Assembly (NCBI GenBank): GCA_008501765.1
Contig: QQUE01000007.1
Span: 62,001 to 126,000 of the forward strand
Direction of reading: 5' to 3'
Length of the DNA stretch: 64,000 nucleotides
Source of the DNA: Calditrichota bacterium
GTDB taxonomy: Bacteria > Zhuqueibacterota > Zhuqueibacteria > Zhuqueibacterales > Geothermadaptataceae
In this document: piece by piece, positions 1 through 64,000 of the stretch
How positions within the stretch are numbered: position 1 is the stretch's first letter
Layout: every line of letters starts with the position of its first letter
The notes under the pieces: model-generated
Database searches by the model: none
The model's input: the letters and a program-made list of their open reading frames with translations, nothing else
Told to the model about the DNA's origin: nothing
Position numbers and translations under genes: made by a program

Positions 1-2
1 CA

Positions 3-224
3 CTTTCTGCAAGTGGTTGGACTTATTTCGACACCTTTGTACTTTTTGATTATGAAACAGAAAGTCTGTGGTATCACCTTGATGGGGAAGAAGGATTGCG
101 CTGCATTAGTGGCAGATACAAAGACAGAAAACTTCGTGAATTCCCATCAGAAGTCGTCGCATGGAACAACTGGTTTGCGAGACATCCGGAAACTAAATAT
201 TTGGTCGGTGGGAGTGGTATTTAA
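3..224 (+). CDS. C-terminal fragment of a DUF3179-type protein (truncated by window start)
   Basis: Frame 3 reads LSASGWTYFDTFVLFDYETESLWYHLDGEEGLRCISGRYKDRKLREFPSEVVAWNNWFARHPETKYLVGGSGI*, closely similar to the C-terminus of the next gene (735-995). The listed ORF 13..234 is in the wrong frame. Confidence 0.75.
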   Translation, partial: LSASGWTYFDTFVLFDYETESLWYHLDGEEGLRCISGRYKDRKLREFPSEVVAWNNWFARHPETKYLVGGSGI

Positions 225-308
225 AATTGTTTGAGTGGAGCCTTTAATTGAAATAAGTCCGAATTCAAGAATAAATATTCGGTAGAATTTTTTGAAAATG
301 AGATTGAT

Positions 309-995
309 ATGCATCAGACTCTCCCATTATTATTCGCAATGGTATTTTTGGCATGTAATTCCTATACCGAACCGGAAAATCAGACTGAACCGGCTGCGGT
401 CATTCAGGATGAAGAGCACGTTTTTATCGAAGACAGAACCGGAAAAAAATGGGATGTCACTCACGCCGTAAATCGCTACGACTTTAAAGCTGATCAATTT
501 CAATATGGCCTGGGACCTCAAACCATTCTTCCCATATTAAATCCTACATTTTCGATAAAAGGGGATTCAGCATTTCCGGCAGATGATGCTTTTTTACTAA
601 TAATGGGGGTAAAGTTCGCAAATGATATTCGTGCCTACGGAGTCGGTGCTTTAAGCCGATTTGAAGTGGCAGATGATTTTTTTGGCGAAGTGCCAATTGC
701 CGTAGCTTACTGACCGCTTGTACAACTGGCTGGCGTGTACAGCCGCGAAATTGATGGTCAGGCTCTAACGCTTTCCGCGAGTGGTTGGACTTACCGCAAT
801 ACTTTTGTTCTGTATGATTATGAATCTGAAAGCTTGTGGTATCATTTGGAGGGCGAAAGTGGATTAACCTGTATTTCTGGAAAATGGAACGATCGTAAGT
901 TGGACGAGTACCCGGTAGTCGTGATGTTCTGGAGCGAGTGGGTTAAAAAGTATCCGCAAACAAAATATTTAACAGGGGGCAGGGGATTGGAATAA
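309..995 (+). CDS. DUF3179-type lipoprotein with in-frame UGA at 711-713 (candidate selenocysteine codon or pseudogene)
   Basis: ORFs 309..713 and 735..995 share one frame; the joined read is ...FFGEVPIAVAY-UGA-PLVQLAGVYSREIDGQALTLSASGWTYRNTFVLYDYESESLWYHLEG... . N-terminal lipobox-like VFLAC. DUF3179 proteins typically have (T/A)YCPL at this position. Confidence 0.7.
711..743 (+). promoter_or_regulatory. Possible SECIS-like hairpin immediately after in-frame UGA
   Basis: UGA-CC-GCU(U)GUACA-ACUGGCUGGCG-UGUACAGC: 8-bp stem (716-724 with 736-743) with one bulged U and an 11-nt loop. Confidence 0.35.
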
Positions 996-1050
996 TCCAT
1001 AAAAATGGAAAGTGAGCGCTCGAAAAAATGGCTGGTAATTCAATGCCCAC

Positions 1051-1947
1051 TTACCTTTCCATGGCCAAGCCCACGGCAAAACTTGTCCCGGAAATCGTGT
1101 TTTTTCCTGCCAAAATATGGATTACTTCAAATGATATTCCCATATCCGGACTGATTTTGTATGTTAACGATGGGGCGATTTTAAAGATGTCCTGATCCCC
1201 GGTGAGCGATGATGGCAGGGCGCCACCCACTGTCGAAACCCGGCGGGAGCCATAAATATCGGGGGGCGTTTTTGTGCTCTGCGTGCCTTCAACGAAGATC
1301 TTCAAAAATGATTTTCCCAAAGTGAAACCCGATTCTGCATCCCAGATAATTTGATCGTTGAACCGATTGCCACCTCTGAATCGGTAACCGATTCCTGCAC
1401 TGAAATAACCGGGGTGAAAACCCTTGCCGATTAACAGCTTTTCGGTAAAATCAACTTCTCCGGTACCCAAAGGCGGCGCATCGATGGTCGGATCGTTCTC
1501 GTAATTTAAGGGCAGCTTGATAGCACTTTCAACTGCAAAAGTAAGCCGAGAAGAGTGCAAGCCATATTTTATTGCCAGGTCCAAATCAGAGAAGCCAAAA
1601 CTTTGCGATTCCACATTGTTTTGAATCAAACCACCACCCGAGATTTCCTTCCGAATTGCGGTCATCGATTTAAAGGCCAATTGGCTGACCACAGTGAGTT
1701 TCGGATGCAAACCATATTCAAAATAAATACTTGTGTAGCGATCGGTGAAAGATGCGTCCGGATACGTATCTTTAAGTGGAAAAAAAAGAGACCGTTCTTG
1801 TCCAAGATGATTAAATTCGTTGGATGTTGAAATATATGAAGTTGAGAGTTTGAGATAAATACTGCCGGGTTGCCGGTTCCAGACACCTGCAAAAACCTGG
1901 CTGCTGAAAATTAGAAACAGATAGGGGAGAAGGAGTCGATTACTCAT
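1051..1947 (-). CDS. Predicted outer-membrane beta-barrel protein
   Basis: Signal peptide (MSNRLLLPYLFLIFSSQVFA) followed by alternating aromatic/polar strands; no specific family recognised. Confidence 0.6.
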   Translation of the reverse strand: MSNRLLLPYLFLIFSSQVFAGVWNRQPGSIYLKLSTSYISTSNEFNHLGQERSLFFPLKDTYPDASFTDRYTSIYFEYGLHPKLTVVSQLAFKSMTAIRKEISGGGLIQNNVESQSFGFSDLDLAIKYGLHSSRLTFAVESAIKLPLNYENDPTIDAPPLGTGEVDFTEKLLIGKGFHPGYFSAGIGYRFRGGNRFNDQIIWDAESGFTLGKSFLKIFVEGTQSTKTPPDIYGSRRVSTVGGALPSSLTGDQDIFKIAPSLTYKISPDMGISFEVIHILAGKNTISGTSFAVGLAMER

Positions 1948-2001
1948 TCAATTTTCCTCTGACTAATAAAAGATTTTAGTGTAAGATTTTCATTTGTTAA
2001 T

Positions 2002-2160
2002 GTGAGTTCGATATAAGAAGAATTGGGACAAAACGAATTAATTATAGGATATAGTCCGAAGGCGTCCCGCCGAGGATAACACACGAAACGCTCGGCGAGA
2101 CGCCTTCGCTCTATTTTAATTATGCCTGGTAAAGAATGCTACAGCTTACATCGAACTCAC
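2002..2160. repeat. MITE-like palindromic element with 16-bp terminal inverted repeats
   Basis: GTGAGTTCGATATAAG (2002-2017) vs CTTACATCGAACTCAC (2145-2160), 15/16 complementary; internal hairpin CGAAGGCGTCCCGCCGAG (2057-2074) / CTCGGCGAGACGCCTTCG (2091-2108). Residues 2004-2115 recur at 56048-56159. Confidence 0.75.
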
Positions 2161-2389
2161 GTTTTGTTACATATTTTACAGCCGGTTTATTCCCCGGAAC
2201 GGGAAATTAAATGCACCAAGTTCTGAATGAGGGCAAGATAAAGTGGAGAAGAAAAAACACCGATGATTGGATTTAATTGTGTTGTATTTTAAACCCTCGA
2301 AGATGCAAAATATTTTATTGCTTGACAGGGAAATGAATAATTATTATCTTCAGCGGAATTTAATACATACTTTTACAAACATTGAAAAA

Positions 2390-2482
2390 ATGAATATGAT
2401 CTTTTCCGTTTCCTACAACTTTTATTGGTCTTTTATCTGGTATTATAACGGAAGTGGGAAAAGATTATCTGAATTTGGCTGA
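2390..2482 (+). CDS. Aromatic amino-acid leader peptide MNMIFSVSYNFYWSFIWYYNGSGKRLSEFG
   Basis: 30-codon ORF upstream of trpE with run F-Y-W-S-F-I-W-Y-Y, followed by alternative RNA hairpins and an intrinsic terminator. Confidence 0.7.
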   Translation: MNMIFSVSYNFYWSFIWYYNGSGKRLSEFG

Positions 2483-2505
2483 TCAAAAAAAGTCGTAAAA
2501 TAGAT

Positions 2506-2545
2506 AAAAATCCCACTCTGGTTTAACCTGGTGGGATTTTTTTTT
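2506..2545 (+). terminator. Attenuator terminator upstream of trpE
   Basis: AAAAATCCCAC (2506-2516) pairs with GTGGGATTTTT (2531-2541), followed by a T run. Confidence 0.8.
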
Positions 2546-2599
2546 GATCCATTTTAAATTTATTTCTACAGGCAGTTTAAAATTTTTCAAAAGTAGACA

Positions 2600-4084
2600 A
2601 TGCACATTCAACCGCAAACATTTTCCGAATTTCAACAGCAGGCTTTGCACGGCAACGTGATTCCTGTTGCAGAAAGTATTTTAGCGGACTTGCTTACGCC
2701 AGTCTCTGCATATTTACGACTCTGCAAAAACTCGGAAGACAGCTTTTTATTGGAGTCTGTTGATGGCGGTGAGAATGTAGCGCGCTATTCATTTCTCGGG
2801 CACAATCCGCGCGAATGGATAAAAACAGATGGCCGAACAGTCACCGTGCGGACAGCAGAAAATGAGCAGCAATTCGATACCGATATATTTAGCTTCCTAA
2901 AATCGATGTTGACCAAATACAAATTCGTTTCGCGGGATGATTTGCCTCGTTTTTCTGGCGGACTTGTCGGCTTTTTCGGCTATGATACAGTTCGATTAAT
3001 TGAAGACTTACCGCAATCAAATCCTGTCGATACGAAAGAAATAATTGCCTCCTTTGGTTTGTACGATACGGTTCTCGCTTTTGACCACTTGCGCCAGCAA
3101 ATAATAATTATTGCCAACGCAATTATACCTGAGGGCGGCGATCTCCAATTAGCCTATAAGGATGCCCTGCAACGAATACAGGAAACGCGTGAAACCCTGC
3201 GGCAGCCTGCTGCAATCGAGAGCAGGACAGTCCGGCAACACACGAATGTGCATGCTAATTTTAAGAAAGAAAATTTTTATCAGGCAGTTAAAACCGCTAT
3301 CGAATATATTCGAGCCGGAGATATTTTCCAGGTCGTTCTGTCGCAACAGTTTTCCCGGGCAGTTGCCGCTGATCCTTTTGATATTTACCGCGCATTGCGA
3401 TTGATTAATCCTTCACCATATTTATTCTATCTGCAAAACCAGGCTCAAGCAATCATTGGCGCCAGTCCGGAAATGTTGGTACGGGTTGAGGACCGTGAAG
3501 TGACCGTACGCCCCATTGCCGGCACACGGCCGCGTGGCAAAAGCATCGAAGAAGATCTGCGCCTTGAAAAAGAACTGCTTGCCGATGAAAAAGAGCGGGC
3601 AGAACATGTCATGCTGATGGATCTCGGCCGCAACGACGTTGGCCGGGTGGCCGAATACGGCGGCGTGATTGTCACTGAAAATATGGTTATCGAGCGTTAT
3701 AGTCATGTTATGCACATCGTCTCCGAGGTGCGCGGCAAGCTGCGCCCGGAGTTTGATGCCATCGATGCTTTTAAGGCCTGTTTTCCGGCGGGCACCCTTT
3801 CCGGTGCACCGAAAGTACGTGCCATGGAAATAATTGAAGAGTTGGAGCCGAACCGCCGGGGAGTTTATGGCGGCGCTTTGGGATATATCGATTTTTCGGG
3901 AAATATGGATACCTGTATTACGATTCGCACATTGGAAGTACGCGCAGGTATGGCGTATTTTCAAGCCGGTGCCGGTATCGTGGCGGACTCGGTGCCGGAG
4001 TCTGAGTTTGCGGAAACTGTACACAAATCCAATGCGGTGCGGTCGGCCATCGCTCTTGCTGAAGCTGGACTGGATAATTTATAA
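2600..4084 (+). CDS. trpE: Anthranilate synthase component I
   Basis: Chorismate-binding motifs (PIAGTRPRG, FKACFPAGTLSGAPKVRAMEII, GAGIVADS); first gene of trp order. Confidence 0.95.
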   Translation: MHIQPQTFSEFQQQALHGNVIPVAESILADLLTPVSAYLRLCKNSEDSFLLESVDGGENVARYSFLGHNPREWIKTDGRTVTVRTAENEQQFDTDIFSFLKSMLTKYKFVSRDDLPRFSGGLVGFFGYDTVRLIEDLPQSNPVDTKEIIASFGLYDTVLAFDHLRQQIIIIANAIIPEGGDLQLAYKDALQRIQETRETLRQPAAIESRTVRQHTNVHANFKKENFYQAVKTAIEYIRAGDIFQVVLSQQFSRAVAADPFDIYRALRLINPSPYLFYLQNQAQAIIGASPEMLVRVEDREVTVRPIAGTRPRGKSIEEDLRLEKELLADEKERAEHVMLMDLGRNDVGRVAEYGGVIVTENMVIERYSHVMHIVSEVRGKLRPEFDAIDAFKACFPAGTLSGAPKVRAMEIIEELEPNRRGVYGGALGYIDFSGNMDTCITIRTLEVRAGMAYFQAGAGIVADSVPESEFAETVHKSNAVRSAIALAEAGLDNL

Positions 4085-4132
4085 ACCAAGTTTGATCATC
4101 AAAGCCATAATCACAAATTTAAACTTGCTAAA

Positions 4133-4708
4133 ATGAAAATACTTGTCATCGACAATTTTGATAGCTTCACTTACAACCTTGTGCAATATTTTGGTGAACT
4201 TGGTGCTGAACTTACCGTTTACCGCAACGATCAGATTGAGATTGAAGAAATACGCACAAAAAATCCGGATGGCATTCTCATATCTCCGGGGCCGGGGGTG
4301 CCGGATGGAGCCGGTATCACGCTGAAAACAATTCGCTCGTTTTCCGGTGTGATCCCAATTCTGGGCGTCTGTCTCGGCCACCAGGCAATCGGGCAAATTT
4401 ATGGTGGCAAAGTTGTTCGCGCACCCGAATTGATGCATGGCAAGGTATCGGAAATATTCCACAATAACCAGGGGCTGTTCAAAAATCTCCCCAGTCCGTT
4501 CATCGCCACGCGATACCACTCACTGATTGTAGAAGAAAGTTCGTCGCCCGCATGTCTCAAAATCACGGCACGAACAGAAAACGGTTTAATCATGGCCTTT
4601 GAGCACGAATCGAATCCGGTCTTTGGTGTTCAATTTCACCCTGAATCAATTTTAACTGAACACGGAAAAGCTTTACTGCAGAATTTTTTAGAAATAATTG
4701 AGAATTAA
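4133..4708 (+). CDS. trpG: Anthranilate synthase component II (glutamine amidotransferase)
   Basis: IDNFDSFTYNLVQY, GVCLGHQAIG, FGVQFHPESILT class I amidotransferase motifs. Confidence 0.95.
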   Translation: MKILVIDNFDSFTYNLVQYFGELGAELTVYRNDQIEIEEIRTKNPDGILISPGPGVPDGAGITLKTIRSFSGVIPILGVCLGHQAIGQIYGGKVVRAPELMHGKVSEIFHNNQGLFKNLPSPFIATRYHSLIVEESSSPACLKITARTENGLIMAFEHESNPVFGVQFHPESILTEHGKALLQNFLEIIEN

Positions 4709-4760
4709 TATGCGCTTCCCTTAAAGTGTCGTTTTCGAAAAAAGGATATGCGGGAGAAAC

Positions 4761-5783
4761 ATGCTTAAAAATGCAATAAATAAAGTGATACAGTTTCAAA
4801 ATTTGACGCAAAAAGAAGCATTTAATGCCATGGAAATAATAATGTCCGGACAGACTTCTGAAGCACAAATAACAGCATTTCTTGTCGCATTGCGCATGAA
4901 AAATGAGACGGTCGAAGAAATAACAGGTTTTGCGGAATGCATGCGTAAATTTGCAACCCCGGTGCAGGTTGATCTTGCAAAAAATCCAATCGATATCGTC
5001 GGCACTGGCGGCGATGGAAAACATACATTTAATATTTCGACAGTTTCAGCACTTGTTATCGCCGGCGCCGGGGTGCCGGTCGCCAAACACGGCAATCGTT
5101 CAGTTTCCAGTAAATGTGGTAGCGCCGATGTGCTGGCTGAGCTCGGTGTCAAAACCGACTTGAGCGCCGAGCAGATGGGGCATTCTATAAAAGAAACTGG
5201 AATTGGATTTCTCTTTGCACCAATGCTGCACCCGGCGATGAAATATGCCATCGGACCACGGCGTGAATTGGGGGCGCGAACCGTGTTTAATATTCTTGGG
5301 CCGATCACCAATCCTGCCGGAGTGAAACGCCAAATTATCGGTGTATACGATGCATCGCTAATGCAGCCTCTTATCGAAGTATTGCAGGCCCTAAAATCAG
5401 AGCATATTCTCATTGTGCACAGCGACGATGGACTCGATGAAATATCCATAGCGGGACCGACGTACATTGTAGAATTGAAAAACGACGAAATTTCATCGTA
5501 CAGCATCACTCCCGAAGAACTGGGATTAACACGGGATTCAGGCAGTATTACAGGCGCTGATGCCGTTGAAAATGCCCGTATGGCAAAAGATGTACTTTCC
5601 GGGGCACCGGGTCCGACACGTGATATTGTCTTGGCAAATTCGGGTGCAGGAGTTTATGTCAGCGGACAAGTTGAAAGTATTGCTGACGGAGTAAAAAAAG
5701 TTGCTCAGAGCATAGATTCTGGCGCAGCACTGAATAAACTGGAGCAGTTGATTGGGGTATCACAGAATTTGGGTAGCTCATAA
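4761..5783 (+). CDS. trpD: Anthranilate phosphoribosyltransferase
   Basis: GTGGDGKHTFNISTVSA, AKHGNRSVSSKCGSADVLAELG motifs. Confidence 0.95.
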   Translation: MLKNAINKVIQFQNLTQKEAFNAMEIIMSGQTSEAQITAFLVALRMKNETVEEITGFAECMRKFATPVQVDLAKNPIDIVGTGGDGKHTFNISTVSALVIAGAGVPVAKHGNRSVSSKCGSADVLAELGVKTDLSAEQMGHSIKETGIGFLFAPMLHPAMKYAIGPRRELGARTVFNILGPITNPAGVKRQIIGVYDASLMQPLIEVLQALKSEHILIVHSDDGLDEISIAGPTYIVELKNDEISSYSITPEELGLTRDSGSITGADAVENARMAKDVLSGAPGPTRDIVLANSGAGVYVSGQVESIADGVKKVAQSIDSGAALNKLEQLIGVSQNLGSS

Positions 5784-5799
5784 ATAGAATCGAAAATAA

Positions 5800-6600
5800 A
5801 TGCAAACGATACTACGCAAAATCATCGAACACAAGAGAAGAGAAGTCGCGGCACAGCGCAAAAAGATTACAATTGCCGAGCTTGAAATTCAACTGCAGCA
5901 TTCCCTCGAAACGCGGTCATTAGCTGAAGCTCTAACTACACCTGCCGAGCTTTCCGTGATAGCAGAGGTGAAAAAAGGCTCGCCTTCGGAGGGCACTATT
6001 CGTGAAGATTTCGATCCGGTATCGATCGCGCAACAATACTCGAAAAATGGTGCCCACGCGCTCTCGGTTCTCACAGATGAAAAATTTTTTCAGGGACATT
6101 TGCGTTTTATCTCGGCGATCCGCCCCCATGTCGCCATTCCTGTTTTACGCAAAGATTTTATTATCGATGAATATCAACTCATCGAAACGCGAGTTGCCGG
6201 AGCTGATGCTGTTTTGCTCATTGTTGCAGCATTATCACGGGATGCCTTGCGGCATTATTTGAGAATTGTTCATGAATTAAAAATGGAAGCTATTGTCGAA
6301 GTCCACAACGAAATGGAGATGGCGCGCGCACTGGAAACAAGCGCAAAAATTATTGGCATCAACAATCGCAATCTCGACACTTTTAAGACCGATTTGGCCG
6401 TGACCGAAAAACTGGCGCCTATGGTGGGAAAGGAGCGAATAATTGTGGGCGAAAGTGGAATTTCAACACAGGACGACCGCCGCCGCATGTCTGCTGCCGG
6501 GGTGCAGGCTGTTTTGGTCGGCACTCATTTTATGAGGCAAAATGACCCCGGAGTGGCCTTGGCAAATTTCAGGCAGATTTTGGTAAACAATGAAAATTAA
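5800..6600 (+). CDS. trpC: Indole-3-glycerol phosphate synthase
   Basis: AEVKKGSPSEG, VLRKDFIIDEYQ, GINNRNLDTF, GESGI motifs. Confidence 0.95.
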   Translation: MQTILRKIIEHKRREVAAQRKKITIAELEIQLQHSLETRSLAEALTTPAELSVIAEVKKGSPSEGTIREDFDPVSIAQQYSKNGAHALSVLTDEKFFQGHLRFISAIRPHVAIPVLRKDFIIDEYQLIETRVAGADAVLLIVAALSRDALRHYLRIVHELKMEAIVEVHNEMEMARALETSAKIIGINNRNLDTFKTDLAVTEKLAPMVGKERIIVGESGISTQDDRRRMSAAGVQAVLVGTHFMRQNDPGVALANFRQILVNNEN

Positions 6601-7252
6601 AGTTTGTGGTATTACTCGAACAGCCAATGCGTTAAAAGCCGTCCGGCTCGGTGCCGATGCGCTGGGGTTTATTTTTTATCCCGCCAGTCCGCGTTATATT
6701 TCGCCGCAAAATGCAGCAAAAATATCCACTGAAATTCCTGAAAGTGTAACACGGGTTGCAGTCTGTGTTAAACCAAACTTGGCATACATCGCCGAATTAG
6801 TGGACATTTTCAAATTTGATGTACTGCAAATTCATGGTGACTTTTCGCCATCGTACCTGGCAAATTTTAAAAATTACACAGTCATTCCAGCCCTGCAGGT
6901 TGGAACGGACTTTTCGATGGGGGCTGTTGAGAATTTTATTTCGGAATCAGCAGCCGTTCTTTTGGATACACAGAAAAATGGGCACTATGGTGGAACGGGC
7001 GAGGCTTTTGATTGGAATTTAACCAAAGCAAGAAACGATAATATTCGATTGATTCTGGCGGGTGGATTGAACCCGAACAATATAATTGCTGCGGTAAAAA
7101 CGGTAAAACCATTTGCCGTCGATTTGAATAGTGGTGTTGAAATATCTCCCGGAATCAAAGATCATAAAAAACTTGAAATTATATTTGATAAACTGAAGGA
7201 AATACGCGGTGAACAGCAATTTGATCAAAAAAAATGCGGCCTTTTTGCCTGA
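6590..7252 (+). CDS. trpF: Phosphoribosylanthranilate isomerase
   Basis: KVCGITR start motif, [27 protein letters not shown]; overlaps trpC by 11 nt. Confidence 0.93.
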
Positions 7253-8435
7253 TAAAAATGGGCGGTTTGGAGATTACGGCGGACGATTTGTGCCGGAAAT
7301 TCTTATGTCTGCAATCACTGAACTCGAGCAGGAATATGAAAAAGCTAAGGATGATCCGGAATTTCATAAATTGCTCAGTTATCTACACGCGGAATACACC
7401 GGCCGACCTAATCCTTTGACCTATGTTGATCGATTGACAGAAGAAACCGGGGGAGCAAAAATCTATTTGAAAAGGGAAGATTTGAACCATACCGGAGCGC
7501 ACAAAATTAATAACGTTCTCGGACAACTATTACTTGCACGACGCATGGGTAAACAACGAATTATCGCTGAAACCGGGGCGGGGCAACACGGTGTGGCCAC
7601 GGCTACTGTGGCAGCGAAATTCGGTCTTGAATGCCAGGTTTACATGGGAGAAGTAGATATCGAAAGACAGCAGCTCAATGTTTTTCGCATGGAATATTTG
7701 GGTGCAAAGGTAATCGCAGTCAAGTCAGGGAGTCGCACTTTAAAAGATGCAATTAACGAGGCAATTCGCGATTGGGTTACCAACGTGAAAAATACATTTT
7801 ATTGCATCGGATCGGTAGTCGGGATGCATCCATATCCGATGATTGTGCGTGATTTTCAATCGATAATTGGGCAGGAGACCAGGGAGCAGCATTTAAAAAA
7901 AGAAGGGCGGCTTCCCGATGCGGTTGTGGCATGTGTCGGCGGTGGATCCAACGCAATGGGCATGTTTTATCCTTTTATTGAGGAGAAAAATGTGCAACTG
8001 CATGGGGTCGAAGCGGGTGGACGGGGGCCCGATGTTGGTGATCATGCGGCTACTTTAACATATGGCGAACCCGGTATTTTGCATGGCATGTTAACCTACA
8101 TGCTGCAAACCGAGGACGGTCAGGTCGCTGACGTGCATTCAATCTCCGCCGGTCTGGATTATTCCGGTGTCGGCCCGGAACATTCGTGGTTAAAAGATAC
8201 AGGCCGTGCAAATTATACCTCTGTCACTGATGCGCAGGCGCTTGAGGCGATGGCCTTGCTTTCATGCAGCGAAGGCATAATTCCGGCACTTGAAAGTGCC
8301 CACGCTGTTGCCTACGGATTAGAGCTCGCAAAAACGATGCGGCCTGACCAATCAATCGTCATTTGTCTGTCCGGGCGCGGCGACAAAGATATGGAATCTG
8401 TATTTGCACTCGCTGAAAAGGGGGTGATTGCATGA
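7209..8435 (+). CDS. trpB: Tryptophan synthase beta subunit
   Basis: [56 protein letters not shown] start implies a 44-nt overlap with trpF. Confidence 0.95.
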
Positions 8436-9235
8436 ATAATTTACGGACACTGCTTGAGGCAAAAAAATCAAAAAACGAAAAAATTCTCTCCATTTATTTG
8501 ACCGCAGGTTTTCCCGATCCGCAGACGACTTTGCTGCTACTAAAAACACTTGCCGAAGCTGGTGTTGACTTGATTGAGCTGGGCGCCCCGTTTTCTGATC
8601 CCCAGGCTGATGGGCCGGTCATTCAGGATGCTTCGCAGCAGGCATTGCGAGCAGGAATGAAAATTCCAGCCCTTTTTCCAATTATCAAAGAATTTCGCCA
8701 GGTTTCCGATGTACCTGTGATTCTCATGGGTTATGCCAATCCATTTATGAAATACGGCTGGCAGCGCACGGTAGACGAAGCCGTCGCTGCTGGCGCCAAT
8801 GGTTTTATAATCCCTGATTTACCACCGGAAGAGAGTCGTGATTTCCGGGAAAAATGCCGGAAAGCAGAGCTTGACCTCATTTTTCTCGTCTCGCCAGTCA
8901 CGACTGTTGAGCGTATTGCAGCAATCAGTAAAATGACCACCGGATTTATTTATGCAGTCTCAGTCGCTGGCGTTACAGGGGAGCGGCAGCATCTTCCAGA
9001 TGCAACCACGATGTTTTTGCATCGCTTACGGGAACAGACATCACAGCCAGTTCTCGTGGGATTTGGTGTTTCAAACAGCGAAACCGCTAAAAACCTTGCC
9101 CGCATCAGTGATGGAGTCATAATTGGGAGCGCAATTATTCGTCTCATTTCTGAGTCAAAAAATACCAAGGAATCCTGTGAAAAAGTAAGTGATTTTGTTC
9201 GGAAAATAAAGCTTGGATTGGGAGAATGCGCATGA
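8432..9235 (+). CDS. trpA: Tryptophan synthase alpha subunit
   Basis: [42 protein letters not shown] overlap with trpB. Confidence 0.95.
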
Positions 9236-9534
9236 AAGAAATTGCTGATTGGCGGCTAAAAATTGATGAAGTTGATGCGGAAATTTTGCAACTGTTGAAC
9301 AAACGGGCCGGTTTTACGGTAGCGATTGGGCACATTAAAAGAAAGTTCGATATGCCGATATATGACCCTGCCCGGGAGAAAAAGATATTGCATGCCCTGG
9401 CTGAGAAAAATCCCGGACCGCTGTCAGAAAAAGCCATTCAACGATTATTTGAACGGATCATCGATGAGTCGCGGCAGTTGGAAAAACATGCCAGTCTCGG
9501 ACTGGGCGATGATATGTCAAATAAAGAAGAATAG
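9226..9534 (+). CDS. Chorismate mutase (AroQ-class helical domain)
   Basis: WRLKIDEVDAEILQLLNKRAGFTVAIGHIKRKFDMPIYDPAREKKIL. Confidence 0.88.
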   Translation: MRMKEIADWRLKIDEVDAEILQLLNKRAGFTVAIGHIKRKFDMPIYDPAREKKILHALAEKNPGPLSEKAIQRLFERIIDESRQLEKHASLGLGDDMSNKEE

Positions 9535-9596
9535 TGAACTGTAGTTGTTTATAATGGATTTTATTTTAATAGATTAAAGCCCTTAAGGAGAATTTA

Positions 9597-10610
9597 ATGG
9601 TCATCGTGATGAATAAAAATGCAACCCAGGCTGAAATTGAAAATGTGGTGGCCACACTCATCGACAAAAATTTTGATGTGCACCGGTCGACGGGCATCAG
9701 TCGCACGGTAATTGGTGCTATCGGCGATAAGCAGGCGTTTGATGAGCGGGAATTTCTCGTTTTGGATGGCGTGAGTGAAGTCGTTCGAATTACCGAGCCA
9801 TACAAGCTGGCCAGCCGCACTTTTCAGCAGGAAGATACGATTATTAAAATCAAAGATGTACAAATAGGCGGTGACGAAGTTGTGGTTATGGCCGGCCCTT
9901 GCGCGGTCGAAAGTGCGACGCAAATAGAAACGATCGCGGCTGAAGTTAAAAAGGCTGGCGCCAAAATATTGCGTGGTGGTGCATTCAAACCACGCACATC
10001 GCCCTATTCTTTTCAGGGATTGGGCGAAGAGGGGCTGCAACAAATGCGCTCAGCGGCTGATAAAAATGATTTGCTTGTGGTATCTGAAATAATGGATCGA
10101 TCTCAGGTTAAAATTATGGTAAAATATTGCGATATTTTACAGGTTGGTGCGCGGAACATGCAAAATTTCGATCTATTAAAATCGTTGGGAAAAATCGCCA
10201 AGCCGATTTTATTAAAACGCGGCATGTCGGCGACCATCGAGGAAACGTTGATGTCAGCCGAGTATATAATGTCAGGGGGAAATTATCAGGTGATAATTTG
10301 TGAGCGCGGCATCCGCACCTTTGAAAAATATACCCGCAATACAATGGATATTTCTTCGATTCCGGTAATACAGAAATTGAGCCATTTGCCAATAATTGCT
10401 GATCCCAGCCATGGAACCGGCATCCGAAATAAAGTAGCCCCGATGGCCCGTGCTGCTGTGGCAGCCGGCGCACATGGTCTGCAAATCGAAGTACACAACG
10501 ATCCGGATCATGCGGCATCAGACGGCGCCCAATCGCTTTATCCCGAGCAGTTTGCCCATTTGATGAAAGAATGCCGTTTGATCGCAAACGCGATCGGTAA
10601 AAAAATGTAG
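9597..10610 (+). CDS. aroF: 3-deoxy-7-phosphoheptulonate synthase with N-terminal ferredoxin-like regulatory domain
   Basis: MAGPCAVES, RGGAFKPRTSPYSFQGLGEEGL, DPSHGTGIR motifs. Confidence 0.93.
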   Translation: MVIVMNKNATQAEIENVVATLIDKNFDVHRSTGISRTVIGAIGDKQAFDEREFLVLDGVSEVVRITEPYKLASRTFQQEDTIIKIKDVQIGGDEVVVMAGPCAVESATQIETIAAEVKKAGAKILRGGAFKPRTSPYSFQGLGEEGLQQMRSAADKNDLLVVSEIMDRSQVKIMVKYCDILQVGARNMQNFDLLKSLGKIAKPILLKRGMSATIEETLMSAEYIMSGGNYQVIICERGIRTFEKYTRNTMDISSIPVIQKLSHLPIIADPSHGTGIRNKVAPMARAAVAAGAHGLQIEVHNDPDHAASDGAQSLYPEQFAHLMKECRLIANAIGKKM

Positions 10611-10685
10611 GACGAAGAAAACAGGCAAATGGGAAAAATGTTCAGGTAAATTAAGACATTCTTGACAAACGGAATTAATTACATT

Positions 10686-11780
10686 ATGGGAATTCAAGTC
10701 ACAGTTGTTGGTGTTGGCCTCATCGGGGGTTCTTTATGCAAGGCATTTAAACGTGTTATGCCCGAAGTGCAATTGACCGGTGTCGACTGCTCTGAAGTCA
10801 TTGATTATGCACTCAAAGAAGCGATTATTGATACCGGGTATTTATCCGAACAATTGGAAACAGTGTGCGAAAAAGCTGATTTTATTTTCATTGCGACACC
10901 CCCTAAAATTGCATTGAAACTATTACCAATCATTGCAAAAAACTGTAAACCAAAATGCATAGTTACGGATGTGTGCAGTATTAAAAATGATCTCATGCAA
11001 TGTGCCAGAGAAAATTTTGCTGATTCCTCCGGCGTGTTTATCGGCGGTCATCCCATGGCCGGGACGGAAAAACCTGGAATTGAATCATCAGATCCATATT
11101 TATTCGAAAACGCCATTTATGTTTTAACACCAAATGGCTTTGAATCACAAAAAGCAGTAAAAAAATTGGCTGGGCTGATTGAAAAAACTGGCGCTTATAT
11201 TTTGCTGTTGAGCGCTGACGAACACGATAAAATTGCCGCCGGCGTCAGCCATTTGCCGCAAATGTTAGCGCTCACACTGATGCTTTACATCGCTGAGAAA
11301 AATAATGAAAATGATATTTATTTGAAAATGGCAGCCGGTGGTTTTAGGGATATGACTCGCATAGCATCGAGCCCTTTTGCCATTTGGCAGGATATATGTG
11401 ATGGCAATCTCAGCAAGATTTTAGCAGAAATTGATGGCTTTTCCGCGGCATTGGCAAACACACGCCGGCTCCTCGTCGAAGGGGCACTTGAAACAAGTTT
11501 CGCTGAATCTGCACACAGCCGACTCGCGATTCCGAAGGATTCCCGTGGGTTTATGACTCCCAATTTCGATTTATCCGTTGATGTGCAGGATCATTCCGGT
11601 GTTATTGCAAAAATTGCAAATGTGCTCGCTGATGCTCAAATTAACATTCGGGATATCGAAGTTCTGAAAGTGAGGGAAGACGAAGGTGGGACATTACGCC
11701 TGTCATTTGAATCGGAAAAAGCACGGAAGCAGGCGAAATCAATCCTGCAAAAAGAAGGACATGTTTGCCATAACAGATGA
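10686..11780 (+). CDS. tyrA: Prephenate dehydrogenase with C-terminal ACT domain
   Basis: GVGLIGGSLCKAFKR Rossmann motif, GGHPMAGTEKPG, C-terminal DHSGVIAKIANVLADAQINIRDIEV. ORF track starts 10662; ATG at 10686 gives the natural N-terminus. Confidence 0.88.
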   Translation: MGIQVTVVGVGLIGGSLCKAFKRVMPEVQLTGVDCSEVIDYALKEAIIDTGYLSEQLETVCEKADFIFIATPPKIALKLLPIIAKNCKPKCIVTDVCSIKNDLMQCARENFADSSGVFIGGHPMAGTEKPGIESSDPYLFENAIYVLTPNGFESQKAVKKLAGLIEKTGAYILLLSADEHDKIAAGVSHLPQMLALTLMLYIAEKNNENDIYLKMAAGGFRDMTRIASSPFAIWQDICDGNLSKILAEIDGFSAALANTRRLLVEGALETSFAESAHSRLAIPKDSRGFMTPNFDLSVDVQDHSGVIAKIANVLADAQINIRDIEVLKVREDEGGTLRLSFESEKARKQAKSILQKEGHVCHNR

Positions 11781-11810
11781 AAATTTTAACAGCAAAAGTG
11801 CAGGTCGCTA

Positions 11811-13094
11811 TTGAAACTCCATAAAGTAGGCCGGTTGCATGGTGAATTACACGTGCCCGGCGATAAATCCATTTCTCAGCGGGCATTGCTGTTCGCGGCT
11901 TTGGCCGAAGGCACGAGTAAAATTACCGGTCTTTCGGAGGCTGACGATGTGCAAAGTATGGCCGCGTGCCTGCAGCAACTCGGAGTCAAAATCGAACAAA
12001 AAAATGGCATCTGTTACGTCCACGGCCGCGGATTGCATGGATTAAGAGCACCAGCAGGCGCATTGGATTGCGGTAATTCTGGTACGACAATGCGACTACT
12101 CGCAGGTGTGCTGGCCGGACAAAATTTCGATTCGGTGCTAATTGGCGACCACAGTCTCAACAGCCGCCCGATGCGGCGCATTGTTGAGCCGCTCGCTTCA
12201 ATGGGAGCGGAGATTGAAACCGCTGCGGAGGGCACAGCCCCGTTAAAAATTCATGGCAAGAAACTGCGGGGAATTACCTATGCTTTGCCGGTGGCGTCGG
12301 CCCAGGTAAAATCCGCAGTTCTGTTGGCAGGGCTGTTCGCTGACGGCAAAACTGTGGTTATTGAACCTGAGCAGTCACGTGACCACACTGAAATCATGAT
12401 GGCAGCCATGGGCGTTTCGGTGACGCAAAACAATTCCGAGATCAGGCTCGGAGCCGAACGTTTGCAAGCAACAGAAATCGAAATCCCGGGAGATGTCTCA
12501 GCGGCAGCCTTTTTTATCGTAGCTGGATTGATTGTTCCGGACAGCGAAATAGTCATTAAAAATGTTGGATTGAATCCAACGCGCAGTTATCTTATCGACC
12601 TGTTAAAACAGGCCAACGCCCAAATTGAAATACAAAATAATCGAAATGCGAACGGCGAACTAATTGGTGATTTAAAGGTTTACTCAAGCTCTGTCAATGG
12701 ATTTACAGCGAGCGGGGCTGAAATTCCATTGCTCATCGATGAAATTCCAGTGCTGGCCGTCCTTGCAACCCAGGCTCGTGGTCGAACTCGCTTTCGCGAC
12801 GCGAAAGAATTGCGTGTCAAGGAATCCGATCGAATTGAGGCAATTGATATTAATTTACGGAAATTGGGTGTGCAATTAGAAACTTTTGCAGATGGTTTTA
12901 AAATTGTTGGACCACAGGAATTGCATGGCGGATTAATAAACACATTTCAAGATCACCGCATCGCAATGGCATTCGCGGTAGCATCGCTTATTGCCAGCGG
13001 TGAAACTGAAATTTCGAATGCACATGTGGCCACAGTCTCGTTTCCTGATTTCTTTGATAAATTACGGCATTTGAGTAGACAGGAATGGCACTGA
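11811..13094 (+). CDS. aroA: 3-phosphoshikimate 1-carboxyvinyltransferase (EPSP synthase)
   Basis: PGDKSISQRALLFAALAEG, DCGNSGTTMRLLAG, RVKESDRIEA, FQDHRIAMAF. Confidence 0.95.
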   Translation: MKLHKVGRLHGELHVPGDKSISQRALLFAALAEGTSKITGLSEADDVQSMAACLQQLGVKIEQKNGICYVHGRGLHGLRAPAGALDCGNSGTTMRLLAGVLAGQNFDSVLIGDHSLNSRPMRRIVEPLASMGAEIETAAEGTAPLKIHGKKLRGITYALPVASAQVKSAVLLAGLFADGKTVVIEPEQSRDHTEIMMAAMGVSVTQNNSEIRLGAERLQATEIEIPGDVSAAAFFIVAGLIVPDSEIVIKNVGLNPTRSYLIDLLKQANAQIEIQNNRNANGELIGDLKVYSSSVNGFTASGAEIPLLIDEIPVLAVLATQARGRTRFRDAKELRVKESDRIEAIDINLRKLGVQLETFADGFKIVGPQELHGGLINTFQDHRIAMAFAVASLIASGETEISNAHVATVSFPDFFDKLRHLSRQEWH

Positions 13095-13931
13095 ATGCGA
13101 TTTAAAAAACCACTCGGCGTTATTGGGACACCGATATCTCATTCACTGTCGCCACTATTGCACAATTATCTTGCAAATGAATACGAATTACCATTTCAAT
13201 ATTCCGCCTACCATGTGGATAAAATTTCACTAGAAGATGCTATTTCTGGCGCACGGGCATTAGGGTTCAGAGGATTGAATGTCACCGTGCCCCACAAAAA
13301 AAATATCATGCCTTTTCTTGATGAAATTGACGAATTCGCATTAAAAACGGGTGCAGTGAATACAGTACTTTTTGAAGATGAATTTACCACTGGATACAAC
13401 ACCGATATTTTCGGATTTCTCGATAGTTTGGCGATTGAATCTGTCGATCTTTCAGGAAAAAATGTTATTGTTTTAGGCGCAGGTGGAGCGGCTCATGCCA
13501 TCGTTTTTGCAGCGAAAAATGCTGGAGCGAGAACAATAAATATTGTCAATCGGACGCATGAAAAAGCAGTTGATCTGGCCCAAAAAACAGGATGCGAAGC
13601 GATAAATTTCTCAAAATTTACAGAAACCCCAACAGGCGACGTTGTTATAAATACCACTTCAGTGGGAATGTATCCCGAAGTTACGAAATGCCCTGTACCA
13701 CAATCTGTGTTCCGGGAAAAATGTGTTTATGTAGATATTGTGTATAATCCTGGTTTAACCCAGTTTTTGAAATTTGCCCACGACAGCGGGGCTAAAATAG
13801 TCAGTGGGATAGGGATGTTAATTTTTCAGGGCATTATGGCTATGGAAATTTGGTCTGGAGTAAAAATTGACCGTCAAAAACATTTTGAACCACTGAAAAA
13901 ACTACTGGTAAATGCGATTGAAAACCAATAA
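13095..13931 (+). CDS. aroE: Shikimate dehydrogenase
   Basis: GVIGTPISHSLSPLLHN, GLNVTVPHKK, GAGGAAHAIVFA. Confidence 0.95.
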   Translation: MRFKKPLGVIGTPISHSLSPLLHNYLANEYELPFQYSAYHVDKISLEDAISGARALGFRGLNVTVPHKKNIMPFLDEIDEFALKTGAVNTVLFEDEFTTGYNTDIFGFLDSLAIESVDLSGKNVIVLGAGGAAHAIVFAAKNAGARTINIVNRTHEKAVDLAQKTGCEAINFSKFTETPTGDVVINTTSVGMYPEVTKCPVPQSVFREKCVYVDIVYNPGLTQFLKFAHDSGAKIVSGIGMLIFQGIMAMEIWSGVKIDRQKHFEPLKKLLVNAIENQ

Positions 13932-14005
13932 TATCCCGCAGTGTTTGATTATTCTATATTTGATACATTTAGCATCTCGATTTGAATGATTAGTTAGGAA
14001 ATTTA

Positions 14006-15199
14006 ATGCCGCACTTACGCTATTTTACAGCAGGGGAATCTCACGGACAGGGGCTGGTTGGCATCCTCGAAGGACTGCCTGCCAATGTTGCAATCTCAAT
14101 CGAAAAAATTAATCAGCAGCTTGCTCGCCGGCAGCAAGGTTACGGTCGCGGTGGCCGGATGAAAATCGAGACCGATCAGGTGCAGATTCTCAGCGGTATT
14201 CGGCATGATAAAAGTTTGGGCAGCCCTATCAGTTTTTTAATCCAAAATCGTGATTGGAAAAACTGGGATAAAATAATGGCAGTTTCTGGCACAAATCCGC
14301 AGAAAAAAATTGTCGAAGTGCCACGCCCCGGGCATGCAGATTTGAGCGGTGCCATCAAATATGATCAATCGGATATGCGCAATATTCTCGAGCGTGCTTC
14401 GGCTCGGGAGACCGCAACCCGTGTGGCTTTGGGGGCAATTGCACGGCAATTTCTTGACGCATTGGGAATTGGAATCGCCAGTCATGTTATACAAATTGCC
14501 GAGGTGAAATCTGAAAAAACATTGATTGATTTTGGTTCGGTTGATTTCAACTTTGATTTAAAAAATCTCAATGAAATTGCTGATGCTTCGCCAGTTCGAT
14601 GTGTTGATAAAACTACTGCAGAAAAAATGATGGAAACCATTGATTCAGCGAAATCGAACCGCGATACTTGTGGTGGAATTTTTGAGGTGGTGGCGTTTAA
14701 TTTACCAGTGGGCCTCGGCAGCCATGTTCACTGGGATCGCCGCCTTGACTCCCAAATTGCAGCGGCAATGATGGGCATTCAAGCCATGAAAGGCGTGGAA
14801 ATCGGAGATGGGTTTGGGGGTGCATGCCGTTTTGGTTCGCAGGTGCACGATGAGATTTATTATGACCGCAGCGAAAACAAATTTTACAGAAAACAAAATA
14901 ATGCAGGTGGCCTGGAAGGTGGCATGACCAACGGGATGCCGGTGGTAGTACGCGTTGCGATGAAGCCGATTGCCACACTCATGCAACCGCTCGATTCTAT
15001 TGAATTAGAAAGCAAAAAGTCAGTCACTGCGCACGTTGAACGCTCGGATGTCACCGCTGTTCCCGCAGCAGCGGTAATCGGCGAGGCCATGCTAGCGCTC
15101 ACTATCGCAGGCTCGGTTTTGGATAAATTTGGCGGCGACTCTTTCGGTGAAGTTAAAAAGCGTTACGATGGTTGGCTGGAGTACACGAGCAACCGATGA
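14006..15199 (+). CDS. aroC: Chorismate synthase
   Basis: RYFTAGESHGQGL, RRQQGYGRGGRMKIE, RASARETATRVA, GGLEGGMTNG. Confidence 0.95.
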   Translation: MPHLRYFTAGESHGQGLVGILEGLPANVAISIEKINQQLARRQQGYGRGGRMKIETDQVQILSGIRHDKSLGSPISFLIQNRDWKNWDKIMAVSGTNPQKKIVEVPRPGHADLSGAIKYDQSDMRNILERASARETATRVALGAIARQFLDALGIGIASHVIQIAEVKSEKTLIDFGSVDFNFDLKNLNEIADASPVRCVDKTTAEKMMETIDSAKSNRDTCGGIFEVVAFNLPVGLGSHVHWDRRLDSQIAAAMMGIQAMKGVEIGDGFGGACRFGSQVHDEIYYDRSENKFYRKQNNAGGLEGGMTNGMPVVVRVAMKPIATLMQPLDSIELESKKSVTAHVERSDVTAVPAAAVIGEAMLALTIAGSVLDKFGGDSFGEVKKRYDGWLEYTSNR

Positions 15200-15744
15200 A
15201 AATGAAACGGAAACATATTTATCTCCTCGGATTTATGGGATGCGGCAAATCTACTTTGGGCAGAAAACTAGCGCAAGCGTTAGACATGCCATTCGTTGAC
15301 ACCGACATTATGATAGAAGTTAAAGCAGGAATGAGTGTGACGACTATTTTCGCCCAACTGGGTGAGACGAAATTTCGCGAGCTGGAAAAAGAAATACTTA
15401 TTGATTTGGCTCAAAATTGGGAGGAAGACAGTGTCGTGGCCCTCGGTGGTGGAACTCCGGCGCAGATTGGGGCGTGGCCATTGCTGCAGGCCAGCGGAAC
15501 GACTGTCTACGTTGAACGCACCCCAGAACAACTGTACAATCATGTTCGTTTTACCAATCGCCGCCCAGTTCTGCAAGAAGTAAAACAGGAGGAATTGCTC
15601 GGGCATATTGAAAAATTGTTGGAGAAAAGAGTGACCAATTATTTAAAGGCGGATCACATATTTAATTGCAAAGATGAGTGGGGAGTTGACGAAACCATCG
15701 ATCATTTAGTCAAATTGCTGAAGAAATCAGATGAAGAAAATTGA
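15172..15744 (+). CDS. aroK: Shikimate kinase
   Basis: LLGFMGCGKSTLGRKLA, VDTD, FRELEKE, ALGGGTP; likely start at an internal Met (MKMKRKHIYLLGF). Confidence 0.92.
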   Translation: MAGVHEQPMKMKRKHIYLLGFMGCGKSTLGRKLAQALDMPFVDTDIMIEVKAGMSVTTIFAQLGETKFRELEKEILIDLAQNWEEDSVVALGGGTPAQIGAWPLLQASGTTVYVERTPEQLYNHVRFTNRRPVLQEVKQEELLGHIEKLLEKRVTNYLKADHIFNCKDEWGVDETIDHLVKLLKKSDEEN

Positions 15745-16594
15745 TATTATACACGGCCCCAATTTAAACTTGTTGGGTTCGCGAGAGACGGAAATTTATG
15801 GAACAGAATCCCTCGAATCGATTAATAGTTATGTTAATTCAGCGGCTGAAGAATATGGGATTGCGTTCGATTTCTTTCAATCCAATCATGAAGGGCAGAT
15901 AATCGATCGTATTCACTCAGCAGAAAATAATGTCGATGGAGTTGTGATCAATCCGGCTGCCTTCACTCACTACAGCATTGCCATCCGCGATGCCATTGCG
16001 GCAATCAAAACACCGGTAGTTGAAGTGCATTTGACAGATATTTCCCAACGAGAAGCTTTCCGGAAAATCTCCGTAAGTGCCGATGTCTGCGTTGATCAGA
16101 TTTGTGGATTTGGCAAAAATAGTTACTTTTTTGGAGTTGAAGCTTTGGTCGGCCATTGGGCAGTAAATCGCATTCGAACAGAAAATAGTTCTACGCCAGA
16201 CAACGATAAACTTTTACGCTCGGTTGTGGAAATCTTGCACGAATCTTTTCCGAAATACGACTGGACCGGGATTTATTTGGTTGATGGCGATGCATTGGTT
16301 TTGCATAATTTCCAAGGGGCGCCATCGCCACACACACGCATTCCAATTGGGCAGGGCATTTGTGGCGCTGCTGTTGCGGAAGAAGAATCGATCATCGTTC
16401 CAGACGTCAATGCTGATCCGCGTTATCTTGCATGCAGCATCGAAACAAAATCTGAAATTGTCGTGCCGATTTATAGTGGAAAAAATATTATCGGTGAAAT
16501 TGATATCGACAGCCACCGGCCGGATGTTTTTCATAAACACGATCAAAAATTTCTGGAGCAAGTTGCTGCTGTAATAGGGGAGAAGTGGAAATAA
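15731..16594 (+). CDS. aroQ: Type II 3-dehydroquinate dehydratase fused to a C-terminal GAF/fRMsr-like domain
   Basis: N-term HGPNLNLLGSRETEIYG, FFQSNHEGQIID, INPAAFTHYSIAIRDA; C-term YDWTGIYLVDGDALVLHNFQG...IPIGQGICGAAV...RYLACSIETKSEIVVPIYSGKNIIGEIDIDS. Confidence 0.9.
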   Translation: MKKIDIIHGPNLNLLGSRETEIYGTESLESINSYVNSAAEEYGIAFDFFQSNHEGQIIDRIHSAENNVDGVVINPAAFTHYSIAIRDAIAAIKTPVVEVHLTDISQREAFRKISVSADVCVDQICGFGKNSYFFGVEALVGHWAVNRIRTENSSTPDNDKLLRSVVEILHESFPKYDWTGIYLVDGDALVLHNFQGAPSPHTRIPIGQGICGAAVAEEESIIVPDVNADPRYLACSIETKSEIVVPIYSGKNIIGEIDIDSHRPDVFHKHDQKFLEQVAAVIGEKWK

Positions 16595-16618
16595 AGGCAG
16601 AAAAAATCTGATTTCATA

Positions 16619-16652
16619 AATAAAAAGGCCGCTCAAATTGAGTGGCCTTTTT
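16619..16652. terminator. Bidirectional hairpin terminator between aroQ and the tRNA cluster
   Basis: AAAAAGGCCGCTCAAATTGAGTGGCCTTTTT. Confidence 0.7.
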
Positions 16653-16656
16653 CATG

Positions 16657-16728
16657 TGACCCCTAGGGGGCTCGAACCCCTGTTGCAGGAATGAAAGTCC
16701 TGAGTCCTAACCACTAGACGAAGGGGCC
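16657..16728 (-). tRNA. tRNA-Glu (TTC)
   Basis: Minus strand GGCCCCTTCGTCTAGTGGTTAGGACTCAGGACTTTCATTCCTGCAACAGGGGTTCGAGCCCCCTAGGGGTCA; cloverleaf, loop CTTTCAT. Confidence 0.95.
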
Positions 16729-16851
16729 ATGGTTAAAAGCAAGGTGCAAATAATAATTAATTTCGTGTAAAATGTCAATGAATAAATCTAATAGATTAAC
16801 GGTCTGAATATGAAATTAATCGCATGCAAAAAAATATTCTTATTCAAATTA

Positions 16852-16884
16852 AAAAAGGCCACTCAAAAATGAGTAGCCTTTTAA
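16852..16884. terminator. Hairpin upstream/downstream of duplicated tRNA-Glu
   Basis: AAAAGGCCACTCAAAAATGAGTAGCCTTTT, similar to 16619-16652. Confidence 0.55.
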
Positions 16885-16886
16885 TG

Positions 16887-16958
16887 TGACCCCTAGGGGG
16901 CTCGAACCCCTGTTGCAGGAATGAAAGTCCTGAGTCCTAACCACTAGACGAAGGGGCC
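16887..16958 (-). tRNA. tRNA-Glu (TTC), second identical copy
   Basis: Same 72-nt sequence as 16657-16728. Confidence 0.95.
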
Positions 16959-16990
16959 ATCAAAACTCAAAATCAAATTGTAAAGAAAAG

Positions 16991-17064
16991 GGTGAGCGAC
17001 GGGACTTGAACCCGCGGCCACCAGAGCCACAATCTGGCGCTCTACCACCTGAGCTACGCCCACC
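16991..17064 (-). tRNA. tRNA-His (GTG)
   Basis: GTGGGCGTAGCTCAGGTGGTAGAGCGCCAGATTGTGGCTCTGGTGGCCGCGGGTTCAAGTCCCGTCGCTCACC with G-1/C73. Confidence 0.94.
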
Positions 17065-17092
17065 ATTTAAAGACTTCCGCCTTCTATTTTAG

Positions 17093-17166
17093 TACGCCAG
17101 AGGGGAATCGAACCCATAACCTACGGCTTAGAAGGCCGTTGCTCTATCCGGTTGAGCTACTGGCGC
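17093..17166 (-). tRNA. tRNA-Arg (TCT)
   Basis: GCGCCAGTAGCTCAACCGGATAGAGCAACGGCCTTCTAAGCCGTAGGTTATGGGTTCGATTCCCCTCTGGCGTA. Confidence 0.94.
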
Positions 17167-17186
17167 TTTTTAAAAAAATGTGAATG

Positions 17187-17261
17187 TCGGGGCAGCAGGA
17201 TTCGAACCTGCGACCCCCTGGTCCCAAACCAGGTGCGCTAACCGGACTGCGCTATGCCCCG
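17187..17261 (-). tRNA. tRNA-Pro (TGG)
   Basis: CGGGGCATAGCGCAGTCCGGTTAGCGCACCTGGTTTGGGACCAGGGGGTCGCAGGTTCGAATCCTGCTGCCCCGA. Confidence 0.94.
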
Positions 17262-17367
17262 TTTCAAATTTTCAAAAAGAACTCGTCCGGGCCAACCAGA
17301 CAAGACGAATAAGATAGTGTTTTTTATTTGAATGTCAAGATTATTTTCGGGGATTTTTATCAATTCT

Positions 17368-20130
17368 TTAATTTGGATTTGACCGCTTTCTAAATCCCAC
17401 TTTGAATCCAAAATGTATCTCACGCGGATGACCAAAAAGATCGCCGCCTTCAACGGATGCATAATGCTGGCGCTGGCCGTTATTAATCAATTCGTGAAGT
17501 TGAATTGTTTCCGGTGAGTAGGACCCCCAGTAGCTTGATCTAAATGACTCAGTTTTGAAAAAGGTATCATTTTCAGCAGATCCAGACCTGCGATAAACAT
17601 GAAGGACATTTTTCCGATTGAATAAATTCTGAAATCTCATAAAAACAGTTGTTTGGAAGCCGAGAATACTAAGACCTCGATCGATCTGCAAATCCATTAA
17701 ATAATTTGCCGGTGTTGTTATATGGCCGAGATAGTATTCCCGACCTCGTGAGTTGCCATCTGCTAAAATTGCCCCGGTAGAGATAGTATGCACGGCATTT
17801 CCATCGTACATGTCGATATCGTGGCCGCTGTTATAACGAAACAAGCTATGTAATTTCCAATTTCTCAATATGAAATTTCCACTTCCTGGTGAAGTTAAGC
17901 TGGCAAGCAGGTTTATCCGGTGTGTTTGGTTATAATCAAAATTTTTATCACCTGGCAAAGGATAAAAGTCAGGCTCGTAGTAATGCTCCGCAGACATATT
18001 TGTCAATGGATAGCTGTTTGGTCCGTTGACATTGGACAGAGTATAATTCCCCCAAATCATCCAATGCCGGTTTCGAAAATTCAGTTCGAGTGTAAGCCCT
18101 TTGGCGATGGATTCGCCGTCATTGGCCAAAACCGTATAATCCCAATACGAGGAGAGTGGACTCACTTCGATTCTTTTGCATTGCAGTAAATTATCACTTT
18201 TACGATAATAAAATCCGGCTTTCGCGGAAAGCTGGGTAGAAAATTGTCGCATATAAGTGATATTCATATTATTTGATTCGATTGGAGTCGCTCCGCCACC
18301 CGAAAAATCATGCCCTGAATACCATGGTGCATTTAAGAATCTTCGGATATAGCTCAAATAGACGTCCTGGAAGCGAGGCTGTTGGGCATATTTCCCCCAG
18401 GATATATTCAATGCACTTTTCTCTGAAATCATATAGTGCCAGGCGAACCGAGGCAAAAAATACTGATTTGATGGAGATTTTTTTATGCCAAAACCTTGAT
18501 CCGGAAATGCATCATATTTCCAGGGTGGGTAGGATGGATTGTCTGGAAATGAAAATATTTTCTCTCCATTGTTATAATTCACATACTGCAGCCCTGCATT
18601 AAAAGTATGACGTTGATATTCAATTTGATCGGATAAATATAATGTGAATTCCCGGGATTTTTTTGGTCCTTCAAAACCATTTTCACCGTCACTTTTTTTA
18701 CCACCGAATGTATAACCATAGACATTGAAATATTCTTTAATCGACTCCCATCCTGCGTCGTTTTCAACTTCGTATCGATCTAAATCCAGGTCAAATCTAT
18801 TCACGTTAATATTTAAATGTGGACTGTTTAATACCTGAAAGTAGTGCATCCTGTGCGTATTTATTTTTGTGCCCACGGCTATTTTATGAGAACCAAAATC
18901 CCTGGTGAAATGTGCGCGCAAATTAAAGGTGTTTTCCTCACGTTTATTGTAATTTGGAAAAATGACGTGCCCCGGCTGGTCGAATGGGAAATAAAACAAC
19001 CGAGCCTGTCCGGGGTCATAATAATATTGTGTGTTTTCATCAACATATGCATACCGTGATGTATTGCTTTCTTCCCAAACAATGCCTTTTTCTGCGGTTG
19101 CAGCACTGTCGTAATAGGCCAAAAAATTATCTTTATGAACCGGGTCGTAAGTTGTTGAAAATGCTTTGATTCTATCGATTTGAACGTTCGCATCAATTTC
19201 CCAGAAAATATTGTTCTGCCAGTGCAGAGAAATTGCATTATTTTTTGTCCGGTTTTCGGGAATTCTCGCTGAATTGAACATACTTTCGATTGGTGTCGTA
19301 TTAATCTGCTTTTTCTGCCAGTGGAAAAGATGCACGAAATCAAAATTACCCGCAGCCGTTTTTGCCGAAATAATGCTTTGTGCAGCCCAGCGGTCTGAAC
19401 TCGCATTCGGGATATTTCCCGGGGAAACAACTATTTCACCTGCCTCAAAAATGGAGGCATCAAGGTGAGAATAAATATTATCACCTTCAGGAATCTGATA
19501 ATTAAATCCAGGCCAAAAACGGCGATAGTGGTCGCCATATTGCTCGTTCTCAATGGCAGTTGAAAAGGTAATGGAGTTCTCTTTTAATGATCCGCTGGCA
19601 AGAAATAAATTGCGTTTGTGGCCGTAGGAATAGGTATCAAATTTCTTTTCATAATCGGTGGTAAAATTGTCGTTGCTGGAGAGAAAAGCGAGACGTAATT
19701 CATCGCCGCCCGGAAGCATTTTCTGTGAGACAAGTGCGCTGGCGCTGCTGCTTGCAGCATCCGGAGAATTTTGAATAAAAAGTGACGCCAAACCCTCGTA
19801 AATTGGAACAAACAGCGGTTGTCCTGAGAAAATGCTGCGGATATTTATATTTTCGAAAGAATAATCAATTTCATCAAAACGACTGCCTTGAACGTGCAAT
19901 TGCTGTTCGCCGCGGTAATCCTGTACGATGGTTCCGGCAAATAAACCATGGTAAAATTGCGGCAAATCCCGCATCGGAAGGGTGCTCAGTTGATTGCTGT
20001 TCAAATTGAAGTTGTGTAGAAAACCGGTGCTGTCTTGCGCTAAAGAATTATTTATTAATAAAAAGAAAAGAGCACTAATGGCAAGAATCGGGTGACTTGA
20101 AGAGAAGCTACATTTCATTTTTATCTCCAA
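17368..20130 (-). CDS. TonB-dependent receptor-like outer membrane protein
   Basis: 920 aa with signal peptide, plug-like N-terminal domain and long C-terminal beta-barrel ending in an aromatic-rich strand region. Confidence 0.7.
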   Translation of the reverse strand: MEIKMKCSFSSSHPILAISALFFLLINNSLAQDSTGFLHNFNLNSNQLSTLPMRDLPQFYHGLFAGTIVQDYRGEQQLHVQGSRFDEIDYSFENINIRSIFSGQPLFVPIYEGLASLFIQNSPDAASSSASALVSQKMLPGGDELRLAFLSSNDNFTTDYEKKFDTYSYGHKRNLFLASGSLKENSITFSTAIENEQYGDHYRRFWPGFNYQIPEGDNIYSHLDASIFEAGEIVVSPGNIPNASSDRWAAQSIISAKTAAGNFDFVHLFHWQKKQINTTPIESMFNSARIPENRTKNNAISLHWQNNIFWEIDANVQIDRIKAFSTTYDPVHKDNFLAYYDSAATAEKGIVWEESNTSRYAYVDENTQYYYDPGQARLFYFPFDQPGHVIFPNYNKREENTFNLRAHFTRDFGSHKIAVGTKINTHRMHYFQVLNSPHLNINVNRFDLDLDRYEVENDAGWESIKEYFNVYGYTFGGKKSDGENGFEGPKKSREFTLYLSDQIEYQRHTFNAGLQYVNYNNGEKIFSFPDNPSYPPWKYDAFPDQGFGIKKSPSNQYFLPRFAWHYMISEKSALNISWGKYAQQPRFQDVYLSYIRRFLNAPWYSGHDFSGGGATPIESNNMNITYMRQFSTQLSAKAGFYYRKSDNLLQCKRIEVSPLSSYWDYTVLANDGESIAKGLTLELNFRNRHWMIWGNYTLSNVNGPNSYPLTNMSAEHYYEPDFYPLPGDKNFDYNQTHRINLLASLTSPGSGNFILRNWKLHSLFRYNSGHDIDMYDGNAVHTISTGAILADGNSRGREYYLGHITTPANYLMDLQIDRGLSILGFQTTVFMRFQNLFNRKNVLHVYRRSGSAENDTFFKTESFRSSYWGSYSPETIQLHELINNGQRQHYASVEGGDLFGHPREIHFGFKVGFRKRSNPN

Positions 20131-20199
20131 CTATTATATTCGAATCCATTGCTCATCAATAGCGTTTGCATCACTTTGAGTGATTCAATCGCAATATGT

Positions 20200-23100
20200 T
20201 TATTTGTGCACCACCACCAGTTTGAGAATTTTTTCCACGCCTAATTCCGGTAGTTCAATTTTTGCGATAAACAAGCCATTGCCCACCAGCCGGCCGGATT
20301 CATTGGTCAAGTCCCATTTTAAATACTGCAAATCATCACTTTTTTCCAATGTGCGCACTAGCACACCTGAAAGTGTGTAAATTTGGATTTTGGCTTTTTG
20401 TGGAAGATGTGTAAAGGTCACGAAGCGGGTTTCACGGTTTTCGTCCAAATTGAACAAGCCGTAATAGGGGTTTGGGAAGACATTTATCAATTGTTGTGCA
20501 TCGACCTTTGCTTGTGCTTCTGATCGAGTTGGCGCCATCCCAGCAGTGCTGAATGTGAAAACATCGGCCTCAGTGAACGATTTTACCGTAAAAAAACGGA
20601 TAATGGAGCCTGGCTGTGGAGGAGCACTATTGCCATCAAAATCGCACACCAAAAGTCCGGTCAGCACAGAATCTCCGATTGTAGAAGTGATACCAGTGCC
20701 AGCGCTAACTGCCGCTGCGAAATCACTATACGATTTTCCCGCAGCAGGCATATGCCAGTTAATTCTATCGAATGCCGGAAAACCAATATATCCATCTGGC
20801 CCATAATCTGGAGAAAACACACCAATGGTTCCAGCACCGGAATGCAAAACAGGAATCAGTTGAATTGCCTGATTCCGCGATTCGTCGTGAGGGATTAACC
20901 AGAGTTGAAATGGAACAGGGCCGGTTGTTTCATCCTGCCAGAGCGCTAAGCTGCCGCTGTTTAATTCTGTAAACTGGAGCTCAAGATCAAATGATCGTGC
21001 CAGAAAGCCATTTAATTTTAGTCCTTTTTCGCCTGTCGTAGTCGTGCTCAGGAAGTAGCGATCACCATAACCACCCGCATTTAAACTGTGCCAAACCTGG
21101 TTTCCAGAAAATGGGGCACCAATGGTGTCAAAATCATCCTCCCCCAATGGGCCGTTCTCATTGGCTATTTCAATAATGGCGGGATTGCCATTATCCAGAC
21201 GTTTGAACCCAGCACTATTGTTAGACGGAAGGTGTAAGCCGAACCCATCGATGACAATATTGTACTCAGCGCCAAATTTATGTTGATTCTCAAAAATAAA
21301 TCTTTCAGTGGTTAAATTCTGTAAATTCCACAAAAAATCTACATCATTTTTCTCGGTAAAAGTAATCTGGTAATCCTGTCCGGTTATGGCCGTAGGATCA
21401 ATTATGACAGCAGAAACTGAGAACTCACTTTCACCGCTGCTGTGAATGACAGGAATTGTATCTCCAGTTGCGGAATGAAAACGTTGACCCAATTTCTTCG
21501 GATCAATGCGAACAGTTAAACTTTTGGGATAAGATTCCAGGCTGCGTGGTATTGCTGCAGGATCGGGGTGTACACTGTAGGCTGATACTGAAAAAAGATA
21601 TTCTTTTTCCCGGACAAGTGGTTTATAAACTGGCCCGAAGGCATCTGAGCTAATAAAATGGTGGAATTGCAATCCTTCGTTATTTCCTGAAGCTAAAATT
21701 TGCTCGGTATAGGCAAAAACCTCCCGGTCATATGCCATACCAGTGATTGTTGAAAAATCATTTTTTTTGTCATAAGTAGCAATAATTTTCCTCTCCCAGG
21801 ATTGCTCAGGATCATGCTGGTAAATTTTGAATCCTTCGATTATATGCCCGCCGCTTTCCCACGTATCGACAAAATCAATTGGAGAATCAGGATATTCCCA
21901 GGTTAATAAAATGCGATCACCAACTATGGTTGCTGTAACTATTGGGTTTGGTGGTGATTCTGGTATCTGAAACCCGTTTTTGTGGTAAGATTTGGCTACT
22001 CTCGCATGTCTTCTCGCAAGACCCAGGCTCGAAATTCTATCATAGCCGAGTCCGGAAGAAAGTGCGTATGTAATCTCATTGCTATCACCCAGCGCCATAG
22101 AAAATGGCCCGGCTGACATGAGAATACGTCGGTCGCCGCCTTCTTTATCAAGCCAGCCCGATTTACTAATTGGATCGCCTGTGACGGAAAATTTCGTTTC
22201 TTCTCCATCGGGTGTGAAAAATGGGGTGGGCTCCATTATTGGATGTTCCTGAAAACCACGTAACAAGTTCCAGGTACCCAAGAAAGGAAACCTGTTTTCT
22301 GCCGCCGGATCGTTGAAAAATACACTAAATGGTCCGCCATCGTGAGTGAATGCATATGTTGAAAGATTCGTGAAGTCTGCTTTTTGTCCGCTCCCCCAAA
22401 ATGCGTCACTACCGGGTTCAGGTATTACGGGTCCTGCCAAAAGAATATATCCTGCAGCGGGCGGGGCATATCCTGCAGTGAGAAAATTTGAATCATCGAT
22501 ATTCTCGTTATAGCTAAAACCCAGCTCTAATTCCCGGTCATAGCCGACAAGGTCGTCTCCGAAATCCCCCAGATCCAGATCAGCAAAAATACCAATAAAT
22601 AAACTGTCCAGAAAAGCATCGGTTGCCGTTTCGGATGTTCCTTTGAATACAAAACGTGCGCGGTGAAAAACTGAATTACTCAGCTGAGTTTTTTGATTTG
22701 AGCCTGAACTATAGGCCCACGTTGTGAAGTGAAATTCGAGTCCCAACGGCGGGCTAGTGATAGTGCGTCCACCACCAGAGGAGCTGTCGGGCAGAAGGTC
22801 GTTGGCCACAAAATAAATAACTTGATCTGCATTATGCAAACCGGGTTCATCGGCGTGGATACCTGGATCGAAATATTCGCCCGGAGCTGGCCGCATTTTC
22901 GGGATTTCATTTCCCCAGCTGTCAATACGAAATTCAGGTGAATATTTCCCATCACCATCGACATCATAGAATGGTGCACCTTTATCGACTGGCCATTCGA
23001 GCCAGTCCTCTTTGTAAAGGGCTAACAATTCGTTGATTTCTGTCTGAGTAACCTGTTCTCGAGACAATCCATAAACGCTGATGGATTCTGTATGCATATT

Positions 23101-23559
23101 ATCTTGCAGATTGTAAGAATCTTCATAAATATCCCGCCGAATCCGCCATACACGGTTCACTTCATCATCTTCTGGATTTTCCACAATCCCGGGACTGAGA
23201 ATCATACCTGGCTGGAGCTCAGATTGATATCGTGCGCCCCGAACTCGGACAGATGAGCTGTCGTTGTGATGTAGGATACCGCCGATGATTAGCGAGTGGT
23301 GATATAGTATGTTTAACTGCGAATTGGGATCAATATACATTTCGTGACCGGAATATTTAGTTTCTCCAAATATTCCGTTGGAATAAACAGGCATTAGCAA
23401 TGCGCCCGCGTTTAGCATGGCTTTTGCGTAAGTTACCTGGTAAATAGCCGGAAGTTTTACCTTTGAAGAAATATTTTGGCATTCTGCTGAATTAGGGGAG
23501 AATAAAAATAGAAGCACAATTGTCAACATAGCGGATGGGAGAATTGCTTTTGCCGTCAT
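20200..23559 (-). CDS. Large secreted protein with C-terminal FlgD-Ig/sorting-type domain
   Basis: 1119 aa; C-term INVFPNPYYGLFNL...VTFTHLPQKAKIQIYTLSGVLVRTL...WDLTNESGRLVGNGLFIAKIEL typical of secreted-protein C-terminal domains. Confidence 0.7.
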   Translation of the reverse strand: MTAKAILPSAMLTIVLLFLFSPNSAECQNISSKVKLPAIYQVTYAKAMLNAGALLMPVYSNGIFGETKYSGHEMYIDPNSQLNILYHHSLIIGGILHHNDSSSVRVRGARYQSELQPGMILSPGIVENPEDDEVNRVWRIRRDIYEDSYNLQDNMHTESISVYGLSREQVTQTEINELLALYKEDWLEWPVDKGAPFYDVDGDGKYSPEFRIDSWGNEIPKMRPAPGEYFDPGIHADEPGLHNADQVIYFVANDLLPDSSSGGGRTITSPPLGLEFHFTTWAYSSGSNQKTQLSNSVFHRARFVFKGTSETATDAFLDSLFIGIFADLDLGDFGDDLVGYDRELELGFSYNENIDDSNFLTAGYAPPAAGYILLAGPVIPEPGSDAFWGSGQKADFTNLSTYAFTHDGGPFSVFFNDPAAENRFPFLGTWNLLRGFQEHPIMEPTPFFTPDGEETKFSVTGDPISKSGWLDKEGGDRRILMSAGPFSMALGDSNEITYALSSGLGYDRISSLGLARRHARVAKSYHKNGFQIPESPPNPIVTATIVGDRILLTWEYPDSPIDFVDTWESGGHIIEGFKIYQHDPEQSWERKIIATYDKKNDFSTITGMAYDREVFAYTEQILASGNNEGLQFHHFISSDAFGPVYKPLVREKEYLFSVSAYSVHPDPAAIPRSLESYPKSLTVRIDPKKLGQRFHSATGDTIPVIHSSGESEFSVSAVIIDPTAITGQDYQITFTEKNDVDFLWNLQNLTTERFIFENQHKFGAEYNIVIDGFGLHLPSNNSAGFKRLDNGNPAIIEIANENGPLGEDDFDTIGAPFSGNQVWHSLNAGGYGDRYFLSTTTTGEKGLKLNGFLARSFDLELQFTELNSGSLALWQDETTGPVPFQLWLIPHDESRNQAIQLIPVLHSGAGTIGVFSPDYGPDGYIGFPAFDRINWHMPAAGKSYSDFAAAVSAGTGITSTIGDSVLTGLLVCDFDGNSAPPQPGSIIRFFTVKSFTEADVFTFSTAGMAPTRSEAQAKVDAQQLINVFPNPYYGLFNLDENRETRFVTFTHLPQKAKIQIYTLSGVLVRTLEKSDDLQYLKWDLTNESGRLVGNGLFIAKIELPELGVEKILKLVVVHK

Positions 23560-23746
23560 CGGTCACCCCTCGATTTTAGTGGAAATAAATTTTGACCTTG
23601 GAGTTTCTTTGGTGAGATTAGATGATTTTAAATTATCTATTTAGAAATTTGGATGCAAGGAAAAAGGCACTAAAAATTATAGTGGAATTAATACGAATAA
23701 TGGAGTAGGAGTAAGAAGCACCAGCGGGTACTGGTGCTTGATAAAA

Positions 23747-24469
23747 TTATTGAATCCCCATCTTCGCTTTAAGGGCAGCGAGAGAATCACTGCTGGCGCT
23801 GCTGGTGGGGGTGTCCAGCGCAGCTTCGATTTCCGCATCGACTGAGCCACCGATTTGGCCGATATCGCCGTAGGCTTCTGCGAGAGATTCCTCTTCGTTG
23901 ACTTTGTCTTTCATGCGCTCCAGCATTGCAACTGTACCGGAAGAATCAACGTTGGAAAGTTGTTGATTTATCTTCTTCATCGAAGTGGCTGTTTTGGCGC
24001 GGGCTTTCAGCGTGACAAGTTCGTTTTCATAGCGGGAAATGGTCTGTTTCAGTTTTTCAACCTTGCCTTGAAGCTGGTCAGCCATTTTTTGCTGTGCCTG
24101 GTAATCCGTGGAAAGTTGCAATCCACGGGCTGCAGCTTCTTCTTTTTTGCTGAGTGATTCAGTTGCCAATCGTTCGGCCTGCGCTGCATCCAAATCTCCA
24201 CCCTGCATTTTCTGTAGCAGTAACATGGCTTTGCGTTCATAATCGCCGGCCAATTTGTTTTGATCGTCGGCATCTTTGCGCATACGGATAGCCAGTGATT
24301 TTACTTGCGCCAGGCTTTGCATCGCTCCCTGCAAATCTTTTTTCATATCGCGAATGCCTTGTTCCGTCATTTTTATCGGATCTTCCAGTTTGTCTACAAC
24401 CGAGTGCGCTTGTGCCTGGCCGACCTTAAAAATTCTTCCAAATACTCCTGCCATTTTATTTACCTCCAC
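23747..24469 (-). CDS. PspA/IM30 family protein
   Basis: MAGVFGRIFKVGQAQAHSVVDKLEDPIKMTEQGIRDMKKDLQGAMQSLAQVKSLAIR; long coiled coil. Confidence 0.88.
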   Translation of the reverse strand: MEVNKMAGVFGRIFKVGQAQAHSVVDKLEDPIKMTEQGIRDMKKDLQGAMQSLAQVKSLAIRMRKDADDQNKLAGDYERKAMLLLQKMQGGDLDAAQAERLATESLSKKEEAAARGLQLSTDYQAQQKMADQLQGKVEKLKQTISRYENELVTLKARAKTATSMKKINQQLSNVDSSGTVAMLERMKDKVNEEESLAEAYGDIGQIGGSVDAEIEAALDTPTSSASSDSLAALKAKMGIQ

Positions 24470-24868
24470 TTACTTTTTTGCGAATTCTATCAGTTCATTG
24501 GCATTTTCTGCCAGGGCCAGTGAAAGCGATGAAATCGAAGCTTCCAATTCATTTTTATCAAGATTTTCCAGTTGCAATGTGTCACGGTAAAAGACGGTCT
24601 TTTCTTCTTCGTCGATTGCAAAAGCGCCGTGTACCAGCTCGTGATTCATCTGCAATAATCGTTTATAAAGCGATGCTTTATCATTTTGCGGGATCGGGAT
24701 AATTGGCTGCTCGATGATGACGATTGGTTCTTCGCAATCGATGATCATATTTTGAATACCGCGGTCTTCATCTTCGATGACAAAGAGTTCTTCAGCCTCA
24801 TCCTCTTTGGTGATATTTACATCCAGGTCAAGCAAAAATGCTTTCACCTTTTCGAGGTTTTGTGACAT
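24470..24868 (-). CDS. YbjN-like / secretion-chaperone-fold protein
   Basis: Small acidic protein directly upstream of pspA; pattern LYKRLLQMNHELVHGAFAIDEEEKTVFYRDTLQLENLDKNELEASI. Confidence 0.65.
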   Translation of the reverse strand: MSQNLEKVKAFLLDLDVNITKEDEAEELFVIEDEDRGIQNMIIDCEEPIVIIEQPIIPIPQNDKASLYKRLLQMNHELVHGAFAIDEEEKTVFYRDTLQLENLDKNELEASISSLSLALAENANELIEFAKK

Positions 24869-24967
24869 GAGAATCCTCCTGAGAGTTTAGGTGTTATTTT
24901 TCACAAGTGTATTTTTTTCTGAATAAATTGCAATAGAGATAGTACACATAATAATTGTATTTATTCA

Positions 24968-25333
24968 TTATGACAAATGTTTTTCCAATTCCGCATAGGC
25001 CTGGTTCAACCCTTGCACAATTTCGTTAGCAATTTTCACTTTTTCCGGGTCGGCTGAATGCAAATCCGGATGGTATTTGCGTACCATCTTTTTCCACGCT
25101 TTGCGTACGGATTCAAGGTCGGAACCGGGCGGAATTTCAAGGTTTGCATAATATTGTAACAGCCTTGAATCACTGCGAGTTTTTTGTTTTTGACCACCCG
25201 TTGAAAATTCTCCGGAATCAGTCTGCGTTTCATCAAAAGACTGTTGAGATTTTTGCTTTTCTTTTCCTTTATGCAGATTATCCATCTCGGCACGTGCAAT
25301 GCGCGCCAGTCTTTCAAAAAGTGAATGAGCCAT
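24968..25333 (-). CDS. J-domain (DnaJ-like) protein
   Basis: C-terminal ARIR-type YYANLEIPPGSDLESVRKAWKKMVRKYHPDLHSADPEK with HPD motif. Confidence 0.88.
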   Translation of the reverse strand: MAHSLFERLARIARAEMDNLHKGKEKQKSQQSFDETQTDSGEFSTGGQKQKTRSDSRLLQYYANLEIPPGSDLESVRKAWKKMVRKYHPDLHSADPEKVKIANEIVQGLNQAYAELEKHLS

Positions 25334-25360
25334 ATTTTTTTACATTGCCAAATTTAATAA

Positions 25361-26413
25361 TTAAACCGGTCTGTTTGCTGCAATAAGAATGAGAGAATCG
25401 TCTTTGTTTACAATAAAATCGACATCCGGATTTGAAATCACTTCGGCGTCGCCATCGCGTTGCACGCCAAGTACGATACTTTTGTGAATTCGTTTCATCT
25501 CAGTGAACACATCGATAAACTCTTTCCCTGCCATAGAATTGGGTAGCGGGACTTTATAGAGATCGTTCCCGAATTGTGAGCTTAGCAACTCGGAAATAAC
25601 TTTTGAAATGCCATGTTCCAAAGCTGCCCGGGAGATGAGCTTTGTGCTAAATTCAGCACCTACGATTATTTCATCGGCTTTTGCGCGACGGCAGTGCTGC
25701 ACATTCGATTCGTCAACTAATTCGACAATTGTATAAGCAGCTTCGTTCATGCATTCAACGGTCAAAGTTGTGAGAACGGCTTTGGCATCACGGGCGCTTT
25801 CGTTGATGCTGTCATCACTCATTATAACAACGGTGCGTGCTTTAAAAATGTTGGCCCGTTTTAAATTTTCTTCATTAACATCCCCCTGAATGAAATAGAG
25901 GTTTTCATCATCCACCGGTTTGTTTTCGATTGGACTGATCAGAATCATTGGCGTTTCCGTGCATCGGTTGTCGTTGCGCAATTCGGCTAATAATTCTCGC
26001 GTTCGGTTTGTCCATTCGCACAAAATTACGTGATTTTCGAAGTTGTATGAACCCATTCCGCGTTCTTCCTTTAGTTTTTTTTCAACGAATACACTGGCGA
26101 TTGTGGCGGTAAAAATACCAAGAATACCAATCCCTAAAATCATGATTACTGTTCCGACCATTCTCCCGCCAACTGTGATAGGGGCGAGGTCGCCGTAACC
26201 GACTGTCGTCATCGTAACGACGCTCCACCAAAGTGCATTCTTTAAAGCATCGACGAATGGGAGCCCTTTAAAAATCGTGTTTTTTTCAAAGAATGCCATC
26301 CCGACGGCGCTGAAAATGATCAGAATCGTCAATACGGCGAGAATTCGTAAAATATTTTCTCGTTTGAGAAAATTAAAAAAGGATGTTGCTCGTTTAAAAA
26401 TTTTATTTTTCAT
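25361..26413 (-). CDS. Two-TM potassium channel with TrkA-N/RCK domain
   Basis: Selectivity filter TMTTVGYGDLAP and NAD-binding-type RCK region. Confidence 0.9.
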   Translation of the reverse strand: MKNKIFKRATSFFNFLKRENILRILAVLTILIIFSAVGMAFFEKNTIFKGLPFVDALKNALWWSVVTMTTVGYGDLAPITVGGRMVGTVIMILGIGILGIFTATIASVFVEKKLKEERGMGSYNFENHVILCEWTNRTRELLAELRNDNRCTETPMILISPIENKPVDDENLYFIQGDVNEENLKRANIFKARTVVIMSDDSINESARDAKAVLTTLTVECMNEAAYTIVELVDESNVQHCRRAKADEIIVGAEFSTKLISRAALEHGISKVISELLSSQFGNDLYKVPLPNSMAGKEFIDVFTEMKRIHKSIVLGVQRDGDAEVISNPDVDFIVNKDDSLILIAANRPV

Positions 26414-26433
26414 CGATTTTGGCAGTTAGTTGA

Positions 26434-27981
26434 TTAGTAATAGTCCCATTCACCTTTATCATAATATTTATATAAAACAAGATTAAATTCATTATTGATT
26501 TCAACTTCTTCAAAATCATCAAACATCCCTTTGCCAAATAGCAACATTGCGAGCATCGCGTCGTTGTTGAGAAAGCGTGTTTCGATCACTGAGAAATCAG
26601 TTTGTTGCAGTTTTTTTCTCAGCAGTTCTGTTGGAAAATTTTTCCGGTTTACGCCGATAATCCAACCCCATTCACCCATGGTTGGAATTTGATTGTGATA
26701 GGGGATAGCCGAAAATTCAGCAGATTGGATGGTCTTCAAAATGGATAAATAGGCTTTGCGGGAAAAAAAAGGACTGGTTGCTTGCGTAACCAGCACGCCT
26801 CCTTCGCTGATTATTTTTTTTATTTGCTGATAAAATTGCAGGCTGTATAAACGGGAGAGAGATACAGTTTTGGGATCAGGCAAATCGATAAGAATAATAT
26901 CATATAATTGCACGCTTTGACGCACAAAAACAGCGGCATCTACATTGTGAATCTTGACTTTGGGTGAATTCAGGGCCTCGTCATTTGCCTGCCGGAAAAG
27001 GGCATGGTTTTGCCCCAGATCGGTTATTGCCGGATCAATATCAACGAGATCAATCTTTTCGACTGCGGGATATTTTAAGATTTCACGCACGGCAAATCCG
27101 TCGCCACCGCCGAGGATGAGCACATTTTTGTGGGTTGTGGCCACAGCAAATGCGGGATGCACAAGCGGTTCGTGGTAGCGTTCTTCATCATAAGTGCTAA
27201 ATTGCTGATTTCCATTTAAATAAAGCCAGAAATCATTGTGCCATTGAGTGATGGTAATTTTTTGATAGGGTGTTTGTTCACTGAAAATAACGGTGTCGCG
27301 GTATTTTTGCTGTTCACTGTATTGCACGATTGGTTTGGCAAAATAAGCCAATGCAACGAGAAAGATTGGCAGGACAACAAAGGCGTAACTAAAGGCTTTT
27401 TTGTATTTTAAATTATTTTTTTGCTGCCAAAACAAGGCGGCTGCTACAGATAAATTAATGGCACCAAGAATTATCGGCGTAAAAGTAAGTCCGAGCCAGG
27501 GCAGAGCCACGAATGCGAACAGCAACCCACCCAGCAGGGCGCCATAGTAATCTTTTTCCATCACGGATGAAATGTTGATTCGCAATTCTTCGAAATAAGC
27601 GTTGAGGCGTGTTGCCAGCGGGACTTCCATGCCGATGAGCAGGCCGATACCGATAGCGATGAGATAAATTATAAAATCGATGCTGACAATGTAAATTGAG
27701 AGCCAATAGGTTGCCACTGCGCTAATCGCGCATAAAAAGGATAATAATAATTCAACAAAAATAAAGGAGTCGAGCAATGACTTTTGGAAAGATTTGCTAA
27801 TTCTGCTGCCCAAGCCCATTGCAAAAAGCATGAGTGATATGGTCAATGTCCATTGCACGACCGCGTTACCAAGCAGATAACTTGCCAGGGTCGACATCAC
27901 ATATTCGGCAACAATTCCGGCCAATCCGGTGGCGAAAATACAGGCTTTGAGGATGAAGTTGTTTTTGGGATTATTTGTCAT
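26434..27981 (-). CDS. Membrane-anchored spermidine synthase-like protein
   Basis: N-terminal multi-TM domain and ILGGGDGFAVREILKYPAVEKIDLVDIDPAI, IIDLPDP motifs. Confidence 0.88.
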   Translation of the reverse strand: MTNNPKNNFILKACIFATGLAGIVAEYVMSTLASYLLGNAVVQWTLTISLMLFAMGLGSRISKSFQKSLLDSFIFVELLLSFLCAISAVATYWLSIYIVSIDFIIYLIAIGIGLLIGMEVPLATRLNAYFEELRINISSVMEKDYYGALLGGLLFAFVALPWLGLTFTPIILGAINLSVAAALFWQQKNNLKYKKAFSYAFVVLPIFLVALAYFAKPIVQYSEQQKYRDTVIFSEQTPYQKITITQWHNDFWLYLNGNQQFSTYDEERYHEPLVHPAFAVATTHKNVLILGGGDGFAVREILKYPAVEKIDLVDIDPAITDLGQNHALFRQANDEALNSPKVKIHNVDAAVFVRQSVQLYDIILIDLPDPKTVSLSRLYSLQFYQQIKKIISEGGVLVTQATSPFFSRKAYLSILKTIQSAEFSAIPYHNQIPTMGEWGWIIGVNRKNFPTELLRKKLQQTDFSVIETRFLNNDAMLAMLLFGKGMFDDFEEVEINNEFNLVLYKYYDKGEWDYY

Positions 27982-28126
27982 GTGAAAATATATAATTATG
28001 CAGCGTTAAGAGCAAATCGGTACAGAATTTTCGCACTATTTGGGTGACCGAAAAATTGAATGATGTGGATCATTGTGCAAATTGTAAGAATTTCACTAAA
28101 GACCTTATTGGCCAGCCTCATTTGTC

Positions 28127-28218
28127 ACCCCGGTTTGTGATTCTTACAATACCGGGGTCTCTTTAATTCCGAGCTAATTGTCAGGAGATCCCGGTATTTC
28201 ACCCTGTGAAAACCGGGA
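28127..28218. repeat. Two adjacent intergenic hairpins with shared CCGGT core
   Basis: ACCCCGGT (28127-28134)/ACCGGGGT (28151-28158); TCCCGGT-a-TTTCAC (28189-28202)/GTGAAA-ACCGGGA (28206-28218). Confidence 0.6.
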
Positions 28219-28290
28219 GGACACGCAGACGACAGCTTACTATTTTTTCCGAGTTATTAAATTTGCAAAACGTATTAAAGCTTGATCGGC

Positions 28291-29133
28291 TTAAACCACC
28301 CAGCCCAACAACAATGAAGCTGCAATGTATGAAAAGGCTTCGATGGTGCCCGCGCCAACATTTGGTTTTTCCTGATTGACCAACTCGTCGGTAAGCTTTT
28401 CACCGGGCAAAAGTAACTTATCTGTGATAAACCGAACCACAGGGAGAAGGACCAAGCCAAATACAATAAATCCGGCAAATTCGGATAGATTTTGCTGCCA
28501 GGAAATGAAATCGCCTTCGATGCTTATTCGAATGATATTGCCGAATGCAATCAGCACTCCGGCAAAGGAAACGCCCACAGCAACGTTGTCTTTTTCAATC
28601 TGTTCATGAATATCAAATGGGGTGATGAGGTCATAAATTCGGCTGACTAGAATCAAAACGGCTTGCCCGATCAACCAAAAAACGATGCCAGTCATCAAAT
28701 CTCCCTCGCCTTGAATAGCGCCGGCAACAACCAATCCGGAAGCGAGATAATTGCCACCGGCAATAGCCCCGGCTCCTGCATTTTGATCGCGGATAATCTC
28801 GTCTTCAATGCTAAATTTACTGAGAATGAGTTTCTCGTTGATGATGCCTGCCAGGTTTAGCAGAATGATCGCGAAAAATCCATAAAACAGAATATCGAAT
28901 ACATCATCAATCCAGCCGATCGAAGGGCCATCAAGAACGCCACCCAGGGCGAAAATGAGGCCAGAATAATAACCGACAACAGCAAGCGAGAGCGAAAAAT
29001 TATCGTTTTTGAGCAGCTCATGGTGCAAATCAAAACGGTGGTTAAATTTATCGAAAGCCCATTTTCCAAGTAAAAACACAACAAATGTTGATACCAGGTA
29101 AATGAGGGATGTTATTACTTGATCCAAAGACAT
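28291..29133 (-). CDS. DUF350 (YjfL-like) membrane protein
   Basis: Multi-TM with repeated halves: DIHEQIEKDNVAVGVSFAGVLIAFGNIIR and LHHELLKNDNFSLSLAVVGYYSGLIFALGG. Confidence 0.8.
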   Translation of the reverse strand: MSLDQVITSLIYLVSTFVVFLLGKWAFDKFNHRFDLHHELLKNDNFSLSLAVVGYYSGLIFALGGVLDGPSIGWIDDVFDILFYGFFAIILLNLAGIINEKLILSKFSIEDEIIRDQNAGAGAIAGGNYLASGLVVAGAIQGEGDLMTGIVFWLIGQAVLILVSRIYDLITPFDIHEQIEKDNVAVGVSFAGVLIAFGNIIRISIEGDFISWQQNLSEFAGFIVFGLVLLPVVRFITDKLLLPGEKLTDELVNQEKPNVGAGTIEAFSYIAASLLLGWVV

Positions 29134-29177
29134 GGAATTCCTCCAGTTAATTTAAGTTGAAGGGTGAAAATTGACAC

Positions 29178-29924
29178 TTATTTACCACCACGACTCGAGC
29201 TTCGACTGCGCACACTGCTCATATTGCTTCGCCGGACCCGGTTTTTAACTTTATTTGAAAATTTCGAAGAGCGCGCCCGTTCGTTGGCGACTTTCCGCTG
29301 GTAGAAATTGGGTTTCGTCTGCTTGGTGACGCGGCCGCTGGTGCCGTACATCGAGCCCTTCGAACCATAATAACTGCCATCGCCATAATATGGTGCACCA
29401 CGGCGCCTGTAGTCGGAGTAAGAATTCCAGTCGTTGCGATAAACCGGGCGATTGAACATGCCAAAAACCGTGCTCATCATCGCATATTTACCATACCACG
29501 ACCAAAATGAGCTGCCATTGCTATCGGTGCGCCATTGCCCGTAACGCTGATTGCCGACGTATTGATATCCAGGTGGGTATTTATCGTTGTTGGTTTTTCC
29601 ATCAGCAGATTTTGATGCGACGACCATGCCGAGATAGTTCGCATAATTGTCGAACTCCTTTTTGGGGATTTCAACCCAATCACCGATTTCACTTTGAAAA
29701 GTGAGTGAATCCGAACTCGATTCCTTCTGGCCATATACTGTCTTGTACCTGTGGTAATAATCTTTAAAAAAATTACCATCTTCACGCATGTCTTCCAATA
29801 TAATGGAATACTCCGGGTATTTATTCAGATTACTTTTTAACCGTTCGAGCGGCGTGCTGGCGCCACAAGCGATGCTGAATAAAACCAGAAAAATGAGGGT
29901 GAGATATTTTCGTGAATGCTTCAT
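29178..29924 (-). CDS. Hypothetical lipoprotein with Tyr/Gly- and Ser/Arg-rich C-terminus
   Basis: Lipobox FSIACG; tail RRSNMSSVRSRSSSRGGK. Confidence 0.65.
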   Translation of the reverse strand: MKHSRKYLTLIFLVLFSIACGASTPLERLKSNLNKYPEYSIILEDMREDGNFFKDYYHRYKTVYGQKESSSDSLTFQSEIGDWVEIPKKEFDNYANYLGMVVASKSADGKTNNDKYPPGYQYVGNQRYGQWRTDSNGSSFWSWYGKYAMMSTVFGMFNRPVYRNDWNSYSDYRRRGAPYYGDGSYYGSKGSMYGTSGRVTKQTKPNFYQRKVANERARSSKFSNKVKNRVRRSNMSSVRSRSSSRGGK

Positions 29925-29954
29925 GATACATCCCTTTTTAATTATATTTTAGAA

Positions 29955-30497
29955 TTACGACCCAGGTAAAATACTGGTAAACTGATATTCCTCTACGTAA
30001 AACCCAATGGACGCTTCAAATTCATTTTCTCCCCATTGTTCGATGCTGAGAAATTTTTCGTCATTTTCATCAACAAAATCCCAAACGATGAATTCTTTGC
30101 CTTCCGTTGCGCCATTTTCATACATCAAACCGGGACCAGATTCATCAAGGTAATAGGTTTTCTCTTTGTGGGTGATTTCTTCCGGTGGGTCATCATTGTC
30201 GATAATGTGCTGTTTAATTTGGCCGCCCAAAGCAGCGATAGCCACTTTTTTGCTCAGCGTCCATTCGACATCATCATCTTCAGCACGTTCGAGGTAGACT
30301 TTTTCACGGCCACTCTCCAATTCCCATTCTTCACTTTCATAACCGCCGTCAAACTCGTAGCGCCGGTAGCCTTTCACTTCCCAGGTTTTGAGATCATAAT
30401 CCAAAAAAAAGCCAACCTTGAGCTTTGACAACTCGAGATCAGCTAACGGATCAAAATCATCTTCCTCTTTTTTAAATTTATCAAAAAAGCCCATCAC
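29955..30497 (-). CDS. DUF4178-like protein
   Basis: LADLELSKLKVGFFLDYDLKTWEVKGYRRYEFDGGYESEEWELESGREKVYLERAEDDDVEWTLSKKV. Confidence 0.7.
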   Translation of the reverse strand: MMGFFDKFKKEEDDFDPLADLELSKLKVGFFLDYDLKTWEVKGYRRYEFDGGYESEEWELESGREKVYLERAEDDDVEWTLSKKVAIAALGGQIKQHIIDNDDPPEEITHKEKTYYLDESGPGLMYENGATEGKEFIVWDFVDENDEKFLSIEQWGENEFEASIGFYVEEYQFTSILPGS

Positions 30498-30831
30498 AAT
30501 ACTCCTTTATATAATATAATCGAATGAGATCAATACGGCGGTGAATGTTTAAATGTTGCAGCCTGAGTAAAGCAAAAAATATATTTTTTAATGTTATGCA
30601 AGTTTTCAAAATAAGTAAGTTAGCGGGGAATGTCAACAGGAATTGCTCAATTGACAAATGGGAAATTTTGGTTGTTATTTATCGTAAAGTAAATATGAAA
30701 TCTTTTCCATGTGGGCACAAAACCAATAAATTTGCGTTGTATCTATCCGAGTGGCTATTTATATTTTTGCTATGTTAACCTGTGTATTCAAATTTAATGT
30801 TTTTTAAACTTTATAAGGGAGGAAATGAAAA

Positions 30832-31644
30832 ATGAAAAAATGGGGCGCCTTTTTCATTTTTATTTTTGTTTTAGTATGTGCTTGTAGTAAGAATCCAGCC
30901 AAACAAGACAAACCCAGTCCGCCAGAAGGTATGGTTTTAGTTGATGGGGGATCTTTTCAAATGGGATCAGAGAAGGGTGATGATAATGAAAAACCTGTTC
31001 ATACTGTCACACTAAGTGCATTTTATATAAGCAAATATGAAATCACAAATGGTGAATTTTGTGATTTTCTTAATGAAAATGGAAATCAAAATAGGTTTAT
31101 TAATACCTGGTTGGATATTGATGATCCGGATTGTTTGATAGCGAAAGAAGATGGGCTTTATCAGCCTAAGCCTGGATTTACGAACCATCCAGTTGTTGAA
31201 GTGAGCTGGTATGGTGCGAAATCATTTTGTAGCTGGAAAGGTGGTCGACTTCCTACTGAAGCTGAGTGGGAATTTGCAGCACGCGGCGGCACAGAATCAT
31301 ATGGATTTTTATACAGTGGAAGCGATTTTGCTAAAAAAGTAGCGCATTATTTTAATAATTTTAGCACTCATGTATCCGAAGTCGGTATCAAAATTTCAAA
31401 TGAAATCGGAACACATGATATGAGCGGGAATGCTTGGGAGTGGTGTGCTGACTGGTATAAAGAATCTTACTATAGCGAAAGTGATTCGATTAATCCCGAG
31501 GGTCCTGTATCTGGTATTTCTCGGGTAGTTCGTGGCGGATCATGGCTTTCCTATACGAATGTTTTGCGATGTTCTGCACGCGGCTATTACAAGCCAGAAT
31601 TCACTGATAATAATTATGGATTTCGACTTGTTATTGATCCATAA
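30832..31644 (+). CDS. Formylglycine-generating enzyme (SUMF1)-family lipoprotein
   Basis: MVLVDGGSFQMGS...PVHTVTLSAFYISKYEITNGEFCDFLNE...GGRLPTEAEWEFAARGG...VVRGGSW; lipobox VCAC. Confidence 0.85.
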   Translation: MKKWGAFFIFIFVLVCACSKNPAKQDKPSPPEGMVLVDGGSFQMGSEKGDDNEKPVHTVTLSAFYISKYEITNGEFCDFLNENGNQNRFINTWLDIDDPDCLIAKEDGLYQPKPGFTNHPVVEVSWYGAKSFCSWKGGRLPTEAEWEFAARGGTESYGFLYSGSDFAKKVAHYFNNFSTHVSEVGIKISNEIGTHDMSGNAWEWCADWYKESYYSESDSINPEGPVSGISRVVRGGSWLSYTNVLRCSARGYYKPEFTDNNYGFRLVIDP

Positions 31645-31718
31645 TACTTACTTTCTTCACTTATCAATTTAGGATAAAAAATTGTTAATCTGTTTAGTCA
31701 ATATTTTTGAAAATCACC

Positions 31719-34700
31719 TTAATTGCTTTTGAAAAACATCAATGCTGGAATCTCCTGTTTTTCAATTTCCGGGCTAGAAAATGAGAGCTGCAAATGCATG
31801 CCACCACCAGCCTGAAAATAAGTGATTTTAATAGCATGCATACCTTGAGTTAGTTTAATCATTCCACTTCTTTCGCGTGAGCCATGCAAGCCGTCATTGT
31901 CAACTACAAGTTTATTATCTATAAATACATTGCTGCCATCATTTGAATTTAAATAGAATGTATAATCGCCCGGTTTTGAAATTTCCAGTTTACCGGTGAA
32001 AATGAGAGCAAATTTGTCGGATTTTGGATTAACCTGCTGTAGATCTATTTCATAAACGATGCCTGATTTTGTAGGGCTTAAGAGATCAAAGTCAGGTACT
32101 TTCTTCCAGGTCCCTTCAAAATATGAAAAATCTATTCCATTGACTTCAGGGTCAATAAATATTATTCGTGCTGATTTTATCGGCCCGGGTTTATATCCTT
32201 TTTTGTAAACTCGTGCGGAAATAATTGCACTTTTATCAAGTTCGAATGGTTGTTTAAACACTTGTGAATTTAAATCAGGTTCACTGCCGTCAAGTGTGAA
32301 TCTTATTTCAGCATCCTCTATTTCGCTGGTTATGTTTACAATTTCCGGGTTTGGTGCTAAAATCACTTTGTCACCGGGCGAAATAACCGGGGCTGAGAGC
32401 ATGGGATTTTTTATTAAATCACTCACATTTTTTGAGAAGAATGAATAGCGGCCTGCGCTAATCTCAAAGTGTGCTAAATTATTTTTAATTCCGACAAACG
32501 ATGCATCGCCCCCGGTCACAGTGACTTTATTTCTGCCTGTAGCTGGAATATAAACAGATGCCGTAGTGTTCGCCGGAATTCTTGTTTCAAATATAAAATC
32601 ACCATTTTTAGTTTGCCAATGGCTTTCGATATTTCCATGCATCGAATTGTAAGTTGCTTTTACAAATTTGAGACTTCCCACAGGCTTCGGTTTTAATATA
32701 ATATGTTTAAAACCCGGAGAATCAGGGTCGGGATTGATGCCAGCTAATCCCTGGAAAAACCACTGGCAGACGCTGCCAAACATCGGGTGGCTGTGGGATT
32801 CGCTGCCGCCCCAGGTTTCCCAAATCGTCGTTGCACCGCGGGAAATGTTGTAGCCAAAGCTGGGAAAATCACGCCGGTTCATCACTGTGTATGCCAGGTC
32901 AGTGCGCCCGTTTTCGGTCAGAACATCCAGCAGCAAAGGTGTTCCCAGCATGCCGGTATCAAAATGACCTTTGGTGCGCACTTCAATATTTTCTACAAGA
33001 TTTGCAAATACTTGTTTTTGGTGTTTTGCGGGAACCAGCCCGAATCCGAGAGCAAATACATTTGCACCCTGCCTGCCGATTGAGTAATTATTTGTCGTGT
33101 GATCAAAATATTTCCTGTGGAAAGCAATTTGCGTGGCTTTAGCCAATTCCTCAAATATCGCTGCATCCTTCTGTTTATCCAGCACTTTTGCGATTTTTGT
33201 CAGCAGGTTAAGATCGTGAAAATAATAAGCCGTACTAACCAAAGATGGGGGAACTTCAGTCGGATATGGCGGCACCCATTCACCCAGGTTTTTTTCAATC
33301 AGAATACCATTTTCATCCCTTAGGTGCTCAAGAAAATTTAACCATTTTTTCATGCCTGAATAATGCTCCGCGAGAACCTGCACATCGCCATAATATTGAT
33401 ACATGTGCCACGGAATAATGATATATGCCGATCCCCACGCTGTTCCGCCACCACCACTTTGGTAGGGTGCGGTATTGGGAACATATCCTGTTTTCGAGTT
33501 TTGTGCATCTTTGATGTCATCGAGCCATTTCGTGTAAAAGGATGCCATATCAAAGCTATAGATTGCTGCTTGTGCTGCAATTTGGCCATCGCCTGTGTAT
33601 CCGCGACGTTCACGGTGCGGGCAATCGCTGGGAACGCCGCCGTGCATATTGCCTAACTGTGTCCATTGGAAATGGGTATAAATATCGTTGAATAGGGGAT
33701 TGGAACAGGAAAATGTTCCAGCAGAATCAACGTCTGTGTTTACAATTCGTCCTTCTAAACTTTCGATGGTCAATGTCATGGGCGCATTCAAAACATCAAC
33801 ATATCGGAATGCGTGCCAGGTGAACCGCGGTTCCCATGTTTCAAGGCTATCACCTTTTAAAATGTACGTATCCGTTTGCCCGAAGGTAAATCCGAATTCC
33901 TCGATAAATTTTAATTTGATGGTGTCACCGCGTGCACCGCTGAGTTTGAGCCGAACCCATCCAGAAATCAATTGCCCCATGTCGTAGCGATAAACTCCTT
34001 TTTCTGGAATTGTGATAGAAACGGGTTTGATAGTTTTAATAATTCGATCTGGTGGTGACATTTGCGCCATTAGTTTTCCTTCGGGCGCGCGGACAATCTG
34101 TGCACGACTCCAGTTGCTGTCATCAAAACCGCTTTCATTCCAGCCTGGATTTTCTCTCCGTGCATCATAGATTTCTCCGTTATACAAACCATTGTGCAAA
34201 ATCGGCCCATAGGCAGTTTTCCAGCTTGTATCGCTGATTATGATTTCTTTAGAGCCTTCGATGAGTTCGATTTCCATCTGTGCGATGAAACGGGGTGTAT
34301 CGTAAGATAGTGGTTCATCTTCATTCCTATCATTTTGGAAGTACCAGCCATTGCCCAAACACACACCAATCGCATTATTTCCCGAATTTAGGAAAGCAGT
34401 GACATCAAAACTTTCATACAAAACACGGGTTGCCATGTTTTTGACTCTGCTTTCCTTTAAATCTTGTGATTGCCTTTTGTCGTAGTTGGTATGGTTTGGT
34501 GACAATACATGGTCGCCGATTTTCATTCCATTGATCGACAATTCATAATATCCCAAGCCACTGATGTAAATTCGGGCGGATTTGACTGACTTGCTGAGCA
34601 CAAAATCTTTTCTAAAATAGGGTGCAGGGTTCCTTTCCCGGCCAATTTGTTGTTTTTCCTCGGGCATACCAACCCATTTTCCCAGCCAATCCGAAGCAAG

Positions 34701-35105
34701 AAGTCCCATTTCCCACTGTGCAATTTCACTCCAACTCGAAGCTGAATTTGTTTCATCCCAGATTCGTACTTTCCAAAAGACCTGCTGCCGATGGATTAAT
34801 TCATTGCCAGAATATTTTATGTGAATAGATTTGTTCGATTCGACTTTGCCGCTATCCCACAAATCTCCTTTGTTTTCTTTTAATTTTTCCTTGCTGGAAG
34901 CAGCGAGGATTTGATAGGCAGTTTGCTTCTTTTTCGGTTGTTTGGATTCAATAATCCAGCTTAAATGGGGATTTCCAATATCAATACCGAGTGGATTTTT
35001 GAGGTATTCGCAGCGTAACTTTTTAACTTTAATCTCATCTATTGCTGTTGACTCGGCTGGCAGGACAAATATTAAAATCATAAATAAAACGAAGATTTTT
35101 TTCAC
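31719..35105 (-). CDS. Alpha-L-rhamnosidase (GH78) with chitobiase-like and PA14 C-terminal domains
   Basis: CEYLKNPLGIDIGNPHLSWIIES start domain, PSDCPHRERRGYTGDGQIAAQ; C-term FTLDGSEPDLNSQVFKQPFEL and GDYTFYLNSNDGSNVFIDNKLVVDNDG. Confidence 0.85.
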   Translation of the reverse strand: MKKIFVLFMILIFVLPAESTAIDEIKVKKLRCEYLKNPLGIDIGNPHLSWIIESKQPKKKQTAYQILAASSKEKLKENKGDLWDSGKVESNKSIHIKYSGNELIHRQQVFWKVRIWDETNSASSWSEIAQWEMGLLASDWLGKWVGMPEEKQQIGRERNPAPYFRKDFVLSKSVKSARIYISGLGYYELSINGMKIGDHVLSPNHTNYDKRQSQDLKESRVKNMATRVLYESFDVTAFLNSGNNAIGVCLGNGWYFQNDRNEDEPLSYDTPRFIAQMEIELIEGSKEIIISDTSWKTAYGPILHNGLYNGEIYDARRENPGWNESGFDDSNWSRAQIVRAPEGKLMAQMSPPDRIIKTIKPVSITIPEKGVYRYDMGQLISGWVRLKLSGARGDTIKLKFIEEFGFTFGQTDTYILKGDSLETWEPRFTWHAFRYVDVLNAPMTLTIESLEGRIVNTDVDSAGTFSCSNPLFNDIYTHFQWTQLGNMHGGVPSDCPHRERRGYTGDGQIAAQAAIYSFDMASFYTKWLDDIKDAQNSKTGYVPNTAPYQSGGGGTAWGSAYIIIPWHMYQYYGDVQVLAEHYSGMKKWLNFLEHLRDENGILIEKNLGEWVPPYPTEVPPSLVSTAYYFHDLNLLTKIAKVLDKQKDAAIFEELAKATQIAFHRKYFDHTTNNYSIGRQGANVFALGFGLVPAKHQKQVFANLVENIEVRTKGHFDTGMLGTPLLLDVLTENGRTDLAYTVMNRRDFPSFGYNISRGATTIWETWGGSESHSHPMFGSVCQWFFQGLAGINPDPDSPGFKHIILKPKPVGSLKFVKATYNSMHGNIESHWQTKNGDFIFETRIPANTTASVYIPATGRNKVTVTGGDASFVGIKNNLAHFEISAGRYSFFSKNVSDLIKNPMLSAPVISPGDKVILAPNPEIVNITSEIEDAEIRFTLDGSEPDLNSQVFKQPFELDKSAIISARVYKKGYKPGPIKSARIIFIDPEVNGIDFSYFEGTWKKVPDFDLLSPTKSGIVYEIDLQQVNPKSDKFALIFTGKLEISKPGDYTFYLNSNDGSNVFIDNKLVVDNDGLHGSRERSGMIKLTQGMHAIKITYFQAGGGMHLQLSFSSPEIEKQEIPALMFFKSN

Positions 35106-35409
35106 CGTGTATGCCTTCTATTTTGAAAGTGCAAATTAAATTTTGTATTACTGCAAGTGTGAATTTAATTGAAATTTACTATAAATGCCTGACTTATTTA
35201 TCATTTTAAGGCAGCCTTTTAGGATTTAAACGGAAAAAGGTGAATGGCCCAAGTTAGATTTTTTAAAAATCTTGCCCGGTTGAACATCTATTCTTTGTTT
35301 TTTTGCTTAAAGTGACTTATACTTTACACTTTAAGAAATTTTTCAGGTTGGATAGAAGTGTAAATAGGGTTTAAAAGATGTTCTACCGGAGAAAACTGGA
35401 GGAAATTAC

Positions 35410-37155
35410 GTGTCCACACTAACTGACGGCCAGGGGCGAATTATCCGCAAAGGGCCGTACCCTGAACTGACTCCCCACGCTGTATTTGTCGGCTATTTTC
35501 TCGGCGTGCTTATCGCTTTGAGTATTGGCTATGCTGCACTCATCCTCGGCTTTTCAATCGAAGGATCTGAGCTCGCTGCAATTCTTGGTTTTGGAATCCT
35601 GCGCGGATTGATGAATCGAACCAGTATCGTTGAGAACAATATTAATCAGACTGTTGCCAGTGCTGTTAACAGCGCTTCAGCCGGGATGATGTTTTCAGTA
35701 CCGGCGTTGTTTATTCTTGAACAAACTGAGTTTAATGCAATCGTCATGGTGTTTTCTTGTATTGCCGGTGGAATTCTGGGGGTCGCTTTTATTATTCCTC
35801 TGCGCAAGCAAATGATCGATTTTGAGCGGCTTACCTATCCCGGCGGCGTGGCTGTGGCCACAATCCTGAAATCTCCGGGCGCCGGCATTCGCAAAGCTAT
35901 TTATCTCATTGCAGGAGCCGGACTCAGTGCAATCATCCATTTTATCAGCCAGACAACCGGTTTTGAAAATTGGGATGTTGGTGCATTGTTGGGTTTGCCG
36001 GACTACATGAATGGAATTTGGTATGTTTCTCTGATGACAATCGGCGTTGGTTTTATTGCGGGCAAAGGCGGGGTCTTTTTTATTATTGGCGGTTATATTT
36101 GTTATTGGATTTTAGCCCCGGCGCTCTCCGGCCTCGATCTGCTACCCACACCCGAAACTTTAGCCGCCGCCGGCCAGACAATGCCCGGTTATCTGCGGCT
36201 TTCCCTCTTTCGTCCTGTTGGTATTGGAATGCTCATCGGTGGCGCACTCACGGGAATTGTTCTTGCATTGCCACTAATCGTAAGTGCGATTAAAAGCATG
36301 CAGATGGCTTCAAAAGTTAAATCAGCGATTTCTCAGGATGAAATGCCAATTAAATTGCTTTATTTTGCCATCGCCGGAGCTACATTATTGCTCTTTGTCA
36401 TCGCGATAAATTCAACTGCAGAAATGGGTATAATTCGTGGCTCATTAATGGCTCTTTTGGGCACGTTGTGGATTTGGGTCGCCGGGGTCATTTTATCAGA
36501 ATGTATCGGTCGCACAAACTGGTCGCCCCTCAGCGGAATGACGCTGATTGCAGTCACGATATTAATTATCATCAGCTCCGGATTGGGTGACAAAGCTGCC
36601 ATCATTTCATCGATAATGGTTGGCGCTGCCGCTTGCGTGGCCATGTCGCAGGCCACCGATTTGATGCTCGATTTAAAAACAGGCTACTTGCTCGGTGCAT
36701 CCCCGCGTCAGCAGCAGACAGGGCAGTTTCTCGGCACGTGGCTGGGGCCAATTGTCATTATGGCCTTAATATTTGTTTTGCATAACGCTTACGGTCTTGG
36801 CAGTGACCGGCTTCCTGCTCCACAGGGCCAGGCATTGGCGTCGATGATTACTGGAATTTTAGGCGGCGAAGTGCCGGTGCAAAAGTATGTTGCAGGAGCA
36901 GGCCTGGGCGCCATTTTGAGTATGAGCGGCGTTGGCGGATTGGGCGTTCTCGTTGGGCTCGGATTTTATCTGCCGTTTAATATCGTTCTAACTTATAGCA
37001 TTGGCAGTCTGTTGCGTGTTTTTACCGACTGGAAAATGGGCCACCGTTTTGGCGATGAAGTGGGAATTCCGGTTGCGGCCGGGCTTATCGTCGGGGAAGC
37101 GCTTGTGGGTGTTGGTTTTGCAATTTATTATATCATCGTCGGCGGCATAGGTTAG
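35410..37155 (+). CDS. OPT family oligopeptide transporter
   Basis: ~14 TM segments, NNINQTVASAVNSASAGMMFSVPALFIL, FERLTYPGGVAVATILKS; GTG start. Confidence 0.88.
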   Translation: MSTLTDGQGRIIRKGPYPELTPHAVFVGYFLGVLIALSIGYAALILGFSIEGSELAAILGFGILRGLMNRTSIVENNINQTVASAVNSASAGMMFSVPALFILEQTEFNAIVMVFSCIAGGILGVAFIIPLRKQMIDFERLTYPGGVAVATILKSPGAGIRKAIYLIAGAGLSAIIHFISQTTGFENWDVGALLGLPDYMNGIWYVSLMTIGVGFIAGKGGVFFIIGGYICYWILAPALSGLDLLPTPETLAAAGQTMPGYLRLSLFRPVGIGMLIGGALTGIVLALPLIVSAIKSMQMASKVKSAISQDEMPIKLLYFAIAGATLLLFVIAINSTAEMGIIRGSLMALLGTLWIWVAGVILSECIGRTNWSPLSGMTLIAVTILIIISSGLGDKAAIISSIMVGAAACVAMSQATDLMLDLKTGYLLGASPRQQQTGQFLGTWLGPIVIMALIFVLHNAYGLGSDRLPAPQGQALASMITGILGGEVPVQKYVAGAGLGAILSMSGVGGLGVLVGLGFYLPFNIVLTYSIGSLLRVFTDWKMGHRFGDEVGIPVAAGLIVGEALVGVGFAIYYIIVGGIG

Positions 37156-37166
37156 GAGAAGAAAAA

Positions 37167-37712
37167 ATGAATATGAAAACTATTGGTTATTTGCTATTGA
37201 CTGCTGGCGTGCTTGGTGGGTCTCTGATAAGTGTGCTCGAAGTTCTTGAAGTAAACTGGATTAATTTCATCGGCGCCGTGGTCGTCGCTTTGGTGGGAAT
37301 TATTATCGTTCGACGTGAGATATCTAAGGAAAGTACTTCCGAAGGAAAGATTGCCGGAAATATACAAGACATTGCCGAGAGCCTTGATAAAATTGTTGAC
37401 GAACTAGCCGTAATTAACACCGGCAACACAGATGAGGGTCCAGAAGATCCTTACAAAGTTCACGGCCAACTGGATGTCAATTTGCCGGGTTACTTTGATA
37501 AATTCGTTGAAGCACGTGGCAGTCTTGGCCATGTATACGGACTTCAGGTTTACGCTGATATTATGAACAGTTTTGCGGCTGGAGAAAGGTATGTCAACCG
37601 CGTTTGGTCAGCCTCAGCCGATGGCTATATCGATGAAAGCCGGGAATATCTCAACCGGGCTCAGGAACAGTTTCTTGAAGCACAACAAAAATTTAAAGCA
37701 CTGAAATCATAA
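37167..37712 (+). CDS. Hypothetical small membrane protein downstream of OPT transporter
   Basis: Two N-terminal TM helices then soluble alpha-helical domain; 12-nt gap to OPT gene. Confidence 0.6.
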   Translation: MNMKTIGYLLLTAGVLGGSLISVLEVLEVNWINFIGAVVVALVGIIIVRREISKESTSEGKIAGNIQDIAESLDKIVDELAVINTGNTDEGPEDPYKVHGQLDVNLPGYFDKFVEARGSLGHVYGLQVYADIMNSFAAGERYVNRVWSASADGYIDESREYLNRAQEQFLEAQQKFKALKS

Positions 37713-37719
37713 AAGAGGA

Positions 37720-38520
37720 ATGATGGAACCAACTTATTTTATTTGGGATGTAAGCCCGGAAATTACATCAATCGGCCCATTGAGCCTGCGCTGGTACAGC
37801 CTGTGTTTTATGCTCACTTTTTTAATCGGGCTGTTTATCATGCGAATTATATTTAAAAAAGAAGGTAAAAAACTTGCTGATGTCGACCCGCTTTTTATTC
37901 ACATGATGGCCGGAACGGCAATTGGCGCCCGGCTCGGACATTGCCTGTTTTATGATCCGCTGTACTATTTGAGTAATCCCATCGATATTCTCAAAGTCTG
38001 GGAGGGAGGGCTGGCCAGCCACGGCGGTGCGATCGGGATTTTGATTGCATTGTGGCTTTACGCAAGAAATCGCAAAGATCAACCGCTAATGTGGGTTTTT
38101 GATCGCCTTGTTATTCCATCGGCGCTGGGTGGTTTTTTCATTCGGCTGGGCAACTTTTTCAACTCAGAGATTCTCGGAACCCCGACGGATGTTTCCTGGG
38201 CGATAATCTTCAAACGTTATGATCTGGTGCCACGCCACCCGACGATGCTGTACGAATCATTCGGCTATCTGTTGATTTTTCTGGTGCTGGCCTGGGTCTA
38301 CAAACATTACGATGGGAAAATACCGGAAGGGCTAACCTTTGGATTGTTTTTTCTGCTCATATTCGCCTGGCGGTTTTTTGCTGAATTTTATAAAATGCAC
38401 CAGGCTGCATTTGGAGAAGAAATGATGTTAAGCATGGGGCAGATTTTAAGTATTCCAGCCATATTGATGGGTGGATATTTCGTGATTAAAGCATTAAAAA
38501 TTATACCGGCGCCAAAATAA
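37720..38520 (+). CDS. lgt: Prolipoprotein diacylglyceryl transferase
   Basis: LRWYSLCFML, AGTAIGARLGHCLFYDP, EGGLASHGGAIGI, RLGNFFNSEILG, HPTMLYES. Confidence 0.92.
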   Translation: MMEPTYFIWDVSPEITSIGPLSLRWYSLCFMLTFLIGLFIMRIIFKKEGKKLADVDPLFIHMMAGTAIGARLGHCLFYDPLYYLSNPIDILKVWEGGLASHGGAIGILIALWLYARNRKDQPLMWVFDRLVIPSALGGFFIRLGNFFNSEILGTPTDVSWAIIFKRYDLVPRHPTMLYESFGYLLIFLVLAWVYKHYDGKIPEGLTFGLFFLLIFAWRFFAEFYKMHQAAFGEEMMLSMGQILSIPAILMGGYFVIKALKIIPAPK

Positions 38521-38563
38521 AATTTCATGGTGCGATGTTTGGAAAACTTCGCACCATGAAATT
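38521..38563. terminator. Bidirectional terminator hairpin
   Basis: AATTTCATGGTGCGA (38521-38535) and TCGCACCATGAAATT (38549-38563), 15-bp perfect arms between convergent genes. Confidence 0.8.
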
Positions 38564-38570
38564 AATTCTA

Positions 38571-39410
38571 CTAAAACAATCCTTCGACAACTCCAATCTC
38601 ATACATGAGAAAACAACCGAAAACGATACTCAGGACGGCAGCGCTCATTTGCACATAATTAAACCATTTTTCAAAGCGGTTATGGGCGACGAGAAACGGG
38701 ATGCTGAGTAGAGCACTCATAAACATCATGCCACCGACGGAACCAACGCCAAAAACAACGATGTAAATCACGGCCCAGAACTTTGAAGTAATCGTTGCTA
38801 AAATCATCAACATCAGAGCAGCGGAACCGGCAAAACCGTGGACGAGGCCAATAAAAAGAGACCGCCCCCGATACGCGTGATCGTGGTGCCAGTTGTTTTT
38901 GGCTTTTTCGTTGTGTTGTTTGTCCTCATTGTTCGTGTGGAAATGAGGATGAATGTGGCGATATCCATCATGTGTGTGCTCGTGCAAATGGAATGAGACG
39001 CGGCGAAATATTTTATAAATCAAAGCTAATCCGAGATATACCAGCATGATACCGACAAGAAACTCGAGCAATAACGCGACTTTTTCCGGCAATTGATATT
39101 GAAAAGCGATGACGATTGTCCCCAAAAAGAGGAGCGCTGCCGTATGCCCCAATCCCCACATTATACCTGCTTTAGATGCTGCTTTCCAATCCTTGCTCTG
39201 TGATACAATTGTTGTAACGGCGATCAGGTGATCCGCATCGAGTGCATGTTTGAGGCCGAGAAAGAATCCAAGAGAGATGATGGCCCACAAGCTTGTTTCA
39301 GAAGGAGTACCAGCGACAGAAATCAGATTCAGGGAAATGGTCGTTATCATAAAAACACCCTTAATTATACTTAGAGATTTTGAGAAATAAAAAGATAGCG
39401 ATGTTTTCAT
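38571..39410 (-). CDS. Nickel/cobalt transporter-like (NicO/UreH-type) protein with His-rich loop
   Basis: GLKHALDADHLIAVTTIV motif and cytosolic loop HLHEHTHDGYRHIHPHFHTNNEDKQHN...WHHDH. Confidence 0.75.
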   Translation of the reverse strand: MKTSLSFYFSKSLSIIKGVFMITTISLNLISVAGTPSETSLWAIISLGFFLGLKHALDADHLIAVTTIVSQSKDWKAASKAGIMWGLGHTAALLFLGTIVIAFQYQLPEKVALLLEFLVGIMLVYLGLALIYKIFRRVSFHLHEHTHDGYRHIHPHFHTNNEDKQHNEKAKNNWHHDHAYRGRSLFIGLVHGFAGSAALMLMILATITSKFWAVIYIVVFGVGSVGGMMFMSALLSIPFLVAHNRFEKWFNYVQMSAAVLSIVFGCFLMYEIGVVEGLF

Positions 39411-39656
39411 GAATTGCTATATTTTTATTGATTTCGATTAAAATTGTTCTGGTTTTTGGAACTAAATTTCCTAAGTCACCAATGGATTGTGTTCTATTTT
39501 AGGCTTAAATTAGCCAGTGAATTTCGAAGTTCTGGAATATCATTTGATTTCTGCTAAATATCAATTATTTTACATTACTGCATTTACAGCACGGTAAAAG
39601 CAATTTCGAATAATTCATCCTGCTTATGTGCATTATTAGAATTTTCCTCATTTCTG

Positions 39657-39720
39657 AGACGTAAGATTTTAACTTAACTTCTATTTTAACGCAATAACGT
39701 TTAAATAGAAGTATGCGTCT
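39657..39720. repeat. Palindromic element upstream of KamA-like gene
   Basis: ACTTCTATTTTAACG (39677-39691) vs CGTTTAAATAGAAGT (39698-39712), one mismatch; outer AGACG/CGTCT. Confidence 0.5.
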
Positions 39721-39841
39721 AAGTATTTCTCGCCGTTGCCTCTTTCATTCTTTGCACATAAGGGGAAAAATCAGTGAGACTTTTTTTCAATAAATAATGA
39801 AATCGGTCAACCAAAAATGAATGAAAGGAGATGATTTATTT

Positions 39842-41152
39842 ATGTTTGAACCTCCAATTATTCAATCAGATAAATCAAAATATAAAGCATATGGTCTGAG
39901 AAATTTTCACAAGATACCTCAGTTAAGTAAATTATCCAGCAAAATGAAATTTGAGATCGATGTTGTCGCTCGGATATTTCCGTTTAAAACAAATAACTAT
40001 GTCATAAATGAACTTATTCGCTGGGAAAATGTCCCCGATGATCCTATTTTCCGGCTGACATTTCCACAGAAAGAGATGTTGCTACCCGGACATTTTCAGC
40101 GGATTGCCAACCTGCTACAGCTCGGCGCTGAGAAAGATGAAATCGATCGTGAAATTAATAAAATTCACGCTGAACTAAATCCCCATCCTGCCGGACAAAT
40201 GGAGGATAATGTACCGTTATTGGATGGCGAGCGCCTCTCCGGAATTCAGCACAAATATCGCGAAACACTTTTATTTTTTCCGAGCAAAGGACAGACTTGT
40301 CATGCCTATTGTTCATTTTGTTTTCGGTGGCCCCAATTTATTGGAAACGATGCTTATAAAATTGCACTACATGAAACTTCTCATGTCGTTAAATACTTGC
40401 GAAAACACCCTGAAATTTCTGATGTTCTGATAACTGGTGGCGATCCGATGATTATGAAAGCCCAGACATTGCAGCATTATATTGAACCGATATTGAAAGC
40501 GGATTTACCGGGATGCCGGACAATTCGCATCGGCACAAAATCGCTGTCTTTTTGGCCGTACAAATACTTGATTGGCTCCGAAGCTGAAGAGACTTTAGCA
40601 CTTTTCAAACGCATTGTTGACTCCGGCAAACATCTGGCTATAATGGCTCATTTCTCCCATCCCCGGGAATTAAGCACGAAAGCAGTTCGTTTGGCGATTA
40701 AACGTATTCGAAAAACAGGCGCAGAAATCAGGACACAATCACCAATTCTCAGGCGAATTAACGATGATCCGGATGTCTGGTCACAAATGTGGAAGAAACA
40801 AATCAGTCTCGGCTGCATACCATATTACATGTTTGTCGTGCGTAATACTGGCGCGCAACATTACTATGGCTTACCTCTTCAGCAAACGTACAATATATTT
40901 AAAAATGCCTACCAACAGGTGAGTGGACTGGCGCGCACAGTTCGCGGTCCAAGCATGTCCACTTTGCCTGGAAAAATTCAAATTATCGGGATATTTGAAA
41001 TTCACGGTGAGAAAGTTTTTGGATTGAATATGCTGCAATCGAGAAATCCGGAACTCGTGATGAAACCGTTTTTTGCGAAATATAATCCCAATGCCACCTG
41101 GCTCGACCAACTTAAGCCTGCCTTCGGCGAGAAAAAATTTCCCTTTGAATGA
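39842..41152 (+). CDS. KamA-family radical SAM enzyme (lysine 2,3-aminomutase-like)
   Basis: CHAYCSFCFRW (CxxxCxxC), ITGGDPM, FSHPRELS; SD AAAGGAG supports start at 39842. Confidence 0.82.
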   Translation: MFEPPIIQSDKSKYKAYGLRNFHKIPQLSKLSSKMKFEIDVVARIFPFKTNNYVINELIRWENVPDDPIFRLTFPQKEMLLPGHFQRIANLLQLGAEKDEIDREINKIHAELNPHPAGQMEDNVPLLDGERLSGIQHKYRETLLFFPSKGQTCHAYCSFCFRWPQFIGNDAYKIALHETSHVVKYLRKHPEISDVLITGGDPMIMKAQTLQHYIEPILKADLPGCRTIRIGTKSLSFWPYKYLIGSEAEETLALFKRIVDSGKHLAIMAHFSHPRELSTKAVRLAIKRIRKTGAEIRTQSPILRRINDDPDVWSQMWKKQISLGCIPYYMFVVRNTGAQHYYGLPLQQTYNIFKNAYQQVSGLARTVRGPSMSTLPGKIQIIGIFEIHGEKVFGLNMLQSRNPELVMKPFFAKYNPNATWLDQLKPAFGEKKFPFE

Positions 41153-41213
41153 AAATTTAGTTATAATCCCAGCTAATTGGAACTCATTTAATAATAAAGC
41201 AACGGTAAAATAG

Positions 41214-44048
41214 ATGAAAGCCTATGCTATAATCGTCATCTTTTTCATATCGATTTATTTTTATTCATGTGCAGGAAAAAACTCAAAATCGACTGAATCT
41301 CCACCAATAAAATCATCTCTCCATGAACAATCGAAATTGGCAATCGATCCGGCGATTACCATTGGCAAATTGGATAACGGTCTCACATATTATATTCGAA
41401 AAAACCAGAAGCCGGAAAAACGGGCTGAGCTACGGCTGGTAGTCAATGTTGGGTCGGTGCTCGAAGATGACGACCAATTGGGGCTGGCACATTTTGTTGA
41501 GCATATGGCCTTCAATGGTACAAAGGATTTCGCCAAACAGGAAATTATCGACTATCTCGAACGCATCGGGACACGTTTCGGAGCTGATTTAAACGCGTCA
41601 ACAAGTTTCGACGAGACTATTTATAAATTGCGTGTGCCTACGGACAGCCTGGAAATTCTTGAAAAAGCTTTCCATATTTTAGAAGAATGGGCACACAACA
41701 TCGCTTTTGATTCCCTCGAAATCGAAAAAGAACGCGGCGTCGTCCTTGAAGAATGGCGCTCCGGTCGTGGTGCCAACGCACGCATGCTCGATCAACAATT
41801 GCCGGTAATGCTGAAAAATTCGCGCTATGCTCAACGCCTGCCAATCGGCACACCTGAAAATTTGGCTGAATTTACTCACAAAAGCTTGAAGCAGTTTTAT
41901 AAAGATTGGTACCGTCCTGAGCTCATGGCTGTTATCGCGGTTGGTGATTTTGATAAAACCCACATCGAATCATTGATAAAAAATTATTTCAACTCTTTGG
42001 CCACACAAACAGAACCGAGACCGCGCCAACTGTTCCCCGTTCCGGGGCACGAAGATGAACTTTTTGCCATTGCAACGGATGCAGAAGCTGTGCAAACAAT
42101 TGTTCAAGTGATGTACAAACACCCGGTTCGCGAAGAAGGTACGCCTGCGGACTACCGACGCGGTATATTGGCGCAACTTTTTAATACGATGCTCAACAAC
42201 CGTTTTGGCGAAAGGGTACAAAAACCAAATCCGCCATTTATCATTGCGCAATCGATGTACGGAAGTATGCTGAGAACGAAAGATACTTATAATTTACTGG
42301 CGCTTGTAGCAGAAGATAAACTGCTTTCCGGGCTGGAAGCGCTGTTAACTGAAGCAGAACGGATTAAACAGCATGGTTTCACAGAATCGGAATTGGCGCG
42401 AGAAAAAATAAATGTTCTCCGGGCTATGGAAAAAGCTTTTGAGGAGCGTGAAAAAACCAATTCCGGTTCCTATGCCGCTGAATATATCCGGAATTTTCTC
42501 AGCGCTGAACCAATTCCCGGGATTGCGGTTGAATTGGAACTTTATCGAAAATTTTTGCCAGAAATTGCAGTAGATGAAATTAACCAATTGGCACACGAAT
42601 GGATTACGGAAGAAAATCGAGTTGTCGTTGTCAATGCTCCGGAAAAAGAGGGCATAGATATTCCAGATGTGAGTGAGTTTCAAGCTGTTTTTGTGAACGT
42701 GACTGACAAGAAACTCGAACCTTATGTGGATGAAGTGGCAGGAATCGGACTCATGGCCGCTCCTCCGCAGCCGGGCCGCGTTATTGTTACCCGAAAAAAT
42801 AAAGAGCTTGATACAGCCGAAATGCTTTTGGGCAATGGAATTCGTGTTTTTCTCAAATCAACGAATTTCAAGGAAGATCAGGTTCTGTTTTCTGGCTATA
42901 GTCCTGGTGGCACATCTTTGATTGCAGATGAAGATTATATTGCAGGTTCGACTGCCGCAACCGTTGTTGAAAATGGCGGCATCGGCGAGCTTGATCAAAT
43001 TCAATTGGAAAAAATTTTGGCAGGCAAAGTTGTCAATGTTTCACCCTATATTTCTTCCCTGGATGAAGGAATCAGTGGCGGTGCATCACCAAAAGATTTA
43101 GAAACCATGTTTCAACTTATCCATCTGACATTTACAGCTCCTCGCAAGGACAGCACTGCATTTCTTGCCTACCAGCAACGGTTGCAACAATATATCGCCA
43201 ACATAAAGGCCAGCCCGGAATCGGCCTTTCAGGATACTTTGCAAGTGACTATGGCGAATTATCATTACCGGGCGCGCCCGGTAACGGACGCCTATTTTGT
43301 GGAAATGGATTTACAAACATCTTTTGACTTTTATAAAGAGCGTTTCGCGGACGCCAGCGATTTTACATTTTTTATCGTAGGTAATTTTGAGTTGAAGACG
43401 ATTAAACCCCTGATAAAAACATATATCGCGAGCCTCCCGACTATAAACAGAAATGAAAACTGGAAGGATGTCGGCCTGCGTGCACCCAAGGGTATAATTA
43501 AAAAAGTGGTCAAGCGTGGCCAGGAACCAAAAAGCCAAACACAGATTGTTTTCAATGCACCTTTTGAATGGAGCAGGCAAGAGCGTCACAATTTGCAATC
43601 GACTGTGAGTGTGCTGCGCATTATGTTGCGAGAGAGATTGCGGGAAGCAATGGGTGGCACTTATGGTGTTGGAATCAGTGCCGACTATACCGATAAACCG
43701 GATACCAATTGCTCGATCAGCATTAATTTTGGCAGTGATCCCAAGCGAGCAGAAGAGTTAACGGCAGCGATTTTTGATGAAATTAACAACCTGCTTTCTA
43801 ATGGACCAAGTAAAAAAAATATACTCAAAGTTCAGGAGACGCAGCGACGTGAATACGAAGTATCACTTGAACAGAATGGCAGCTGGTTGCACTGGTTAAA
43901 GTTTTACCACGAACATGGTGAAAACCCAAATGAAATTCTTAATTACTCAACCATTGTCGATAAACTGAATGCTGCATCTATTCAGGCCACGGCGAAAAAA
44001 TATTTGGACATGCAGAATTATGTGCAGATAAGACTGATGCCGGAATAA
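41214..44048 (+). CDS. M16 family zinc metallopeptidase lipoprotein
   Basis: HFVEHMAFNGT (HxxEH), ERGVVLEEW; full-length two-lobe peptidase; lipobox YSCAG. Confidence 0.9.
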   Translation: MKAYAIIVIFFISIYFYSCAGKNSKSTESPPIKSSLHEQSKLAIDPAITIGKLDNGLTYYIRKNQKPEKRAELRLVVNVGSVLEDDDQLGLAHFVEHMAFNGTKDFAKQEIIDYLERIGTRFGADLNASTSFDETIYKLRVPTDSLEILEKAFHILEEWAHNIAFDSLEIEKERGVVLEEWRSGRGANARMLDQQLPVMLKNSRYAQRLPIGTPENLAEFTHKSLKQFYKDWYRPELMAVIAVGDFDKTHIESLIKNYFNSLATQTEPRPRQLFPVPGHEDELFAIATDAEAVQTIVQVMYKHPVREEGTPADYRRGILAQLFNTMLNNRFGERVQKPNPPFIIAQSMYGSMLRTKDTYNLLALVAEDKLLSGLEALLTEAERIKQHGFTESELAREKINVLRAMEKAFEEREKTNSGSYAAEYIRNFLSAEPIPGIAVELELYRKFLPEIAVDEINQLAHEWITEENRVVVVNAPEKEGIDIPDVSEFQAVFVNVTDKKLEPYVDEVAGIGLMAAPPQPGRVIVTRKNKELDTAEMLLGNGIRVFLKSTNFKEDQVLFSGYSPGGTSLIADEDYIAGSTAATVVENGGIGELDQIQLEKILAGKVVNVSPYISSLDEGISGGASPKDLETMFQLIHLTFTAPRKDSTAFLAYQQRLQQYIANIKASPESAFQDTLQVTMANYHYRARPVTDAYFVEMDLQTSFDFYKERFADASDFTFFIVGNFELKTIKPLIKTYIASLPTINRNENWKDVGLRAPKGIIKKVVKRGQEPKSQTQIVFNAPFEWSRQERHNLQSTVSVLRIMLRERLREAMGGTYGVGISADYTDKPDTNCSISINFGSDPKRAEELTAAIFDEINNLLSNGPSKKNILKVQETQRREYEVSLEQNGSWLHWLKFYHEHGENPNEILNYSTIVDKLNAASIQATAKKYLDMQNYVQIRLMPE

Positions 44049-44167
44049 TTTTTGATAAATATTTTGCGTCAGCGGAAGTTGCCGTTTTTTAAACCCAAAT
44101 TGTGATATCGATCGCCATGAAAATGGCTGTTGAAAATTGTACTTTAACTCATTTTGAAAGGCTGAAA

Positions 44168-45871
44168 ATGAAGCAACTAAACTGGAAGACAAATGTAACA
44201 TCGATATCATTCGGTTTGCTAATTCTCGGGATTGGTTCAGTCTCAGCTCAATTTGACAAATCTGCCCCCGAAAAAATCTGGCAAACAAAACAAATTGATG
44301 TTCTGCAATCGAACTACAGAAATACGAATGGGATGCCATCACGAGATACTTTCCTGAAAAATCATGGGCTCTTCCAAGCTGAGGTGAATTACCGGGTTTC
44401 TGCTTATTTTACGATCAGTTTCAAACAAAATGATATAGTGGATTCAAATTCAAGACTGAAGCTGATAGAAGATGCGCACCCCGTTAGTATCGATTTTTAC
44501 TTAAAAAATGATAAAGTTTACAATTCCCCGAACAAGCTTTCGCCACTCTGGGATGGCCGGGTTTATGAAGATAACAATAAAATTGTCGTCGGTGGCTACT
44601 CCTCGCGCCACAATGAGAGACCTGTTGGCCGTTTTAATGACTCCGGAAAATTTGAAGTTACGCTCGATAAAAATTTAATCGCCGAATTTCCAATTCTTCA
44701 GACACCAGCGGAAGCGATTATTTTTGATCCTTTTGAATGGAGAATCTATAAAATTGAACCCACAAATGGCGAATCTGTTCGCGAGGAAAGTCAGCAATAC
44801 TTGCCAATATCAATGTATGATTCACAGGGACAACTGATAGGTGGGATCCAATTCGAGATTAAAAAAGAAGAGAATAATCTGGTCCTTTTTGGAAATATTG
44901 ACGGTAATGTTTTGAAAATTGCAGAAGCTGGTTTAGACTCGGAAATTATTAACAAACGGGAAGGGTATCAACCACAATTGCAAGATGGCTGCGTGCAACC
45001 GGAAGGTGGCAAGGTTGTTACTTTGACTTTTAAAGGCCGCTTCACTGATAATTTGATTGCGCAAAATGATATGCTTTTTTTGAAAAATTACCACCATGAG
45101 AATCGGAAAGTCGCTAAGCAGAAAAGAACTTCAATTAAAATTGATGGGCATTTTGAAGACTGGCGAAATATTGCAGGCATCAGCGATCCGAAAGGCGATT
45201 ACGTTTCCTATCTTTATCCCAATCCGGATACAGATATTCTTCAATTTAAAGTGAGCAACGATGATAAATACCTGTATTTTTACTCACGCGTCGCAGGTGT
45301 GCATGGACGCACCGGGGGAAAAGGGCGTTATTATTGGTATACTTACATTGATGTCGATGCCAATCCAAACACAGGATACCCGCCAACACGGGATGATAAT
45401 TGTTATTTTGGCATCGCAATTGGTGATGATTGTGAAGCACAGTTTGAGTTCATTGGCAATAAATTTATCAAAACCTTTTTTGGTTTTACTGGAATGGGGA
45501 CAGAAAAGCAATCAATAGATGGGAAGTTAACTCTCGGCCCATCTTATTATTCTGCAAAAGATTTACAGGGAAAAATGCGTGATCGCTACAAAGTTGAATA
45601 CGTAAATCGCAATGGGACACGTTCGACGACTCACGATTATACGGAAGGCACCAGTGAAGATTTAATCATTGCCCTTTCTGCCGATGGTTCTGAAGTGGAA
45701 ATGCGAGCGGAATTGGCGGGATTTTTGTGGGACGAAAATGGCAAACCAATTGTCTCCACCGGGCAAATAATAAATATCGCCGTTGGTGCTGAGGGATCAA
45801 GTGATTTCTATGGATCGGATGATTGGGGTGCAGATTCAAGCCCGGTTATCTACGGCTATAAGATTCAATAG
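44168..45871 (+). CDS. Secreted hypothetical protein with C-terminal CBM9-like domain
   Basis: Signal peptide MKQLNWKTNVTSISFGLLILGIGSVSAQ; IKIDGHFEDWRNIAGISDPKGD resembles CBM9-like domains. Confidence 0.6.
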   Translation: MKQLNWKTNVTSISFGLLILGIGSVSAQFDKSAPEKIWQTKQIDVLQSNYRNTNGMPSRDTFLKNHGLFQAEVNYRVSAYFTISFKQNDIVDSNSRLKLIEDAHPVSIDFYLKNDKVYNSPNKLSPLWDGRVYEDNNKIVVGGYSSRHNERPVGRFNDSGKFEVTLDKNLIAEFPILQTPAEAIIFDPFEWRIYKIEPTNGESVREESQQYLPISMYDSQGQLIGGIQFEIKKEENNLVLFGNIDGNVLKIAEAGLDSEIINKREGYQPQLQDGCVQPEGGKVVTLTFKGRFTDNLIAQNDMLFLKNYHHENRKVAKQKRTSIKIDGHFEDWRNIAGISDPKGDYVSYLYPNPDTDILQFKVSNDDKYLYFYSRVAGVHGRTGGKGRYYWYTYIDVDANPNTGYPPTRDDNCYFGIAIGDDCEAQFEFIGNKFIKTFFGFTGMGTEKQSIDGKLTLGPSYYSAKDLQGKMRDRYKVEYVNRNGTRSTTHDYTEGTSEDLIIALSADGSEVEMRAELAGFLWDENGKPIVSTGQIINIAVGAEGSSDFYGSDDWGADSSPVIYGYKIQ

Positions 45872-45937
45872 CTACGCTCAACCGGGAAAGCGCTCTTTTT
45901 AATCTATACTGTTTTGCAATTGTAAGTTCCTATTCTT

Positions 45938-46038
45938 GTCATTCCGGGCGCCTTCTTTTTAGGCGTACCGGAATCCCCTTGAGCCTACCACATTTTGAGA
46001 TTCCGGGAATTGATAAAAAGCATCAAACCCGGAATGAC
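45938..46038. repeat. Inverted-repeat-bounded intergenic element
   Basis: GTCATTCCGGG (45938-45948) and CCCGGAATGAC (46028-46038), perfect 11-bp terminal inverted repeats. Confidence 0.65.
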
Positions 46039-46085
46039 TTCCTGAACTCGTATTATAAGACATTACTTTTGCAAATCGTTATAAA

Positions 46086-47081
46086 TTAAAATTTCCATAA
46101 TGGTATAATTTCAACTTGCAATATGTTAAACCACTCATAAAGCAATGGAATTTTAATAAATAACAACGCGATGCAGGCTAAGAGACAAAGCATCATATAA
46201 AGAATTAGTCCACGCTCACGGTAAAGTTTTTCAGGCGTTTGCACAGAGCTTTCCACTGCTAAACTGATTTTCACATAAAACGCAACGAACCCGGCGATGA
46301 AAGGTGTTGCCAGAACGAGCTCAAAATGGTATTTGACGATAAAAACACCGAAGAATAACGCAAACAATGAAATATAGTAAAACATACTGATTAACAACCT
46401 GGATTCATCATAATATTGAAAAGACCGCCGGTAGTTTCCCGCAACGGTGGGATCGTTTATACTGCGGAATTCGGCAAACCGTTTCGTGGCCATAAAAAAA
46501 GCGCCAATTTGCCAATAGGCAATGAGCAATGAAATGGATGGCAAAATATCGGGAATTATCGCAAACCAACCTAACAACAATCGGATTGGGTTGTTAATTG
46601 ATTCACTTAAAACGTCAACGTACGGTAAATCTTTCGACCGAAATGGTTTCACATTATAAATAATGCCCATGATGAAGAAAAAAAACGTCGTTATCAGGAA
46701 TGGAATATTAACCATTGCTGCAAGCCCGATTCCCAACAGGAATAACAGCAGCCATTCAATGTAGGCATAAGTTATGTTAATTTTGCCGGAGGGGATGGGG
46801 CGGTATTTCTTTGTCGGATGCAAAATATCAAATTCTGCATCCTTAATTTCGTTGATAACATAATTACTTGAGGCAATAAAACAGGTCGCTGAGATTGCGA
46901 ATAGCAGTTTTAGAATTACACCGGTTGAAAAATAGTCAGGTGCATGGAAGTAGGCAAGTAAAATTCCCAAAACCATAAATACATTTTTAAACCAGTGGTC
47001 GACTCGTGCTATATCTATATAGTCTTTAATCATCATCCACGTTGTCCGCTGAGTGACATTTTCCTGATTGATATTTTGCAT
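46086..47081 (-). CDS. UbiA-type prenyltransferase (decaprenyl-phosphate phosphoribosyltransferase-like)
   Basis: ASSNYVINEIKDAEFDILHPTKKYRPIPSGKI motif; multi-TM. Confidence 0.82.
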   Translation of the reverse strand: MQNINQENVTQRTTWMMIKDYIDIARVDHWFKNVFMVLGILLAYFHAPDYFSTGVILKLLFAISATCFIASSNYVINEIKDAEFDILHPTKKYRPIPSGKINITYAYIEWLLLFLLGIGLAAMVNIPFLITTFFFFIMGIIYNVKPFRSKDLPYVDVLSESINNPIRLLLGWFAIIPDILPSISLLIAYWQIGAFFMATKRFAEFRSINDPTVAGNYRRSFQYYDESRLLISMFYYISLFALFFGVFIVKYHFELVLATPFIAGFVAFYVKISLAVESSVQTPEKLYRERGLILYMMLCLLACIALLFIKIPLLYEWFNILQVEIIPLWKF

Positions 47082-47099
47082 TTCCTGAATCCTGTAGAG

Positions 47100-47762
47100 T
47101 TAAGTTTGATAATTTTCCGGCCAACGAATAATCTCATTTTTTTTGACCAACCAGGCAGACTTGGCATACAGCATCAGCGGGGCATCTGACCGACAATCAG
47201 AAAAGGCCTCATAGGTAATTTCTGACAAGCGCACACCCAGGTCGGATTGAATTCGCACTACTTTTTCGAGACCAAGGCAATTGATACCGGTGACGTAGCC
47301 AGTTACCCTGTCCCTGAAAAATTCTGCTTTGGTTCCGATTATACCGTCAACGGGTAGATATTCATTTAAATATTGGGTGTAAAAATAAAATGATCCCGAA
47401 ATAATATAGATTTTATACCCTGACTTTTTCAGCTCAATTAGGCGGTCAATTACAGTTTGATTTTTTTTATCAGTCCAGAATTTTCGCCAGAAATTCACTG
47501 CATATTTTTCTACTGCATCCTTACGAGCTCCTTTCATAAAAGCTCGTAAAAAGGCAGTTTTAATATAAACACGCTCTCGCTTTTCGATTACATAACGCAA
47601 GATGGATACCGGCAAGGTGAGCATGAACAATATACGCCACGGATGGCGGTAAAACCAGCCCAGAAGGAAAGGGATGTAACTATCAGTTTTAATTAATGTG
47701 TAATCGAGATCAAAAAATGCCCAAAGTTTTTTCTCATTCTCAATATTTTGCAAAATTTCCAA
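47100..47762 (-). CDS. HAD-superfamily hydrolase (HAD-IB-like)
   Basis: FFDLDYTLIKTDS, YIISGSFYFY, AFSDCRSDAPLML. Confidence 0.85.
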   Translation of the reverse strand: MEILQNIENEKKLWAFFDLDYTLIKTDSYIPFLLGWFYRHPWRILFMLTLPVSILRYVIEKRERVYIKTAFLRAFMKGARKDAVEKYAVNFWRKFWTDKKNQTVIDRLIELKKSGYKIYIISGSFYFYTQYLNEYLPVDGIIGTKAEFFRDRVTGYVTGINCLGLEKVVRIQSDLGVRLSEITYEAFSDCRSDAPLMLYAKSAWLVKKNEIIRWPENYQT

Positions 47763-47973
47763 CCCTGTTTACTTGGTAGCGTTTGATCTGAAAATCGTTG
47801 TTGTTTTTGCTGAGATAAATTATTATTGCGGATCTCGAAATTAAGGCAATTCCATTTTCGACAGGCTGTTGCGAAGAAAATTTAAATGCAGTAAATATTT
47901 TAAAAAAACTACCGGTCACACAAATTTTTGCTGAAATAAAAATAAATAAAGATTTCTATCAATGAATTTTGGT

Positions 47974-48603
47974 CTATTCTTCATCACGCACTTTGATTGC
48001 AGTGGCTAATTCAGGGTGTTTTCCATTGATGTCGAAATAAAAATTACGGATGCGGTCCATGTCATTTTTAATGTCTCCACTGGGGATGAAGGAGAGCCCA
48101 AAACCCGCTTCCTTGCGCGAATAGTCAAGGTAGCCGCAGATGATCGGCACTTGTGCTTTGTGCGCAATCCAATAAAACCCTGATTTCCAATAGTCGCTTT
48201 TTTTGCGGGTTCCCGAAGCAGCGATTGCGACCACAAGTTTTTTCGAATTATTGAATTTTTCTACCATTTGATCGACTATGCCGTTTTTGCTATCCCTTTC
48301 AATGGCGATACCGCCTAAGCTCCGCATAAATCCACCGAACGGTTTTTTAAAAAGTGTATGTTTGCCCATCCAGGCAATTTTGAGGCGAAAAACATAGCAT
48401 GTGACCAGGGCAAGTGGAAAATCCCAATTGCTGGTATGTGGGGCCCCAACGATGATAAATTTTTCTGCCGCAGGAAGTTCACCCGCAACTTTCCATCTGA
48501 TTAGCCACATCCATAAACGTCCAAATCCATATTTCAACAGGCCGGATGTTGGACCGTTGTGGGATACTTTTTTGTTTCGCATACTTTGACTTTCGCATAT
48601 CAT
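47974..48603 (-). CDS. PlsC-like lysophospholipid acyltransferase
   Basis: IIVGAPHTSNWDFPLAL, GKHTLFKKPFGGFMRSLGGIAIERD, AASGTRKKSDYWKSGFYWIA. Confidence 0.82.
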   Translation of the reverse strand: MICESQSMRNKKVSHNGPTSGLLKYGFGRLWMWLIRWKVAGELPAAEKFIIVGAPHTSNWDFPLALVTCYVFRLKIAWMGKHTLFKKPFGGFMRSLGGIAIERDSKNGIVDQMVEKFNNSKKLVVAIAASGTRKKSDYWKSGFYWIAHKAQVPIICGYLDYSRKEAGFGLSFIPSGDIKNDMDRIRNFYFDINGKHPELATAIKVRDEE

Positions 48604-49212
48604 GATAATGGAAACTATGAGATTAAAATATAATAGAAATAAGAAGAATTTACAGTATTTTTTTGCCGCTTTTAAAAAAATGAGATATTGTTAGCTTACG
48701 GAAGAGCGGATTGGAAACCGAAGAATTTCATTGGATTTAACAAGTCCGCTGGACTGGTATTGTGAAGCAATTCCGTGTTCAAATGGAATAGCGCCTGCCT
48801 CTGTTTTGGCGCATTGGTGCCGCCGGTTTTCATTGTATAGGAACTGCCGCGTCTACCGTCTCCAGGTTTCATCAAAAGTAATTGAAATATACTGATGGTG
48901 CTCGATTGCGCTTATGCCCCCATCTCAACTCTAAATTAAATCTGTGGTGAATACGCCACAGTTGTGGTTTTTATTCACTCCCATTTCTTTCTTCTCGCAA
49001 AGCATCAGTTTTTCTTAACTAAGTAAAATCAATCACTTGTCATTGTGTTAACAACAATGGCACAGCTATTGACATAGAACAACCAACAATTGTTTCACGG
49101 ATTCGTGAGTTGCCAAGGATTGCATCTTACTTTTAACCACAGGATTTAACAAAATTACGAAATTCACTTAGTTTATCATTTAATTTTAGAAATCTATCAT
49201 CAGGAGTAAAAC

Positions 49213-50610
49213 ATGAAATTATTTAAAGAAATTTTTGTACTTTTTCTTGCCGGATTGTACGTTTTTGGCTGCGAAACAGCGCCAACAGATCCGACTCAGG
49301 TCGAGGACAACAAAACGCTGGAAAATGCAACGTCTCAAAATGTTGCCCTGTTCAATACTTTGTCATCCGTTAATCAGATCGGCTCTGTTATGAACGGACC
49401 TGATGCCAATATTCAAATTGGCGATGCTGATATTTCAAATCCTCAGGCTTCAAAAGCATTTTCAGAAACAATAAAAAATGCAGCGTTAGCACAATTGCGC
49501 AGTGGATTATTAAAAAAACGCAGTTATAACACGCTCTCCGATTCCCTTTTGTGGGAGCTCATCGTGCAGCGCGAGTTTCTCGGTTTTACAGAGCGCACCC
49601 GTGTATATTATGATTATGCTAGTGGCAAAGCCATAGTTGAAAATGTAAAATACGACTATGATGAACGTCATTGGCTTGTGCTCGATTCTGCGCGTGTATA
49701 TGCAGATCTGGCCGGAACTCTGGAAGATGATACCGATGATACCATTGAATCGCTTTACGAAAACAAACTTTACAAGGAAGGGCATTTTATTTTACAAGTC
49801 GTTTCTAATATTGAAATTGATCCTTATGCTCCCGGTACGGAGCCGATCTCTGCAAGGGCACAAACAGAGACATATTATCCCGATGGCAGCTTCGTAAGCA
49901 AAAAAAATGAGCAAGCCAGTTTTAAAAATGGTACCGGCAGTTGGACAAAAGAAATAGAATATTCGGACGGCACCAAAAGTCACGAACAATTTACCTTCAA
50001 TGAAGACGGTACCGGCACATTTGAAGAAGAACGGCGTTTCGGTATCAAAATCAGCGGTACATTTGACAGCGCCGATGATGACGGCGTTGGCAGTTTCACC
50101 AAATTGACGACATTTCCCGAAGGCAGCGCATTGCAATCGATGTATGAAGCGGGTGATTTTACGATGAATTTACAGGATTCAACATTGCATGGCTCCTTTG
50201 AAAAAGAACTGCGTTTCCTCAATGGATCTGTACTGAAAGAAAGTATTTCTATCGATGAAAGTTACAATAACGGCTATAAAACAACCGTCCTCGTAATTGA
50301 TAAATACGATGGCAGTTTTGGCACCGTCACTATTAAAGAAAATGACGGCGGCAACCATGTATCAGGTATATGGACTGAAAAAGACGGCACATACATACTC
50401 TCTGAAACTGATTTTTATCCCGATGGCAGTGCTCGCATGGAATTCAAGGTTTATGAGTCGGAAGAGGCTTTTAATAATGGCGATGATCCAATCGTTAGTG
50501 GCCTGTTCAATTTTAATCCTGACAGTTCTGGATCAGGAACAGCGTCCGATGCAGATGGCACTTATGACGTCACTATCAATTCCGATGGCAGCCAGACAAT
50601 CACCAATTAA
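49213..50610 (+). CDS. Hypothetical lipoprotein with repetitive DGS/DGT beta-type segments
   Basis: Lipobox VFGCE; repeated YPDGS/YSDGT/EDGTGTF/LNGS/YDGSFGT units. Confidence 0.65.
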   Translation: MKLFKEIFVLFLAGLYVFGCETAPTDPTQVEDNKTLENATSQNVALFNTLSSVNQIGSVMNGPDANIQIGDADISNPQASKAFSETIKNAALAQLRSGLLKKRSYNTLSDSLLWELIVQREFLGFTERTRVYYDYASGKAIVENVKYDYDERHWLVLDSARVYADLAGTLEDDTDDTIESLYENKLYKEGHFILQVVSNIEIDPYAPGTEPISARAQTETYYPDGSFVSKKNEQASFKNGTGSWTKEIEYSDGTKSHEQFTFNEDGTGTFEEERRFGIKISGTFDSADDDGVGSFTKLTTFPEGSALQSMYEAGDFTMNLQDSTLHGSFEKELRFLNGSVLKESISIDESYNNGYKTTVLVIDKYDGSFGTVTIKENDGGNHVSGIWTEKDGTYILSETDFYPDGSARMEFKVYESEEAFNNGDDPIVSGLFNFNPDSSGSGTASDADGTYDVTINSDGSQTITN

Positions 50611-50671
50611 TATTTACGTTCCCCAATCTCGGAGATAACAGGAAAGTTGTCTCCGAGCCGTATCCTGCACT

Positions 50672-50709
50672 GTCCGGAGAGTTAACACCATCTCCGGACT
50701 TGTTTTTTT
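50672..50709 (+). terminator. Intrinsic terminator
   Basis: GTCCGGAGA (50672-50680)/TCTCCGGAC (50691-50699) then T run; preceded by a second hairpin CTCGGAGA/TCTCCGAG (50628-50657). Confidence 0.75.
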
Positions 50710-50934
50710 CAATGCGATTATATGTATCTCGTGATATCCGTTGTTTTATGGTGTTTTTACTTGTCCTGCTTATTAAATGGTTTAAATTATGGCATATCAG
50801 CAAGAGCTTGATTTTAGTCAGGATACACATTTTTTTCTGGGACGGAAATGGGATACATGGTTTGCAGGAATTGTTTTTCTAAATTATCTTAATAATAGCT
50901 CTTTACCATCGATTGTTAATAAACCGGTGAAAAA

Positions 50935-51019
50935 GTGCCGCGCACTTATTTGATTTAATTAATTTGAGAAGCTGATTATGATGATCGATCATAACAAAAA
51001 CCAAGTAAGTGCGCGGCAC
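50935..51019. repeat. Inverted-repeat-bounded intergenic element
   Basis: GTGCCGCGCACTTA (50935-50948) and TAAGTGCGCGGCAC (51006-51019), perfect 14-bp. Confidence 0.7.
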
Positions 51020-51060
51020 AACACGTGCGATATAAATTCTAAAAATAGTCTTTTATCCCG

Positions 51061-52428
51061 GTGATTGACCGAGAAATGATCTCTAAAATGAAAAAAAGAT
51101 TAATAAGTATTTTTGTTTTGACTTCCTGCTTCGTCACTGCTGTTTCATTTGCTCAATCAAAATCATCGAATCCCGATCTCATTGTTCAGGCCATCGAAAT
51201 TACCGGGCAAACAAAAACGCGCGCTAATGTCATCACTAATTATCTCACCTTTCATGTCAATGGATCCATTTCACCGGAAAAGATAGAAGCCAGCTGGCAA
51301 CTACTCAAGCAAACCAATTTCTTTAAAAATGTTGAAATTTACACCCGGCCAGGGAAAGAAAAGGGGCTCGTAATCGCGATAATTGAAATCGAAGATCGGC
51401 GCCGGCCTTATTTTGAATTTGCCGGCGGTCATAGCGATTTGGATGGCTGGTATTTTGTCCCAGCAAGTTTTCGCTTCGATAATCAATTTGGGCGCGGGAA
51501 TCTGCTCGATATCCAGATTTATCTCAGTGACAGGACGAGTAAATTTTCTATCAATTACAAACATCCCTATCTTTTTGACGGCAGCTCCTACTTTTCAACA
51601 GAATTGTATGGTGGTGGACGGCAGTACATTCATTATTTAAATGGCTTGCAAGCACAACAGGATGTCAATTTCACCGGACTAAAAATGCATATCGGTGGCA
51701 ATGAGGGGCTTTTTCGCTTCATTAAATTAGGCATTCAAGTTGAAAAATTTGAACCGAAAAATGAACTCAAATTTTCTAATAATGATTCAGTAGTCGTCGA
51801 TTTACAAATTCCCCCTGATTTGCGCCCAAACGATGAGATGACGAAAGCTTCAGCTTTCACGCTTGCCCTGGGTTTTGATGGGCGTGACAACATCTATTAC
51901 CCGAAAAAGGGGTTTTGGGGGGCAGCAATTTATGAAAAGGCGACAAAAGAGCTCAACTCCGAATTTGAGTACAGTCGCGTTCTGCTCGACGGCCGGTTTT
52001 ATCAAAAAATATTTGGCACGCATGTATTGGCGCTCAATGTGAAAAATGCCTATGCAAGCGAAGATTCTCCTTTTTTTAAACGGTTTTATCTTGGTGGAGC
52101 CAATTCCTTGCGCGGCTTTTCTGAGCGGCGTTTGACACCGGTTGGCTATGGGACGAAATTATTCTTAGGAAATATCGAATACCGGTTTGCGCTAACAAAT
52201 AAAATGGTTGCAGAGCCACCTGTTTTTGGCGTATTGTTTTATAGCCAGGGTGGTTTATGGCAGAATGACGCTAAAATCAACACCGATGAAATGTTCAAAT
52301 CCCTCGGATTCGGATTACGTTTTAGATTGCCAATTTTGGGGCTGACCCGTGTAGATTTTGCATTTCCAACGACAGTTTTGGACGATGAAGATTTTCAGCT
52401 CCATATTTCGTTGGGGCAGACATTTTAA
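51061..52428 (+). CDS. Omp85/BamA-like outer membrane protein (POTRA plus surface-antigen barrel)
   Basis: Single POTRA-like N-term, YYPKKGFWGAAIYEKATKEL, FKRFYLGGANSLRGF barrel motif. Likely start 51088. Confidence 0.8.
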   Translation: MIDREMISKMKKRLISIFVLTSCFVTAVSFAQSKSSNPDLIVQAIEITGQTKTRANVITNYLTFHVNGSISPEKIEASWQLLKQTNFFKNVEIYTRPGKEKGLVIAIIEIEDRRRPYFEFAGGHSDLDGWYFVPASFRFDNQFGRGNLLDIQIYLSDRTSKFSINYKHPYLFDGSSYFSTELYGGGRQYIHYLNGLQAQQDVNFTGLKMHIGGNEGLFRFIKLGIQVEKFEPKNELKFSNNDSVVVDLQIPPDLRPNDEMTKASAFTLALGFDGRDNIYYPKKGFWGAAIYEKATKELNSEFEYSRVLLDGRFYQKIFGTHVLALNVKNAYASEDSPFFKRFYLGGANSLRGFSERRLTPVGYGTKLFLGNIEYRFALTNKMVAEPPVFGVLFYSQGGLWQNDAKINTDEMFKSLGFGLRFRLPILGLTRVDFAFPTTVLDDEDFQLHISLGQTF

Positions 52429-53102
52429 TGAGAAAAAATTCTGTGATAAAACTTCGTTTTATATTTATTTATGCAATGCATACAAGTCTTTTTTCCATCG
52501 CCGGTTTTTCTCAAACGCACACCATTAAAATTGTGGAATTGCGTTCTTACACTAAAAATGAATCGATTGGTGCAAATCTGGTTTTGGCGCCGTTCTTTTC
52601 GGAAAAAGTGAGCGGCACGATCCAAAGTGGTTTGCCCTCAGTTTTGGAAATTGAGTTGTTAGTTCGTGATCGGAATGATAAAAATATCGGGGAAAATCGA
52701 ATTATCCGGCGAATTTCTTACAATATTTGGGACGAAAAATATCGCATCGATAGCCCCGATACCTCGCTGTTTTTTACTTTATTTGCTGATTTACAAAATA
52801 CCTGCCTGTTACTAAAATCTACTCCATTTATAACCAGAAACAAACTGGATGAAAATCACCTCGCTCAAATATATGTCCGTGGTACACTGCGGCTCATTAG
52901 TTCCTCACAAAGCCGAAAATTAGCCGGCTGGCTCGATGCTTCTGCTCAAGCTCCGGAAACGATTTCTTCGGACGAAAGCAGCAGCGGATTTCGACTGAAT
53001 TTTAGCGCTCTCGTCTCTCTTTTTATGGGAAATTCTCCGGAAAGAAGAACGAATGCACCTTGGCAGCAATTTCCGTTTCCAATAAACGGTCGGGATCAAT
53101 GA
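52428..53102 (+). CDS. DUF4390-like secreted protein
   Basis: Signal peptide; GLPSVLEIELLVRDRNDK...IIRRISYNIWDEKYRI; sits directly before an NtrY-like kinase. Confidence 0.5.
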   Translation: MRKNSVIKLRFIFIYAMHTSLFSIAGFSQTHTIKIVELRSYTKNESIGANLVLAPFFSEKVSGTIQSGLPSVLEIELLVRDRNDKNIGENRIIRRISYNIWDEKYRIDSPDTSLFFTLFADLQNTCLLLKSTPFITRNKLDENHLAQIYVRGTLRLISSSQSRKLAGWLDASAQAPETISSDESSSGFRLNFSALVSLFMGNSPERRTNAPWQQFPFPINGRDQ

Positions 53103-54622
53103 GAAGAATTCAGACTAAATTATTAATCTCAATCCTTTTCATAACTTTGCTGCCGGTTTATCCTCTCTATCATCTTGTCAAAAATTTCTTTGTTCAAAGC
53201 CTCGAAGTGGGTTACAATAAAAATGTAGAACGTGCTCTTGAAAATGCTTCTAAACTCTCAAGTGAAGTTTTTAAAAATTTCCGTTCTGAGACAGCTGCGT
53301 TGAGCCGTGAGATTAGTTCTGCCCCTGAAACATTTGCGCTAGTGAAAAATCCAAAAAAAATATCTGTAAATTTTGAGGAGCTGGATGAAAAATTTGGCGC
53401 CTTTCGCGTACTTTTTTATGGAAGCGATAATACACTTTTACGGCACTATGTGGCGGGAGACCATCAGACATATCCCGTGTTTTATGATGCGGAGAGTGCG
53501 AAATACATAGAAAATTCCGAGTTGTCATTTATTAAACTTGAGGAAGAACCTGCATTTATTTCGATCTTTAGTCCTGTTGTGAAATCGGGTCAGAGGGTAG
53601 GTTCGCTCATTCTCTCTCGTCCGCCACCAGCCAAATTTCTTGCCCAGTCGAGCCATATTATTGAAGTGAACCAGATGTTTAAAGCCATCGGGATTTTACG
53701 AAACGAACTTGAGAGCAGCTTTATTCTTGCCTTTTTTGTCATCTATTTGGGTATCACAATTCTCGCTATTGGTCTCGGCCTGTACTTTTCCCGCCGAATT
53801 TCACAGCCATTAATTGCGCTCGCAGAAGGGACTGAAAAAGTTGCTGCCGGCGATTTAAATTACCGCATGCAGGTCAAATCGAAAGATGAAGTTGGAAAAC
53901 TGATGGCAGCATTTAATGTGATGATTGAAAAAGTAAAGACGAAACAGGAGCAAGTTGTAGAGTTGGAAAAAAAAGCTGCCTGGCGTGAAATGGCACGTAT
54001 TCTCGCCCATGAAATCAAAAATCCACTAACCCCGATGCAGCTAACCATCCAGCAACTGCGCGATCAGTACAAAGGCGATGATCCTGTTTTTACCGAAGTG
54101 CTGATTGAGTGCACAGAAATTATTGCCGATGAAATTGCTGCATTGCAAAAATTGGTTCGCGCTTTCGGTGAATTTGCCCGCATGCCGGACATGCAACTTG
54201 CACCGGTAAATTTAAATGAGCTCATCCGCGATGTGCGAAAGTTGTTTTATGACGCCGATGTGCACCTTGACCTGGCAGCCGAAATACCCACTTTGCAGCT
54301 CGATGATGAACAATTTCGGCGAATTTTAAAGAATTTTTTTAAAAACAGTCTTGAGAGTATCGATGAAAAGGGGGGTGGCAATATTTCGATAACGACACAG
54401 ATCGAAAACAATTTTGTCCTGGTTAATTTCAAAGATTCGGGAAACGGGATGAATTCCGATGTTCTGGATCGAATTTTTGAACCGCATAATTCGACAAAAA
54501 AGCATGGCATGGGACTGGGGCTCGCCATTGTAAAGCGAATCGTTCATGAGCACGGCGGAACGATTTCTGTTAAAAGTAAACCGGGAGAAGGAACCGAATT
54601 TTTACTGCAGCTCAAAATTTAA
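53099..54622 (+). CDS. NtrY-like sensor histidine kinase
   Basis: TM-flanked sensor, HAMP, ILAHEIKNPLTPMQLTIQQL, N and G boxes. ORF track start 53060; ATG 53099 preferred. Confidence 0.9.
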   Translation: MRRIQTKLLISILFITLLPVYPLYHLVKNFFVQSLEVGYNKNVERALENASKLSSEVFKNFRSETAALSREISSAPETFALVKNPKKISVNFEELDEKFGAFRVLFYGSDNTLLRHYVAGDHQTYPVFYDAESAKYIENSELSFIKLEEEPAFISIFSPVVKSGQRVGSLILSRPPPAKFLAQSSHIIEVNQMFKAIGILRNELESSFILAFFVIYLGITILAIGLGLYFSRRISQPLIALAEGTEKVAAGDLNYRMQVKSKDEVGKLMAAFNVMIEKVKTKQEQVVELEKKAAWREMARILAHEIKNPLTPMQLTIQQLRDQYKGDDPVFTEVLIECTEIIADEIAALQKLVRAFGEFARMPDMQLAPVNLNELIRDVRKLFYDADVHLDLAAEIPTLQLDDEQFRRILKNFFKNSLESIDEKGGGNISITTQIENNFVLVNFKDSGNGMNSDVLDRIFEPHNSTKKHGMGLGLAIVKRIVHEHGGTISVKSKPGEGTEFLLQLKI

Positions 54623-54688
54623 AAATGATACAGCCCAATATTATTTTATATGATTGATGCGAATTGTGAAAAGCTCGAAGGAACACAA

Positions 54689-56044
54689 ATGATTGAACAC
54701 AGTATTCTTGTGGTTGACGATGAAAAAAATATTCGTCGTTCGATTAAAATGATATGTGAAGCTGAAGGCTATAAAATTGAGACAGCCGAAGATGGCACTG
54801 CGGCAATGGCAAAACTGGCCGAGCATAAAATTAGCCTTGTATTGCTCGATATCAATCTGCCTGGAAAAGATGGGCTGACACTTTTATCTGATATAAAAAA
54901 AACATACCCGAATATTATTATAATAATGATTACCGGTTTTGCCACGATCGAAAATGCGGTGGAAGCGACACGCCGGGGGGCATATGATTTTTTTGAAAAA
55001 CCGGTTTCCAAAGAAAAGTTGCTGCTCACATTGAAAAATGCCCTGCAAAACAAGCGACTTGAAAAAGAAAATATCCAGTTAAAAAAGAAAATGTTCGGCG
55101 AAGCGGAAATGATAGGGCAGAGCCAGGCAGCGAAAAATATCAATGAACAAATCAAAAAAGTAGCGCCGACGGACGGCCGTGTGCTCATTTTAGGGGAAAG
55201 TGGAACCGGAAAGGAGCTCATCGCACGCGCCATTCATAAAAACAGCCGCCGCTCTGATAAACCTTTTGTAAAACTAAATTGCGCCGCAATTCCGGAAGAG
55301 CTGATCGAGAGTGAACTTTTTGGATGCGTCAAAGGGGCATTTACCGGCGCAACAGAAACTAGGCAGGGGAAATTCAGCCAGGCGGATGGCGGTACCATAT
55401 TACTCGATGAAATCGGCGATATGAGTTTAACCGTGCAAGCCAAGGTTTTACGCGTTTTGCAGGAAGGGGAATTTGAAAAAGTCGGCGGCCAAAAAACGGA
55501 GCGTGCCGATGTTCGCATCCTTGCGGCCACCAATAAAAATTTGGCAGATGAAGTCGAATGCGGCCGGTTTCGCGAAGATTTGTATTTCAGGCTCAATGTC
55601 GTGCCAATAAATTCAGTCCCCCTGCGCCAACGCGTTGCAGATATTCCTGAACTTGTTGCCCACTTTGTTGAATATTTTTGCCAGGAATATGGCTACGCGA
55701 TTAAAAAAATCGAGCCTGAAGTTTTATCCATATTAAAGAAATATCCATGGCCGGGGAATATTCGGGAATTAAAAAATACCATCGAACGGCTGGTTATTAT
55801 GTCGAGTGACGAGCGAATTTCCAGTGCTGATTTGCCAGACCAGTTTCGTTCGGAATTTGAAGTTGATGAAAAAGCATATTTTTTAGAATTAACGCTTAAA
55901 GAAATTCGCGACAGGACAGAAAGAGATTACATTCGATTTACGCTTGAGAAATACGATTGGAATATCAGCCGAAGCGCCCGTGTGCTTGGCATTGACCGCA
56001 CGAATTTGCATAAAAAGATAAATTCGCTAGGGATAACTAAATAA
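54689..56044 (+). CDS. NtrC-family sigma-54-dependent response regulator
   Basis: VVDDEKNIR, GESGTGKELIARAIH, GAFTGA, FRLNVVPI, C-terminal HTH YDWNISRSARVLGIDRTNLHKK. Confidence 0.93.
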   Translation: MIEHSILVVDDEKNIRRSIKMICEAEGYKIETAEDGTAAMAKLAEHKISLVLLDINLPGKDGLTLLSDIKKTYPNIIIIMITGFATIENAVEATRRGAYDFFEKPVSKEKLLLTLKNALQNKRLEKENIQLKKKMFGEAEMIGQSQAAKNINEQIKKVAPTDGRVLILGESGTGKELIARAIHKNSRRSDKPFVKLNCAAIPEELIESELFGCVKGAFTGATETRQGKFSQADGGTILLDEIGDMSLTVQAKVLRVLQEGEFEKVGGQKTERADVRILAATNKNLADEVECGRFREDLYFRLNVVPINSVPLRQRVADIPELVAHFVEYFCQEYGYAIKKIEPEVLSILKKYPWPGNIRELKNTIERLVIMSSDERISSADLPDQFRSEFEVDEKAYFLELTLKEIRDRTERDYIRFTLEKYDWNISRSARVLGIDRTNLHKKINSLGITK

Positions 56045-56047
56045 GGC

Positions 56048-56159
56048 GAGTTCGATATAAGAAGAATTGGGACAAAACGAATTAATTATAGGATATAGTC
56101 CGAAGGCGTCCCGCCGAGGATAACATACGAAACGCCCGGCGAGACGCCTTCGCTCTATT
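56048..56159. repeat. Second copy of the 2002-2160 palindromic element (right end missing)
   Basis: 112 nt aligned to 2004-2115 with 2 mismatches. Confidence 0.85.
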
Positions 56160-56455
56160 ATATAGGTGTTCTTCTGCCCGGTCAATTGTTACATTTTGCA
56201 ATAAATGACCAATACATATCTTGCCCTGACTGCGTTTCCATTGGAATATCTTTGATGTTCCGAATTTCAAGTCTAATGTATTAAAAAAGCGCTTCTTAAA
56301 TGCCTTCAATCCTGAAAATGTGATTTAATTTATTTTGGCAATCCATTTTCTTGCATTCTGTGTTGATAATTTTTATCTTCTTCGCCTTTAAAGACAATGG
56401 TATAAAAGAGTTGCAGCAGGAATATCTGGATTATTCTGGCATAAAAAGGAAAAAT

Positions 56456-57856
56456 ATGAATATCGCACTGATTGGCCCATCCGGAGCTGGAAAAGGCACA
56501 TATGCTCATAAATTGGGTGCAGAATTCAATTTGCTTCATGTTTCCACAGGTGAATTTCTCCGGCTAAGTCTTGAGAACAAAAGCGCACTTGGCTTGCTGG
56601 CCGGGAAATATATGAAATCCGGTGAGTTTGTGCCTGATGAAATCATTGATGCGATAATTGAGGAATGTCTTTTAAAGCAAGATTCACAGCAGGGCTTTTT
56701 GTTTGATGGGTTTCCCCGCACAAATTATCAAGCCAGTTTTTTAAATGATGTATTTACTAAAAATAATCGCGAGCTCGATGCGGTAATTTATCTCGATGTT
56801 CCGGACCAAGAAATTTATCGCCGCCTTGCGGGTCGGCTCATCTGCCGAACCTGCCAGTTGCCACATCATATGGAATTTGCTCCAGCGAAGACCTGTTCAA
56901 AAGTTGGGTGCGGTGGTGAGTTATTTCGCCGTGACGACGACAAAGATGGCATTCCTGCTGCAAGATTAGCCGTTTATCGCCGCGAAATAATACCTTTATT
57001 GGAATATTACCAAAAATCCAATAAACTGGCCATTATTGATGCTGACCGGGCTGTGGAATCCGTTACAGGAACATTGCAGAATTTTCTGCTAAATCTGACA
57101 AAGAATTCGCTTCGACCAGCTACCCTCAGTGAAATTGATAAAATTAAAAAGGCTCATTTGTCGACCGGCAAACTGGTTCCGGACCAGACACCTGTCGATG
57201 ATGACGGGAAAAATGTCATCCTTTTGGGAGCCCCTGGTTCAGGTAAAGGCACTCAGGCCAATTTTATCGGTGCAACTTTAAATATCCTGCAAATATCAAC
57301 CGGGGATTTGTTTCGTGAAAATATTTCCGACGAAACTGAATTGGGAAAATTGGCCCGGTTTTATATAAATCGCGGCGAGCTTGTACCTAATGATGTAACC
57401 GAAGAAATGGTGCGTGAAAGACTGGAGCAGAACGACACGAAGCGTGGAATAATCCTCGATGGTTTCCCGCGAACACTGCAACAAGCTGAAGCGTTGCGCC
57501 GGATGATGGCGGAATTAGGGCGAACAATTTCTGCGGTTATTTATATCGACGTACCGGATGAAGCCATCGTCAATCGTCTGACCGGGCGGCTTACCTGTAA
57601 TAAATGCAAGTCGCCATTTCATCAAAAATTCAATCCATTTTTAAAATGCCCGACCGGCGATTGCAGTGGGGAGTATTTATATCAACGGCATGACGATACG
57701 CCTGAAACGGTAAGAAAACGGCTGCGCACTTTTCATCAGCAAACCCGGCCGCTCATCGATTTTTATGAGCAACACAAACTTTTGCATCGCGTGCGTGGTA
57801 ATGGCAGTGTAAAAATAGTAAAAGAGGCGGTGGTCGAGCTGGCTATGTCTTTATAA
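56456..57856 (+). CDS. Tandem-fused adenylate kinase (two complete Adk domains)
   Basis: P-loops GPSGAGKGT and GAPGSGKGT; FDGFPRT and LDGFPRT; each half has a four-Cys LID (CxxC...Cx4C). ORF track starts 56351; ATG 56456 preferred. Confidence 0.9.
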   Translation: MNIALIGPSGAGKGTYAHKLGAEFNLLHVSTGEFLRLSLENKSALGLLAGKYMKSGEFVPDEIIDAIIEECLLKQDSQQGFLFDGFPRTNYQASFLNDVFTKNNRELDAVIYLDVPDQEIYRRLAGRLICRTCQLPHHMEFAPAKTCSKVGCGGELFRRDDDKDGIPAARLAVYRREIIPLLEYYQKSNKLAIIDADRAVESVTGTLQNFLLNLTKNSLRPATLSEIDKIKKAHLSTGKLVPDQTPVDDDGKNVILLGAPGSGKGTQANFIGATLNILQISTGDLFRENISDETELGKLARFYINRGELVPNDVTEEMVRERLEQNDTKRGIILDGFPRTLQQAEALRRMMAELGRTISAVIYIDVPDEAIVNRLTGRLTCNKCKSPFHQKFNPFLKCPTGDCSGEYLYQRHDDTPETVRKRLRTFHQQTRPLIDFYEQHKLLHRVRGNGSVKIVKEAVVELAMSL

Positions 57857-57896
57857 AACGTAAAAATTAAATAAGGTAAATTCGGCCCGTTGATCT

Positions 57897-59048
57897 TTAT
57901 TTGGCTGGAAAAAGAAAAACGAGACTGCGCCAAAATCTTTTCCCCCAGGCTGCTTCATTGTGCTCTGCTCCTTCATCCAAAAACCACATTAAATCATCGC
58001 CATCGCGGTAACCTTTGTTGCGCAGCGCCTTGAGCATGGCATCACATCCCGGCTGCAAACGTGCTTCGAGCTCAACCGTGCCATTATCAATATAAATTAG
58101 AATTTGTTTTTTATGTTTAGCTGAGTTGACCATCGAAACTGCACTGTCAAACGGCGCTATAAATGCCGGAGAAAAACAGCCCGCCTTCCCGAAAACTTCA
58201 GGATGGTTCCAGGCTAACAAAAAAGAAGCCAATCCACCCATACTGGAGCCAAAAATAGCGGTATTTTGCGCCCCATTATTCGTACGATATGTGGTGTCGA
58301 TCAGAGGTTTGAGTTTTTCTATGATAAACTTTTGATAAGCGCGGCCGGTTACCGTATCTGAATAATCGGGGGTGCGTTCTTCCGAATTGTAGATACCAAC
58401 AATGATTATCGGCTCGATTTTATTATTGCGAATGAGGCTGTCGGCGGTTTCATCGACCTGCCAATCGATGCCCGCATAGGAAGTCGATGGGTCGATGATA
58501 TTCTGCCCATCGTGCATATAAATTACCGCGTAATTATTCGTCGTTTTTTCATATCCGGGTGGTAACCAAACGATAACATCGCGATTAAGAATTCCCGGGA
58601 AAGCCATATTACGATGATATTCTACAGTCCCCGTAATCTGCCCCTTATATTTTATGCCCTGATCTCGCCAGCGGTTAATGGTAAAAACCAATGTCGTGTC
58701 TTTGTGGGCTGTATGACTGAAATTTGCCGGAAGAGTTCCGTCATCCTGTAAACGCTCTGTGTCCCAAGTCCCGCGCGTAAATTTGTAATCGAAAATTGCA
58801 TTCTGCGGAAAACTGAGTGCAATGGCAAATTCGTTGGTTTTATTCGTCTTATGAAGCTGATTTTTTCCTGGCTGCCAGTTCCCCAGAATTTCATTATTGC
58901 CACTGATGAAAACTTTGGTGCTGTCGTTTCCATTTGGGGTGATTACTGTAAAAGTGATATTTACCATATTTTGACTTTTACCGGGCATTGGCACGAATAA
59001 AATGCACAACAACAGTACTTTTATTGATTCCACCACATCCTCCGACAA
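57897..59048 (-). CDS. Enterochelin-esterase-like alpha/beta hydrolase with N-terminal CBM20-like domain
   Basis: N-term FTVITPNGNDSTKVFISGNNEILGNWQPGK; C-term VIYMHDGQNIID, AIFGSSMGGLASFLLAWNHPEVFGKAGCFSPAF. Confidence 0.82.
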   Translation of the reverse strand: MSEDVVESIKVLLLCILFVPMPGKSQNMVNITFTVITPNGNDSTKVFISGNNEILGNWQPGKNQLHKTNKTNEFAIALSFPQNAIFDYKFTRGTWDTERLQDDGTLPANFSHTAHKDTTLVFTINRWRDQGIKYKGQITGTVEYHRNMAFPGILNRDVIVWLPPGYEKTTNNYAVIYMHDGQNIIDPSTSYAGIDWQVDETADSLIRNNKIEPIIIVGIYNSEERTPDYSDTVTGRAYQKFIIEKLKPLIDTTYRTNNGAQNTAIFGSSMGGLASFLLAWNHPEVFGKAGCFSPAFIAPFDSAVSMVNSAKHKKQILIYIDNGTVELEARLQPGCDAMLKALRNKGYRDGDDLMWFLDEGAEHNEAAWGKRFWRSLVFLFPAK

Positions 59049-59104
59049 ATAGATTTGTAAAATGATCTTGCAAAAGATACAGAATCCGGATTTGGTTTCA
59101 AATA

Positions 59105-59131
59105 AAAAAGGCGGTCACAAACCGCCTTTAG
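59105..59131 (-). terminator. Intrinsic terminator of the downstream minus-strand gene
   Basis: AAAGGCGGT-cacaa-ACCGCCTTT. Confidence 0.7.
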
Positions 59132-59150
59132 ATTGACTTAAAATATCCAT

Positions 59151-61595
59151 TTAGAGCACTCTCAAAACAACCATTGTCATGTCATCGTGTTGCGGTTGTT
59201 TGGCTGCAAATTGATTTACTTCATTCAAAGCGTGACGCAGCAATCCTTCGGCAGAGCCGTTTGAGTAATTTTTCAAAATATCGAGGAACCGGTCTTCACC
59301 AAACTCATCGCCGTTTTCATTCATCGCTTCGGTGAAACCATCGGTATAAAAAACGAGGGTATTGCCGGGCGAAAGTTGCAACTCTCCCTCGACAAGTGTT
59401 TGGGTAAAAACTTCGCCGTGTTCGAGCCCAAGGCCGATGCCCGCCGGCTGCAGCATTTGCGGTTCACGGTTGTCTGAGTGGAAGATGATGGCTGGATTGT
59501 GCCCGGCACGAGAAAAGCGAAGTTTTTTCAAATCCGTATCGAGCACAGCATAAAACATACTGACGTACCATGATTTTTCAATCGTTCTGTACATCAGGCT
59601 ATTGACTTTGCTCAATACCTGCTTTGGCGATAAGTTGCTTTCAGCATGTGACTGTAAAATCCCCTTTGTTAAAGTCATGTAAATTGCCGCAGGTACACCT
59701 TTGCCGGAGACATCCCCAATAGCAATGCCAAGGTTTCCTTTTTCGAGGGAGATAAAATCAAAATAGTCGCCCCCGACTTCCAGTGCAGGATAACTGATTC
59801 CGGCAATATCAAATCCTTCGATTTGCGGTTTTTCTTTGGGTAACAACCCAAGCTGCACTTTTTGAGCAATTTCAAGCTCTTTTTGCATGCGTGTCTGTTC
59901 TTTGATCCGGCGAATGTGAGCCGGTTCATCGTTGCGGGCAAAGGTGATAAATTTGCCCGATCGCAATGCGATGAGCCCAAAAACAAGAGCAAGGAAAATC
60001 AATGCTGTAAACAGGTAAACTGTTATTGTGTAACTCACTGCAGCGCTCGATAAAAGTGGAACAATTACATACAGAGATTTAAGTACGAAATTTGAGGCCA
60101 TCGATGCCAACAATCCGTGCCGCCAGAAGACAAATCCCTGCAATAATGCTATAAAAAAATAGGGGAGAAGGGACCAGTACGTTGGCCAAAAAACATGATG
60201 GCTATCAAAGAATATGGCAATTATAGCGGTGATGATAGCGGAGAAAATTATGGCCACAGCCGCATTTTTGTATTTGGAGTGTAAATAAGTTATCAGAAAT
60301 TTACGATAAACAACTTCTTCGAACAACATGTTAAATACAATGGTTGCGAGCGCACCGATAAATATAATCTTGTACGAAAAAAAGCTCAGACTGTCAGCAG
60401 TAAGCCTGGGAACTGCATTTGTGAAATTGCTCAGAAAAAGCGAAAGAATTTGGATGCCAGCAAAAATTGTAATTCCGGAAGCAATGCCGATGGGAATTTC
60501 ACGGCCAACATTTTTGGAAATCCACCGTCTGTTGAGAATCCCGTCTATCCCGCCCAACAAGTGTAATTTGCCGGTTCGGATAATATGATCACCGGCGGTC
60601 CACGAAGTAAAAATATGCAGGAAAATAAAAAGAATCGATGTGACCAGACTGAACCCAAAAATAACAAACTTTTTGTGAAAAAGACCGATGGCACCAATCT
60701 GGGTACCGAGACCAAAAATATCCCACATAAAAATTGCTTGAATGATGTAGGCAACATAAATAAGAGCCCCGATTTTTAAACCGTTCCTGACACTGACCAA
60801 ACCGGCGTGATACTGTTGCAAAAAGATTACGATCGAAACGAGCAGCAAAATGACGTAGGCAATTGCTGAGATGGAATTGAAAAGCAAATTCGCACCGCCA
60901 ACGAGCCCGGATTCACTGATAAAATTATCCGGCTCCTGAAAATGGGAAACGACGTTGGCAACTTCGTTCCCGGCGATTTGAATTTGAAAGACATCGTGGC
61001 CGCCCTGATATTCCCGTGTTTTATGATAATATTTAAAAGTGTGGTCCGTCCGGTTGGTCTGTTCGACGCTTGAGGCGTTTTTGAGTTCATAGTCGGCAAA
61101 ATTAATTGCCGGCCATCTTGAAGCAAGTCGTTGAGCAATCTCCAGCGCCTGCTGTTCTTCGAGCTTGGCTCCGCTGGCAGAATCGGGGAGCAGGTGCTGG
61201 AATTTGATCAGTTTTCCGGTTGGAGATACGCGAAAAGCATAAAGTTCAAGCTGCCGGTCTCGCGGGACATTTTTATAGAATGTGAATTGCCAATAGGCAA
61301 GCGGGATTTCCTCGCTCTTTGCCATTGAAATCGTTTTTTCAATGCCATAGGTTCGGGTTAAAAAATCAATCCCGTTGTGGTCGTGGAGAAAATATTGGTC
61401 AACATAATAATCTGAAATATTTATGCCGCTTTTTTCGATAAAACTATCGACAATCTCTCTTGCATCTGCCCGGCTGATTTGGCTGATTCCGGTATACTGC
61501 AAATTCACCTTCGGCATGATATTCAAGCTAAGGATGAGTGCGATGATCGCTATTCCGGCCGGCAGCAGGTAGTACTTAAAAATTGAGCTGGGCAT
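59151..61595 (-). CDS. CPBP-type intramembrane protease fused to PP2C/SpoIIE-type phosphatase
   Basis: Membrane region with FEEVVYRKFL and C-term ELEIAQKVQLGLLPKEKP, LEVGGDYFDF, IGDVSGKGVPAAIYM, QHDDMTMVVLRV. Confidence 0.85.
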   Translation of the reverse strand: MPSSIFKYYLLPAGIAIIALILSLNIMPKVNLQYTGISQISRADAREIVDSFIEKSGINISDYYVDQYFLHDHNGIDFLTRTYGIEKTISMAKSEEIPLAYWQFTFYKNVPRDRQLELYAFRVSPTGKLIKFQHLLPDSASGAKLEEQQALEIAQRLASRWPAINFADYELKNASSVEQTNRTDHTFKYYHKTREYQGGHDVFQIQIAGNEVANVVSHFQEPDNFISESGLVGGANLLFNSISAIAYVILLLVSIVIFLQQYHAGLVSVRNGLKIGALIYVAYIIQAIFMWDIFGLGTQIGAIGLFHKKFVIFGFSLVTSILFIFLHIFTSWTAGDHIIRTGKLHLLGGIDGILNRRWISKNVGREIPIGIASGITIFAGIQILSLFLSNFTNAVPRLTADSLSFFSYKIIFIGALATIVFNMLFEEVVYRKFLITYLHSKYKNAAVAIIFSAIITAIIAIFFDSHHVFWPTYWSLLPYFFIALLQGFVFWRHGLLASMASNFVLKSLYVIVPLLSSAAVSYTITVYLFTALIFLALVFGLIALRSGKFITFARNDEPAHIRRIKEQTRMQKELEIAQKVQLGLLPKEKPQIEGFDIAGISYPALEVGGDYFDFISLEKGNLGIAIGDVSGKGVPAAIYMTLTKGILQSHAESNLSPKQVLSKVNSLMYRTIEKSWYVSMFYAVLDTDLKKLRFSRAGHNPAIIFHSDNREPQMLQPAGIGLGLEHGEVFTQTLVEGELQLSPGNTLVFYTDGFTEAMNENGDEFGEDRFLDILKNYSNGSAEGLLRHALNEVNQFAAKQPQHDDMTMVVLRVL

Positions 61596-61911
61596 AAATT
61601 CTCCTGTATAGAGGTGGTGGCTGTTATGCTGTGGTTCGATTCAATTGCCTGGATAATACGGCATCAATTTATATTTAGTGCATAAAATATATTATTTTAA
61701 TGAACAAAATTCCAATCAACAATTAGAAAAACCAATTATTCGATTTTTGTATTATTCCAGTTATTTTGCAGAAGGGTGAATCCTTTCCCCAGAGAACAGT
61801 TCGTTCACAAATCAATTTAAATCCCAAGTCAACTTTTCAAATAATGCCAAAATTATTTTGTTTTACTATAAATTTTCGTTTATTGCTTCAAAATAACGTT
61901 TTTAATACTGG

Positions 61912-62637
61912 ATGAATGCGCAAATGCCTTTGGAAAAAAATACACAAATAACAACACAACTTAATCAGATTTTTGCCGCACATCAGGTTGTTCTACATCA
62001 TGCTGAGAAATCAGAATTGAAAATTCCGCTCATTTTCGCGGGCATGGCTGTCTACCTTTGCAGTAATCCAGATGATTTTCGACCCAATTGTGATAAACTT
62101 TCCGGTGATATCGATTATGTAATTTCAAAAAAGGATATTCCTGTGTGGCAGGAAATTTTGCAAATAGAGTTTTCCCACGAACAAAATGTAAACTTTAACG
62201 GACTGGTGGCAAAAACGAGAATAAACGGAATAGAGATGGATTTCCTGGCAGATGCGGTTATTAAAAAAGTTGTGAATGATGGCGGCCTGAGTTGCCGATT
62301 TTTTTACGATGAATTGCAGCCATTTACCTCGCCGTGGCAGGCGTCATCATTTTATCACATCGATCCGGCCATTTTGCTTTATTTTAAATTGCTTCTCGGC
62401 CGCGGGCGTGATGAAGGAAAATTTGATTTTGAAGATGCTGCGGCACTCATTTTGGGAGCGGAAATCGATGCGCAACACTTCTTTAAGGTAATTTTTGAGA
62501 AGAACAAATTCTCCGTTCGCAAAGCGGAAATTATTGCAAGCCGCTTGCAGCGATGCGTTGAAATCAATAAAAAAACGAGTGGTTTTAGAAAGAGATATTT
62601 GCGGATTGCTGATGAGTCAGATAAATGCAAGCAATGA
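61912..62637 (+). CDS. Predicted nucleotidyltransferase-fold protein
   Basis: IFAGMAVYL...SGDIDYVI...IEMDFLAD acidic-residue pattern. Confidence 0.5.
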   Translation: MNAQMPLEKNTQITTQLNQIFAAHQVVLHHAEKSELKIPLIFAGMAVYLCSNPDDFRPNCDKLSGDIDYVISKKDIPVWQEILQIEFSHEQNVNFNGLVAKTRINGIEMDFLADAVIKKVVNDGGLSCRFFYDELQPFTSPWQASSFYHIDPAILLYFKLLLGRGRDEGKFDFEDAAALILGAEIDAQHFFKVIFEKNKFSVRKAEIIASRLQRCVEINKKTSGFRKRYLRIADESDKCKQ

Positions 62638-62740
62638 TGAAAATAACGACCAGCACCAGTGGCGCCAATGAGTCCGCCGCTACATCGCGGCCGCGATTCT
62701 CGCCATCAGGTGAAGGCAATTGATATTTATATATCTCATC

Positions 62741-64000
62741 TTAGCCCCAATGCTCTTTTGCATAAGCACTTTGTTCTTCACGGCTTAATGGCTGGGAAGA
62801 GCAACCAGAACGGACAAAGAAATCTTCCTTACCTTCAAAGCTGACAAAAACAGGCCTACTACTTTGGGATATTGATATGCGACAAATATTTTTTTTGTCG
62901 TATTCTGGGAAGGTGATTTTTATATGGGAACTGAATTCTTTACCAATATACTTCTTGATAACTTCTATCAGTTGCAGTTCAAAGCCATCGATGTCTTGCT
63001 TTTTTAGAGTCCTTATATCATCGCTAAGTCCCAAAGCATTTTGATTGTCATCAACACCAAGAAAAAGATTACCGCCGTTACTATTCAAAAAGGCTGAAAT
63101 GGTCTTTGCAACCACATACTCCAATGTTTTATTTACTAGTTTCTGGCGCAGGTCATAACGGAGAGTTGATTTGAATTCAACCAATTCACCTTCCCCGCCA
63201 AGTATCAATTCCTCAATTTCCTCATTTGCCGGTTCTGTGTGGGTAAGATCAATGCGTGATTTCAGGTGAGTGAAAATCTTTTCCGCTCTTGAAGTTAAAA
63301 ATTGTTGATAATCGTCAGACTCAATACCGTGGCCTTTAATATCAATAAAATGAGAATTGAGAGCTGTATTGATTTCGCTATTTTGGTCTGCGAAATCTCT
63401 GATATATACAGAAGGAGCCTTAGCACCGATTTTTCGCTTGTTTAGATGGTCACTCACCAGAGTAATGTTCATCAGGCTGTTGCTGTCCAGAACAGTTTTT
63501 CCTTTGAGATATGCTTTTGGGAAAAAGTGGTGATAATTTTTACTGTTCGCTACCTTTAACCAAGAGTTGTCTAAAATAACTTTGCCGTTGTCCCGGAAAT
63601 CTTTCGGCTCCTGATAAGCCAATAAACATAAAACGGCCTTACAATAACTATTACCTGCACTGAAATTCGTGTCGATAAGCGCTTGCGGCGAGTCAAGGTA
63701 AACTTTGATGTCGTTGTATTCTGGGCGTTCGCCCGCAAGTATTTTGTCGATACGCTTTATATCCTGAGCCAATCGGGATTCAGCAGAACTTGAATAGCGA
63801 AACGAAAGGGACATGCGCCAAAAGAATTCCTCCAGATATTTGCGCTGATCTGCTTCTGGTCTATCTTGTTTGTGAAAAAAGAAGTAGGCAAGGGGAACCA
63901 GTAATGAGTCATAGGGCAGCAGATGAGATACTGGGATACGGTATGTGGTCCGGAAGTAATCGATACTGTCTTTCAAGGCAGAGACCACTTTGTCCCACGT
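62741..64000 (-). CDS. GmrSD-like (DUF262/DUF1524-type) nuclease region fused to a Schlafen AlbA_2 domain; truncated at window end
   Basis: KNYHHFFPKAYLKGK...SLMNITLVSDHLNKRKIGAKAPSVYI; GEGELVEFKSTLRYD...AKTISAFLNSNGGNLFLGVDDNQNALGL. Frame stays open to the window edge. Confidence 0.7.
   Translation of the reverse strand, partial: TWDKVVSALKDSIDYFRTTYRIPVSHLLPYDSLLVPLAYFFFHKQDRPEADQRKYLEEFFWRMSLSFRYSSSAESRLAQDIKRIDKILAGERPEYNDIKVYLDSPQALIDTNFSAGNSYCKAVLCLLAYQEPKDFRDNGKVILDNSWLKVANSKNYHHFFPKAYLKGKTVLDSNSLMNITLVSDHLNKRKIGAKAPSVYIRDFADQNSEINTALNSHFIDIKGHGIESDDYQQFLTSRAEKIFTHLKSRIDLTHTEPANEEIEELILGGEGELVEFKSTLRYDLRQKLVNKTLEYVVAKTISAFLNSNGGNLFLGVDDNQNALGLSDDIRTLKKQDIDGFELQLIEVIKKYIGKEFSSHIKITFPEYDKKNICRISISQSSRPVFVSFEGKEDFFVRSGCSSQPLSREEQSAYAKEHWG

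Follow-up and report, generated by a model that had tools for sequence, protein, structure and literature searches.

A leader peptide with Phe, Tyr and Trp codons and a predicted attenuator precede a fused trp–aro operon in a Calditrichota bacterium

Introduction

Among the closest described systems is the trpL attenuator of Escherichia coli and other bacteria, which, like the locus reported here, combines a leader peptide, four alternating RNA segments and an intrinsic terminator before trpE. Here, however, Tyr and Phe codons join those for Trp, the operon runs on into chorismate mutase (CM), DAHP synthase (DAHPS), tyrA and aro genes, and RNA segment 1 lies 5′ of the control codons, whereas in trpL it lies within them. 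The E. coli pheA and pheST attenuators (pheL) also join a Phe-codon leader peptide to an attenuator, but for one amino acid and other genes. Leaders with several specificities are known from the enterobacterial ilvGMEDA (Ile/Val/Leu) and thrABC (Thr/Ile) operons. There, as here, a single leader contains codons for several amino acids, all products of one operon, although these are branched-chain amino acids or Thr and Ile rather than aromatics. Control by T-boxes and by TRAP is established for trp or aro genes in Firmicutes.

Leaders and supraoperons are also known for the aro genes. The aroR leader of Corynebacterium glutamicum (Phe-Tyr-Phe), 5′ of aroF, is reported to respond to Phe and not to Tyr (PMC11802643). 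It is an aromatic-codon leader before a DAHP synthase operon and is close to the separate aro leaders described below, but neither Trp codons nor trp genes are part of it. In Bacillus subtilis, too, trp and aro genes are transcribed together, as a trp/aro supraoperon (PMC1173090). It is controlled by the TRAP protein and not by a leader peptide. Attenuators predicted before aromatic supraoperons have been reported without leader analysis (PMC1173090). A Phe/Tyr/Trp leader was not described in any paper met in a literature search whose coverage of comparative studies of proteobacterial attenuators was thin, and the papers searched likewise gave no account of such regulation in this phylum. The mechanism we propose is itself known, as classical ribosome-mediated attenuation; what is new is that the predicted specificity covers several aromatics and is linked to the fusion of operons.

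The leader region and its promoter

The window, by which we mean the whole 64-kb stretch of DNA analysed, contains a promoter, a leader ORF, a terminator and trpE (from 2600) in this order, all on the + strand. The features of the leader region are:

2322–2350, + strand: sigma-70-like promoter, TTGACA (2322–2327), 17-nt spacer, TATCTT (2345–2350), about 39 nt 5′ of the leader ATG
2390–2482, + strand: leader peptide ORF MNMIFSVSYNFYWSFIWYYNGSGKRLSEFG, 30 codons (ORF; same-place leaders in relatives)
2420–2446, + strand: control codons F-Y-W-S-F-I-W-Y-Y, unique in the window, their composition tracking operon content
2396–2413, + strand: RNA segment 1, partner of segment 2 (folding and pairing tests)
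2450–2471, + strand: RNA segment 2, AGTGGGA (2453–2459), with second stem TTATCT (2465–2470) (folding and pairing tests)
2502–2517, + strand: RNA segment 3, AGATAA (2502–2507) and TCCCACT (2511–2517) (pairing tests)
2530–2545, + strand: RNA segment 4 (GGTGGGA) and T-run (2537–2545), intrinsic terminator (sequence, folding, relatives)

The short ORF between promoter and first gene is rich in codons for the amino acids that the operon makes. The first-pass annotation had described the run FYWSFIWYY at these coordinates and counted two Trp, four Tyr and five Phe codons; re-reading the sequence returned the same run, coordinates, Trp and Tyr counts, while a direct count gave four Phe codons (F5, F11, F15 and F29). 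When scored as at least seven aromatics per nine residues, including at least two W, one F and one Y, such a run occurs once in the six frames of the window and in none of 40 dinucleotide shuffles. No Shine–Dalgarno sequence was seen before the leader in this genome, and many genes of the operon also have none. A promoter of the form TTGACA-N16/17-TA(T/C)NTT lies 24–48 nt 5′ of the leader ATG in all relatives of families f1 and f7 and in genome G013.

The operon downstream of the leader

The genes from trpE to aroQ share one strand, neighbours overlapping or standing a short distance apart:

2600–4084, + strand: trpE, anthranilate synthase component I (TIGR00564, above cut-off)
4133–4708, + strand: trpG (TIGR00566, above cut-off)
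4761–9235, + strand: trpD, trpC, trpF, trpB and trpA (NCBIfam TIGR01245, NF001377, NF002298, TIGR00263 and TIGR00262, above cut-off)
9226–9534, + strand: chorismate mutase (CM_2), overlapping the end of trpA (PF01817)
9597–10610, + strand: DAHP synthase, type I beta, with ferredoxin-like regulatory domain (NF006421 and TIGR01361 above cut-off; PF00793, PF18152)
10662–11780, + strand: tyrA, prephenate dehydrogenase with ACT domain (PF02153, PF20463, PF01842)
11811–16594, + strand: aroA, aroE, aroC, aroK and aroQ-GAF (PF00275; PF08501/PF01488; PF01264; PF01202; PF01220 + PF01590)

These profile searches agree with the shikimate, Trp and Tyr steps first assigned to the operon and give it as trpEGDCFBA-CM-DAHPS-tyrA-aroAECKQ. 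Terminator-like sites inside it number 15 on both strands against a shuffle mean of 15.2, with no excess. Prephenate dehydratase (pheA) and aroB are elsewhere in the genome, and no comparable leader was visible by eye 5′ of either. We dropped the idea that the operon holds the only DAHP synthase of the genome: because there are two further candidates (G000:C14:393333-394073 and G000:C4:5369-6673), one type I-like and one class II, it is not the sole entry to the pathway.

Alternative pairings in the leader RNA

The core of segment 2, AGTGGGA, is a perfect complement of TCCCACT in segment 3, and the antiterminator has a second stem between TTATCT (2465–2470) and AGATAA (2502–2507). Segment 3 plays a double role, as the 3′ arm of the antiterminator and the 5′ arm of the intrinsic terminator, which spans 2506–2541 and is followed by nine T's (2537–2545). 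The first-pass annotation had drawn this 2:3 complement together with the 1:2 and 3:4 pairings and the T-run, and sequence and folding reproduce all of them. The 161-nt leader RNA has a folding energy of −43.7 kcal/mol (z = −4.0); among 200 shuffles, one was equally stable. The T-run lies about 55 nt past the leader stop codon, with similar spacing in relatives.

A leader ORF followed by a terminator lies 5′ of trpE in the nearest families, f1, f7 and f2 (genus g5). Ten further fused-type genomes of the f1/f7/f2 clade have a leader in the same place. G024 has one too, about 700 nt 5′ of trpE with a tRNA-Trp gene between. This tRNA gene (CCA; L010:3464-3537 / L057:5580-5653) is placed between the attenuator terminator and trpE and is followed by a GxxExxY-like gene; from this position it may be transcribed only when the attenuator is open. 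The genomes compared were mostly drafts.

Using 13 leaders, we compared the energies of each genome's own segment pairs with those of pairs exchanged between genomes over 20,000 permutations. Own pairs were more stable for 1:2 (mean −18.0 versus −12.2 kcal/mol when swapped), 2:3 (−17.6 versus −11.8) and 3:4 (−19.1 versus −13.0). None of the 20,000 permutations was as good for any of the three (each p about 5e-5, an optimistic value because some of the sequences are closely related). Compensatory changes, counted in cells, were 13 (2:3) and 24 (3:4), numbers that no slid register came near. One position is G-C in most genomes and A-U in G010 and G011, with the matching change in segments 2, 3 and 4. 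Shuffle tests within single genomes gave mixed results for the 13 leaders (p from 0.002 to 0.27 for 2:3, and weaker for 1:2), so that the case for the pairings rests on comparison between genomes. Such conservation of the leader ORF and of all three pairings, on which the first-pass annotation had made its reading depend, is borne out: leaders recur in relatives, the partner swaps favour all three pairings, and 2:3 and 3:4 show compensatory changes as well. The 2:3 antiterminator is mutually exclusive with 1:2 and 3:4.

Leader codons and operon content across the phylum

We sampled 31 trp loci of the class, another 18 from elsewhere in the phylum and that of a single f2 genome, and surveyed DAHPS in 82 genomes; the DAHPS contig of G014 was excluded as probable contamination (GC-rich, other neighbours). 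Mean codon counts, taken over the best 14 residues of each leader, differed with the arrangement of the genes. Where the trp operon stands alone or with a divergent DAHPS, the leaders contain Trp runs (n = 19; 3.5 W, 0.7 Y, 0.9 F). Separate CM-DAHPS-tyrA-aro operons have leaders of their own (n = 29; 4.4 Y, 3.7 F, 0.2 W), and fused trp–aro operons have mixed leaders (n = 11; 3.7 Y, 2.9 W, 1.9 F). Two or more Trp codons in the run were found in 0 of the 29 separate aro-operon leaders (29 genomes), and a merged Tyr/Trp(/Phe) leader in all ten genomes with verified fusion. Fusion was verified for 10 of the 11 fused leaders; the contig of G031 ends early, and its congener G037 is fused. In each of the 12 genomes where both separate leaders were seen, W codons lie at trp and F/Y codons at aro. 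The filter for separate aro ORFs does select leaders as such through its requirement for aromatic density, but it weighed F, Y and W alike, so the scarcity of Trp in these leaders is not a selection effect.

In f2 genus g4, where the operon is without the aro part, the leader reads CWWRQWWR or CSWGHWWR in place of FYWSYWYWR on the same skeleton. The most telling comparison is that of G008 (RFYWSYWYWRQRGHGGNC) with G010 (AMCWWRQWWRTPGHDGNC), which have this RNA skeleton in common; G010 has no aro genes after trpA, and its run has kept Trp codons and has no Tyr or Phe. Fused leaders hold codons for more than one amino acid made by the operon, conserved together with the same operon, although Phe is weak in f7, whose runs have just 0–2 Phe codons. 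That mixed codons would suit a mixed operon, as first proposed for this locus, holds across the phylum (W with trp only, F/Y with aro only, F/Y/W when fused). Since the merged leader joins codons that are split between two leaders in two-operon relatives, sensor specificity appears to follow operon gene content.

The Phe/Tyr leaders of separate-aro relatives lie with a terminator 5′ of CM or DAHPS, for example MKYNFYNYYYFYFYFGSSGRD and MFYFFYNYYFYFTCSGKG (loci L190-L193, L198, L203, L205-L211, L214-L217, L219-L223, L225-L228, L230, L231 and L234), and apparently constitute a second predicted attenuator outside any Rfam family. The Trp-only leaders of f8, f6, f5, f11 and f9 are followed by two tandem terminators (L021-L030, L024 apart), as in CGCCGTGG..CCACGGCG-T then GGCGCTGTG..GCAGCGCC-T. 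A contig scan gave matches solely from distant phyla, at no more than 53% identity (80 loci). The ORFs listed for these loci include no mixed leader, but a few loci, such as L085 (Bacteroidetes) and L147 (Balneolaceae), have W-run trp leaders.

History of the leader

In the TrpE tree f1 and f2 are sisters, with f7 next. Two changes of operon type can be placed on this tree, and the leader type changes at these two points as well. With just two independent changes the association of codons with content cannot reach significance in an independent-pairs test, and we regard the sequence comparison as consistent with it rather than as statistical proof. The fused terminators (CCCAC/GTGGG) are nearer by mean score in terminator alignments to the aro than to the trp terminators of the phylum in 11 of 11 cases, the best match of this genome having a small margin (aro 26 versus trp 25). 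This suggests that the fused leader descends from an aro attenuator to which Trp codons were added. Tentatively, a three-input OR gate may have been born when the trp operon came under the aro attenuator, with the skeleton kept, Trp codons added, and codons rewritten as operons fused or split.

Proposed mechanism and its alternatives

We propose, with good confidence, that a trp-type ribosome-mediated attenuator controls the fused trpEGDCFBA-CM-DAHPS-tyrA-aroAECKQ superoperon and is opened when charged aromatic tRNA is short. The trp attenuator logic first proposed for the locus has the support of the conserved leader, terminator and alternative pairings. With Trp-, Tyr- and Phe-tRNA all charged, the ribosome would pass smoothly through the leader, 1:2 would re-pair behind it, 3:4 would form and transcription would end at 2537–2545. 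If the charged tRNA for one aromatic were scarce, the ribosome would stall in FYWSFIWYY, between segments 1 and 2, freeing segment 2 to form 2:3, so that no terminator would arise and the operon would be transcribed. Lack of any single aromatic amino acid should be enough, as in an OR gate. Genome comparison shows, at the sequence level, a leader and a terminator, three alternative pairings and a match of codons to content; from these we infer that ribosomes stall, that transcription terminates and that Trp, Tyr and Phe each elicit a response of their own, Phe being the least certain.

The geometry of the leader can be set against a ribosome footprint of about 30 nt, from −14 to +15 around the P site, which we assumed throughout. 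The aromatic codons then fill the interval between segments 1 and 2 almost exactly to the limit at which segment 2 would be masked; a ribosome halted on the final Tyr codon of FYWSFIWYY would start masking it, and one at the stop codon would stand just past the segment 2 core. In several trp-only leaders (e.g. G042, G049, G064 and G065) the UGG run is itself segment 1, an arrangement also seen in E. coli. In fused leaders segment 1 is 5′ of the control codons, which are thus free to vary.

We counted against this explanation the location of pheA elsewhere, the few Phe codons of f7, the leader without a Shine–Dalgarno sequence and the two changes on the tree. The alternative to be taken most seriously keeps a working attenuator and narrows its response to Trp, alone or with Tyr; Phe codons, and possibly a share of the Tyr codons, would then be passengers in an AT-rich genome. 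TTT and TAT are indeed frequent in AT-rich DNA, Phe codons are as few as 0–2 in f7 leaders, and the presence of a codon is no proof of sensing, since the Tyr codons of C. glutamicum aroR give no response to Tyr availability (PMC11802643, citing Neshat 2014). Yet F and Y are dense only where CM-DAHPS-tyrA is in the operon. The AT-rich trp-only leaders of f8 and f6 have few of them, and they are missing from the g4 runs, whose operon is without the aro part. We therefore hold the narrower response to be possible but doubtful.

A conserved aromatic-rich peptide 5′ of an aromatic operon might also act as a TnaC-like nascent-chain arrest sensor of a free aromatic amino acid rather than of charged tRNA. 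However, the peptide is variable save for its aromatic identity and the residues set by segments 1 and 2 (SGK, ST), and a ribosome arrested by free Trp would switch the operon on in Trp abundance, opposite to what a biosynthetic operon needs. We hold this reading to be very improbable. We give very little credence to control by another leader RNA (T-box, riboswitch or TRAP-type protein) with an incidental ORF: T-boxes and TRAP do govern trp or aro genes in Firmicutes, but Rfam matches are absent from the leader here and from the trp and aro leader loci of relatives. No family of Rfam 15, Trp_leader (RF00513) and T-box included, matched the leader in the window at the gathering threshold. Ten trp loci searched to E = 1 and ten DAHPS/aro loci searched to E = 0.1 likewise gave no leader match. 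It is scarcely credible that the hairpin is just the terminator of a transcript from upstream and that the ORF is a chance frame. Short AT-rich ORFs are frequent and this one has no Shine–Dalgarno sequence, but its run has no second occurrence in the 64 kb and does not turn up in any of the 40 shuffles, and the element is kept in f1, f7 and f2 with a covarying antiterminator and a conserved promoter 5′ of it.

Read as attenuators, the leaders of the phylum form a natural series, from Trp-only and Phe/Tyr-only through merged and back to Trp-only, and the sensor specificity that their codons spell out can be set against operon content. The series shows how a sensor built on codons may be adjusted as operons merge, and it allows multi-input attenuation to be tested by codon swaps in a small RNA element.

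Minor features of the operon

The last gene of the operon is a fusion of aroQ (type II dehydroquinase) with a GAF domain (15731–16594 in the window), the GAF part of which we presume to resemble free methionine-R-sulfoxide reductase. The extended aroQ frame is also present in fused-operon genomes (L050, L052, L056 and L059) and is absent in three of three separate aro operons checked (L190, L191 and L192). Directly past the operon, five tRNA genes (Glu, Glu, His, Arg and Pro) lie on the minus strand at 16656–17261.
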